This document shows positions 1 to 64,000 of a DNA stretch of 64,000 bases, one piece after another; the first letter of the stretch is position 1, and each line of letters starts with the position of its first letter. This stretch comes from Dioscorea cayenensis subsp. rotundata (taxonomy: Eukaryota; Streptophyta; Magnoliopsida; Dioscoreales; Dioscoreaceae), in the NCBI RefSeq assembly GCF_009730915.1, contig NC_052477.1, positions 26,926,578 to 26,990,577 on the forward strand, given 5' to 3'. The notes under the pieces were generated by a model. That model was not told where the DNA came from and ran no database searches. It was given only the letters and a program-made list of their open reading frames with translations. The position numbers and the translations under genes were made by a program.

Positions 1-102
1 ATAATGCCTAGATCCATCTGATATCATTAGTTCCCAGCATCCTTTTTGTTTCTCTAAATTTTCCAACTTAATCTAGAAGGAGTTTTATTGAATATGTCAT
101 AG

Positions 103-2672
103 TGCTTTTGCTGAATATATGACTAATGGAGGGGATTTGGCATACCAACAACTTTGTGGAGAGATAACAGTGGAATTCAATGATTGTTCCAAGCAGGTAA
201 ATAATGTTTTGCTGAATTCAGTTCCCAAAATTGTTTATCGAAATTTATTTTGTTTTGTTATTTTCTTTTGCAGGTTCTTGAAATGGAATCCCAGCTTTTA
301 ACACCTGATCTTGCCCGTGGGGATCTTGCTAGTCTTCTAAGGTCAGTCCAGTCAAAGGAGAAAGAGAAACTACAAATGGTAATTTGCCATTACTTAAATC
401 AGGAATTTTGTGATCTCTCATATCTTTATAAGATTCACTTTGCACTGAAAAAATGCATTATTTTGTTTTTTGAACTGAGCCAAGAATCACCTCACCTGTA
501 CTGTCAATTTACTATGTCCACCACTTAACACATGATGAAGACATAAAGTAGCATATAGTAATTATAGTTTGACTGATATGGGTGTTTAAAGTGTTTAAAG
601 TTGTTTGAGATCCCGAAGCATGGGTTTTAATTGCTGGGGACTTGCAGGGATTTGAGAAATTTATTTTTCCTTTTATTATTTTTTTCTTTTTTATTCCCAG
701 TATTCACAAACTTATAATTCTGAAGACTCTGAAGCGTCTGAAATGTGTCTGGCTGAGGATGAATATGAATATATGATGTGCATTCTTTAGTGCAAGTAAG
801 CATTCATGTTAGTTGGATCCTTGTCTAGCCTATCATATAGTTCTGTAATCTGCAACTCATCATTCAAGGGAATTTAAAACAGAAATCCTATTATTCATAC
901 ATACTGCTGTATTTCAGTCCTTCATGTATTCATACTCCATATTTACACTTCCTTTAAGATAGCGTTTGGTTGGATGTAATTCTAAATGCAGTGGATTTCT
1001 AGTTACAATGTAACTGGAAATACTTGGCTTTCAAAATACAGTGCAGTCAAATCTTGTGTTTGGTTGGATGTAACTGGAATTACTGTATTATAAGATTTTA
1101 TGTTTGTTTGGAATGATTTGTAAATCTGGAATTGGAAAACATGTGTATAAATGTATGGATATGTCTGCGTATATGCATATACACACACATATATATATAT
1201 ATACATATACATATATGTATATATATATATTTGTGTATATATACATATATATTTATATATATACATATATATGTGTATTTATATATGTGAACATACTATA
1301 TATAGGTATATCTATGGAATGTATATACATACATGTATGTATATATAAATATATGTATGTATATGTATGTGCATACATATGTGTATATATGTATATGTGC
1401 ATGTGTATATGTATAGATTTATGTATATATATATGTATGTATATGTATGTGTATACATATACATATATGTGTATATGTATATGTATATATATGTATATGT
1501 GTATGTATATATATGTATATGTATAGATTTATGTATATATGTATGTATATGTATGTGTAAATGTATATGTGTATATATGTATATGTATATGTATACGTAT
1601 AGATTTTTGTATATATATATATACACATAATATATATATATACATCTGTATATATGTATATATGTATATATATACATATGCATATATACTGGTTTTGAAC
1701 TCCCGGGATTTGGTTTTACGGTCATTTTGACCATAAACCAAAATCCCTCAATGATGGGATTTCAAAAGCACATGAAAAATGAAATACATCAAAACAAACA
1801 CCGGATTTAAAAAAAGTAAGGGATTTGGAGTTACATGTAACTCCAAATCCCTTGAAACAAACACTACCTAAGAGTCTTGGTTTAGATTTTACTTCAATCT
1901 CGCCCTGAAACTTCCACATGCACATGCAGAGATATTGTTCTGAGTTTTATTGAGAAATTCTGCGGTTGATAAATGTGTTTCTATATTTGCTTGCCTTGCA
2001 TACATGTGATGCTTTAACCTCATCCTGATGAAAATAACAACTTATGTACTGGTACACATTTCCCTTCAGTGAATTAGTGACCGTTGACCTTTATTCATAG
2101 ATATTGGATGAGAACTGAATTTTTCTCGGATTTTATTTTAATAGTATTATGCCAAATAACACATGCACATTAGTTCGTTCTTTCTTTAGGGCACAATATT
2201 GTTTGAAATATGCTTTGAATGTAAACTGAAAGGTTTCCAAGTGCATTAGTTGGTGAAACCATGCTCCTTCTATCTAGTGCTGCAACAACTTTCATTTGAG
2301 AGTTGTTCCTTGTGAACTATAAGTAGAATTGGATTTTTTTCCCCTACGATGCTGTTGCTTTTACAGACCATAAATTCTCTACTTTTTCTTTCAACCTAGA
2401 CTGCAAAGATTCAGATATTAAAGAAGGCAGGCAGACCATCAGAGCGGCTGGTGAGCCATGAGCATTGCCATTACCACAACAAGCCAATGTCACACGAGTG
2501 CTTGCATATTAATGAGATCACAGAGGCCTCAGGCACAGAGGAAGCGGAGGCTGATGCCGAGTACGATAATGCTCTCAAGGAAGCCATCCAGAGGGTGCAG
2601 GACACGGTTACTGGAATCAATGAACACTTGGAAGAGGTCAGGTATGAGATCGAAGCACTGCAGTCCGAGTAG
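103..2672 (+). CDS. REX1-B (required for excision 1-B) domain protein, 3' part
   Basis: Three exons are visible: 103-196, 274-378 and 2400-2672 (stop TAG 2670-2672). All have GT-AG borders and one continuous frame. The N-terminus lies before the window. The middle exon reads [20 protein letters not shown], followed by a KEKEKLQM stretch that joins [12 protein letters not shown]. This matches the conserved block of the REX1-B family (small proteins named after an algal DNA-repair locus): a helix of the form 'PDLA..LR..Q..E+EKL.LT...Q'. The last exon adds a plant-type tail with a His/Cys-rich start ([10 protein letters not shown]) and an acidic C-terminal helix (about residues [13 protein letters not shown] onward) that is probably coiled coil. 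The 2-kb last intron carries a MITE with a large AT microsatellite and a possible cassette exon. The function in plants is not established; the DNA-repair role is family-level knowledge only. Confidence 0.8.
701..790 (+). other. possible poison/cassette exon in the REX1-B gene
   Basis: A strong acceptor (T-rich tract then CCCAG, ending at 700) precedes a phase-0 open stretch of 29 codons. It is acidic ([18 protein letters not shown]) and ends in TAG at 788-790, with CAA|GTAAGC just after. Exon 2 also ends in phase 0, so inclusion would give a shortened protein with a different acidic tail. The main product joins 378 to 2400 directly, as the family alignment requires. This is an inference from splice signals only. 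Confidence 0.3.
960..1866. mobile_element. MITE-like element with terminal inverted repeats, in REX1-B intron
   Basis: The left end (TAGCGTTTGGTTGGATGTAA) and the reverse complement of the right end (TAGTGTTTGTTTCAAGGGAT) share the TAG[C/T]GTTTG[G/T]TT pattern. Both ends then carry an 'AGTTACA..TGTAACT' palindrome. This is typical of short non-autonomous hAT or PIF-like elements. I see no convincing target duplication. The centre is taken over by an AT/GT microsatellite, listed separately. Confidence 0.6.
1160..1690. repeat. degenerate (TA)n/(TATG)n/(TGTA)n microsatellite
   Basis: About 530 bases consist almost only of TA, TG and TATG units. Every reading frame through it is a meaningless Tyr/Ile/His/Met string. 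It lies inside the MITE at 960-1866. Confidence 0.95.
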
Positions 2673-3444
2673 CCATGATAAAAGAAAAACCTGAAGCATT
2701 TGTTCTTGATGTCAGGCTTACATTTCTGAATATTGTCATGATCTGTAACAATGTTACATTATTTGCAAATGAATATATTCATTCAGAAGATTTCACTTTT
2801 GTCCGGCACATTGTTCAACATTCATTATTGAAGTGCAATTTCACTTTTGTAATTTTAACTTACTATTTTTTCAACAAATGATCACATTAGTAGTTAGTCT
2901 CCGTTAGAATCTTTTACAAATAATGAGAGTTTGAATCATAAGTGAGGGCATATTGCTAAAAATGTAAGTAGTGATTGTATATGGATGGTTTCATCATCTA
3001 TGTGTGTGTGGGTCTGTTTTTTCTAGCTCTGTTGAGATTTATACCCATCTCTTTTTTTATCTCGTCCTCACTTGCTCCTGTGACAGTGAAGTTTATGTAT
3101 GTCCTGTTTTTGTATAACATTTCCTGTGATGGTGGAGTTTGTGTACGTCCTGTCCTGTTTTATGAAGTTTATGATGAAAATTATGTATAAAATATAACGA
3201 ATTAAGTATTGAGTTCCATAAAGCAAACTACTATAAAAATTATTTACAAAAAAGTATTCACACGTGCCAAGTCTAGACTCACGTGCCAGGGGCCTGTGTC
3301 CGTATCGCGTGACCTTGACGCGCGGGTCTTCATTAAAACGAAGCCCTCGTCTCCTCTCTTCTTCCCTTTCGATCGCAGATCCCCTATCCCTTCTCTTCGC
3401 ATCCGAGGGGGAGAGAGAAGCAGCTTTGATCTTTGCGTTCCTAG
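2673..3444. other. REX1-B 3' flank and ARF copy 1 promoter/5' leader
   Basis: There is no gene here. The first part is the likely 3' UTR of the REX1-B gene. From about 3290 the sequence becomes GC-richer and CT-rich (3340-3440), which looks like the transcribed leader of the ARF gene. The leader ends at CCTAG|GTAATT (donor at 3445). Confidence 0.6.
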
Positions 3445-3651
3445 GTAATTGCTTCGATCTCGATCTCAATGTCTACTGCGTTCTCGATTTGCATCTCTTT
3501 CTTGTTCGATCCATTCCGATCTCGTCTTTTCTAGGGTTTGATTTCTCGGATCTAATGCCATTTATGCGTCTCAGTTGTGGATCGTTGCTTTTCTTTTTCC
3601 TTTTTGTTGGATCTTATGGGATCATGGTTTGTGATTTTGGTTTGTGATTAG
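3445..3651 (+). other. 5' UTR intron of ARF copy 1
   Basis: The donor GTAATTGCTTCGATCTC at 3445 and acceptor ATTAG ending at 3651 bracket a leader intron 15 bases before the start codon. The second ARF copy has the same arrangement (8617-8862) and a nearly identical donor context, GTAATTGCTTCTATCTC, so the leader intron predates the duplication. Leader introns of this kind often raise expression in plants. Confidence 0.75.
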
Positions 3652-3660
3652 GAGCTTTAA

Positions 3661-7518
<3,858 letters not shown>

Positions 7519-8616
7519 ATTTCTCACTCGTCTTGGTGAGGAGGTGTCGGAGGTGGCGCTGGTGCCACCGTGTCCCATGAAGTGAGCTTAAACGGACAGA
7601 TGGTGACTCCGGGCTTTTCTTTGTTGATTTGCTACTCCAGAATTTGATAGCGTGTACTTGCTAGTGACTGGAACTATTTCAGTAATTGTCTTTGTTTATG
7701 ACTTTATGGTATATTTTGAAAATTTAGTTTGGATCCTCTCTTTCTGTTTCTCTTGTTTCTTTTTTTCTTCTTTTGATCTGTTCTTCCGTTGCATTGTTGC
7801 AATTGTTTGGCAAATCATCAATCCTGTGGAGAAGTCAACTGTGTTTTTAATTTTTATGATGATTCACATCGTGGTTTGAAGCGAACATAACAAGCTTCAT
7901 CCATTCGGCAAATTAATTGGGTAAATGCCGTTTGATGCATAGCGTTGTTCTCCTGTGGTGCAATTTTCCTTCAAAAGATTAGTTTAAGAAGTATCATGTA
8001 TGATTACAGCATCGTTCACTTCTGATTTATTTCAGTTATTATTATTATTATTATTAGTATTAGTATTATTTTCTTAGTCTCCATGTGTATTGGTGGGTAC
8101 TCTACCCAATTCTCATTAGTAGGGTCATTTTAGATTGATTGACTTTTTGCAAAATTAATTTTTTATAAATAATCACTCTTGCGTTTTTGTTCAGGTTATG
8201 TTTTCTCTATCAACGTAACTGAACAAAAAAAAAATCAAAATCAAAATCAAAATATATTTTCATGTAAAAAATATATATATAAAAATCATTAGTGCCTTTA
8301 TTCACCAAAATTAATTTAAATTTAAATTTACATTTACTTAATTCAAGGATGATCCGTGCTACTGATCTCCAAAAGCTTTCTTAATTAAATTTGAAATTTT
8401 GAAATTACTTTCTTAATTAAAATTTCCCTTTTTTTTAAAAAAAAAGAGACTTAAAATTATCATCTTTTTAATAGCTAGAACTGGAAATGGTTGTAACCTT
8501 GTTGCATCGTTGTCCTTTCCCTCTTCCCGTGCTCTTCTCTCTCTTCTCGTCCGCTTCGGTGTGAGATCCACGCGCTTCCCTTCTCCGTCTCTCGGCTTCT
8601 CATCCCTCATCTCTCG
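7519..8616. other. spacer between the two ARF genes
   Basis: The first 400 bases are the likely 3' UTR of copy 1. After that come an (ATT)n tract (8037-8070), AT-rich filler and a CT-rich leader for copy 2 (about 8510-8616). No other gene is visible. Confidence 0.6.
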
Positions 8617-11857
<3,241 letters not shown>

Positions 11858-12542
11858 ATCTTAGCACTCTTTCTCAGTTGAAGACAATGATCTCAAAACG
11901 GATACCTGATCCTTAGTTATTAATTGTCAAATTGCTACTGCAAAACTTCATATTTTGCCTCTTACTTCATATATGGTTGCCTGGTATTTGTAGCGTTACA
12001 CTTTACTATTTGGTTTTTGCTTGTTGACTCTGCTGCCTTTTGGAATGATGATGTTGATTACCTTGCCATTGCTTATATTAATTTATCCTTAAAGCGTACT
12101 AAGTTAACCTCTATTTGGTCAGTTGGGTGTATTAAATACAATGGGAAAATTGGACTCACATTTTTTCCCCCAAATTAATGTTATTAGAACTCCATGCTGG
12201 TATACTAAAATATACGGGTATATTAAAATATAATGTATTACAAGCAGTTTATTATTGAAAAAAGGAAAAATGTAATCAAAATACAACTTTAAATATTGGC
12301 GGATTATATCTATTTTAATATAAGCACCTAGTATGTAAATTAGAAACAGTTAGAATGACGTGTTCTCAGACATTGTTATTGTTATTATATCATGAGAAAA
12401 GTCCTCAGTAGACTAAAAAAAATGATCAATCAATCACATATTTTATTTTTTTTAAAAAAAAAACATTCTCCCAAACTCCATCAAATTCAAACTAATAATA
12501 ATACAACAAAATAAAAAACAAAAAAAACTAAAAACAAAAAAC
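11858..12542. other. ARF copy 2 3' UTR and convergent spacer
   Basis: AT-rich sequence containing the 3' end of ARF copy 2. It converges with the minus-strand reductase gene. No further gene is visible. Confidence 0.5.
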
Positions 12543-13918
12543 TCACCTGAGACTGAGAGCTTCATCATTCTCCAAAACCCACCACCACCTCTTCAACCTC
12601 TCCACCTCCCTCCCAACAACCAAATTCCTCCCCAAACACTCCAAAGTCCTAAACCCCAACCTCAAATCCCCAACCAAATCCTCCACCTTTCCCATCTCCA
12701 TCCTCTTATACAAATAACTCTCAAACGTCCTCTTTTGCACATACTCATCACCCACACATCTCCACCAAAGCTTCTCTCCCCCAATTACTCTTATAAAACA
12801 CGCTCTCCAACATTCCCATGAACCTAAACATCATCCCAAATTCCTCATCCCACTTCCTCAAATACCCTTCCTTCATCTCCTCCTCCTTCACCATCCTCTC
12901 CCCTCCTTCCGACGCCTTCACCACCGCTTCTCCACAAACTCTCCCGCTCTTCGCCGCGAAGTATATCCCTTCTCCTGAGCACTTCGTCACGTACCCCGCC
13001 GCGTCCCCTACCAGCGCCACCCTTCCCACCACTCTCCTCGCCCTTGGGTGCTCTGGGATTGGATGTGCCTCCACCTTTATCACTTCCCCTTCGCCGATCT
13101 TCTCATTCGCCCTCCGCCGGATTCCGGTCTGGTATTTCTTGATTTGGTGCTTTGATGAGATGGTCCCTGTGCCGACTGCTACGTGATCGCATTTGGGGAA
13201 GACCCAGGCGTAGAAGTCTGGGGAGACGTCATCGCCGATGTACATTTCGGCGAGGTCGGAGTAGTGCTGCATCTGGGCATCTGGGAGGCGGATCCGCTCT
13301 TGGAATGCGATCGCGTGGGTGTTGGATCCCGCGTTAATGGATTTGGCTACTCGGCTGTTGGTGCCGTCGGCGCCGATGATGACGTCGGCCGCGAGGGTTT
13401 GGGTTTTTGCCGCCGGCGTTGTAGTGGATGAGATAAGGGTCGTGAGGGGTGCGTGGGAGGGTGAGGGAGGTGAAGAGGCCGTGGAGGAGGTGAGCGCCGT
13501 GGGAAACGGCGCGGTCGCGGAGGAAGGAATCGAGGACCTCACGGCGGAGCATGGGAATGTGTTGGCCGGGGAGGAGGGCGGAGCCGAAGTCGGCGGTGAG
13601 GTTGGAGGGGGAGATGATGCGCATGCGGGTGACGCGGCGGTCGATTAGGGATTCGGGGATGGAGAACTCGTCGAGCATGCAGAGAGGGATGGCGCCGCCG
13701 CAGGGCTTCGTGCCGGAGGGGCTTCGTTCGATCAGGTATGTTTCGATCCCTCCTTTAGCTAGGGTTTCTGCGGCGCTCGCGCCCGCCGGGCCGCCGCCGA
13801 TCACGGCGGCACGGAGCTTGGCGGTAGTGAGTGAAGGAGTGAGCTGGCGAATGGGCTTTGTTTGAGATTTGAGGGGAGTGATGGAGGGAAGGAGGTGGGT
13901 TGTGGCGGCGGCGGCCAT
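12543..13918 (-). CDS. CHLP: geranylgeranyl reductase-like protein (CHLP family), two frameshifts
   Basis: Start ATG at 13918, stop TGA at 12545-12543, no introns. The N-terminus (MAAAATTHLLPSITPLKSQTK) looks like a plastid transit peptide. Then come the FAD-binding Rossmann motif AAVIGGGPAGASAAETL, PCGGAIPLCM, DVIIGADGTNSRVAKS, SPDFYAWVFPKCDHVAVGTG and ALVGDAAGYVTKCSGEGIYF. These are hallmarks of the enzyme that reduces geranylgeranyl groups to phytyl for chlorophyll, tocopherol and phylloquinone. Two one-base excesses break the frame: one in the T5 run at 13404-13408 and one in the C3 run at 12751-12753. Ignoring them gives 457 residues, close to the usual ~465. The C-terminus (KRWWWVLENDEALSLR) is divergent, so this may be a second GGR-clade paralogue. 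The stop codon overlaps a perfect donor-like CTCAG|GTGAGT. The breaks could be assembly errors or real decay; TOM40 nearby has the same kind. Confidence 0.85.
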
Positions 13919-13988
13919 GGAGGTGGGATTAGGGTTAGAGATTGAGGGTTTGGGAGAGATGGAGAAGAAGAGGAAAGAAGAAGAAGAG

Positions 13989-14012
13989 AATATATATATA
14001 TATATATATATA
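13989..14012. repeat. (TA)n tract in the reductase 5' leader
   Basis: An uninterrupted TA dinucleotide run lies 70 to 95 bases upstream of the reductase ATG. Its neighbourhood is GA-rich on the plus strand (CT-rich on the coding strand). An upstream in-frame ATG at 14038 would translate it as Tyr-Ile repeats, so I prefer the ATG at 13918. Confidence 0.8.
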
Positions 14013-14417
14013 ATATAAACAATTCTGAAGCTTTTCATGATGGGTTTTGTTTGTCTGGAGAAAGTGGAGGTGGGAAGTGGCGCCCGCCCGTGGCGGGGTG
14101 CATGAGGGAGCTCTGATCTCGAGGCGTTGTTGTTGGAGATCGGACGGACATAATTGAAGGTTTCTTGTCCTTATTATCTTTTTAAATATTTTGATATTAT
14201 ATATATATATTAAAATAGTTCATTATTTTAAACTATTTTTAAAAAAAATAAAAAGAGAATTATTTTAAATATTATTTATTTTTATTGATTTTTAAAAAAA
14301 TTGGCATAAATTGTTTGGTCTATCTATTATTAGCATCAAATTTTCTACATGGTTGATTGTGCTCCACAGGACCACAGCCTCCACTAAAGAAGTGAAGAAA
14401 CACAAAATTGTTTTCTT

Positions 14418-15706
14418 TATGTATGTGCTCTTATAGATTTTTTAATATATTGTAAAAATAAATAAATTACTATAATAAGCATGTTTTGGGATTATTTACC
14501 GGACACATTTTCGGGGAAAACAGAAAATTTTCTCCTTTATTTTTGTTTTTATTTTTTAAAATCTGAAAACGGGGAGTTTCTCTCATTTTCATGAATTTTT
14601 TAATAGAAAACAGGAGATTCTCTCGTTTTCTTTTTCTTTTTTTTTAAATTCTTAACGGATAAGCATGGCTGCCGTTAAGAGTTTTAAATTTTTTTAAAAT
14701 TTATATTAGAAAATAATATTTAAGTTATATTTTTTATGTTTTATTTTTTAAAAAATACAAATCTCAAAAATATTTAAAAATAGAATGGTCAAACTTTGTC
14801 AGAAATTATTGCGAAATATTTAGTATAAAATAGGTCTGTCAAACATGCACCGATTACTAATTTAGGACGAGTTAAACTTATATTAGTCAGTAATTAATAT
14901 AAAGTAGGATGGTCAAATCTGCATCAGTTAATATTTAGTATAAAATAGGAAAGTCAAATCTACACTAGCCAGTAGTTAGTATAAAGCAAGATGGTCAAAT
15001 CTATACCGGTCAGTAATTAGGACAATCAAACTTGTACTAGTCTTAGTACAAAAGTAGAACGGTCAAACTTACATCATTGGTCAAACTTGCATCGATCAGT
15101 TATTAGTATAAAGTAGGTCAGTAAAATTTGCACCGGTCAATAATTAGTGCAAAGTAGGATGATCAACTTGCATCGGTTAGTACTTAGTACAAAATAAGAC
15201 AATCAAACTTGTAAAATAGATAAAATGTGATCACTTTATAATTTTAAAAATATTATAAAAAATTATCAACAAAAATCTTGTATGCGTGAAAATATAAAAT
15301 AACGGATAATTATAAGTTGAAATAGGATTAGGGGAGAAAATGAGAATGAAGAGGAGGTGGTATGAGGTGGGAAATAAAGATTATATAAGAAAAAAAAAGA
15401 AGTTGCAACTGTAAAAAAAAAAATTTTATGACCGTTAGAAGGGTGACTAACGTGTGTGTGTGTATATATGTATATTATATATATATATAATATTTTTTAA
15501 AAATAAAAAAGTGAATAATAATCTTTCATTCATGTTTTTCAAAAACGAAAAACTGGAGATGCTCTCCCATTTTTTTATATATATTTTTTTTTATTTTCCC
15601 TAAAATGTGCGTTTTGGTGTTTTGGTAAATAATCCAAAACTTGCACATTTTAATAATTTTTTATTTTTTACAATATTTTTAAAAAAAAACTACACTTGCC
15701 ATATAG
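14418..15706. mobile_element. non-autonomous DNA transposon with ~150-bp inverted ends
   Basis: The left arm (about 14430-14590) and right arm (about 15530-15700) are inverted copies. TTTTGGGATTATTTACC at 14484-14500 matches the reverse complement of GGTAAATAATCCAAAAC at 15624-15640. The flanking TTGTAAAAATAAA and ACACATTTTCGGGG blocks also match. The interior has no gene; it holds a minisatellite (separate entry). Long inverted ends suggest a MULE-like or foldback element. No target duplication was identified, so the exact borders are uncertain. Confidence 0.6.
14786..15212. repeat. minisatellite, ~45-bp unit
   Basis: About nine degenerate copies share the core GGTCAAACTTGCATCGGTCA followed by GTAATTAGTATAAAGTAGGA. 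It lies inside the inverted-end element at 14418-15706. Confidence 0.75.
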
Positions 15707-17065
15707 CTTTTTTATATTTATAAACAAATTTAAAAAAATTATTATATTATTTTTACTGTATTTAGCACTAATATATATATATATATATATTACTTTTGAA
15801 GCTTAATATAATATAGATTATTCTTATATGGTTGTGCATGTTTAGTCTATTAACATTAAATATAACTGTAACTTTTTAGTTTATTAGCATTAAATTTTTT
15901 ACGCAAGGTTTCATTCATATTGAGATAGGTTTGAAACCTATACACATAGAGTAAGGGTATAGATGCGTGTTAAGAGATTAATCTTATTTTTGTATATGAC
16001 TGTAAATTGGGGATAATATGTTATTGTTTTAAGTTATCATATGCGTAATCTGTACTTAATAGCTCATTCATAGGAGTGTTAATTTTTTGGTTAACCTCGC
16101 TGAACTTCAGATGGGCTACTAAGCAGCTCAGCCATACGAGATCATGATTAATTAATTAATTAAGGAATTAGTACAACAAAGACTGCCTAAGTACTAACAA
16201 CAATGAAACCATAATTAATTAAAAATAAACTGATCTACATCAGCCGTTAGATGGTAGGTAGAGATATTATCCATGACCATCTCAGCCGTAGATTGCACTT
16301 TCTTCCACATAATGAAAGCAGTGGATGTGGACTGTTTCTTTTGGCCATTATTATAACTTTAGAACTTTTTATTAAGTTTCTAATTTGTTATCATGGTCCC
16401 ACTAATAAATGGCTCCCACCTCCTCATCCACCTCCCTTTGTTAGTATCATTGTTCCTAAAAGACCCCTTTAATTACATGACCCAATAATTTTTTTAATTC
16501 TCAAAAAATAATTATATTTATTATTTATGTTATTGATTTCACCGGCATAAGAATTGTACTTAGTCACTTCATATAATTTTTGAAAAGGTGTATATGTGAC
16601 TAACTATCTTACACAAATCATGACCTTTATCATTCTTGGCTGGTATATCCAATATAGAGAAAAAAAATCTATTTTTTAGAGACTAATTATTAAATTAAAT
16701 ATAATAATATAATATTAATGCTTAACAATAGTAAAAATAAAAGAAACAGGACCCCACGTGAAGGACAAAATGGTAAATCAGGTTTAGTGCATGCAAGCAT
16801 TGGCCCTCCAACATGACAGCAACGGTCGGTCAGTGCACAACAGAGCATGAGATCAATAGAGATCCCTTCTCTCTTTACACTATCAACTCTAAATTTTTAT
16901 TTTATTAATTTTATTTTATTTTTTTAATGGTTTTCTAAACCCTCATCTCTTTATTGTTTTCTTGTTTATATATATATGTATGTATTTTGCCCACTTCTTC
17001 TGTTTGTCTGAAGAGCCACCAGAAAAGTACCAGATTTCACTCTTTGGGATTTCATTGCAAAGAAG
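15707..17065. other. AT-rich spacer and AGD14 promoter/leader
   Basis: No gene is visible up to 17065. There are AT repeats at about 15769-15790 and 16965-16976, and a CACGTG-like ACCCCACGTGAAGG at 16751-16764. A short region before the ATG at 17066 is likely leader. Confidence 0.5.
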
Positions 17066-20000
17066 ATGAGCAGCAAGAAAGAGGAGGAAAGAAATGAGAA
17101 GATCATTAGGGGATTACTCAAGCTCCCTCCCAATAGAAATTGCATCAATTGCAACAGCTTGGTTGATAATAAAAAAAACTCTTTCCTTTTCCTTTTAAGA
17201 GATTGGGTATTTTTTTGGATCTAAAGTTCTTTACTTTTCTTGTGATCAGGGGCCACAGTATGTTTGCACTAATTTCTGGACTTTTGTTTGCACCATTTGC
17301 AGTGGGATTCAGTTGAGTGCTTTTTATTTTTTTATTTATTTTTTATTCTTTTTGATTTGATTAATTGTTCTATGATTGTTGTGTGGATTTGGTTTGATTC
17401 TTCATCAAACTCAAGTTTTGAAGAAAACAGCATGTGTCTACTAAATTATTGCAATGAAGATGAATCTGAACTTTTGACAATGATCTTTAGATGTGTTTCT
17501 TGGAGTAGATCTAAAACTAATATTAAAGTCTCTGGTGTTTGAAATTTTATAGCTTTCATACTTTGGTTTTGCACTTTCAACTCCAGTGGACTTTTTGTGA
17601 TGGCAATTGGACTTGCAGATTGTGATGTTTCTGCATTAGAATTTGCTCATAATTTTATTGAAAATTTAATTTTTTATTCAGAAACTTAAGTTTGTTCATC
17701 TCACAAAACTTTATAGTCCGAATATATTATGCCATAAAAATTTTTGATTGTAATGAGATGTGAAGAACAAGTCTCTAACGTGTACTTTTGTTTTCTATTT
17801 TGTAGCCGGGAATTCACTCATCGTGTGAAATCGGTTTCCATGTCTAAATTTACCTTGAAAGAAGTTGAGGCTCTTCAGAAGGGTGGAAATCAGGTAACAA
17901 AACATGCTCGCTTTTGCTGCATCTTAATTTTGCTAAGTGATGAGGTGATCAATCTGCTGTTGCAGAGAGCAAGAGAAATTTTTCTGAAAGATTGGGATTT
18001 GCAGAGGATGATGTTACCTGATAACAGGTCAGACAAAAGAACTCTTTGTTGTTTGATTAGTAATAATGATCGTGCTACTATTAATTTCGTCTTTTCATTT
18101 CAGCAATACAGAAAAGATTAGAGAATTCATAAAACATGTATACGTTGATAAGAAATTTGCCGAGGGGACGTCCACAGAGGTGTGCTGTTCATAACTTGAT
18201 GCAATTCTAATTGGAATTTTAGTTACCGAATAACTTATTTTAAATTATAATTTGTATCATATACAGAGCCTTAAGAACCATGAAGATCATAGGCGGTCAA
18301 GATCCTATCATTCATATTCCCAAAGCCCTGTTTATGACAATCAATATGATGAAAGACGCAATGGGAAAAAATATGGTATGCTTACTAGAAAACCAGGTTC
18401 GGACCGAGGGTATGAAGTTAAAATCTCTAGTATTTTACATAGTCCTGATCAATTACTGAAGCAAATGCATGAAGAAAAATATACCGACAAAATGGCTGTT
18501 GCAGTAAGTCCATTAAAATTTGGTAGAAATTCACCAAATTTTCTCGATGATCAAGATGCAAAGTCAAATGTTCACCAGGATTTAAATGGAATTCCTCGAA
18601 TGCTGGTCAGCTATTAACTTCTGTTTAGTTTTATCGTTATGCAGATTACTTTATTTATCAATAACATATGAGTTTCTTCATTTTTTCTCAGAGGACTACA
18701 TCATCATCCAACAGCATTGGATCCTTTGCTAGAGAACCTATTTCTCTAAGATCAGTTAATTCAGCTAACTTTACTGATACTTCCACAGAGTATAGACATC
18801 TTTCAAGAACTCGGTCAGCAGAGATACCTGCAGCTGCTTCTTTGATACGATCATCTTCGACTTCGATTTATTTAGCACCAACAGTGGATTTATTCACAGA
18901 AATTACTCCACAACCGTCATCTGCAAACTCAGTTTCACAAAAATTGTCGAAAGATAGAGTCTCAGAAAATGACCAATGGGCTACATTTGATACACCTAAT
19001 CATGCTGAATATGCAACTTTACCTAATGATATTCATCCTTTCGTGTCTGCTCCGTGGCATGTTAGTCCAAATGAAGCATCCCAGGTAAGGAATTTTTGCA
19101 AAATGTTCATCGTTACGGTAACAAAGAACAATGTATGAAGCTTTTACTTCTTTTTTTTTTTTCCTGACAGCCATGGAATGCTTTTGGTGATGATACTGAG
19201 AGCAGTAACCATTCCTTATTTCAGCACAATGCTCCATTCAGCAATCCATATGCTGAAATAAAAGTCAAAGAGGTGCTTATGCACTTTAATTCAATGTCCA
19301 ATGTGTTGTTGTATTGGAGCATCTTATGCTTACAATTCAGTAATTGCAGGTTTTTGTAGAAAATGGATTTGGAACATCTGTTGTTCCCTCGGTATCGTCA
19401 TCCATCTTACCTTCAATGGTCAATTATTGGTCACATGATCATCAAAAAGAAACTCTTAACAAATTTTCCAATTTTAATTTACAGGTTAATACCGCATGGG
19501 AGCAAAAATCGACAAATCCATTTGAACTTCCTTACAGTTCGAAGCTTGAATCTGATTATGAGGTAATACCAATCTCATGAATTTGCTGCTTTTTCGTGCA
19601 TCATTTTGATGATGACTTTTTTCATACAAAATTATGGAACATTTCTTTTTATGGCTAATATTATCATAATGACAGAGGATTCCGATTTTATTAAATTGAG
19701 AAGGTTTAACCTTCTCGATCTCAACTTCTACTTTAATTCCTGTTTCTTATTTTGCAGTTCTTCGACATGAATGATTTGCGAGCAGCACTTCCAAATCCAT
19801 ATACGTCGATTGGACTCCCTGGTGGTTTCCCTGAGCCATGGATTCCTCAGAATTCAACCACACCATTCATTTCCCCTGGTAAATCTTGATAATTGATGCC
19901 ATTACTTGCAAAAATCTTGATAATTGATGCCATTACTTGCAAAAATTCATACCATTCTGCAAATATCACTCAACTCTAATTGTCATCATCCTCAATTCCT

Positions 20001-20194
20001 TGCAGGGTTAACATATATTGCAGGGCAGTTACCTGGACAACAGTTAATGTAAGTTGTTTGGCATCATTAGATTAGTAATTTGTTCAATCTCTGCAAAGTT
20101 TCTTCATGAGGTCTGAGTGAAAATAACGTCGGTTTGCAGGAATATACACTCACAAGCACCAGTCGCATCTGTTGGTGGGAACCCTTTTGCTTAA
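17066..20194 (+). CDS. AGD14: ARF GTPase-activating protein, AGD14/AGFG type
   Basis: Twelve exons: 17066-17161, 17250-17311, 17806-17893, 17966-18027, 18104-18179, 18267-18605, 18692-19084, 19171-19272, 19350-19562, 19758-19878, 20006-20048 and 20140-20194. They total 1,650 bases, giving 549 aa. The N-terminal ArfGAP domain has the zinc finger C26-x2-C29-x16-C46-x2-C49 and the catalytic arginine in GIHR (Arg54), followed by EFTHRVKSVSMSKFT. It should stimulate GTP hydrolysis on ARF proteins. The remaining ~420 residues are Ser/Asn/Pro-rich and probably disordered, with NPF motifs at 462-464 and at the very C-terminus (546-548), known as ligands for EH-domain endocytic adaptors. Family members are often somewhat longer. 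Two ARF genes lie upstream on the same strand. Confidence 0.95.
19881..19942 (+). repeat. 31-bp tandem duplication in AGD14 intron 10
   Basis: The unit beginning AAATCTTGATAATTGATGCC occurs twice, head to tail and identical, just after the exon 10 donor. It looks very recent. Confidence 0.9.
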
Positions 20195-20934
20195 CTCACC
20201 AAAAATCAAATATCTTATGATAGCAATGTACAGCAACTCATTTGCAGTAATAAATGATCCTTCATTGAACCAGGTCATATGCATATCATTCCATGAAACA
20301 AAATTTATCCCATTGTGTGCAATGTTATTCTGGTTGTGATAAAAGAGAATATATGATCCTCACAAGTAATCAGTGAACAATTTGCATATGAATGCAAAGT
20401 CTTTGTAGTTCTCTGTGATTTTCTAACATGCAGAAAGTTGAATTGCGTGAATACCAAACTGAGTATTTGAACTGTGCTATAAGAGATAATTCCACAAATT
20501 CCATATAAAATGTTAGCAAGATATGATGAGAATGGGTAAAATATTTTGAAGTCTGGGGAAACATGGAAGATGAACACAAACCTGAGCTGAACTGAGCAAA
20601 ATAATTCAAAAACTCAAACTAGAATGCTTGACAGGGGAATAATTTTAAGTTCCAACAAGTAAACCAACCAAGTTTAGAATTCACCATGAAAACATTTCAC
20701 TGTCCAGGAAACTGAAGAAATTGGCGGAAATTACCAGAAGGTCATCTTGGACCAAACAAGGTTGAATAAAATGCATGCAACTTCTAAACATCCCATCTCC
20801 AACCTCGGCTGCAACTGATTTGAATGTGATAAACTTGTCATCTTCACTTGCCTGAACCTGAAGGACTTGGCTTGATATTAAAAATCACTGCAGGCACTTC
20901 AGCATCAGCCAATGAAACAGTAACTTTGGCTTCC
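20195..20934. other. convergent 3' flanks of AGD14 and MOS4
   Basis: The two genes converge here with 740 bases between stop codons. This must hold both 3' UTRs and terminators. No other gene is visible. Confidence 0.6.
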
Positions 20935-23786
20935 TCAGCTAGTAGCAGGTGCAGTTTCCATGTTGGGATTCAAATCCAAACCACTGGGAGGATAAATAAG
21001 ATCAGAAGTTGAGCTCAAACATAAAACTGAAAAGAAGGGGAAAGTAAACATTGTCATACCTCTCTTTTGCTTCCATTTTGAGATGCTCAATATGATTCTC
21101 CAGTTCAGCACATGCAGCTTGGATCCCTATGTTCTTCAGGCACAGTTCCGTCCATTGTGCAGATAAGGCATCTAGTTCCACACCAGTGTTTTGCTGTCCG
21201 TGTCTTAAATTTGTGAGGTGTTTGTGCAATGTTAAAGACAAACTACAACTCAAATATTTGGTTAATAGTCCAAAACTGACCTGATGGAATTTTCTTTCCC
21301 GGTTCACATTCTCAATATTTTCATTGTATTCCAAAGCAATTGCCTGCAATCTGATGATGAGCAGGAACATTAATGCAGATAATATCATTCCATTTCTATG
21401 CAAGCATAATGAGTTCTGAAGCTTCAGAACAAAGTACCCCAAGATGTAGATACTCTATGTGCTTCAGGATGCACAATCACAAAATCTACAGGTCAAAGAA
21501 GACTCCATACAAGTATTATTAAACAGCAATACCCAAGCCCAAAAAGTAGAGAAAGTTGAAAAATTCATAACAAGGATTCCAATATAATATGGCCCATCCA
21601 ACTTCTTAGAACCATAATTAAAGTAACCAGTGGTGACGAAAGGGAACTTTCAGTAAAACAAAGATAATGAACATAATAGTTCGACAAAAGTAACATGTCT
21701 GATAAAAAACATAACCAAGCATATAAACCAAAGAGGCATAATGACAAGATCTGCATAGTCTCACCAGAAGTTAAATGGCATGTAGTTTCATAGCAAAAAA
21801 CCTTATCAAACTCAAACATGGTAACGAAGCCATCACACAGATAATCAGAGGCATACCTGGACAGAAAAGACTCCATTTGTTTGTTCTGATGTTTCCAGAC
21901 ATCAACGCCATACTTCACCATTAGATCCAGATTCTCAATTCTGACAGATGAAATAAAACAAATGAGAAAAAATAGCACAGAAAAACAAATTTGCCCTTCA
22001 ACTGGTAAGGAAATACCACAATGTTGTTTCAGAAGAATTTATAGAAACCATTTACAGGTAACTGACCAATAACAATGTAGAACTGACAGGTGAAGACAGA
22101 TATCATCTCCCTCTTTAAGTTTTCAGAAACTCAAAGAAACATCTACTGATAGGAAATAGCATTTGCACTAACAAAAAAAAAGTTGATCATAATGGTCCCA
22201 GCTTGACAACTCAAATAGAACATCATGTCAAGATAAAGACAATAGAGGTTTCTGAGAAGGATTCATCCAAATTGTGAACATGAAGCATTAATTTTTTTGG
22301 AAGAAACTTTGAAGTTCTAATAAGTCTCCTTCTTGCTATGTGTGTGTGTGTGTGTGTGCGCGCTTGTATTCATCATTGAAAAGCGTGGGATTATGGGAAG
22401 CAATATGTAATTAAAAAAAAAAAAAAATTCATTCTTGATTTAAGTTGATATGTATTATACATCTTCATTGAGATATTACCATGTATGTAGGCTTGCAGTG
22501 GTGACCAGAGCAAACAAACGAATTGCCCTAGAGATTGCCTGGCAGCTCACACCGTGAAGAGTGACTGATGCCTTGACGGAGTAAAAAATTAATATGCTAC
22601 TCAAGGTAGAATTTGAAGCTTTGCCTATCTCTCAATGCAAATGAAGAGCCAATTCATAATATTGATCATTCTTATCTTCAGCAATATCCTAAACTTACAT
22701 AGTTTAAAATATATTTTTCAAATAGTTTGTGACGCACACAATTATTAAGAATGCTACTTAAGCCATAAACAAATTACCATTATTTTGCCAAGACCATGTC
22801 AAATATAAGCAGTTCTTTCAGAGAAATAAGCATGCTCAAATAAATTTTCAATACCGACGAGCTTGTAATTCCAATCAGAAAGCCAAAAAGCATGGAATAC
22901 ATAATTGATATAAAAATTAACAAAAAAAGCTAAACTTTCAATATTGAAAAACACAAATAACCAAAGCTTATATAATTAGTGCTTACCTGATGATTTGATG
23001 TTGTACAAGGGTCTGAGCATTTCTCACTGCCTGCCTCCAAGCAGATACATCGTTTCGCTTATTGATCGGCGGGGGCTCTAATCCATATCGGGACATCTCC
23101 AATGTTGCAGAAGGCCTGCCAGCTCTCACACGTTCATACTCTCTAGCCAACATAGGGTGATTCTAGGATATTGGCACCAAAATCAGTCAAAGAATACCCA
23201 TTGAAAAGTTCAACAAAAATGTACAATCTTTATGCAAATTCATCTAGTAACCAAAATAATAAGGCAAAAATAATTGGGATGATGACTGAATAGGTTAATG
23301 GCAATATTGCATTGATCATAAGAACTCAAATTCATACAAAAACACTATTGAAACTAAATTAACAAAAAATTCCATGTACCCTAGCTCGGCCAAACCCTAA
23401 AGTCCATAACTTCAAACAATCACCAGACAAGAAGATAATTCTAAAACCGGAGCATAATCTACGAAGCATCAAAAAAATAAAAAAATAAAAAAATCGAAAA
23501 TTTCAAGCTTTACATACAAATCTAAGAACGAATTCAAGCCGAGATGTACCTCGAAATCGAACTTGGGCATCGGAGGGAGATCACGAAGGAAGTCCGCGGG
23601 CTTCTTGACGCTGCGCCGCATCTCCTCCTCAACCAGACGATCCACCTCCGCCTTCACCCGCGGGTTGCCGTAGTCCTCGTCGATGTACGGCAGCGCATCG
23701 ATGTCCTCATCACCTCGCACTGCGGACCAACCCTCCAGGGCGGCATCCGGCGGTGCCTCTAGCATCAGCACCTCTCTTCCCGCCAT
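20935..23786 (-). CDS. MOS4: MOS4 / pre-mRNA-splicing factor SPF27 (BCAS2 family)
   Basis: Six minus-strand exons: 23786-23550, 23162-22987, 21940-21857, 21350-21281, 21193-21060 and 20983-20935. They total 750 bases, giving 249 aa, close to the ~250 aa of plant MOS4. The start [13 protein letters not shown], the [14 protein letters not shown] block, [28 protein letters not shown], the [18 protein letters not shown] segment and [20 protein letters not shown] are all characteristic. The second half is coiled coil. MOS4 is a core subunit of the Prp19/CDC5L (MOS4-associated) complex, which acts in spliceosome activation and, in Arabidopsis, in innate immunity. The frame is intact throughout. It is divergently arranged with TOM40. 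Confidence 0.95.
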
Positions 23787-24588
23787 TTCTCGCCGGATAC
23801 GCTACGCCGGCGGCCGGAGTTGTTAGCAAGGGTGAAAGAGTAAGCGCAAGCGAGTAGCTTCAAGGGCAAGGGCCGAGAACCTCTCAATTATTTTACTATA
23901 TAGGGGTTTATTTGCAAAAATAGAAAATTACTTATTAGTCCTTGCCAACTTCCTATGTTTGAGATGTATCTTGTATATAGTGAAATAAAAATAATAATAA
24001 TATTAACTTGAAAAAATAGCACAAATTATAAATACAAAATTATTTTTAATTACTCAATATTTACTCTCATCCTTATCTTTTAAATAAAATTTAATATATA
24101 TTTTTTTGAAAAAATAGATAAACCACTTCAATCTAATTTCAAAATATTTAATATATTTAATATATTCACTCATCAGTCTAATTTCAAAATATTCAACTCC
24201 ACTTTTGAATTGTTTTTAAATTTTTAAAATAATATATTAGATGTCAATGTGATAAAATTCAATTAAGCACGATGAACATAACAAAGTTTAAAATTATTAA
24301 TTATTTAAAATTAAGATTTTCTTTTTTATACTTATCAGGTTTACAAGAACATATGGAGGCATTACGACCGTCAGATGGGATGGAGGACACGTGTACGGCT
24401 GACACTGGGCTTCTATTCTTTAGCCAAAGATTTACACAGCGAGAACGAGACCGAAAGGCCCAGAGTTTATACCTCGAAAACCCTTCGAAAAACCTCAGCC
24501 GCAATAGAGCGAACCAAACCCTTGTTTTTCTTCTCCTCGGAACCTCGGATTTCCTCGTGCTCCATTGATCTGGGGATCCGCGGGGACG
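23787..24588. promoter_or_regulatory. divergent promoter between MOS4 and TOM40
   Basis: About 800 bases separate the two start codons. The TOM40 side holds a G-box core CACGTG (24388-24393) and two site II-type elements, TGGGCT (24406-24411) and GGCCCA (24457-24462). Site II elements are known to be common in plant genes for mitochondrial and growth-related proteins. The middle (23980-24340) is AT-rich with nothing recognisable. Function is inferred from motif and position only. Confidence 0.5.
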
Positions 24589-27500
24589 ATGGGATCGTCT
24601 GTCAGCTATGCCGCTGCGCCACCGCCACCGTTTGCCCTGCCGCCGCAGCCCGTCGGCCTCGCCGTTGCCCTGCCTCCAAAGTCGGAGGAGAAGAGTGCTT
24701 CTAAGGAAATGGTTGACTATAGAAATCTTCCTTGCCCTGTCCCCTTTGAAGAAATTCAGCGGGAAGCTCTCAGTATGTCTCGATCTTTGATCAAGCTTCG
24801 ATTTTTATTTCTTTTTAAAGCTTTCTTGGTCACTATCTTACATGGAAATTTGACTTCTTTATTGTTTGATCGGTGATTGTTCTTCCTCTTATTTGGTTTG
24901 GATTTGTATTGCATTGATGCGCTGATTTTGTTTTGGCCAATAGTTTAGATCTAGCCAGATGGTGTGTTCCTTGTGGGTTTGGGATTGAATTTGCACTTTT
25001 AATACACAGTTGAAACCCTTGATCACTGTGGCGTTTTCACAAGTTCCCTGATTAAATTTTATTCTTGAGTATATTTCCGTTGTAAATGAAAAATCTTTAA
25101 TTAAAAAATAATGTATGGGAATATGGACTGTCATGGTAAATTTCTATTTTGAATGCTATATCTTTTAAACGCATGATTGAGCCGGCCAATATTCATGTTT
25201 GCCCTTGAATAGATTATCATCTGTACTTTCTAGGGATGCCCAATGTTTCTACTTGATAGCTAACCTAGAGTTTGCATTTTAATCTCTTTAATATCATTGC
25301 TTGAAAGCCCCTATATTTTTATCTATTTGGCAACTTATTGTTCAAATTGATTGGATAATGCACAGAACTAGAATTTTCTGACTACTCTTTGTTTCTCCTA
25401 TGCAATGTTTATTGCAGTGTCATTAAAGCCTGAATTTTTTGAGGGATTGCGGTTTGACTTCACCAAAGGGTCTTAACCAAAGATTTGCGCTAAGCCACAG
25501 GTAGTTTTACTATGTTTTATTCTTAATGGATTTGGTTTCCTTCTGAAGCTGTTCGCAAGTTCTCTTACCACAAAATGTCATAATTTTCAACCAGTGTTTT
25601 TATGGGATCAACGGAAGTTCCTTCACAATCTTCTGGCATTATTAAAGTTCCTACTGCACATTATGAGTTTGGCGCTAACTTTTTGGATCCAAAGGTTTGC
25701 GCTAACTCTTTTCAAATGTTTGTTTGCAAAGATAATTGAACTATTGTGTGCTCCTTCTCTAACTTTCTGAGTGATTGATAAAATATCATTGCTCCTACTT
25801 CCAAAGTTGATGCTTATTGGGAGGGTCCTAACTGATGGGAGGCTTAATGCTCGAGTGAAGTGTGATCTGACCGATAACCTTATTTTGAAGGCCAATGCTC
25901 AGGTATGTTTTTCAGTGATAAGTCGTGAACCGCCATTATAATATTCATGGAGGCATATTAATTGCTTGTTATATTTTCTATTATCAGTTTCTGATGACTT
26001 CTGCATTTTCTGCAGCTCACAAATGAGCCACATTTCTCCCAGGGGATGTTTAACTTTGATTACAAGGTTAATTTCCTTGCTGCTCTTATTCTATTTTGAT
26101 AATTCCCATAAGTTACTTATCTTCTCATCATTGACCTGGAAATTTTGTAAATGACTCTGAATGAATTGATTTCAGTGCAATTCATTGGTAATAACTAATA
26201 AGTATTAAATATTGTGAAGTATTGCATATTTTTCGTTGGCTTTTTTTCCACAAGCTTTCATATAATTCCTATGAATCTCATTCTTCAAAAAGAAAGATGA
26301 AAAGACACCATGCACTGGTGCAACTTCAACACTGTGGTTCTATCTGCAAAGCTCCTGGAAAATATACATTTTTATAACAAATTAATTGTGTTTATTTGCA
26401 ACTAGCAAAATTTGGTGTCCTCAATCTTGACACAATTGCTTTTGATTGCAGTGGACTTGTTTGGTTGAGGAATGTGATGATAGGGTTGGGGCTTTTAAGG
26501 GAAAACTATATGTGACCTACCAAACTTTTAAATCTTGAAAGAATAAAATTATACTTTTTTAATCTTATAAGATTATTAATAATAATTTTTAAAAATCTAT
26601 TTATTAATTATATTTATGTAAACAATTAAATCTGTGTGAAAAAAATTGGTGGAGTAACTGTAACTAAACATGGGTGTTTGGTTGGATGTGATGCATAACA
26701 TGGGATAACCAAGATATCTCTCAACGTAAGGTCACTGGGTTTATACTATACCATGGAAAATATAATCTTGTGGCATATTTATGGCTAATGTTAACCCATT
26801 TGATTTGTACTTAGACTGTTAGATGTGCGTGGATCTAATTTGGTTGGAGTATGGTGATATCTGAGTCTTGTTCTGTTAGTGATGAGCTTCTTCTTTGCAC
26901 AGGGTACAGATTACAGGGCGCAGTTTCAACTGGGGAACAATGCTTTCTATGGGGGCAATTATATTCAGGTTATTTGTGTCTTTTGCTAATCACAACAATA
27001 ATTTTTTCAATTCATGATGCATAAAAAATGTTCACCAATTCTTGAATGCTATCACTCCATTTAATAGATTTGCAGTGCCATGAAATCAAATGCTCGTCTA
27101 AGGGGGATGCTACTCCCCTAAGGACCAATCTTCTTGCGGAGATAAATATAGGCTGTTTCAGTGCCAGTGCTTTGCATTTGTATAGATGCATGTAATGCTA
27201 GCTTATCTAATGTAATTGTGCCCTGGTTGGGTTGGAACTCATGGTGGTGCTGATAGCATTGAGTGGAGGAGCACATGAATGTGAACAAGGCTTGCAATAC
27301 CCAAATAATTTCAATCATAGAGACTTGCAATATGACTAGTGGCCATTTATTTTTTTATGCCTGGGGAGCAGAATATAGTATCATATTGGTTACTTTTAGA
27401 AGTTTCAGAATTTATAAAACCGTAATTTTGATCTACATTTCAAGACATAAAGAAGAGTTTTAAAATTTGTAGAAGGTTAGGCTTTACATTAGCTTACTAG

Positions 27501-29669
27501 AAAAGAAAAGGAAGAGAAAGAAGCAGTAGGATAAATATATAGATTGGTAAGAGAGCAGCTTTCCTTTTCAACATTTCAACTGCAATTGTATCTTTTTTGT
27601 GAATAGCTATCGTAAAATATCTTGGTGATGATATAGAATCCGCATATAATAGAGCCTTATTTTCATCAGTGTCTTTATTTTGATTTTCCTTTTCGTTTCT
27701 CTTGTTTCTTTCTTTTACCTTTGTTAAGCAGATCGCCAGCAACAAAAGATGAATGTAGTGTTGCTGCTGCAATTTAAACTTTAATTAGTCTCACAACTAT
27801 TTTGTTTGGCTAACTTGAATGTGTTTTTACGAATTGAATAGCCTAGATCAGAGATTTTGAAGATATGACTAATATTTTACCTTAATTTTTTGCATACAGA
27901 GTGTTACACCGCATTTATCAGTGGGCAGTGAATTTTTTTGGCTTGGTCATCAAAGGAAGTCAGGCATTGGTTTAGCTGCTCGATATAACACTGACAAAAT
28001 GGTACTGCTGAATCATGATCATTGTATCCTTTAAATGGTTGAATCAGCCTCTATTATGGTTTAACTGTTGATGTCATTTTGGAACTTGAAGATTAGCTTT
28101 CTAATGTAGTTATGATAATGATTTGCTGAAACATGTCTAGTTTGTCATATAGCTTCACAATCATGTGGCTGCATTACTCATATGCTTTGCCTATTATGTG
28201 GTAATAGGGAATGGATATCTCTCTTCATTTAAATGCCTTCAATTGAAACTGGTTACTATTGCTGCAGGTTGCAACAGCACAAGTTGCAAGCACAGGGATT
28301 GTAGCCTTGAGTTATGTTCAGAAGGTTTCTGAGAAGGTTTGTCATTTTCTTATTAGATAGGAGTGTAGAATCATCTATGTCGTGTCCTATTTGTCTGGAA
28401 CTCACATGCCTCTCTCTCTCTCTCTCTCTCTCTCTCATGCAGGTTTCCCTTGCATCTGATTTTATGTACAATCACATGACACGTGATGTAACCGCAAGCT
28501 TTGGTTATGATTACATCCTTCGTCAGGTAATTTCTTGTTTGATTAGCAAGCTGTAAATATCTATTGCATATAAACTAATAATTGTTATCTTCCCTTAGCA
28601 ACTGATCTGTTTGGTTCTTTCTGACCCTAAATCATGGTCATAGTTTTCCTAAGTTCATGAGAATTATCTAATACCAACAGAGTTTTCTTTAATGATTGTC
28701 TATTTGGCTTTATGCAAGTACTGCTCCACATTAATGGTCATTTTCTTTTTTCATCTGTTTAGATTTTTTCTAAAAAGAAACTTTTTGTCTGATTTATCTT
28801 TTCTTTTGCCTAATAATTTGGCTTTTACACTCCAAGTTGATTGGGTCATATTTTGGAAGTTTCTCACCACTAATGTACTGTTTATTTTACTTTTGTAACT
28901 AAGAATATGATATTCCTTTTTCCACTTATTCTTATGATTTTTGGAAGTTTTTTACATCGTAATAAGTTTAGATTGAGGTTGAAGAATCAGTTACTTAATC
29001 TATTGTTCATAATTGAATTGAAAATCTGTTGTACTATATCAACCTCAAATAATTCATCTATTATGCTGATTTGGTGGGTGATATGCCTTTTTTTCTTTGG
29101 TACTGCATCATTGGTGCTACTTCGTATATTTTATTGGTGGAAGCTCAATGTGATCTTCTGGACCTAGCATCTCTGATGAGCTGTCTTTCATTATTTGTCC
29201 AAGTCCATGGTATTTGTTTTGTGTGTGTATTGATTGAAGCAAAACCTTTCCTGCAGTAATCTATACTTGTTTTTACTTTTTAGCAAGTAAACTCTTGGAA
29301 AAGGACTTGGTACTCTATTGTTTTCACATTTATTTCACCAGACTTGATAACTTATGTAGAGAAAAGCATTTGATATCTGCTAGTGAATTTGGCATGTGCT
29401 TACTCATTTATATGAATATTACAACTGCAGTGCCGATTACGAGGAAAGCTGGACTCCAATGGCTGTGTTGGTGCATTTCTCGAAGAGCGAGTAAATATGG
29501 GTGTCAATTTTATTCTTTCTGCAGAGGTAAGCATAAAATTATACACTTGTGCTGTTTTTCTGCATGACATCCGGAGTTTTGAATCTCATAATCATCCGAA
29601 TGGCTTGCACAGATTGATCACCCAAAGAAAGACTACAAGTTCGGGTTTGGCATGACAGTAGGAGAGTAA
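24589..29669 (+). CDS. TOM40: mitochondrial import receptor subunit TOM40, one frameshift
   Basis: Eleven exons: 24589-24772, 25418-25500, 25595-25694, 25807-25902, 26016-26066, 26903-26968, 27900-28001, 28268-28336, 28443-28526, 29431-29526 and 29613-29669. Exon 2 has one extra G in the G3 run at 25468-25470, which puts TAA two codons later. Without it the exons sum to 987 bases and 328 aa, a normal plant TOM40. TOM40 is the beta-barrel channel of the outer-membrane TOM complex. The N-terminus is Pro/Ala-rich ([14 protein letters not shown]). Then come [55 protein letters not shown], alternating beta strands and the C-terminal [14 protein letters not shown]. All splice sites are otherwise good (exon 4's acceptor CCAAAG is weak). 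In an essential gene this conserved, an assembly error is likelier than a real mutation. Confidence 0.93.
28410..28436 (+). repeat. (CT)n microsatellite serving as polypyrimidine tract of TOM40 exon 9
   Basis: Thirteen CT units end six bases before the ATGCAG acceptor of the exon starting at 28443. A length change would alter the polypyrimidine tract. Confidence 0.9.
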
Positions 29670-31219
29670 ACTCTTAGGTAATTCATTGGTTGTTCCTCTT
29701 GTGTTTGTCAGCTCACTTTCCAGGCCTTACTTCTATGATTTGTTGCCAAGGCACTATTCAGTCAACTCATCAAGCTCTTCCAGCTGCTTTAGTAATGTTC
29801 GAGTCTTAAAAGGAGAAAAGAAAAAACTTCAATTTTGTATTCTCGTGTCTAAGTTATACATCTTTGATTATCTTCAAGTAGCCACCCAAATATTTTGGGC
29901 ATTGATAAGGCCTTTTATCTTCATATACAATCATGCTATCAATTCTTGCTGCAAGTTTTATTCTTTCATGAAATTTAGCTAAAAATCTCCATTAAAATTC
30001 CACTGTACTTGTTTGATCAAAGAAGCAGCCTGAAAAACAATGTTCAGAGCTTCTAGAGAAAAATAATGCTTCTGTTACTCTCTTGCGTCAGTGGTTGTTT
30101 GTGTCTAAGTATCTCAGTGCATTGTCTTATGTTTCTCTAATGATTCCCCAGGCTAGATTTGCTACCTCTGCAGATAACTGCATTGTTGAAAAACAATGTT
30201 GCTTCTCTTGCCATTCTATTGATTGATGTACGTAAAGATGAATACATGCTCATACATATATATATATATATATATATGTAGCAGAGGAGAGTTGGTAGAA
30301 CTTTTAAGTTCATGTCAATAGAATGAATTAATGTTCATAGTTAATCCAATGTGATTTGGTTGGGTGATTAGCCTCATTTGATATTGAAGTTTAGCACTAA
30401 GTTTTTGTTCATAAAACATAAGGATATTAGATGATGTTTATTGTGTTATTAACCTTGGGATCTTGGACTGCAACCTGATTATTTTGAGTATTAAATGCAG
30501 AGATTTTGTGAAATAAATTACCATTTGATCACCATAAAAATAATTTTACTTGTTTGAGTTATAACTTCAGCTCATTAAACAATCCATTAATTTCATTTGA
30601 GAAACCAAGGTTTTTGTTTGCATTTATATATAGATGGGTTAGCATCAGATTATGTTATTCAAGTTTATTATTTGCTGAATTTCTGGTTTGAAGGATAGCA
30701 TGAGACTTTTTGTATATATATGAATATGGAAATGGTCAAAGTTGATAAGCATAACAACTTTAATTGGTGAAATGGATGCACTGAGTCCGTTTTTTTTTCC
30801 TTTATCTATAATTATTTTAATTAAAATAAACATTATAACTGTTAATAAACCGCAGACCAAACATAACAAAACAAATACAATGAGTTGATAGGATCTGGTA
30901 CATTATATTACCATCCTTTTCATCCACAATGAATTTATTAATCAAACAAATGACAAAACAGTGAAATTAAAGCCAGTGGGGAATTCTAATGATACATTGT
31001 ATAAGAAATCATGTAGAAAGAGATTTTTTTTTTTAATTGTCGAAATAATCTTATGTGAAATTTATTCACCAATATGGGTAATATGGGTTTTAAGACGTTT
31101 TTTTTTTAAAAAAAAAATCATAAAAATAAAATGTTTTTTTCTTAGTAAACAATTTTTAAGTTATTATTAATTATTAAAAAGTTATATTCTTTTTAGGCTG
31201 CATTTATTTTGGAAATATA

Positions 31220-31253
<34 letters not shown>

Positions 31254-32442
31254 GAAATTATTTTGCATGTTTTTTAAACTTATTTTGCAACATGGGATTA
31301 AAGATGGTTCACCTCTAGAATGACATATCATAAGCTACCAAAGTCCAGTCGTAGATATATATATATACACACACACACACATACATGGATAAAAATCTCA
31401 ATTCTATTAGTTATAATTTATGCTTTTTTTTTTGTAAACAACCAAACATTATAAAACTACTTGTCCAACGCATAGTAACAATATGTAATGTAAAATAAGT
31501 TATGAATGTGTTTGACTATCTTCTATGTGTATTTGAATGTAATTATTGTTGTTTAAATTACAAACAAGTTATTCAATAATAATAATAATATAATAATATA
31601 ATAATAATTATTATTATTATTATTATTCAAAATAATTATCATTTAAAAAAAATAACTTAAATAGATTTAAAAATTTTGACTTCTGTGATTATTTAAAAAA
31701 TAATATGTTAATAATAATAATTTTTAAAATGGCTTAAAAAACCAAGAAAATGTATAAATAATAATACAAATAATAATAATAATAATAACAACATATTTTT
31801 CCTAAATAAATGCAGTTGAAAAATACAAATTAATGATAACTTAAAAATTGTTTGAAAAAATAAAAATATTTATTTGTTTAATTTTTAAAGAGAAGCGTGT
31901 ATATGGAAAAAAGTCAATATCTTAGTATTTTTAAAAGATCCACTCATTACCAAAGTGATGACTAAGCTTGATGTGATGTTTTAAAACTCATGTTAGTGAA
32001 TAAATTTTACATGGTGTTATTTTGACAATTTAAATAAAAAAGAGAGATTGAAAAAAAAAACCCAAGAGAAAAATATGCCTATAAAATAATATAAAAAAAT
32101 AAAAATAAATAAAAGTAAAAAATATTGCTAACAATCATATGATCTATTAGCATCGAGTCTTTTTGTGTAAAGTGTTTGTGTTCTACTAAGTTGGTGAATT
32201 TAAACCTTATAAAGTGAAAGCACAAGTGTATTGAGAGAACTCCGTGGTTGTGCATGCTTTTGACACGACTTATCTATTTTGTCAAAAAAATATATATATA
32301 AATAAATAATATTTCTAGCATGTTTTCTTTTTAAGTACTACCCTCATGTGTTAAAAGAGGTATACTTACAAAACAATCTAAAAACTTGTCCGGATTGAGG
32401 TTGTCATTACTTAAGAATGGGAATAGGAACGGATTTTGAAAT
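29670..32442. other. TOM40 3' flank and AT-rich spacer
   Basis: The first few hundred bases are likely 3' UTR. The rest holds simple repeats: (AT)n at 30255-30279, (ATT)n at 31222-31252, (AAT)n at 31578-31627 and 31770-31788. I see no gene. Confidence 0.6.
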
Positions 32443-32990
32443 TAACACCGTTTGGATATGTACATAAATGAGAATGGAATTCAAAGTGGAGGAAATTAAG
32501 TGAAGAAAAGAATTTGACATATCTACCATCTCCCCAAATTTTGTAAAAATAATAATAATTGTAATATATACTATTTAATATAAATATTTAATTATAATCA
32601 TAAAAATAAATAATAATATTTAAATTATTTCAAAATGTAGTTTCATTCTTTGTTTATTTTAAAAATAATATACCAAATATTTATTTATAATACCTAATTA
32701 TACTAATTAAAATTAATAATAATTAAAGTGAATTATTTAATTAATATTTTAGTAATAATTTTAATAAATAAGATATACAAAATATTTCACAAATTAAAAA
32801 ATTTTCATAAAATGATATTTCAATATTATTTATTTACACTAGAGGAAAAATAATAATTTTATCACATTTTTCTGTTTTCTTTTTCCCGCTTTCAATAAAT
32901 TTTATTTTAACTAAACACAATTTTTATTCTTATTACTATTCCTTCCCATTATCATTCCCATTCCCATTCCAAAATCCAAACACACTTAGT
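32443..32990. mobile_element. possible MITE
   Basis: The left end AACACCGTTTGGATATG and the reverse complement of the right end (AACTAAGTGTGTTTGGATTTT) share the GTTTGGAT core at the start. Just inside, both have GGAATGG-type sequence. The interior is very AT-rich without ORFs. Weak inverted ends, no target duplication seen. Confidence 0.4.
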
Positions 32991-35463
32991 TAAAATATCC
33001 TTAATTTTACTATAAAAAAGACTTATTCTTGTTTATATATATATATATATATATATTTAAAATACCCTTAATTTTATATTTAATCAATACAATGTTTTAA
33101 CTAACTGTTTATATCCCTTAGAAGAACCAATTTAAATTTAAAATTAATAAATATTTATATAATATTATGAAACTTTTTAAAATTTATAACTTTAAAATCT
33201 TTTATTGCTTGAAGCTAAGCGGATTCTTCAGTAATTTTGATATTTTTATTAATAACACATTAAAGTAGTCAATTTATTTAATAGAAAAAATACAAAGAAA
33301 ATTATAACATTTTATATAAAAATCTATAATCAAATTTTTTTTTATAATGCCAACTGCTTCTTAGCCTATTGATATTGAGTCGCTTGCATAAGTATTCATT
33401 TTAAAGAAGATTCGAGATCAAACTCCAAAATCCATGCAAGATGAAGACATAGATGTATTGAGGTACTGACTTTACGATTGTACAAATCCCTAACTACTTT
33501 TAAATGTGGACTTAATTATCGTATATTTACCAATATATATATATATATATGTATTTGTATTTGTGGGAAAAAAAAAAAATGAATTTAGAGCATGGCACAA
33601 TAAATGCAAAGAAACTACTCCTTGGTGCTCACATTTCAATAGCACAACATGGCCTGTCTGTTTCTGCCAAAGCGCAAAGGAATGGGCGGATGTTTGCACA
33701 TCCCAAAACGCAACTCTTTTTTCTGGCTGCTTGTTCATTTGGTTTAACAAAACATACTCCACATATCTAAGTTTTTTCTTTTATTTATTTATTTATTTAT
33801 TTGGCGAGGTCTATATTAACTTTGTTTGTTCGATGCTAAAGCTTGCAAGCTTTTTCAGTTTCTTGTAAGCAATTAATAGCATTCATATCTATCTACTTTA
33901 AGTGGCCAGTTATAAATTTTTTGAGGCTTCCAAGGCTAGCTAGCTCTCATGTGGTCACAATACTTGTATAGAATTTTCCTTTGGATTCAATCTATCTTCT
34001 CATACCTTTTGCTTGAATTATTGAATTAGTAGCAATATATACATACACACACTTATATGTGTTCAACTTCTTTGTTTGGATGTTATATTTCATTGTCATG
34101 ACTCGCTTATCAGATTGTTTTCCAATTTATCAGCACCTCTCAAGTGCTAGCTGTCTCCTTCATGCCACCTTATTAATAAATTATATATATACATATATAC
34201 ACAAAGGCGCATCGTTTAGAAACATTCATAATGCTGGCGGATTTATATATATTCGTCAGTTACCATCATTCCACGTATAGTACTGAACATTATTAAATCA
34301 TAATTATACATAATAAATATTAAAAAATTTGTATAATATCTACATAAATAATAATTGTTAAATGATGATTTAAAAATTATTATTAAACATCTTTAAAGAA
34401 CAATATCTACCTATATAGTGAATATTTACCCTATATATGTATATATATTAATAATGCTGGTAAGCCTCCACACTCAAACACCTATACACTAAATTCTCAA
34501 TTATATCATTAAAAAAATCGACTCCTAATTTCTTTTTATAAAAATAATGATATTATTATTCAGCTATTGTATGTGTATAAATCTTCATAAAATCTGAGTG
34601 CATAAGAGTAAAAGATTATGGGTGTTTGGTGATAAGTTTTAAAAAAAATTGACTCCTAATCTTCATAAATTATGGGTGTTTGGTGATAAGTTTTAAAAAA
34701 TAGTAATTTTTAAAGTAAAAGATTTTATTTATTATTATTATTATTTTTTGCCCTCTTTATATGACTTATTTAATTATGTGAAAAATGACTGAGAAGATAT
34801 AAAGAAAATGAGAGTTTTAGTTGGGAGGACAAAATTAAGTGATGGGGAAAAAAAAATTAAACTGGCCTGAGTTTATATTATTGATTAATTAGAGACAGGT
34901 GTGACACAATGGCACTCAAAAAATATGATATATTATATGATATCTAAGTTTAATACAATCTAGGTTAAAATTTTTAGAATTTAAATTAGGTAAAAAACCA
35001 TTTAATACCATAACTTGATACAGGGCGTATTGAGGAGCAAGCTTGTGTCTTTCTGGACAAATGGGACATGGCCTAACAAGAATATTATGGTAATTTTTCA
35101 AGCGGTGGAGTTTTAGTTTTTAAGGGTCTCACTTGAAGGAAAACAGGTCAACGAGCACAAGTCACTAGCTTTACTTGTGAGTCTTGCCAGTTTTCGGCCG
35201 AATTCCATCATCTTGACTTTAAAATTAGCAATTTGATTTCATTATATCTTAGGTTAGAAATATTTGATTTGTAAGCCGTTTGTAGCAGTAGTCTTTATTT
35301 GTTAAACCTTTTTATTTCGTGCTGAAATTTGAGAATTTACCATTTTTAGTATATTTTCAAATTATCTCCTTTTTAGGGTTATTTTCATATTTTTTTAGTT
35401 CGCCTATTTATTGTAAGCCTACGTCTAAGAGTATAACAGTTTTATGATCATCATTTTATTTGA
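32991..35463. other. AT-rich spacer with local duplications
   Basis: No recognisable gene. A 32-base motif beginning ATTATGGGTGTTTGGTGATA occurs twice within 34616-34700. A less AT-rich stretch at 33590-33770 is open for about 70 codons in one frame but resembles nothing I know. Confidence 0.5.
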
Positions 35464-35606
35464 GGGCCTGTTTGGATAGGCCAGAATTATGACATAATCT
35501 GTACAATATGTCATAATTTAATATTTTCTGAGAATTATGCCATATTGGTTGTTTGGGTACTTATTTTAGAGTATAAAATTATGGCATAATATAGGCATTA
35601 CGACAT

Positions 35607-35641
35607 AAAAAAATATTCCACTCTTAGTGGAATATTTTTTT
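35607..35641. other. perfect 16-bp-stem hairpin
   Basis: The arms AAAAAAATATTCCACT and AGTGGAATATTTTTTT are separated by the loop CTT. It lies immediately before the GC-rich array. Confidence 0.85.
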
Positions 35642-35689
35642 ATTGTAAAAAGTCTTTCTCTCTCTTTTGATCAATCAACCAGCCACCAG

Positions 35690-36005
35690 TCCACCGGTGG
35701 CTCCGCCAACCTCCGACCACCGGCCACCGGTCCGGTTGGCGGTCCAACCGGTCTCCGGCGACCGGTCATCGGTCCACCGACGGTCCGATCACCGATCCAC
35801 CGGCCTCCGGTGACACGCCGGCGATCCATCGGTGGTCTGGCAGGCTTCCGGCAACTGGTCACTAGTCCAACCACCAGTCCACCGGCCTCCAGTGACACGC
35901 CGGCGATCCACTGGTGGTCCGCCAGGCTAGCCTCCGGTGACACACCGAGGATCCACCGATGCTCCGGCCGACCTCCGACGACCGGCCACAGGTCCACTGG
36001 TGGTC
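35690..36005. repeat. GC-rich CCACCGG-type degenerate tandem array
   Basis: About 315 bases of strongly GC-rich sequence sit in an AT-rich region. They are built from variants of CCACCGGCCTCCGGTGACAC and GCGATCCA(T/C)(C/T)GGTGG. CCGG is frequent and many units are self-complementary (CCACCGGTGG). Both strands are open over more than 100 codons, as expected for a low-complexity GC repeat. Confidence 0.75.
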
Positions 36006-36175
36006 TAGTTGCCGATCAGTCGATCTCCGTAATTTTTTTTTTTTTGGTAACCAAACACTTATTCTGTAGGAATAAAATATGCTATAATTTCTGTAATAAT
36101 CACTTGCACTTCCTACATAATAAAATTATGCCATTTTTTTTTACTATTTCCCTAATTCTTGGTTATCTTTGATCA

Positions 36176-36705
36176 ATAAGTGTTGGATGACTTGTTACTG
36201 GATATTCGAGCGCGAATCAACGGGTTTGAAGTATACCGCTACATCATAACTTTAATACAATTAATAGTAATTAACATAAATGTTTGCAGTTAATTTTATA
36301 TTTCATAAAATTAAAATTTGATAACAGTTAATATCTTCAATATTTAATTGATTATATTTAAAAAAATATTTACCCTGTTTTTCTACTTGACTTAATCTTT
36401 TTATTAGTTTTATATTTTTTTACAAAAAAATATAAATAATATTTAATTATTTTATAGCCAATAAATGAGTGGCCGATCATAAGTATCTTTCTTGACTCCT
36501 AAATTATAATTCAAGAGTTATTCATATTTCATAAAAAAAACAAATCCAGTTAACTTGTTTTACAAATTTATTTGTCCACATCTCTCAAAAATAAATAAAT
36601 AAATAAATAAAAACTAATTCAAAACCAACATCCATACCATTACAAATAATTTGTTAATCCCTCTCCAAACCACCAACAATTATCTACCAATCTCAACCCC
36701 CACTA
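36176..36705. other. AT-rich spacer
   Basis: I see nothing in this stretch beyond AT-rich filler and an (AAAT)n-like tract near 36590-36612. Confidence 0.5.
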
Positions 36706-38540
36706 GGGTCTGCTTGGATGAAGGTTTTGGGAGATTTTGTAAAGTAAGGCAAAGTAAAGTAATGGGAGGTAAAATGAAGTTTTTAAACCCTTCCTTGCTT
36801 GGGGCAAGGTAAGGTAAATGAAGGTTTTGAAACATTGTTGTGTTTGGTTTGAAGGTAATTGGAGGTAAGTTTTATAGTAATATTACCAAATTACCCCTAT
36901 GTTGATAAACAAGTAAAGCAAGAAAAATATAAATCCATCTAATAATAATCAACAAATAATACAAACATGTACATAGGCTATGTTATTATGGCCAGTAAGA
37001 AGAACCAGCAATCTCATTTTCATACTCAAACTTAGAAAATGACTTTTCAGATAATTAACTCAAATCTGAACCAAAAGTAAAGAAATTCATCTAGATACTA
37101 CAAAGTCAAGTTCCGAGATTTCCCAAAAAAAAAATCATAACACTCTAACATCTCAACACTGCAATCAGAATTTTTTTTTCTTGACATTTTGACAATCAAG
37201 TAAGCCAAGAACAATAATATTAAAACAAAATAAAAGCATCTAATAAATCAAAAGATTTGACGAACATAAAAATTGCTAGTGTCACTGTGCCCCTGAGAAG
37301 AATCAGCAACACCACCACCACACTAATAATTAAAATCAAAATCATCAGATAACTAGCCCTTATTGCAAACAAAAGCAAGCAAAGATTTTCTTCCTCCCAA
37401 GATATTTTGTTAAGAAAATAAAGTAAGAGAAATGAGTGAGATAAAAGCAAAACAAAAACATCTAATAAATCAAGAAGTTATACAAACATATAAATAGGCA
37501 GTGCCATTGTGGCCACTAAGAAGAACATGCAACACCACATTCACAATAAAAAATGCTTAAAAATATTATCAGATAACTAACCCATATATCTAAAGTCATC
37601 AACTTTTAGATATTGCAAAGTCAAATTCTAACAGTTTTACATAGAATTCATAAACATTCTAAATCTAAAGATTGCAACAAAGTTTTTCTTCTTGCCTAGC
37701 TATTTTGACAAGCAAGAAATTAAGAACAATGAATGAGATAAAGCAAAATAAAAGAAAAATCTTACAAATCAAAAGGTCATACAAACATATAAACATTCAG
37801 TGTGTCATTGTGACCCCTATGAAGAACCAGCAACATATATATATATATATATATTCAGATAACGAACTCATATCTGAACCAAAACTTAAGGAAGCTATCA
37901 GCATTAGATACTATAGAGTAAAATTCTAAGATAATCCTAAATAATTGATGAACAATCTTCTTCCCCACATATTCTGATAAGCAAGCAAAACAAGAACAAT
38001 GAATAACATAAATCAAAATAAAAACATCAAACACATTAAAATACTATACAAATACACAAATATTGTAGTTCCATTTCAACCCCAAAGAAGAGCCAGCAGC
38101 TCCATCTCCGCTCTCAAAAACCAACACCACCATCACCACCACTGAAGTGGATAAAAATCAACAGTAAACAACCATACTTTCAAAAAGAGGGAGCAGAAGG
38201 CTGCGATTAGAGTTCCGATGGGGCTGCCACAAGAGAGAGAACGAAAAAGGGGGCCAGAGAAGCAAGATGAGCAAGACTATATGTTTATTTTTTTTAATTA
38301 AATATGTTGGACTTTTTTTAAATGACCAAGGGCATTTTGGTCAACAATAAAATAATTCCCATCCAAAACCTCCCCAACCCTCCAATTTGGAGGGTTGGAA
38401 AATGGGGGTTAGATGGAGGTTTTAAAACCTCCATCTAACCCTCTAAACCTTTACCTCCATCCTTACTTCCTCCCCCAAGCAAGGTTATTCCCAAAACCTT
38501 ACTTTACATTACCTCCCAAAACCTTCAACCAAGCAGGCCC
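36706..38540. mobile_element. 1.8-kb non-autonomous DNA transposon with long TIRs and internal repeats
   Basis: The left end GGGTCTGCTTGGATGAAGGT and the reverse complement of the right end GGGCCTGCTTGGTTGAAGGT match. The match continues for about 45 bases (TTTGGGAG, then TGTAAAGTAAGG). A second inner palindrome, AGATGGAGGTTTTAAAACCTCCATCT, lies at 38411-38436. The interior consists of about five diverged direct repeats. No flanking duplication is evident, so the superfamily is open (hAT/PIF-like by end sequence). No transposase is encoded. Confidence 0.75.
36899..38110. repeat. five diverged direct repeats, ~230-300 bp each
   Basis: Each unit contains CAAG(T/C)AAG.(A/C)AAGAA, ATCTAATAAATCAA, (C/A)ATACAAACATATAAA, 'GTGTCATTGTG(A/G)CC', AAGAAGAACCAGCAAC and CAGATAACTAACCCATAT. 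The AAGAA.CAGCAAC landmark recurs near 37005, 37300, 37528, 37822 and 38091. Confidence 0.75.
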
Positions 38541-38609
38541 AAATAAAACCCACTCTCAAACACCTTTGCATCCTCTTCATCCACAAGGCTAATCTTGTAA
38601 ATTCACAAT

Positions 38610-38642
<33 letters not shown>

Positions 38643-38655
38643 CCTCCTCTTCCCT

Positions 38656-38663
38656 GTATATAG
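38656..38663 (+). promoter_or_regulatory. TATA box of the lipid-transfer protein gene
   Basis: TGTATATAGAACAC lies about 50 bases upstream of the ATG at 38708. A long (AT)n tract at 38612-38641 precedes it. Confidence 0.55.
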
Positions 38664-38707
38664 AACACAAGAAGATCACTCCACTCCATAACATCTATCC
38701 ATCACCA

Positions 38708-39574
38708 ATGGCCATCAAGTTACATTCACTAGCTCTATTTTCTCTAATTTCTCTTTCACTAATATTCACTTCAAAAGCTCAATTCTTCTCTTCCGCTCCA
38801 CTACTAGCTCCATCATCGGCGGCCAAGCCAGTTCCTGCTCCTGCCATGGAACCAGTACTTCCACCACCGGCCACCGTGCCAGTCCTATCTCCGGCGGGTG
38901 CACCATATTTGGAACCGGCAGCTGCACCAGCTGATCCATGCATGGACGCATACCTGAATATGACTGATTGTTTAACGTATGTTGAGGCCGGCAGCACTGT
39001 GAGAGTTCCGGACAAAGGTTGTTGCCCTGCGTTTGCCAGTCTTGTTTCTAATCAACCTCAGTGTCTCTGCCATATCCTCGGCTCTGGCGATGTCATCGGT
39101 TTCAAGATCGATACTACCAAAGCACTCACTCTTCCTACTGCTTGTCGAGTTGAAACTCCTTCTGTTAGCCTTTGCGCTCGTAAGTGCATGTTACTTAATT
39201 TGAATATATAAATTTAGGTTTATCATCCTAATATATTATTATTATATATTTGCAGTGTTTGGAATTCCAATACCAAGTCCGATGTCTTCGCCTGGACCAG
39301 CAAGTGGAGGACAATTAGCACCGGGTATGAAGTTTATTTATTTATTTATTTTGAGTTAAAATTATTAGTCATACTATAATTAATAAATTTTTATGCATAG
39401 TTTTATTTTATTTTTAATTAAATTTTTTTGTTGTTTTAATTAGCAGCATCTAGTGTAATTGGATCAAATCCAACTAGTGGACCAACACCAAGTGGTGGCA
39501 AGAGAAATGAGGCAAACTTCAAAGCTAGTTTTATTGGACTCCTTTTGGGATCCATCTTCATCTTCTTGTATTGA
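38708..39574 (+). CDS. GPI-anchored non-specific lipid-transfer-like protein (LTPG/xylogen-like)
   Basis: Three exons: 38708-39179, 39256-39324 and 39447-39574, encoding 222 aa. A signal peptide covers about residues 1-24 (SLISLSLIFTSKA). A Pro/Ala-rich linker (27-76) follows. Then comes a full eight-cysteine motif: C78-x9-C88-x16-CC(105,106)-x12-C119-x-C121-x24-C146-x9-C156. After that there is a Ser/Pro/Gly-rich spacer and a hydrophobic C-terminal tail (ASFIGLLLGSIFIFLY), which is the usual GPI-attachment signal. Such proteins sit on the outer plasma membrane and bind lipids for cuticle or wall assembly. The order signal peptide, proline-rich part, 8CM is a little unusual, because most LTPGs have the linker only after the 8CM. 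Exon 3 has a tandem TAGCAG acceptor (39441-39446), so one extra Ala may be included. It stands alone between transposons. Confidence 0.93.
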
Positions 39575-40374
39575 AGTGATTCTTTTTCTTATTGATTTAT
39601 TTTTATTATTGCATTTTTAGTGGTATTTGAAGAACATTGTTGAATAAACTAATGTATTTTTTTTTTATTATTATTTTTATGAATATTTTTATCATGGTGG
39701 TTAGTTTTCTTGTGGGAATGGGCATTGACTATAGGCTGTGAGTGCATTGAAGTTTCAAGGATGTTGTTGGTTCTTTAATTAATGGTGGAAGGTGGCAGTT
39801 TTAATTCTTTGTCACATATCACATGTGAAGGATATTTATTGCATTCATGAGCCAACCATTTGGGTGGCTTGGGAGATGAAAGATTGATGAGTGTTATGCA
39901 AAGAGATTTCAACGTTTCATGTACATTATTAATGCATGTCGCCTTCTTTTTATTACTCCATACTTGTGTTAAATTTCACATGGGAAAGAAAAATCAAGTT
40001 CTTTAATTGATTGTTAAAATTATTAAAATTAATTAAGAAATAAAATGAACTTTAATTTTGATTTCATGAGACTTTGATATTATAGAAATTAAAATTTAAT
40101 GAGACATGTCTTCTTTCGATGTACTTCATGGTTAGTTAATTCATAAATGTATTTGTCATAAGAAATATATGCTGTTGGCTTAGAAAGATATCTTGTTTAT
40201 AAGTACTTTATATTCATTTATGCCTAGCAGGTTTGAAAAATTGTCCATTATATATATATATATATATATCTATCTTTGGTTTTGATAATATATCATTTTG
40301 AAATTTCATTTTTAAGATATTAGAGGAAATTGAACTTCAAATTTTTAAAGAAGAAAGTCATTGGTGGCTTTGCG
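39575..40374. other. 3' flank of the lipid-transfer gene
   Basis: AT-rich. The first ~150 bases are likely 3' UTR. An (AT)n tract lies at 40249-40270. No gene is visible. Confidence 0.5.
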
Positions 40375-40559
40375 TGTTGTATCTCAAGCTTAAAGCATTT
40401 GTTTAAGACATTGAAAATGGAGAAAGAGTTTTGTGAGGAAAAATGAAAACTTTCATTGAATCAATCAATGTATTACAAGACAATATGTTTTTATAATGTT
40501 TCAATTTAACAACTTTTATCTATCTTAACTAACTAATGCTGACTTGGCATAATGTTTGC
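40375..40559 (-). repeat. copia 3' LTR
   Basis: On the plus strand it begins TGTTGTATCTCAAGCTTAAA and ends near CTTGGCATAATGTTTGC. It is a direct repeat of 51214-51402. Exact ends are uncertain because no target duplication was found. Confidence 0.75.
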
Positions 40560-40640
40560 ATATGCAAAATTCTTGATAAATTTGTTGACTAACAAGAGGA
40601 AAGTTAGAGGAGAGTGCTTCAGTGATCTTAGATGCTTCTT
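40560..40640 (-). pseudogene. C-terminal remnant of copia pol
   Basis: On the minus strand one frame reads ITEALSSNF, which resembles the 'TKALSS' region near the end of copia RNase H, then runs towards the LTR. The ~100 codons that should join it to the segment ending at 47293 are missing, so the left junction of the gypsy insertion also removed copia sequence. Confidence 0.45.
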
Positions 40641-41437
40641 GCTCGGCGGTTTTGCAAAAGAACATGCCGAACAAGAGGAAAAACCCGGGAAGCTTAATCA
40701 TTCCGTGCAACATTGGCAATTTAGGTGAAGAAATGACATTGGCGGACTCGGGGGTCAATATCAACGTCATACCATACACCTTATTTCAGAAGCTAGGCTT
40801 GGGCGAGCCTAGGTCTACTCGGATGACTTTGCAATTGGAGGACCGAACGGTGAGACATCCGAGGAATATCATCAAAGATGTGCTTGTGAAGGTGGACAAG
40901 TACATATTTCCTGTAGATTTTGTGGTGCTAAACGTCGATGAGGATGCGGATGTAGGCTTGATACTTGGGAGGCCGTTCTTGCGGACTTCCAAGTCATTGA
41001 TTGACAAGCTCACATACCGTCTTGCTGAAGCCATGCAGCATTCTTTTGATTTCGATGATACTTTGTATTTTCTAGACACTACTGATGAGATTGTTGATGA
41101 ATATATACAGGAAATGTTCAATCCGGACCCCTATGAGGGTTTGTTCGACCAAGAGGAGGAAAATGAAGAAATAATGATGCTTGGCTCGACGGAAGAAGTA
41201 TCGTCTACTCAGGGGATCCTAAAGAAGGTGCTTCAGAAGATGAAGAGGGCGAGGAGACGCCACCGGAAATGCTCCAAGGCTATTGGAGATGCACGTGAAC
41301 CGGAGAAGTTCGATGAACCATTGCTAGGTGGTCCCAAGCCCGATAACTCTCCCTCTACCTTCAAGAGACTTTGCTCGTCATGCTTTCAAGCCATGGGTAA
41401 GAGGGCAACATTTATGTATGAACCCCCCGTGAGGTAA
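40641..41437 (+). pseudogene. gypsy aspartic protease fragment of gag-pol
   Basis: Open to the TAA at 41435-41437. The start matches the gypsy pattern 'CSAVLQ....+RK.PGS..IPC.IG'. The protease active-site region reads LADSGVNINVIPY, where the family has D-(S/T/L)-G. Then come LQLEDRTVRHPRNIIKDVLV, FPVDFVVLNV and LILGRPFLRT, the retropepsin end. After about residue 150 the frame turns into acidic then basic sequence (KMKRARRRHRKCSKA). RT, RNase H and integrase are absent, with an internal deletion or a non-autonomous design the likely reason. The sequence after the stop (AGCGCTTCTTGGGAGACAAC) resembles what normally follows pol in such elements. Confidence 0.7.
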
Positions 41438-41769
41438 GGACGAGGTACATCAAGCTTAGTGACGTAAAACAAGCGCTTCTTGGGAGACAACCCAAATGTT
41501 TACTGTTTTTCTTAGTTAATAGTTTAGTTTTCGCATGAATAACTTGTTGTGATGGTGTCTTGATTTTTAGATGCTTATGCTGTGTATTATATTGTGGATT
41601 GTGATGTCATCGTGTGTTTTCATGAGAATTTGCCGAAGTTCAAGTCACTTGAGCTTGTTTTTCAATGTTTTCCGCTGGTGTATTTTGCATAAAAGAGCAG
41701 GCTCTAAATGTGTAAACATGTTTAGGAAATTCTGCAGAGCCTGTAGAGTTTTCTAAGTCATCAAGAGAA

Positions 41770-42375
41770 AACACACAGCCGTATGGAATTTTCGCACGGC
41801 CGTGGATTTGTATTACGAGCTCATCCAGAGAAGGTACAAGGGCGTGGACTCGCCCCTGTGAGCGACCTTGCGATTTTTGCACGCCTGTGGGTAACTTCCG
41901 CACGGGCGTGTGTTTTCCTGCAGAGACTTGGCAAATTATCCCTAGAGCACACAGGGGCGTGGACTAGCCCCTATAGGTGAACCTCTGAAAAACGCACGGG
42001 TGTGGGAATTTTCCGCACGCCCGTGTGAATCTCTACAGACGAGCTTTGTCCATCCCGAGAAGACACAGGGGAGTGCGGTTGCCCCTGTGAGTTGGGCTTG
42101 TTAATGTCCACGCACGTGCGGAATTTCTGCACGGGCATGCGAAACACTTAGCGATTCTTCTCGGTTGGACAGAGAAGCCACAGGGGCGTGCGGCTGCCCC
42201 AGTGGATCGGGCGCACGGGCGTGGGTATTTTCCGCACGCCCGTGTGGTAGCATTCAGAGACAGTGATTTTTATCCCGAGAGCGCATAAGGGCTTGCGTCT
42301 GCCCCTACGGCTCTCTCCTGTGGAGTTGCACGGGTGTGGGTAATTTTCACAAGCCCGTGCGGATGTACAGAACGC
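41770..42375 (+). repeat. ~115-bp tandem array of hairpin-forming GC-rich units in gypsy UTR
   Basis: Five units carry CAGGGGCGTG(G/C)...GCCCCTGTG hairpins near 41838, 41952, 42068, 42182 and 42288. They alternate with GCACGGGCGTG / CACGCCCGTG hairpins. Related motifs recur at 42690-42765 and in the LTR at 45938-46010. Confidence 0.8.
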
Positions 42376-42820
42376 CAAGAGGCGCGAGTCCTTTTAAAAG
42401 GATCATTGTTTCTTCTCATTTTCACACTTCCCATTCATTTGCAAGCACACTCACACTTTCTCCTGACTTCGTATTGCCAATTTGGAGGGATTTTCACTTG
42501 GTTTTTCTGGCCAATTCAAAGTTTTTCATCTCAACTCGTCGGTAAACCCTTATCTTTATTTTTTCTTCATCAATTCTTGATTTTAATCGATGAAACCGGT
42601 CAATCATGCTTCGTTTCTGCAATTAGAATGATTATACATGTTTAAAACAAAGTTATAAAGAATTTAAAAATGTATTGTTAGATTTTTGTGGCGCGGCCGT
42701 GCGTTTGTTCATGCTCCGTGGATCCATACGGGCGTGCGGAAATTCCGCACGACGGTGAGGATTTCTGCCGCATTACTTAATTAACTGGTTTGATAAATTT
42801 TCTTTCAAATTTTATAGATT

Positions 42821-44147
42821 ATGGCACCTCGGTCAAAGAAGCAAGCCGAGAAACGGCCGCGTGAGTCATCCCCCGAGTCCGAGAGTATGAGATTCGCTAT
42901 CCCCAACCATCAGGCTCGTTTTGAGCATCTGTCGAGACTTCAGTTTGGACAGACTCGATTCCTCGACACGAGCATATTGAGAGATTTACAGTAGGGAGAT
43001 GAATTTGAAGATGAGGTCGAGAATCTCGTTTCGGTGGGTGGATGGTGGTTGTTATTATCGATTAGGGAGCCAGCCATTCGTGAGCCTACACTTGAAGTCT
43101 TATCGTCATTCGAGTTCGATAGATCTTATACGAGATTCGACAGCCTCGACGCCGTTCAATTCAGAGTATTTGGACAGTACTATAGCATGAGCATCACTCA
43201 GTTTTCAGTTCGGCTTGGCTTGTACGAGGAGGCATTTACAGACACTGAGGAGTATTCCTAGTTATCGACAGATTACCCTGGAGCGTTGACCCTGCAGAGA
43301 GCTTACCGAGCGTTATGTGGTCAGGGCCAGTATGAGCCGGGGGTGTCGAAGGCCACATGCCTTTCCCAACCAGCGTACCGATATTTACAAGCCATTCTGA
43401 GCAGGTCGGTGAATGGCCGTGGTGATAGCACTGGCGTTCTGAGCCGCCAGGAGCTTCTATATTTGTATTCAATTGTGCAGCGCATGCCGATTCATCTAGG
43501 GCACATCATCGCAGAGTACATTCGATATCAGGGGCAGTATGCCAGATTGGGAGCGATCTTCTCGGACCCCTACATTACGAGACTGGTTTTAGACATGGGT
43601 CTCTTGGACGCAATTCATGGGGCCGAGAAGACGAGTATACTTGCGCCCCTGAGCCTGGAGACAATGAGATTGATGGGTATGGTCCGCAGGGTTCGGACGG
43701 GAGTTTATGCTTTGCTTCTACCAGCTCCAAACATAGCTGAGGATGAGGGTGATGCTGCCGAGGCTTCTCATCCTGATCTCGAGCCTCAGCCGACGCCGAT
43801 GGAGACCGACGCACCCCCTGCAGCAGAGGACCCACCCCCAGTACGCATATTTTCACCATCTCGAGCCCATGATCATTTTGAGAGGCTCGAAAGTGCTTTG
43901 GGTGGTACAGACCGAGATTGCTGAGGCACGAGAAGAGATAGCAGAGGTTCGTGCGACGCAGGCCACGCAGTTCACAGAGTTCATGGCGCGTTTTGACATT
44001 CTACAGCAGATCCTCCATAGAGACGCTGTCTCACCGTTTGTGCTGCGACCCCGCACCTCTCAGCCACCTCCTGCATCACCCTCACCGGATCCACCAGCGC
44101 CATTCGAATATCCAGCAGTAGAGCCAGAGCGCGACACCGACACTTGA
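42821..44147 (+). pseudogene. Athila ORF1/env-like third ORF, broken
   Basis: The start MAPRSKKQAEKRPRESSPES continues in one frame with premature TAG codons at 42992-42994 and 43259-43261. A frame change near 43880-43915 leads to a coiled-coil tail (EIAEAREEIAEVRATQATQF) and a Pro-rich end with stop at 44145-44147. The pattern 'R.FLDT..L..L', a Trp-rich GGWW segment and 'EPTLEVLSSFEF..SY' is that of the plant Athila ORF-1/env-like retrotransposon family. The function is unproven in the family. The breaks are as found; the element is inactive. Confidence 0.65.
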
Positions 44148-45431
44148 CTTGTATTTCATTTGTTTACTTGTACATTTCATTTTGGACTTGTATACTCAGA
44201 AAGGACTTTCCTTCTGAGTTTATTTTCATTATGTTGTCTCGAGATGTATTCATTGCCTTATATTTTATATATACTCGAGCTGTTTTTGTTTTATTGAGCT
44301 TTACTGAACCCCCTCATGTATGCGTGCAGATGGTCTTGTCATCATGGGCAATGAGAATTTGTCATAGACACGGCCAAGGTGCTTCGACATTTGGTCGTGT
44401 ATGCTTCACAACCCGTTGGAACACCACTCCCAATGAATTAGCTCCATCAAATGCAACACTAGGAGTGAGGGGAGTATTGTTTTGATTGCTTCTCCCACAT
44501 TTATTCTTGATTGATATACATCATGAGTGAGCTTGCATATATACATTGGGGACAATGTATAACTTAAGTGTGGGGGGAAGTTTCATAGTGCACACATCTC
44601 TTTTATATTAATTTTGATTGATATACATACTCACATAGCCAATGGTGGTTCACCTTAGTTGCAATGATTGTATTCTTGGGTTTAGAAGAATTTTTAACAT
44701 TGAATGTCTTCATGCTCTAGTTTTTGCTTGAATTTGTAGGAATTTTTGCCCGATTGACACTTGTTGCACTACTCACTATTTAAACTCTTTTGGAAACTCA
44801 TGTTTGATGTTAAAGGGACTAGTTATTGTTGTTTATTTTGTTATTTATGAAAAAAAAATGGAAAAATGAAAAGAAAAGAAGAAAATAGTTTTGTTGTTTA
44901 GTTGTGTTTGTTGGGTGGAAAGAGCTACCACCTATGATATATGAAGCTACTCTCATAAGTCAGATACTAGTTATGCCCTAATGAGAGAAAGAGCTATCTC
45001 ATGGGATGTGTGAAAGCTACCACCCTGGTAGAAAGAGCTACCACCTCGAAAGTGTGAAAGTCACCTTAGCGGCCGCTTTGGATAGGGCTACCTTAGAGGA
45101 TGTGTGAAACTACTACCCTTTTTGAATTTTTGTTAACTTCTGTAGATAAATAAGTCCCTTTTACGTAGAACTTTGAGGAGTATACCTTGGGTTGACTTAA
45201 GTGAGTTCACACACTTACATGATTTCGGATTTGTTGTCCTTTTTTATTCAAGTTTTTAGCTAGAGCATTGATTTTTCGTATTTAGTGTTGAAATTTCCCT
45301 TACTTGTAGAATGCTCTCTTTGCATGCTTTGGTGAACCAAAGACTAAGCACTTCCAATATTTCCTTCATCTATGCATACAATGTTTTAATTTTTGCTTGA
45401 GGACAAGCAAAAGCTTAAGTGTGGGGGAGTT
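44148..45431 (+). other. gypsy 3' untranslated region with purine tracts
   Basis: Non-coding. The degenerate tandem motif AAGAGCTACCACC...GTGTGAAAG occurs at 44918-45115. Two purine-rich tracts are present at 44566 and 45417. The second abuts the LTR and is the likely plus-strand primer. Confidence 0.65.
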
Positions 45432-47292
45432 TGATAAGTGCTTGTGTGATAAGAATGCGAAGTGTTCTTTCCTTATGATGAGCATTACTTTTATTGGGTT
45501 TTAACACTAATACGTGTGTATTTATGTTACTTTCATCCATATAGGGTTGTGAAGCCGAATCTTAGAGAAAGAAGGCAATGTATATCGTGAGTGCACAATT
45601 TGGAGGAAATCTTGAGAAGGTTCAAACGCAAAGACATAAGTCGGGTTTAAGATGCTAGAATGTTTGCCAACCTCCTTGTATTCAAGCTAGCACAATGATT
45701 TGGAGGGGTACAAAGGCAGTCACACTCTAAGTATTCCGGCTGTTGCATGTGTAACAAGATTTCCACCAACGCGGCCGTTCATGAAGAAGCAAAATGATCT
45801 ACGACGTAAAAGTGTACCCGTTTACGTTACCTCGATGAAAGCATGGTTTCGGAAGTGTTTCAGACCATTACTGTAGAAAAATACTGTAGCAGGTGATGTT
45901 TACAGCAGGTCAAAGGAGTTGTCCAAAGAATTCACACGGGCGTGTGGAAATTCCACACGCCCGTGCGTTAATTCCACACAGGCCGTGTGAAATATTCACA
46001 GGGGTGTGTGGATTCTCGATTCCAGCCCTTTAAAAGCCGAATTCAGCCCCGATTTCAGCATTTTTTTCTCCATCTTTTCCCCAACTTGAGAGAGGGCTGC
46101 GGCTAGGGTTTTAAGAGGTATTGCCTAGGAATTGGGAGAGGTTCTACGTCTCTGACATCGCGCTCCGTTTGGAAGAAGGTTAGTGGGGGAGATTTCGTCG
46201 GCACCGATCCGGCGAGTTGTATTCTAGGCCGGACAAAAGGACCTTTGGACGAGTAGAGGACTCTCTACAAGACCATCGTCACGACTATCGAGGGGTTTTT
46301 CAATGGATTCATTATTTTTATGTTCGATTTATTGATTGTAATTGGCTCCATAGAGAGCTAAACCCCCTAGTGGGTACTTGGATTGTAAACCCTAGGATGT
46401 ATTCGTTTCATTGAACCTTGTTATTATGCTTTCATTAATTGATGTTTTTATTGAGTTCCAATCTTGAATGCATTGATTGTATGAATACTCCGTTAGAGTG
46501 ACACTAGGGTTGAGAGTTCTTGTTGGTAACCCTTGTGAGTGAGTGACACACCACGAGAGTTAGACAAAGCTAGATTAGAGAGGGTTGAGAGGGTGAGTCG
46601 AGAGGTAGCGGAGCATCCCCTTTCCCCTCCGGTGTGATTTATTCTACCTCCAATTCCTCGAGTTCTTTGCTGTCATAGTAGAGTGAATGGGCTAAGGGAT
46701 GATCTTCCGCTGGGGCTTAGTTGCGAGTGCAATGGAGTGAAGCGTTGAAGTGATTTTAGCATCTAGGGCTTAATTGTGGCTAGGGACCTTCCGCCTGGAC
46801 CAAAGGGTTAGGTCTACATATAGAAAGAGGATATATCACTTGGAATCCCTAGAACTCATTGTAATTCTATACGAGTGCGAGGTTGAGAGATTGTTCAATT
46901 TCTACTCCGGGACATGTATAGGGTTAGACATGGTTGACCTTAGATTTGGGACCATGTATTAAAGGATCTCCACGACTCATTAATGCATTAGTTAGGAAGC
47001 ATAATAGAGGGTTTTTGCACTTGAAACGATTGTCTTAGGCAGATCAATATCTGAGTACCCCATTTATATCGATTGCCTTACCTCTCCTTTACTTGTGCTC
47101 TCTCTCTTGTCTCTTTTACTTTTGTTTACATTACATCTTGTCACATAAATCACTATTCATATTTCACTTAGTTAAGAAACAATTTAAGTATTTTTATCCC
47201 CTACTCCCTGTGGATACGATACCCACTCTTCTAGGATTTTATTACTTTGACAAACCCGTGCACTTGAGGGACATACGCAAGGGGCGTTGTCA
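45432..47292 (+). repeat. gypsy 3' LTR
   Basis: It starts TGATAAGTGCTTGTGTGATA directly after the purine tract and ends GGGGCGTTGTCA, giving about 1,861 bases. It includes a TATA-like CTTTAAAAGCC at 46028-46038 and, near its end, CCCTGTGGATACGATACCC, a stretch common at the 3' end of such LTRs. After it the copia RNase H sequence resumes. Confidence 0.75.
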
Positions 47293-50200
47293 ATAAGAAG
47301 CCCAATCTGAATCACAGAATGCTATGAGATTAAAAATAGGTTCTGCATTCATTAAGATACCTTGTTATGGATTGTTTTTGGCATATCTCAATGTATGCAT
47401 AGCTACTTGTAAGTGTGGCTCTTTTGGTGAAGACATAAACTGACTAAGATACTATACAGTGAAGGAGATGTCATTTCTTGTATGGGTCAAATAGTTCAGT
47501 TTGCCAATGAGATTCCTATAAGAGAGTGGATTCCCCAAGGAAATACCTTTATTCATGCTCAGTTTTATTCTTGCAAGTAATACACTGGAAAAAGAACTGT
47601 ATGAATCAGAATTGTACTCTTTAATCAAGTCCATTGCAAACTTACGTTGAGTCAAAATAACTCTAGCTTTTTCCTTAAAAACCTCTATGCCCAAAAATGC
47701 AGATCTCCAAGGTAGCATCTAAGAATTCTTTTAAAGATTGCATTTCATTCATATCTGTGCCTGTCAAGAGAATATCTTCAACATATATAGCAAGGAACAC
47801 CACTAAATCTCCTGCTTTCTTTAAGAGCAATGAATAATCATTTTTTGAATTTTCATATCCCTTGGACCTTAGAGCATCCATTAGCTTGGAGTACCATTGT
47901 CTTGAGGCATGCATGAGTCCATACAAGGATTTTTTAAGTTTGCAAACTGTCCCTGAATTCTTTACATCAAGACCTTGAGGAACTTGCATATAGATTTCTT
48001 CATGTAGATCTCCATGCAAAAAAAGCATTATTGACATCAAGTTGGAATATAGGCCAGTTTTTCTTAACTGTTACACCAATTAAACACCTCATTGTAGTTA
48101 TTTTCACCACTTGTGAAAATGTTTCTATAAAATACACACCTTCCTTCTATGTGAAACCCCTTACAACCAGCCTTGCTTTATATCGTTCAATAGAACCAAC
48201 TAACTTGCATTTAACTCTATATATCCACTTACAACTAATGGGTTTCTTGCTAGAAGGAAGTTGAACTAACTCCCAAGTTTCATTTGCTATTAGAGCAGTG
48301 ATTTCTTTCTGCATGGCTTCTTGCCATTCTGGTATCATTACAGCTTCTTCAAAGGATGATAGTTCATGCATCTTAGTAATACTAGTTAGCAACTGCTAAT
48401 TTTTTGTGGTAAGAGAATTGAAATAAACATGATTTACCAACAAAGAATTGTTTGTCAAGGTATGAATACAATGCATATTAAAAGAATCAGATGCAAGTGA
48501 CACTATATTATTACAAACATAATCTTGCAAATAAGTAGGATATCATGAGAATGTGCCCTTGTTGACCTTCTTAAGATTGGATTAGAAACATATAGGGTTT
48601 GAACTGAAGTCCTTTGAAGAACTGGACTATTTAATTGTGTAGAAAAAAAATATTTGCAGAATATTCAATAAAAGTTTCACCAACAAGATTAGGTATAACA
48701 GTAGAATTAGGCTATGTAAATTGATCAAAAGGAAAAAATGGATTCATAGAAAACTATATTTCTGGTAACATAAATATGATAATTTTTCACATCAAGTACA
48801 AGGTATGCTTTCTTCCCAAATGAATAACCTAAAAATACACATGGTATGGCTCTTGGTTGCAGTTTATCTAAATACTTTTCTATGGGAGTTATATAACATA
48901 GACAACCAAAACTTCTTAGATGAGAATAATCTGGTTTTCTCCCATATAGTATTTCAAAAGGAGTTTTGTTTTTCCAAGAGTTTTGAAGGGAATCTATTAA
49001 TCGGATAAGTTGTTGTTATCACACATTCTCCCCAATATTTTAATGGTAATTTGGATTGAAACAAAAGAGCCCGCAAAGTTTCAAGCAAGTGTTTACGTTT
49101 TCTTTCTACAACACCATTTTATTGTGGTGTATAGGAACAAGTAGTTTGATGTATTATACCTTCTTCAGTGAAAATTTTTTTGGCTTCAATACTAGATCCT
49201 AATTCAAAAGTATTATCAGATCTTATAGTTTTAATTTTTGTTCCAATTGAGTTTTTACCATCTGAATGAAGGCTTTTAGTATTGAAAAGGCATTACTTTT
49301 TGTACTAATAATATGTGTCCAGGTCAACCTACTATAGTCATCTACTGTGGTTAGAAAATACCTATGTCCTTGATGTGTGCGAGTATGATAAGGACCCCAA
49401 ACATCTATATGAATTAGCTCAAATAATTGAATTTGTCTGAACATGTCTTTATGGAAAAGATTTTTTGTGCTGTCTGGCTTGATGGCAAATAGAACAACAA
49501 TTAGGAAAAGAAGATCTGTTATTGGAACTAACAAAAGACAATTGTTTCAGTTTATATAAGGGTAAATGATCCAGTCTATAATGTCAAGACATTATTGAAA
49601 TAGAAGATTGAGAAACAGAATTACAAGAGTTGCTATGAAGGGTACAATTGGTTGATCTAAACGACAAAACAGTTTCAGAATTTGAAAGAAAATGTGGCAC
49701 ATTCTCAAGCTTCTGGCTATCCAACATATACAACCCTTTGTGAAGTCTACCAAGAACTAGAGGCATCTTCGCTGAAGGGTTCTCCATAAAGCAAAGATTA
49801 GCTGTTAAAACAATTTTGTAGTTCATCTGATTGGCAAGTTTACTAAGTAAATTATAACAAAAACTAGGTACAAAAAGAACCTTTTCTAAAAGAAAATTTG
49901 AAGCAATGCTAACTGTGCCAATGTGACACTGTCACAGTGTTACCAATGGACGAGGTTATATGAAAAGGCTTTGCAATAGGAATGAGTTACAAAAATAAAC
50001 TAGGATCATAGCAAATATGATCACTGTCTCCTGAATCTAAAATCCAAAAATTATGAGGAAAAGGTAGTTGCATACAGTGATTACTAAAGATGCATGAATC
50101 ATGTAAAGTTTCAAGAACAGTACCACCACGAAAATTGGCTAAACATGCAAGATTTACTGAATTCTCTACTACTGAATTCTGATTCAAAAAATTCATTAGT

Positions 50201-51197
50201 TTGTTCAGAGTTTTAGTAAGCTCTGGAATTTGTATTTCTTTAGAAGCATCAATGGAAGAGTCATTTTCTGAAATTTCTCACTAAAATTTCCAGCAAACCT
50301 CCTTTCTTTGAATCTTTAGAAACTGCAGGATATCCATTTATTTTGAAACATTTATCTTTTACATGCCTTAGCTTCTTGCAGAAATCACAAAATAAGTTTC
50401 TTCTTCCATCTGCACGTCCCTTCTGATAAGCATTCCTTTGTGGATTATGAGAATTCATGATACTCATAGATGCTGAATTAGTCAAGAATTGTAAACTAGA
50501 GTGAATATCTCTTTGTTTTTCCTCTTGAATCAGAAGTGAATAAACTTGGCCCACTAATGGAAGTAAATTCATCATTAGAATACTTCCATCAACTGTTGCA
50601 TATTGTTCATTAAGACCCAGAAGAAATTGAATTAATCTTTGATCATCTGCAGATTTCTATGAGATTTGTGCAAAGCCACAAGAATAAGAAGATGGAACCT
50701 TCAAGGATTGCAATCTATCCCGCAATATCTTGATCCTTGTGTAATAAGCTGACACACTACTAGCTACAAATCTCCAGAGCTATATTACAATAAAGAACGC
50801 TCTCCAAAATCTCTTTAGACAAAGAATTCAAAAGCTAAGAAATTACCATGTTGTTACAACAAAAGCAAAAATGATGATCCGGGGAATTTGAATCAAGTTA
50901 TACACAAGAACCATCCACAAAACCCAATTTATTCTTAACTGAAAGAGCTTTGATCATAGGTCTTTTCCAAGCTCCAAAACCAAAGCCATCAAATACTTGA
51001 GAAACAAGAACTTTTCCAAGACTATTTGAAGAATTCAGATAAAGAGGTGATGAGGAATCACTAACCGAAGAATTAACAAAAGGAACTCCCCATTCTTGGC
51101 CAGGACTAGCCATTGAAACAGAGTATACACAACAAGAAACGTAGCAGAATCGATGCACTTCAAAATTAATCAGATGAAAAGCTGAGAAAAACAACAA
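47293..51197 (-). pseudogene. copia gag-pol, decayed
   Basis: On the minus strand, in order: gag start near 51113 (MASPGQEWG), gag zinc-knuckle region (CDFCKKLRHVKDKCFKING, about 50370), integrase core (HIDVWGPYHTRTHQGHRYFL and VDDYSRLTW, about 49430-49320; ERKRKHLLETLRALL near 49080), RT ([51 protein letters not shown]) and RNase H start (FCDSDWAS, at 47300). Several stops and frameshifts separate the blocks. The RT catalytic motif YVDD is YVED (Glu codon at 47777-47779). It stops at the gypsy LTR. Confidence 0.85.
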
Positions 51198-51213
51198 AAA
51201 CTCTCTGATATCA

Positions 51214-51402
51214 TGTTGGATCTCAGCTTAAAGCATTTGTTTTTAATCAAGACATTGAAATGGAGAAAGAGTTTTGAGAGGAAAAATGAAAACTTTTATT
51301 GAATCAATCAATGTATTACTAGACAATCTATTTTTTCAATGTCTCAATATAAGAACTTTATCTATTTTAACTAACTAATGCTAACTTGGCATAACTGTTT
51401 GC
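51214..51402 (-). repeat. copia 5' LTR
   Basis: Direct repeat of 40375-40559. On the minus strand it ends GATCCAACA, directly followed by the primer site TGATATCAGAG (51203-51213 on the plus strand). Confidence 0.75.
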
Positions 51403-51629
51403 TGACAGGTATGACTGTCTGCCGATCTACCCAAGTTCTTTTAGAAATTTACAAAAAGGTCCTCTATATTTTTTTTCTATTCTTCACAGCATCATCTATT
51501 ACTCCTTTTATATTCCAACAGCATGGAACACCAACGACTGGATTACTCCTAGACCACATCTTTATTGGATTCTTAAGGCCTGTTTTGTTGTTTCCTTTCT
51601 TTTTTGTTAGTTATATGTGTCATATATTA
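51403..51629. other. spacer between copia and LINE
   Basis: I recognise nothing here; it could belong to the LINE's upstream sequence or to host spacer. Confidence 0.4.
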
Positions 51630-52972
51630 GGAATGATTAGATATTAATATTGAACTGTTCAATATAGCTCTCTTGGGCAAATGGTGGTGGAAATCCATCA
51701 ACGACCCATCTTGGTGTACATACCACATCATTCAATTCAAGTACTTCAGGAATACGTCTATATGGAACCTGCATATTATGAATTATCAGAGAAAATCTTT
51801 TTTTTTTTTTTGCAAGGCATTCAAAGTGATCTCTCTGCCTTCAAAATTAGTATCCATTCATCCTTGGGGGACAACACATCCACAATCTTTTGGTATGATA
51901 ACTGGGTACTAGGTCAAGCTCCAAGATTCCTTTGCCGTAATAAATTCACCCAATCTCACCATACTTGGAGAATAGTTAATGATTTATCAGATCCCCTCAG
52001 ATCCTCACTCCCACTACTGGCCCAAATCTCAGTGGACCTCTCTACATTTTCATTGCAGAGAGACATGCCAGATAGCAAATTCTGGAGTAAAACTTCGAAT
52101 GTAATTTTTACTGTTAAATCTTTTTATAGCTTTCTAATTGATAAAGGACAACGTTGTTTTGTCACTCCGAGAATCCTTAAAAGCCCATGCCCATGAAAAG
52201 TTTCACTGTTTAACTGGCTTGTTTGGGATGATAAAATTCTCACTTTAGAAAACCTTTCGAAATGGAGATGCAATAGACTCCCAACGGCTACATGCGTCCT
52301 CTATCATACGAACATAGAGTCAGCTAATTATCTCTTCATTCACTATCGCATTACATCAGTTATCTGGTTCCACTTTGGGAAAGTCCTTAGTATCCCGCGG
52401 CTCCCCTCTTCAGTTATGGATTTCTAGGAACTCTGGCTTTGTCATCTCTAGCCTTCAATCGGAGTTTCTTGGGATCTTTTAGTGCGATCCCTTATTTGGA
52501 ATGTTTAGCTGGCTAGAAATGATTGCATTTTCAATAGTAAAACTCCGTTTTTGCACTTGACTATTTTAAACATTTGCCTGACCTTTGACTTTTGGGTTTC
52601 AGCTTTACCAGTCGACAAGAGACAGAAGTTAGAGTCTGTTGCCAAGGTAGTGAGGAGGCCTATGCACTTCACAGGCTCATCCACAGGCGACGAGCGTGAC
52701 CCGGAGACCCAGGGCCCTGATCTGACCGCCTGCTAGTTTCCTTTTTGTTTCCCCTCTGTTCTTGTCTCTGGGCAAAGTCCCTCTCTTAGCCCAGGGGCTT
52801 GTGTCTTTTTTTTTTGGTGTGCTTGCCTTGGTTGTTTTTTTTTTCTGTTTCTGTGTTTGTTGTTTCCACCTCTTGTGGACCCTTGTACATTTTGTTGCTC
52901 TTTTTGTTTATGACTTTTGGTGTTTGTTGCAATAATATTTGTGGTTTATCCACTTTTTCAAAATAAAAAAAA
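51630..52972 (+). pseudogene. 3' end of a LINE (L1-type) non-LTR retrotransposon
   Basis: Starting with IALLGKWWWK and a PSWC motif, the sequence runs through the C-terminal part of LINE ORF2: SSLGDNTSTIFWYDNWVLG, NDLSDP and the zf-RVT-like region. It has several frame changes and stops and ends with a non-coding tail. The tail finishes in AAAATAAAAAAAATG (52960-52974), consistent with a degenerate poly(A) end. The RT domain is absent, so it is 5'-truncated, as most LINE copies are. Confidence 0.65.
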
Positions 52973-53606
52973 TGTGTCATGTATTGATGTATGCTTTCTT
53001 CGATATACTAAGGCCTTCTTAGTGGTATATAATATTTGTTCCTAAACTGTTCTTTGATCTCAAAACCTAGTGAAGTGATTGTCTTTCTTTTCTAGTATGA
53101 TGTACTACTTTGATTCTCTTTGTTTTAAAGAAATAGAATGCATTTTCACATGTGAATTTCGATTTATATTATGAGTAAGCATAATTTTTATACCATTTAA
53201 TAAAATATTCAGAAATTAGAAATGTTATCACAGAAATTCATGATAATTATTAATTTTTCTAATTAAAAGTTTATTTGTATACCGAAACTTATTGATAGCA
53301 TTTTAACAACTCTAATTTCTTTTTATATATATATTTTTTCAAGATTTTTTGTGGAAAATTAAGAAGAAAAAAAACCCTAGAAAGAAGACATGGACTAGTT
53401 GCACAGCAGCCGCACTGCCCGGCAACAGCTCTAATTCACACTTAATATCCATTTAATTTTAATGTTCTTATATGAAAGTCAATATTCTATTTATTATTAA
53501 AAAATCAATATATGTATATATATAAAAGATGAATCACATTTTCATATAACAATAAAAAATTTAAAAAACTTGAAGCTAAAGCATGCATAAAAAATGATAA
53601 AGAGAG
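52973..53606. other. AT-rich spacer left of the MULE
   Basis: No gene or repeat recognised. Confidence 0.5.
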
Positions 53607-54010
53607 AGTAATGCTATACATGCATAATAGATTTCTCGAAATGTTATCCCGAATAACATGGAGGCTGATGTGGCATCCATGTCACCATACAATCTCTTTA
53701 CTAATTAGCCGCATTTAAAAAAACAAAAAATAAAAAATAAAGGAAAAAAATAACAAGTTTCCGGAAATGAAACCCTAAATCATCTCCCCTCTCGTGGTCG
53801 GCGTCGCCAGTCCGGTTCCCCCACTCACCATTGCCGTTCTGGCTCACGCCGTCACCGTCACCGTCCCCATCCCGGCTCAAGCCGTAGTTGTCCCATCCCG
53901 ACTCCCCATCTCGCCGTCGCCATCCCCATCCAAATCATTAGGAGCAGGGTCTAAAACATCATCGAACCTAAAGAATTCTAGGCTTTTCACTTCTCCAGAT
54001 CGCCAAAAGC
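53607..54010 (+). repeat. left MULE terminal inverted repeat with GC-rich subterminal repeats
   Basis: It pairs with about 61320-61729. The outer half is AT-rich. The inner half (53790-53935) is repeats of the type CGGCTCAAGCCGTAG..GTCCCATCCCGACTCCC. The ORF at 53794-54015 is only a reading of these repeats. Confidence 0.8.
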
Positions 54011-54583
54011 TTTAGGGTTAGGGTTTTCATTCGATATCTTTTAGGTTTGATCTCTTATACCTCACATTGTGTTTAACTGGGCACCAGTCTAGACCTCTGA
54101 TGATGTCCTCTTATTCTTGAAATCGATCTCTTTCTTGGTATTTTTCAAATTGAATTTTAGGTTTTTTTCCAATCTATTTGATTATTAATTTTAGGAATTA
54201 TTTGATGTTTTAATGGTTTATCTTGATCTTGGATTTATATTTGGAGCTATGGTAGAGTTGTTTAGAAATGGTTGAGGTGAGATGTTCATAATGCCAAAGA
54301 TTGGAAGAGTTTCTTACCTTTGAATTTTCTTTGGATTGATTGTTTTTAGCCATAACATCAAGAAAGATGAAGTCTTGCTTGTTTATTTATCAAATTTGGC
54401 AATTTGAGATCACTCTGATGTATTTCAAGAACTTATTATATCTCAAAAAGTTTAAAAGTTTCATTGCAAGCTGAAGTATACACTCTGTGGTGTCTTGTGT
54501 TAAGTGCGTTTCATCTTTTTTTTATGATTTGATTTTCATGGTTGATGTTTATTGTTTGGAATCTATTCTTGAACCTGGTGAAG

Positions 54584-54739
54584 GATGAGGATGCATTCTT
54601 CGCATACTATGGTAAAGCTCACTTGAAGCTCTTTGAGTTAGGGTAAAATATGTTTTAGATTGTTAACACTCAACACTACATTGTTTTCCAAGATTGTTGA
54701 CTCATATCTTTCTCTAATTCTAGGTTTGCTGAGGCTTGA
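54584..54739 (+). pseudogene. APX: captured ascorbate peroxidase 3' exons, left arm
   Basis: The exon 54584-54642 encodes DEDAFFAYYGKAHLKLFELG (the last codon is completed by the next exon). The intron 54643-54723 has GT-AG borders. The exon 54724-54739 encodes the ending FAEA plus TGA. This matches the C-terminus of plant cytosolic APX ('[22 protein letters not shown](D/E)A'), including the final intron position. Downstream (54740-54900) is likely captured 3' UTR. The intact intron shows capture from genomic DNA and not from a cDNA. Confidence 0.75.
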
Positions 54740-54909
54740 AGGACCAGCGGGGTTGACCTGTGGGGAGCTTTTATATATTTCTTTTAGGGGCTAAAACAAA
54801 GAATTAAGGGAGTATATCTCTGGAATAAGAACTTCAATGTTACTTTCCGTTTCATTAGACTTCCCTTGTTCTCTAGGTTGGTTGTTTCATGGGGTCACCA
54901 AATATTATG

Positions 54910-55164
54910 TCATCTATAACTTGATGTAGTCATCAGATTAATTTTCACTTTATGATAATTATTCTTTGGGGTGAAGACCCCATGTACATTCTGGCAATCC
55001 CATGAATAACCATTCCTCGGGTTTGGTTGTTCTTCAAACAATTTTGGTAAATTTTTCCTTATGGCATCCTCCAGTTTTAGTACATCACTTCTAGGAACCC
55101 TATACCAAACAATCGGTTCACCAAAATGCATGTAATTCAGAGAGTAAAGGTGATGATCTTCCAC
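54910..55164 (-). pseudogene. captured JmjC histone demethylase fragment
   Basis: The minus strand reads EDHHLYSLNYMHFGEP, IVWYRVP, LKLEDAIRKNLPKLFEEQP. This is the JmjC core of plant JMJ14/JMJ18-type H3K4 demethylases ('VEDHHLYSLNY.H.G.PK.WYGVPG...LE.AMRKHLPDLFEEQP'). Similarity ends after EEQP, where an exon border probably lies. The fragment is about 55 codons and cannot fold into an enzyme. It is a second host-derived piece in the MULE. Confidence 0.7.
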
Positions 55165-56139
55165 TTGTTGTTGTCATACAAAAAGCAAGGGTGGTAAAAT
55201 GTCAATCGAGAAAACAAACAAAATAACGAGCTAGAGAATGGATAATAGAATATTGAACTTAATCTGCCATATGTTAAATCAGTAGAAAATACATCATCAA
55301 TCAATCTAGTTACATATATTCAGCATCTTGTATCATTCATAAAAACAACAAAATGGCAACACAAGAGACAAACCAAAAATATAAATCACAAACATTTCAA
55401 TCATTGCACAACAAACAAGCAAGCAAACAAACAAAACCCACACTACATCTCAAGCTCTTTAAACTTGTTTCATAGTCTGAAGGTTGAAGCTCTATAGTCT
55501 ATCTCTTTAAACATTACAATAAGCTCTTTAAACTTTCCTCCATTGCTTCAGGTGTAGATATAATATCCTGCAAGAACTACAAAGCATGATTAAGTATCTC
55601 CTACCCAATTGAATACATGGATGTGAAGATGAATCATTGTTAAAATAGAATACAATTTAAATATCTAAAAGGGAACCTTTTGAAGTACCTCCTGTCCAAG
55701 AATTTCAGTAGTTCTTCGTGATACACGATTAGTAACACCATCCTCAGCAAAAGTAACAAGACCAAACCCCCTCCGTGCTACAATCTGCACAATAAATAAA
55801 TAAATAAATAAAGTAATAAATTTAAATCTTCAACTTTGGAAGAAGGGCATTATACAACTGAATCACATATCTTGTAGGGTTCCTTTTTAGTTACCTGTAA
55901 TGAAGTATCAATGCCTAGATTTTGCAAAGTGAAGCTATCAACATGTATATTTAATGTGTTTGGAAGAGTATTCAAAACCACCGAAGAGGAAATATTTTAA
56001 TTGTATTGTATTAAAAAATTATGTGAAATAACATAACAAATATAAATGTTAAATGCCAAACATTACCACACTTTCTTGAGTACAAAGTTCAAGTTGTACG
56101 TCATTTGGAGTTTGTGCATCTCCCTTTGTTTGATTTTTC
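55165..56139. other. MULE interior, non-coding
   Basis: AT-rich with weak traces of coding sequence on the minus strand (about 55690-55790 and 56060-56130) that may be more of the transposase 3' exons or captured sequence. Nothing is firmly identified. Confidence 0.4.
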
Positions 56140-57565
56140 TGAAAAAATAAAAATTAACATTAGAGCCAAGAAATTATTATAGAAGTGACAAAATTTAATG
56201 TAAAGTATGATTAACTTTCTCTTATTTCTAGTGATTATTTCTTCAACTTTTGACTTCTTTCTTTTTTATGGTGGCTGGCCCTTACTCCGCACTTTTAGGA
56301 GTTAGAAATTTTGTAGTTGAACAGGTTGTTCAATTTTGCTCATGATTTTCTTCCCACAAAACCGGTCATAGAAGTTGCTCTAAATGACTCTCCCAAGAAT
56401 TGTATTATTCATCAACTTCTCTATTGCCCCATCAACACATTTCATTAAAAAATTATATCTCTCCATGGATTGTATTCCACTTTCAGTAGCTTTAGAAAAA
56501 TGAGCACATAAGCTGTTATATCGCACTTTCTGCTCACAAGTTTCTATATCATCATAGCAATTCATCATATAAGTATACATGCGCTTGATATCCTTTGTCC
56601 AGGGGTAAAATATATTGAGATGGAATGCCTTTTACATTCCTCTTAATAAAAACCTTGCATATATGCCTGCAAATAATTCCTCTAAACTCATATAAACGGC
56701 ATGAGCACTTGGTGTCAAATTCAATTTCATTATGATAAACAAGGAATACAACTTCTTTTCTAAGTCTGCCTTCTTTTCCTTTGAAAATGCCTATCACCTA
56801 AAATATAGATATTGGGCCATTTGAATTGACAAGTGAAAGATCTCAATATAGCATTCCTCTCAATTCATCTTAAAAAGATTTAAAATTTTCATTTGTATAA
56901 GCTTCTTGTAATTGGCTCTCAAAATAACAATCGGATAACATTGGAAAGCATGTGTTAAAAGAAGAAAAATCAGTTTTGTTTTCCTTTTCGATCTTACTTT
57001 TCAATGCATTGTGATATTGCTCTACAAATTGCTTTAATGAAGTTGTAGGGCCAACATAGCCATAAAAAAAAAAATCTTTTATGCTTTCACTTCTTTGAGT
57101 GGTAGACATTCCTGCCCAAAAAACTCCTTTGATATAAACCGGAGCCCAGCGTTGCCGATTATAATATAAAAAAATCAACCATTCTTTTTTTTCAATGTTG
57201 AAGTCGTTTATCATCTTCAACCAAATGTCTTCAAATTCTTGATAATCCACTGCCTCATAAACAGTGCTCTTTAAAATCTTCTTTATTGCCTTGAACTCAT
57301 TGAATCCTTTAACCTTCTTAGTAACCTTCTTCATTATATGCTAAAGACAAAGCTAGTGATGAGAATTTGGAAAAACAGTCTTAATTGCACCTTGAATTGC
57401 CATGCATTGATATGTAATTATTGCCCTTGGGGCCTTGTCGGAGTTACATTCCAACCATGTCTTAAATAGCCAAATATAAGTCATCGTATCTTCGTTTGAT
57501 AACAAACCACATCCAAATAGTATGGTTGGTCGATGATGGGTTACACCAACAAAATGAGCAAAAGG

Positions 57566-59398
57566 CATGTTGTTATAACCAGCCTGTTATAGGTTAAATT
57601 AAAGCTAGTGATCTTGTGGTTCATTGTGGATGATGTTTGTATAGAAATTTAGTGCTTAATCGTAGATAATCATAGGTTTAAATTGAAGCCAATGATCTTG
57701 TGATTCATTGTGGATGATGTTTGTATGGAAATTTCCATGTTTAATGCTGTAAATTTGAGAAGAAACCATTTGTTAGGGTCTGGTTTACTGTAGAAGATCT
57801 TAGTTATTGTAGTAGCTACTGTAGCACCAGTGAACTTTAGTTTTTTCTTTGGTTTTTTTGGTTTAGAGGGAGGCTCAGACCCTTAGGAATTCATTGGTAA
57901 CCTAAAGATTTAGTTTTGAGCCAACTATAGGATTGATTTAAGGTTGTTTGTTAAAGAAACCTAGGGCTTCATTGTTTGATTTATTTTGTTTAATTCTGGT
58001 TGATTTTTTTTTTTTTTTGTGATTTGGCAAGGTGGTGAAGTCCCAGCTCGAGGCAAGGAGCAGGTGGATGATTAGAGTCCGAAGAAATCTAATCGTCTAG
58101 TCTAAGTTGTGAGTGGGCTTTAGTATGCATGATTCTATTAGAATGATACCTATATATATATATTATTGTTTGAGTTGAAGCTTTCCTCAGTTTTAAATAC
58201 TTTGAATCAATTCTTTGATCATCTTGGAGTACACTTCTTTATTAATGTTTCATACTTGAAAATAATGAGGTTTGAAGGAAAGCTTTCAGGATGACATTTG
58301 GGTTATGGGTTTTGAATTGATTTGCTTTGTGAAACCTTAGATATGTTTATTCTTTCATCATTTCTATGTGTGGAAATGGCTAATATTCTGGTTATTGGTT
58401 ATTGTCCTTGATATGGACTCCATGTTGAGATATACTTGTATTGCATGGTTTAATTAGATGGTGTTGCTCTACTGCAGTAGGCGGTCTCCGCGGCCAACCT
58501 ATTGAGATGACGCAGTAGAACAACTGATCCTTTTCGACCAATTCAGGAGGGGCGTAGGGCCCTGATTGGATGGTCATTGGGGAGTTGAAGTCACCATAGC
58601 ATGAACTGATTGGTCAACGTCAAGGACATGAGTACCTTGACGGCTCTGAACCTAGCCACGACTATGGCAAAAGTTTAGAGAGATTTCTAGACCATTACTT
58701 GCTGGGTGTGTTGCCAACTTGGTATTTTAAGGAGTTTGTGTTTTTTCATGCAAATGAGTTTTTGAGAAGTAATCTCTTGCATATCTTTTGTATTGCTATT
58801 TTAGACTATGATGAGGGGGCGAGTATTATGTTTTATAGATTTTGAAACTTGTATTTATTATGTTTTTGTATACATTGAAATGTTCAGATCTATATGTATT
58901 ATTGTAAAAGCTTGACTTGATGTTCAACTTATTTTATGGTTTAGAACTCGTGTATTATATTTTGGGAGTTTTATTGTTGAAACCCTATTTGATGCAAAAG
59001 CTTTCTTTATGCTATCTTTGGTATTATTACACATGTTTATTCAGTTATATGTTATTATGTTCTGATTATTTTATATCATTGGTAGAAACTTATTTAGGTG
59101 ATTTATATCATTTTGGTATATCCTTTTAGGGTTGTGCTAACCCACTCATTGAGTGACCTAGGTTGCTCACTCCTTTTTTCTTCTTCCCAAGCTTTAGCTG
59201 GCAGTAGTAAGGCAGTAAAGCAGTGTGTTGGGCATTTGCTAGCCTTTCTTCTACGTTTATTTCCTATTTCTTGTATGTTTGTTTTTTTATCATGAACTTG
59301 TTGTATAATGTCTTGGATCCACTAGTGTGTTGAAAACTCTGTCTGCATGAATACTTGTTTGGATACTTCCTAAACTCTTATGTCGAAGTATTATTACT

Positions 59399-59438
<40 letters not shown>

Positions 59439-59609
59439 CCTTGCGTACCTTTGAATTCCTTTATTCTATACTTGTTGCTTGAAGTTGTTGCTTCCAGGTA
59501 TTTTGTCAGCCTTGCGGTGACCTAAGGGTTGAGTGGTGGGTTATCCCTCCTTAGGTTGTCATGGCGGTTGTCGCGTCCCAAGGCCCACTGATCGGGGCGT
59601 GACACATGT
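57566..59609 (-). mobile_element. solo LTR (gypsy, Tekay-like) with CATGT target duplication
   Basis: CATGT at 57566-57570 and CATGT at 59605-59609 flank a 2,034-base unit (57571-59604) that begins TG and ends CA. On the minus strand it starts TGTCACGCCCCGATCAGTGG, as many plant chromovirus LTRs do. The interior has a ~70-bp tandem duplication (57600-57735), a T-run near 58003-58018, a (TTG)n tract (59401-59437) and no coding potential. No internal region or second LTR exists, so it formed by LTR-LTR recombination after inserting into the transposase. Confidence 0.9.
59401..59437. repeat. (TTG)n microsatellite in solo LTR
   Basis: Twelve perfect TTG units. Confidence 0.95.
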
Positions 59610-60747
59610 TATACTTATTTGTTAAGTATGTTGTGTCAAATGATACCATATTACCAAAAGCCTCTTAAGCTGCTTTGGACTTTGCATCTCCCAAAAAAAT
59701 ATTTCTCAAACGACCTTCCTCATCCATATCAATCTTATAAAAAAAAATTGAATTTCTTTGGTGCATACGAGAGAAATAATAATTTCCTTACTTTGCAATA
59801 TAGTTCCTTCAGTTCTTCTCAGTGTATGTCAAGTTTTCATAACCACCACTTTCAACATCTAAAGAATGAAAATTTTTGCTCAAGCCTATACTCGCTTGAT
59901 CATTTAATTCAAGCCTCCTCTTCACATATCCATCCATTTTTTTATTGCACTTTTGAAAACGAGATTTATGTGAACTAAGTGCATAATTATGCTCCAAATT
60001 GACACAAGATATAATACATCATCCATCATTACCAATTATAACATTGATCTTGTCTTGACAATTTGTTTTGGTGGATAGCCTTGGGTTGAAAGCATTTTTG
60101 GCGATGGGTATCCTTTTGTCATCTCTTACACATGAAAATATGTAAAATTTTAATTTTTCATCTTCTCCCGATCTTGTGCTTCGTCTTGTAATGCCAAAAC
60201 CTTCTTGCCAAGCAAACTCAACGTAGAGATTGTAAACTTCTTCATAATTAAGCATCATTCCTACCTTTGGAACAACTTTTCCATGTAGTGAATCCTCTAG
60301 CTGAAATATTTTTTCATTTTCTTTGTTTAATATTTCCATACTAGAAGATCCAGCTTCTGTCCCATTTTTGCTCGGTTCAGAAGACACATGTTCCAATTCC
60401 ACCATACTGTTCTTGATTTAGATCTATATTGATTAAAAAATTATAAAATAAGTGTAGTATAATCAAATATACTATCATAACAATTAAAAAAGTATCATAA
60501 GATAAGAAATAGACTAAAAGTGGCTTTACCAGAATCAAAGCAAAAACAGAAATTATTCCTTTAAGAAGCAGAATCCCCATTTTTAAAAACAGAGAAGTAT
60601 AAATTTGATCTAATAAACATACTAAAAGTGTTTCTATGAAGTTTGGTACTTATCATAAAGTAAAACATAAATAAATTAACAACATTACCAACTAATTTGA
60701 TGAGAAAACTCAACAACATATGAAAATTAATGTTGTACGTTGTGATT

Positions 60748-60753
<6 letters not shown>

Positions 60754-60802
<49 letters not shown>
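60754..60802. repeat. (AG)n microsatellite
   Basis: About 24 perfect AG units in the MULE interior, upstream (minus strand) of the transposase. Confidence 0.95.
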
Positions 60803-60805
<3 letters not shown>

Positions 60806-61120
60806 AAATAAAATGGGAGCAGGAGCACTCATCTTACAAGATGAACACTAAAAATAACATAGCTCGAGTAGGACAATAACCTGTGGATCTGACCTCTTTG
60901 CAAGCCATAGATGCTTCAATTCCAAGTCAGATTGTGATTCTATGATACCCTTAAGGTAAATAGCTAATTTTTACATCTTTTGTGGTGTCCTCCTGAATTA
61001 TCAAACAAATTAACAAGTCAGATTATAATTCTATGAAACCTAGAATTAGAGAAAGATATGAGTCAACAATCTTGAAAATCAATGTAGTGTTGAGTGTTAA
61101 CAATCTAAAACATATTTTAT

Positions 61121-61179
61121 CCTGACTCAGAGAGCTTCAAGTGAGCATCAGCATAGTCTGCGAAGAAAGCATCCTCATC
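61121..61179 (-). pseudogene. APX: captured ascorbate peroxidase exon, right arm
   Basis: The minus strand encodes [19 protein letters not shown], closer to normal APX than the left copy. A TGTAG acceptor precedes it. The donor is lost (GGATAAAA where the left arm has GGGTAAAA). The following intron is conserved to 61040, but the last exon diverges at once. It is inverted relative to 54584-54642, as part of the MULE arm. Confidence 0.75.
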
Positions 61180-61319
61180 CTACACCAGGTTCAAAAAAGT
61201 TTACATTCAATACAGAGTAAACAACTGAAGAATTTGAAAATCAATTGAATGAGTACATACAACAACATATTCTTCAACCAGGGGGCATAATACAGGATTA
61301 CTCAGAATACATGATCAAT

Positions 61320-61729
61320 TTGATAAGTGAGCCGGGACGGCTCCAGCGTAAGTCGGGAAGGGGACGACGACTTTGTGAGCCGAAACGGCGACAACTAGAG
61401 GGGGAGCCAAGACGAGATGGCTACAACATGAGCCGGGTTGGGGACAACGATGGTGAGAGGGGGAGTCGGGACTGGATGGCTACAGCATGAGCCAAGACAG
61501 TGACAACGACGGTAAGAGGAGGAGCCGAAATGACGCCGGCGACATCAAGAAGGGAGATGATTTAGAGCTTCATTTAGGGAAACTTGTCTTGCTTTATTTT
61601 ATTTTTATTTTTTATTTTTAAATGCAGCTGATTAGGAAAGAGATTATCTAGTGATGTGAATGCCACATTAGCCACCATGTCATTCAAGATAGCATTTCAG
61701 GGAATCTATTAGGCATATATAGCATTACT
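61320..61729 (-). repeat. right MULE terminal inverted repeat
   Basis: Pairs with 53607-54010. The GC-rich subterminal repeats (GAGCCGGGACGG, GAGCCGAAACGGCG types) are more numerous here than at the left end. Confidence 0.8.
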
Positions 61730-62406
61730 AAAAAAGAAACTTGAAGAGATGCTTGTGGAAGTACTTCATATAATAAGCTATTTGGTCAAATTATATCTCA
61801 TCAATATATCTCTTTATAATCTTGGTTTCATTGGAACTATAAAATGTATAATACCATACAATAGAAAAGAAAAGTTAATATTAAATATTGGTTTGAAATA
61901 AACATAATGACTAATATCAAACAATGAGATCCTATTTCATATAGGATCATTAAGAGTAACTTATTTACCACTGAAACACTCAATGTTGTTGCAAAATGAA
62001 AATTAAAACCTGTGACATAAATGTTACTTAAATGTGAATATCATGAGGACAAAAAAGCATGAGATGAGCAATGGAGTATTAATTGGAGAAAATAATTCAT
62101 CTGGAACCTCTCAGTAATTTGTTTTTATTATTTTTTTTACAAAAGCAACAAGGGGACCTCAAGAAATAAGTAGGTACGGTGGTGCACCAGTTACTGTGGC
62201 TTAACAGCACTCAAGAGATTTATTAACTCGATTGGACGTCACATGAGACGATTAAAGTCCTACCATATGCACGCCCAGAAGATATTTCAAGAAGCAAACC
62301 AAGCTAGTAAATCCCCCTGCTATACAAACCTAAAAAGGAGGAAAATGTCATCCTCTCACAGGGGATCCTGTGAATAGTAAATGAACAAAGTATTCTACAG
62401 TATTGT
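61730..62406. other. spacer right of the MULE
   Basis: No gene recognised. Confidence 0.5.
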
Positions 62407-63500
62407 TGTCATCCCCGAGCCCGGCGAACCGACAAATGGCTACAGACCCACAAGGTCGAGACCAAGGAGCATGTAAGGGTTCAAAACTTGTCAAAATAGA
62501 AAATAACATCTAACAAAGATATAGATTTCAAAAACAAGAATACTACAAGGTTCATAGTACAAGGAATTCAACTAATAAGGTTTGAAAACATCAATTATTC
62601 AAAAATAAAAGTTCTAGGTCTAGAAGAAAATAGAGTTTTATTAACCCGCTAAACTAGATGACGCTTCACTTATCTATCCTCCCTAAGCCTACTCTTGATC
62701 TGAAAAATGATAAAAACACATTTACGAGCTCAACAGTTGAAAACAAAACACATTTAAGCAAGAGTCACATGCTAAACTCTCATAATCAAGTTCCTAACCC
62801 TTAGCTCTAAAACATGGATGGTTAAAACAGTAGCTTTCAGAGACTACTGAGCACCAAAAAACTATATGATGAATTTCTTCGTACATGAGGATATAAATTC
62901 TACAACCCATGTAATAGTGTGCCCCTTTAAAAAATATTACACAACATAGAATCATCCCAACTCAACGGGCAATAAAGCAAACAATTCATATGCAGCAACA
63001 ATGGTTAACTTAAACACACCTTACCCGATCATCAAAACCCATCATAACCACTAAATCAAAATGGTTTCATTAGCACAACATGAATAGATCAAAATATAAC
63101 ACTTCAAGATTATATAGCGTCCAAATAGCAACCAGAATTCGTGGCATATTTTAACCATAATTACAAATGTTGGCAAGGAAGTGGGCCCTGCTAATGTATC
63201 ATAGGCTTGGCATAGGGAGAATTTTTTAACAGTTAACATAGATGCAAATAATTAGTGCTCCTAAAACTCAAGTTATGAAGAAAATCCAACTATTAGGCTA
63301 TTTTAATCCATTACAAAATAGTAAAATGTTAAAAATCAATGACCACTAATGATACGGAACCCAACAATTGACTAATTAGCAAAAACTAAAAAAAAATAAC
63401 ATCCACGCTTGTAACATATAAGATGCACAATAATAAATCTAAACCTTCTCACCAAGCCTCAACTACAATCTAATCACTAAATTACAACTTAATCACCCGC
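62407..63500 (+). mobile_element. possible gypsy LTR fragment
   Basis: TGTCATCCCCGAGCCCGGCG at 62407 resembles the start of chromovirus-type LTRs (compare TGTCACGCCCCGA in the solo LTR above). It is followed by non-coding AT-rich sequence with TGATCTGAAAAATGAT (62696-62711), of a kind seen in such LTRs. No other end, duplication or internal region was found. Confidence 0.3.
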
Positions 63501-63610
63501 AAACAGAAGCAAGCCTACACTGGGGGAACTTCAATCGTGCTCTCTCCCCTGTGTGCAGCTTCTTCGTGCCTTGCTCTCTCCCCCTTTACTTTGGCAAGTG
63601 GGGGATAAAC

Positions 63611-64000
63611 CTCCCATCCTCCCTCTCCACAACCTCAGGCTCCTCCTCAATCTTGGGCCCAGGTGGCATCCTCATCCTTACGTGCTCCTATTCCGTCCCC
63701 TCTGCATAACCCTTTTCTGCTGGAGAAATTGAAGAGCTCTTCCTCTTCTTTTGTTAAGCTGGGTGGAGATTCCCTTTCTCGTGCTCACCAGAAGTTCCAG
63801 AATGCTTTATTTGGGAAGCTTTTTGGCAAATATCTGCCATTCGATCAAGTAAAAAAGGCTCTAATGGGAATTTGGGCTGCCTTTGGTGATGTTCAAATCT
63901 CGGATCTCCCTAATGGGTTCTTGCTAATCCGATTTGCCTCTCACGAGATCACACAGCGCCTTCTCACTGACGGCCCTTGGTCTCTCAGTGGATTAACTCT
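63611..64000 (+). pseudogene. LINE ORF1 (DUF4283-like), 5' part, runs off the window
   Basis: One frame is open from about 63611 to the window end. It has QAPPQSWAQVASS, KLGGDSLSRAHQKFQNALFG, FDQVKKALMGIWAAFGDVQI, DLPNGFLLIRFASHE and LLTDGPWSLSG, the pattern of the DUF4283 domain at the start of plant L1-type ORF1 ('L.G+..G..P....++.AL...W...G.......L.NG.F.F+F......+.L..GPW...G'). No ATG opens it; a TAA lies just upstream, so the 5' end is probably decayed. Confidence 0.7.

Follow-up and report, generated by a model that had tools for sequence, protein, structure and literature searches.

Mutator-like elements (MULEs) of the Jittery clade, which comprises maize Jittery and relatives of FAR1/FHY3, encode a transposase with an N-terminal FAR1 domain, a MULE domain and a C-terminal SWIM finger. 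Their terminal inverted repeats (TIRs) are tabulated at 39-292 bp, and the same table lists target duplications of 8 bp, or indicates none, for the plant sub-group (PMC6446971). Pack-MULEs hold host gene pieces between MULE ends, from several source loci in about a fifth of the rice elements (Jiang et al. 2004, as quoted in PMC12030055), and are described as non-autonomous (PMC3310237). Transposase and host-derived sequence, from ULP or other genes, occur together in KI-MULE and in Jittery-like families of grapevine and melon (PMC2528002), and Turmoil-1 of C. elegans has two captured protein-coding sequences in its inverted terminal repeats (PMC2572040).

Here we describe a single MULE at positions 53606-61730 of a 64-kb stretch of DNA (the window) from Dioscorea cayenensis subsp. 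rotundata. Its transposase has the domain order of the Jittery clade and its TIRs are near the length tabulated for that clade, but unlike those elements it is decayed, loaded with host gene pieces, and of a family with target duplications of 9 bp. It resembles Pack-MULEs in carrying host gene fragments from several loci inside MULE ends, but a Pack-MULE should be non-autonomous and without transposase sequence, whereas this element keeps the remnant of a transposase gene; it is therefore Pack-MULE-like rather than a strict Pack-MULE. KI-MULE and its kin carry a recurrent ULP domain, whereas the present element draws on four donor loci that are unrelated to one another, an ascorbate peroxidase (APX) gene among them being represented in both arms; from Turmoil-1 it differs in host and in that unlike sequence separates the TIRs from the arms that contain APX. 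MULEs that bear both a transposase and captured genes, capture from multiple loci and nested LTRs are all already in print. A first-pass annotation of the window had called such elements uncommon, a view that the literature does not bear out: transposase-bearing MULEs with host sequences, Jittery-like ones included, are known from grapevine, melon and Arabidopsis (PMC2528002). Dioscorea is absent among the literature matches listed for Mutator, transposable element and FAR1, which does not imply an absence of reports.

Structure of the element

Alignments with most other family members start at 53606, and the element is accordingly placed at 53606-61730 (Table 1), one base more on each side than the 53607..61729 of the first-pass annotation; of the architecture proposed there, one MULE with inverted ends, GC-rich subterminal stretches, a FAR1-type transposase remnant and a nested solo LTR is borne out. 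The inverted ends extend for about 300 bp (53607-53904 against 61729-61430), with 74% identity over 305 columns and 81%, ungapped, in the outermost 131 nt, and their local alignment score is 132, whereas none of 200 dinucleotide shuffles scored above 19. GC content reaches 64% at 53780-53950 and 59% at 61330-61560, against 35% in the element. TIR-MULEs are expected to have target duplications of 9-11 bp; that of the window copy is imperfect, its 7/9 match being reached by 0.4% of random 9-mer pairs drawn from the flanks. A second inverted block (54566-54727 and 61036-61197, 93% identity) is the APX piece. A continuous long TIR was considered and rejected: the APX block is no continuous extension of the terminal repeat, the arms having in common only the terminal 300 bp or so, the APX block and a weak match (65% over 72 bp) of the GC-rich parts, and the spacers between terminal repeat and APX block differ between arms.

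Table 1. Features of the element and its flanks, in window coordinates
Feature	Position	Strand	Basis
Target duplication, decayed, left copy ATAAAGAGA	53597..53605	.	7/9 with 61731-61739
Left TIR and GC-rich subterminal part	53606..53967	+	Start in most family alignments; pairing with right end
Captured piece 1, just upstream of LOC120269928 exon (contig C10)	53968..54572	+	Donor alignment
Captured piece 2a, from cytosolic APX: an exon, an intron, the last exon and the sequence beyond	54569..54918	+	Donor alignment
Captured piece 3, intron and JmjC exon of a JMJ18-like histone demethylase	55011..55310	-	Donor alignment
222-bp insert with RRM-like exon, splice-like sites at both sides	55614..55835	-	Comparison with relatives
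Transposase remnant, C-terminal side (MULE domain, SWIM finger)	56110..57571	-	Pfam; stops and frameshift
LTR target duplication CATGT, left copy	57566..57570	.	Perfect 5-bp match with right copy
Solo LTR, 2,034 bp, TG...CA	57571..59604	.	High-copy family; sister site empty
LTR target duplication CATGT, right copy	59605..59609	.	Perfect 5-bp match with left copy
Transposase remnant, N-terminal side (FAR1 DNA-binding domain)	59605..60405	-	Pfam FAR1; P0002 match
Captured piece 4, DUF707 gene sequence, (GA)n-rich interruption at about 60731-60805	60523..61015	-	Donor alignment
Templated filler, 27 bp, second copy of 60923-60949 (DUF707 piece)	61014..61040	.	24/27 match
Captured piece 2b, overlapping fragment of same APX gene, inverted	61036..61307	-	Donor alignment
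Right TIR and GC-rich subterminal part	61308..61730	-	Pairing with left end, family alignments
Target duplication, decayed, right copy AAAAAGAAA	61731..61739	.	7/9 with 53597..53605

FAR1, MULE and SWIM domains all lie on the minus strand. Together with the long TIRs, the MULE domain (PF10551, 5.9e-19) identifies a TIR-MULE, and the C-terminal SWIM finger (PF04434, 1.3e-8) is one expected of the Jittery/FAR1 clade; the N-terminal FAR1 domain (PF03101, 5.3e-5) is counted as a further mark of the clade although its 24.3 bits fall below the curated cutoff of 28.1, and full-length Dioscorea relatives carry this domain. The C-terminal side is 76% identical over 323 columns to a D. alata FHY3/FAR1 protein (P0002) and the N-terminal side, which contains four stops, 63% over 272 columns. 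The ends, target duplication and multicopy nature of the nested sequence are those of a solo LTR, and its site is empty in the sister copy on contig C3 described below. What the analysis shows of its affiliation is a high-copy family, the 'gypsy' of the first-pass annotation being a putative label.

Captured host sequences

Donors were identified at four host loci, on contigs C10, C7, C19 and C1 respectively (the sequence upstream of LOC120269928, a cytosolic APX gene, a JMJ18-like gene and a DUF707 gene), with identities of 79-90% across the four; the RRM-like piece is additional to these. Piece 1 is 88% identical over 617 columns to C10:3660648-3661260, downstream of which an open reading frame matches LOC120269928 at 100% over 65% of its length, and is presumed to be the 5' region of that gene. 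Pieces 2a and 2b both match the APX gene located close to C7:29.135 Mb (87% over 360 columns and 88% over 277), and their exon peptides score E=8.6e-6 (to 1apx) and E=1.1e-5. Piece 3 is 90% identical over 301 columns to the gene at C19:27.285 Mb, contains a Pfam JmjC match (1.8e-8) and is 83% identical to a D. alata JARID1 protein. Piece 4 matches C1:1.36 Mb in three blocks at 85-89% (79% and 89% in another comparison), with a paralogue at C14:20131712; the Pfam DUF707 matches of 9.7e-18 and 2.7e-9 lie in donor exons outside the piece, and the exon inside the piece reaches only E of about 0.01, even when the donor's version of it is read. The retained APX and JMJ18 introns indicate capture from DNA. 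Among 13 relatives compared, the 222-bp insert is full in four, partial in three and absent in six; its RRM identity is weak, with E=0.34 in PDB and nothing in Pfam, and the label 'RRM-like' is kept for that reason. The APX and JmjC pieces named by the first-pass annotation are thus inside the element, but its count of two captured host genes falls short of the at least four loci with identified donors, and APX occurs as two mutually inverted fragments, one in each arm.

The two APX arms share 159 ungapped columns, at 11 of which both differ from the present donor in the same way; five differences are restricted to the right arm and six to the left, and indels are common to both. This argues for a common history, although not decisively, because changes in the donor lineage count among the 11. 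Separate captures by the two arms, from one gene or from an APX copy now lost, would replace copying between arms and would fit both the extents of the pieces in the donor, which overlap without coinciding (2988-3347 on the left, 2875-3151 on the right), and their differing neighbours; against the shared differences and indels, we regard this alternative as plausible but somewhat doubtful. An apparently faster divergence of exon than intron between the arms (7/58 versus 3/83, p=0.09) is not claimed. Among the family loci identified, none but the window element carries APX, so that any transposition later than the APX capture is unproven.

Related copies and history

In line with the check proposed in the first-pass annotation, the genome contains other copies with these ends and with 9-bp duplications: 40 left-end matches were scored, two of them the window element itself, and four of the ten elements tested with both ends have a perfect 9-bp target duplication. 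Another of the ten matches at 8/9, the window element and the C3 sister at 7/9 each, L017 at 5/9, L019 at 3/9 and L015 at 2/9 or 0/9. The 64-kb window holds no further copy, simple repeats alone having matched. The sister, at C3:9695051-9711201, has in common with the window element the transposase (83-89% identity), the JmjC stretch (88%), the RRM-like insert (92%) and a 130-bp stretch of the C10 piece (92%), to which about 40 bp resembling the DUF707 donor are joined (judged by eye, with no control); relative to the transposase, the C10 piece is on one side in the window element and on the other in the sister. Since these pieces sit between same-type ends in both, most of the cargo travelled together.

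It is very unlikely, then, that separate insertions and segmental duplications piled up between two unrelated solo MULE ends. The modest identity of the ends, the imperfect target duplication and the presence of another mobile insertion, the LTR, would allow such a history, but the sister repeats the combination at another locus, and same-type ends flank the transposase-bearing relative L017 on both sides and L021 and L023 on the one side fetched; the pile-up is largely refuted by the sister already. Hardly credible at all is a domesticated FRS gene's pseudogene bracketed by terminal repeats of an unrelated family, for although FAR1/FHY3-like genes without terminal repeats are described in plants (PMC2528002), the sister and L017 each have a transposase bracketed by these ends, L021 and L023 have one beside a single end of this type, and proteins close to the remnant recur in Dioscorea.

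The best explanation, and one in which we place considerable confidence, is a gene-capturing FAR1/FRS-type TIR-MULE whose ancestor left descendants, followed by decay and a later LTR insertion. This Jittery-like element would once have had its own, presumably active, transposase and would have acquired host DNA bit by bit, both in the arms and in the 3' region around the transposase gene, most likely through repair of transposon gaps that copied unrelated templates and switched at short homologies. An ancestor with the RRM-like, DUF707, C10-gene and JMJ18 pieces would then have transposed to yield at least two descendants, the window element and the C3 sister; the APX pieces, one per arm and confined to the window element among the loci found, may have come later. 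The transposase fell into decay, and it was there that an LTR retrotransposon inserted, to be reduced to its solo LTR. Against this history weigh the 7/9 target duplications of both window copy and sister, the lack of another APX-bearing copy among the loci found, the shortness of the seam overlap described below and the possible double capture of APX from one source.

Seams and the mechanism of capture

Gene pickup by MULEs was called not yet understood in 2012 (PMC3310237), and gap-filling in plant Pack-MULEs worth exploring in 2021 (PMC8277862). The main value of the element is as a fossil of the capture mechanism, four identified donors, a sister with some of the same cargo and seams that can be read making it a concrete case for capture models, in an FRS-type family of yam whose relatives include full-length predicted coding ones. 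More specifically, and with slightly less than even confidence, we suggest that it may be a stepwise record of Pack-MULE-style capture by an FRS MULE, in which gap repair with template switching next to the ends could be followed by copying to the opposite arm, as the APX pieces in both arms and the differing side of the C10 piece in the two sisters would suggest; arm-to-arm copying would then be a route for captured genes into extended terminal repeats.

The C10/APX seam has a 4-bp donor overlap (TTGA), in itself not beyond chance, and the remaining seams were judged by inspection, without statistics. The filler at the DUF707/APX seam matches its source better than any of 2000 shuffles (maximum 20), in a test run on a repeat picked after it had appeared in the self-comparison list. 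Filler and overlap are consistent with gap-filling by template switching, and the seams agree with the pickup of scraps through DNA repair.

Limits and family of the element

The inverted sequences near the right-hand side of the window belong to a single Mutator-like element (MULE), as the first-pass annotation had proposed, but its limits of 53607..61729 are replaced on family alignments by 53606-61730 (8,125 bp, starting GAGTAATGCTATA); the start is placed at 53606 because alignments to most family members begin there. The inverted ends agree at 74% over 305 columns, far above shuffled-sequence scores. The host is white yam (Dioscorea cayenensis subsp. rotundata), a monocot, and the window occupies C7:26926578-26990577 of a 584.2 Mb genome in 2,249 contigs.

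Every layer of the element has precedent. The literature documents MULEs that carry transposase plus host genes, Jittery-like elements among them (PMC2528002), nested insertions in more than one third of transposase-bearing MULEs of maize and rice (PMC3903597), and coding pieces within terminal repeats (PMC2572040). No description of the layers in combination was found in the open-access papers covered.

The genome search that had been proposed as a check returned further copies: for one left-end query, 40 matches were scored (from 51 candidates), two being the element's own ends. Target duplications were checked in 10 elements with both ends tested, the window's included. The predicted 9-bp duplication is perfect in four (L013, L014, L016, L018) but imperfect in the window copy, at 7/9, as in its sister on contig C3; when 9-mers flanking this element are paired at random, 0.4% of the pairs reach at least 7/9. 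Elsewhere it is 8/9 (L009/L010), 5/9 (L017), 3/9 (L019, or 8/9 with the right end moved by 3) and 2/9 or 0/9 (L015, depending on which of two possible left ends is taken). L015 (C24:645006-646722) has the family end three times within 1.7 kb, two in the same orientation and one opposite, and may be a tandem-TIR or nested element lacking a clear target duplication. The RRM-like insert is represented by 131 bp in L014 (C4:11150827-11153639), a 2.8 kb element that gave no match to the window element's transposase and is likely a non-autonomous carrier.

Transposase remnant and nested solo LTR

The FRS-type transposase remnant read at first pass was borne out by FAR1, MULE and SWIM domains (see table). 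The relatives that match it best are Dioscorea proteins 705-746 aa long, which are annotated as hypothetical or carry the name FHY3/FAR1 (76% identity over 94% of a 344-residue query), and full-length predicted relatives are present in yams. The window transposase is dead. Its three parts contain 4, 5 and 3 in-frame stops, a frameshift separates the core from the C part, and the ITDQ motif, a catalytic site, is kept in relatives and carries a substitution here.

The coding region is additionally broken by the LTR insertion. That this is a nested solo LTR, as claimed, is upheld by its TG...CA ends, by CATGT at either side of its 2,034 bp, and by uninterrupted sequence across the insertion site in the C3 sister. 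The LTR family is large (2,264 candidates genome-wide at first look, 40 scored); matches to it also occur inside L021 (C26) and L017 (C1), two further members of the MULE group, where they lie between transposase blocks.

Captured host sequences and transposase domains of the element
Feature	Position	Strand	Evidence
C10 piece	53968-54572		88% to C10:3660648-3661260, directly upstream of LOC120269928 ORF
APX piece, left arm	54569-54918	+	87% to APX gene near C7:29.135 Mb
JMJ18-like piece	55011-55310		90% to gene at C19:27.285 Mb, intron included
RRM-like insert	55614-55835 (222 bp)		In transposase 3' region; codes RRM-like exon
DUF707 piece	60523-61015		C1:1.36 Mb gene, three blocks at 85-89%
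APX piece, right arm	61036-61307	-	88% to same APX gene
FAR1 domain		-	E=5.3e-5, slightly under curated cutoff
MULE domain		-	E=5.9e-19
SWIM finger		-	E=1.3e-8

Captured pieces and their donors

Two captured genes had been recognised, ascorbate peroxidase (APX) and a JmjC gene; both stand, but the count does not, as C10, DUF707 and RRM-like pieces are also present. Together the pieces make up 2,238 bp of 6,086 bp (the element minus the LTR and one CATGT). The donor-side ORF on C10 shows 100% identity with LOC120269928 across 65% of its length, and we infer that the C10 piece is the 5' region of that gene. The APX donor lies about 2.1 Mb from the element on the same contig. The DUF707 piece is so named from donor exons that it does not include (9.7e-18 and 2.7e-9), the exon inside it, as read in the donor, reaching only E about 0.01; the donor gene has a paralogue on C14. 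A (GA)n-rich stretch (60731-60805) interrupts this piece and probably arose or expanded after capture, since the donor matches abut there.

Capture mechanism and order of events

Introns are retained in the APX and JMJ18 pieces, and capture was therefore at the DNA level. Gap-filling with template switching predicts templated filler. Between the DUF707 and right APX pieces, 61014-61040 is a second copy of 60923-60949 (24/27, against a maximum of 20 in 2,000 shuffles, the filler having been chosen after a prior repeat listing). Short overlaps at seams are a further prediction (PMC8277862), and TTGA at the C10/APX seam is common to both donors. The host pieces may have been taken up by such gap-filling, which would have left filler and short overlaps.

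The donor spans of the two APX fragments overlap (2988-3347, left; 2875-3151, right), and this overlap is the 162-bp inverted block of the element. Of 159 columns, 11 show both arms with a shared difference from the present donor, against 5 and 6 private changes, and the arms have indels in common; this favours, though not decisively, a single ancestral APX copy that spread to both arms. Acquired sequence becoming part of extended TIRs is on record for MULEs (PMC3310237).

The C3 sister (C3:9695051-9711201, 16,151 bp) has the JmjC stretch at 88% and the RRM-like insert at 92%. Of the C10 piece it has 130 bp (92%), located on the opposite side of the transposase from that in the window, and about 40 bp resembling the DUF707 donor, at the transposase-side DUF707 boundary (37/40, by eye), is followed by a switch to the C10 piece. 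APX queries found no match in the C3 sister or 13 other family sequences compared. Genome-wide, the APX block gave seven matches. Three are the element's own arms and the donor, three do not extend beyond the exon and its edge, and the last is to the C10 piece; the C18 match has a wider alignment, but a weak one. Among the 40 of 150 candidates scored, the JmjC stretch matched only the window, the C3 sister and the donor. Of 13 relatives compared, 4 have the whole RRM-like insert, 3 have part of it and 6 lack it. On this distribution of cargo the RRM-like piece is probably the oldest capture, with JMJ18, DUF707 and C10 probably following and APX last, unless the C3 sister lost APX.

Elsewhere in the window, open frames at 12748-14170 and 8790-9161 look, by eye, similar to a geranylgeranyl reductase and an ARF-type GTPase exon, and those at 40589-44485 and 47675-50656 resemble, by eye, retrotransposon gag/protease and copia-type pieces.
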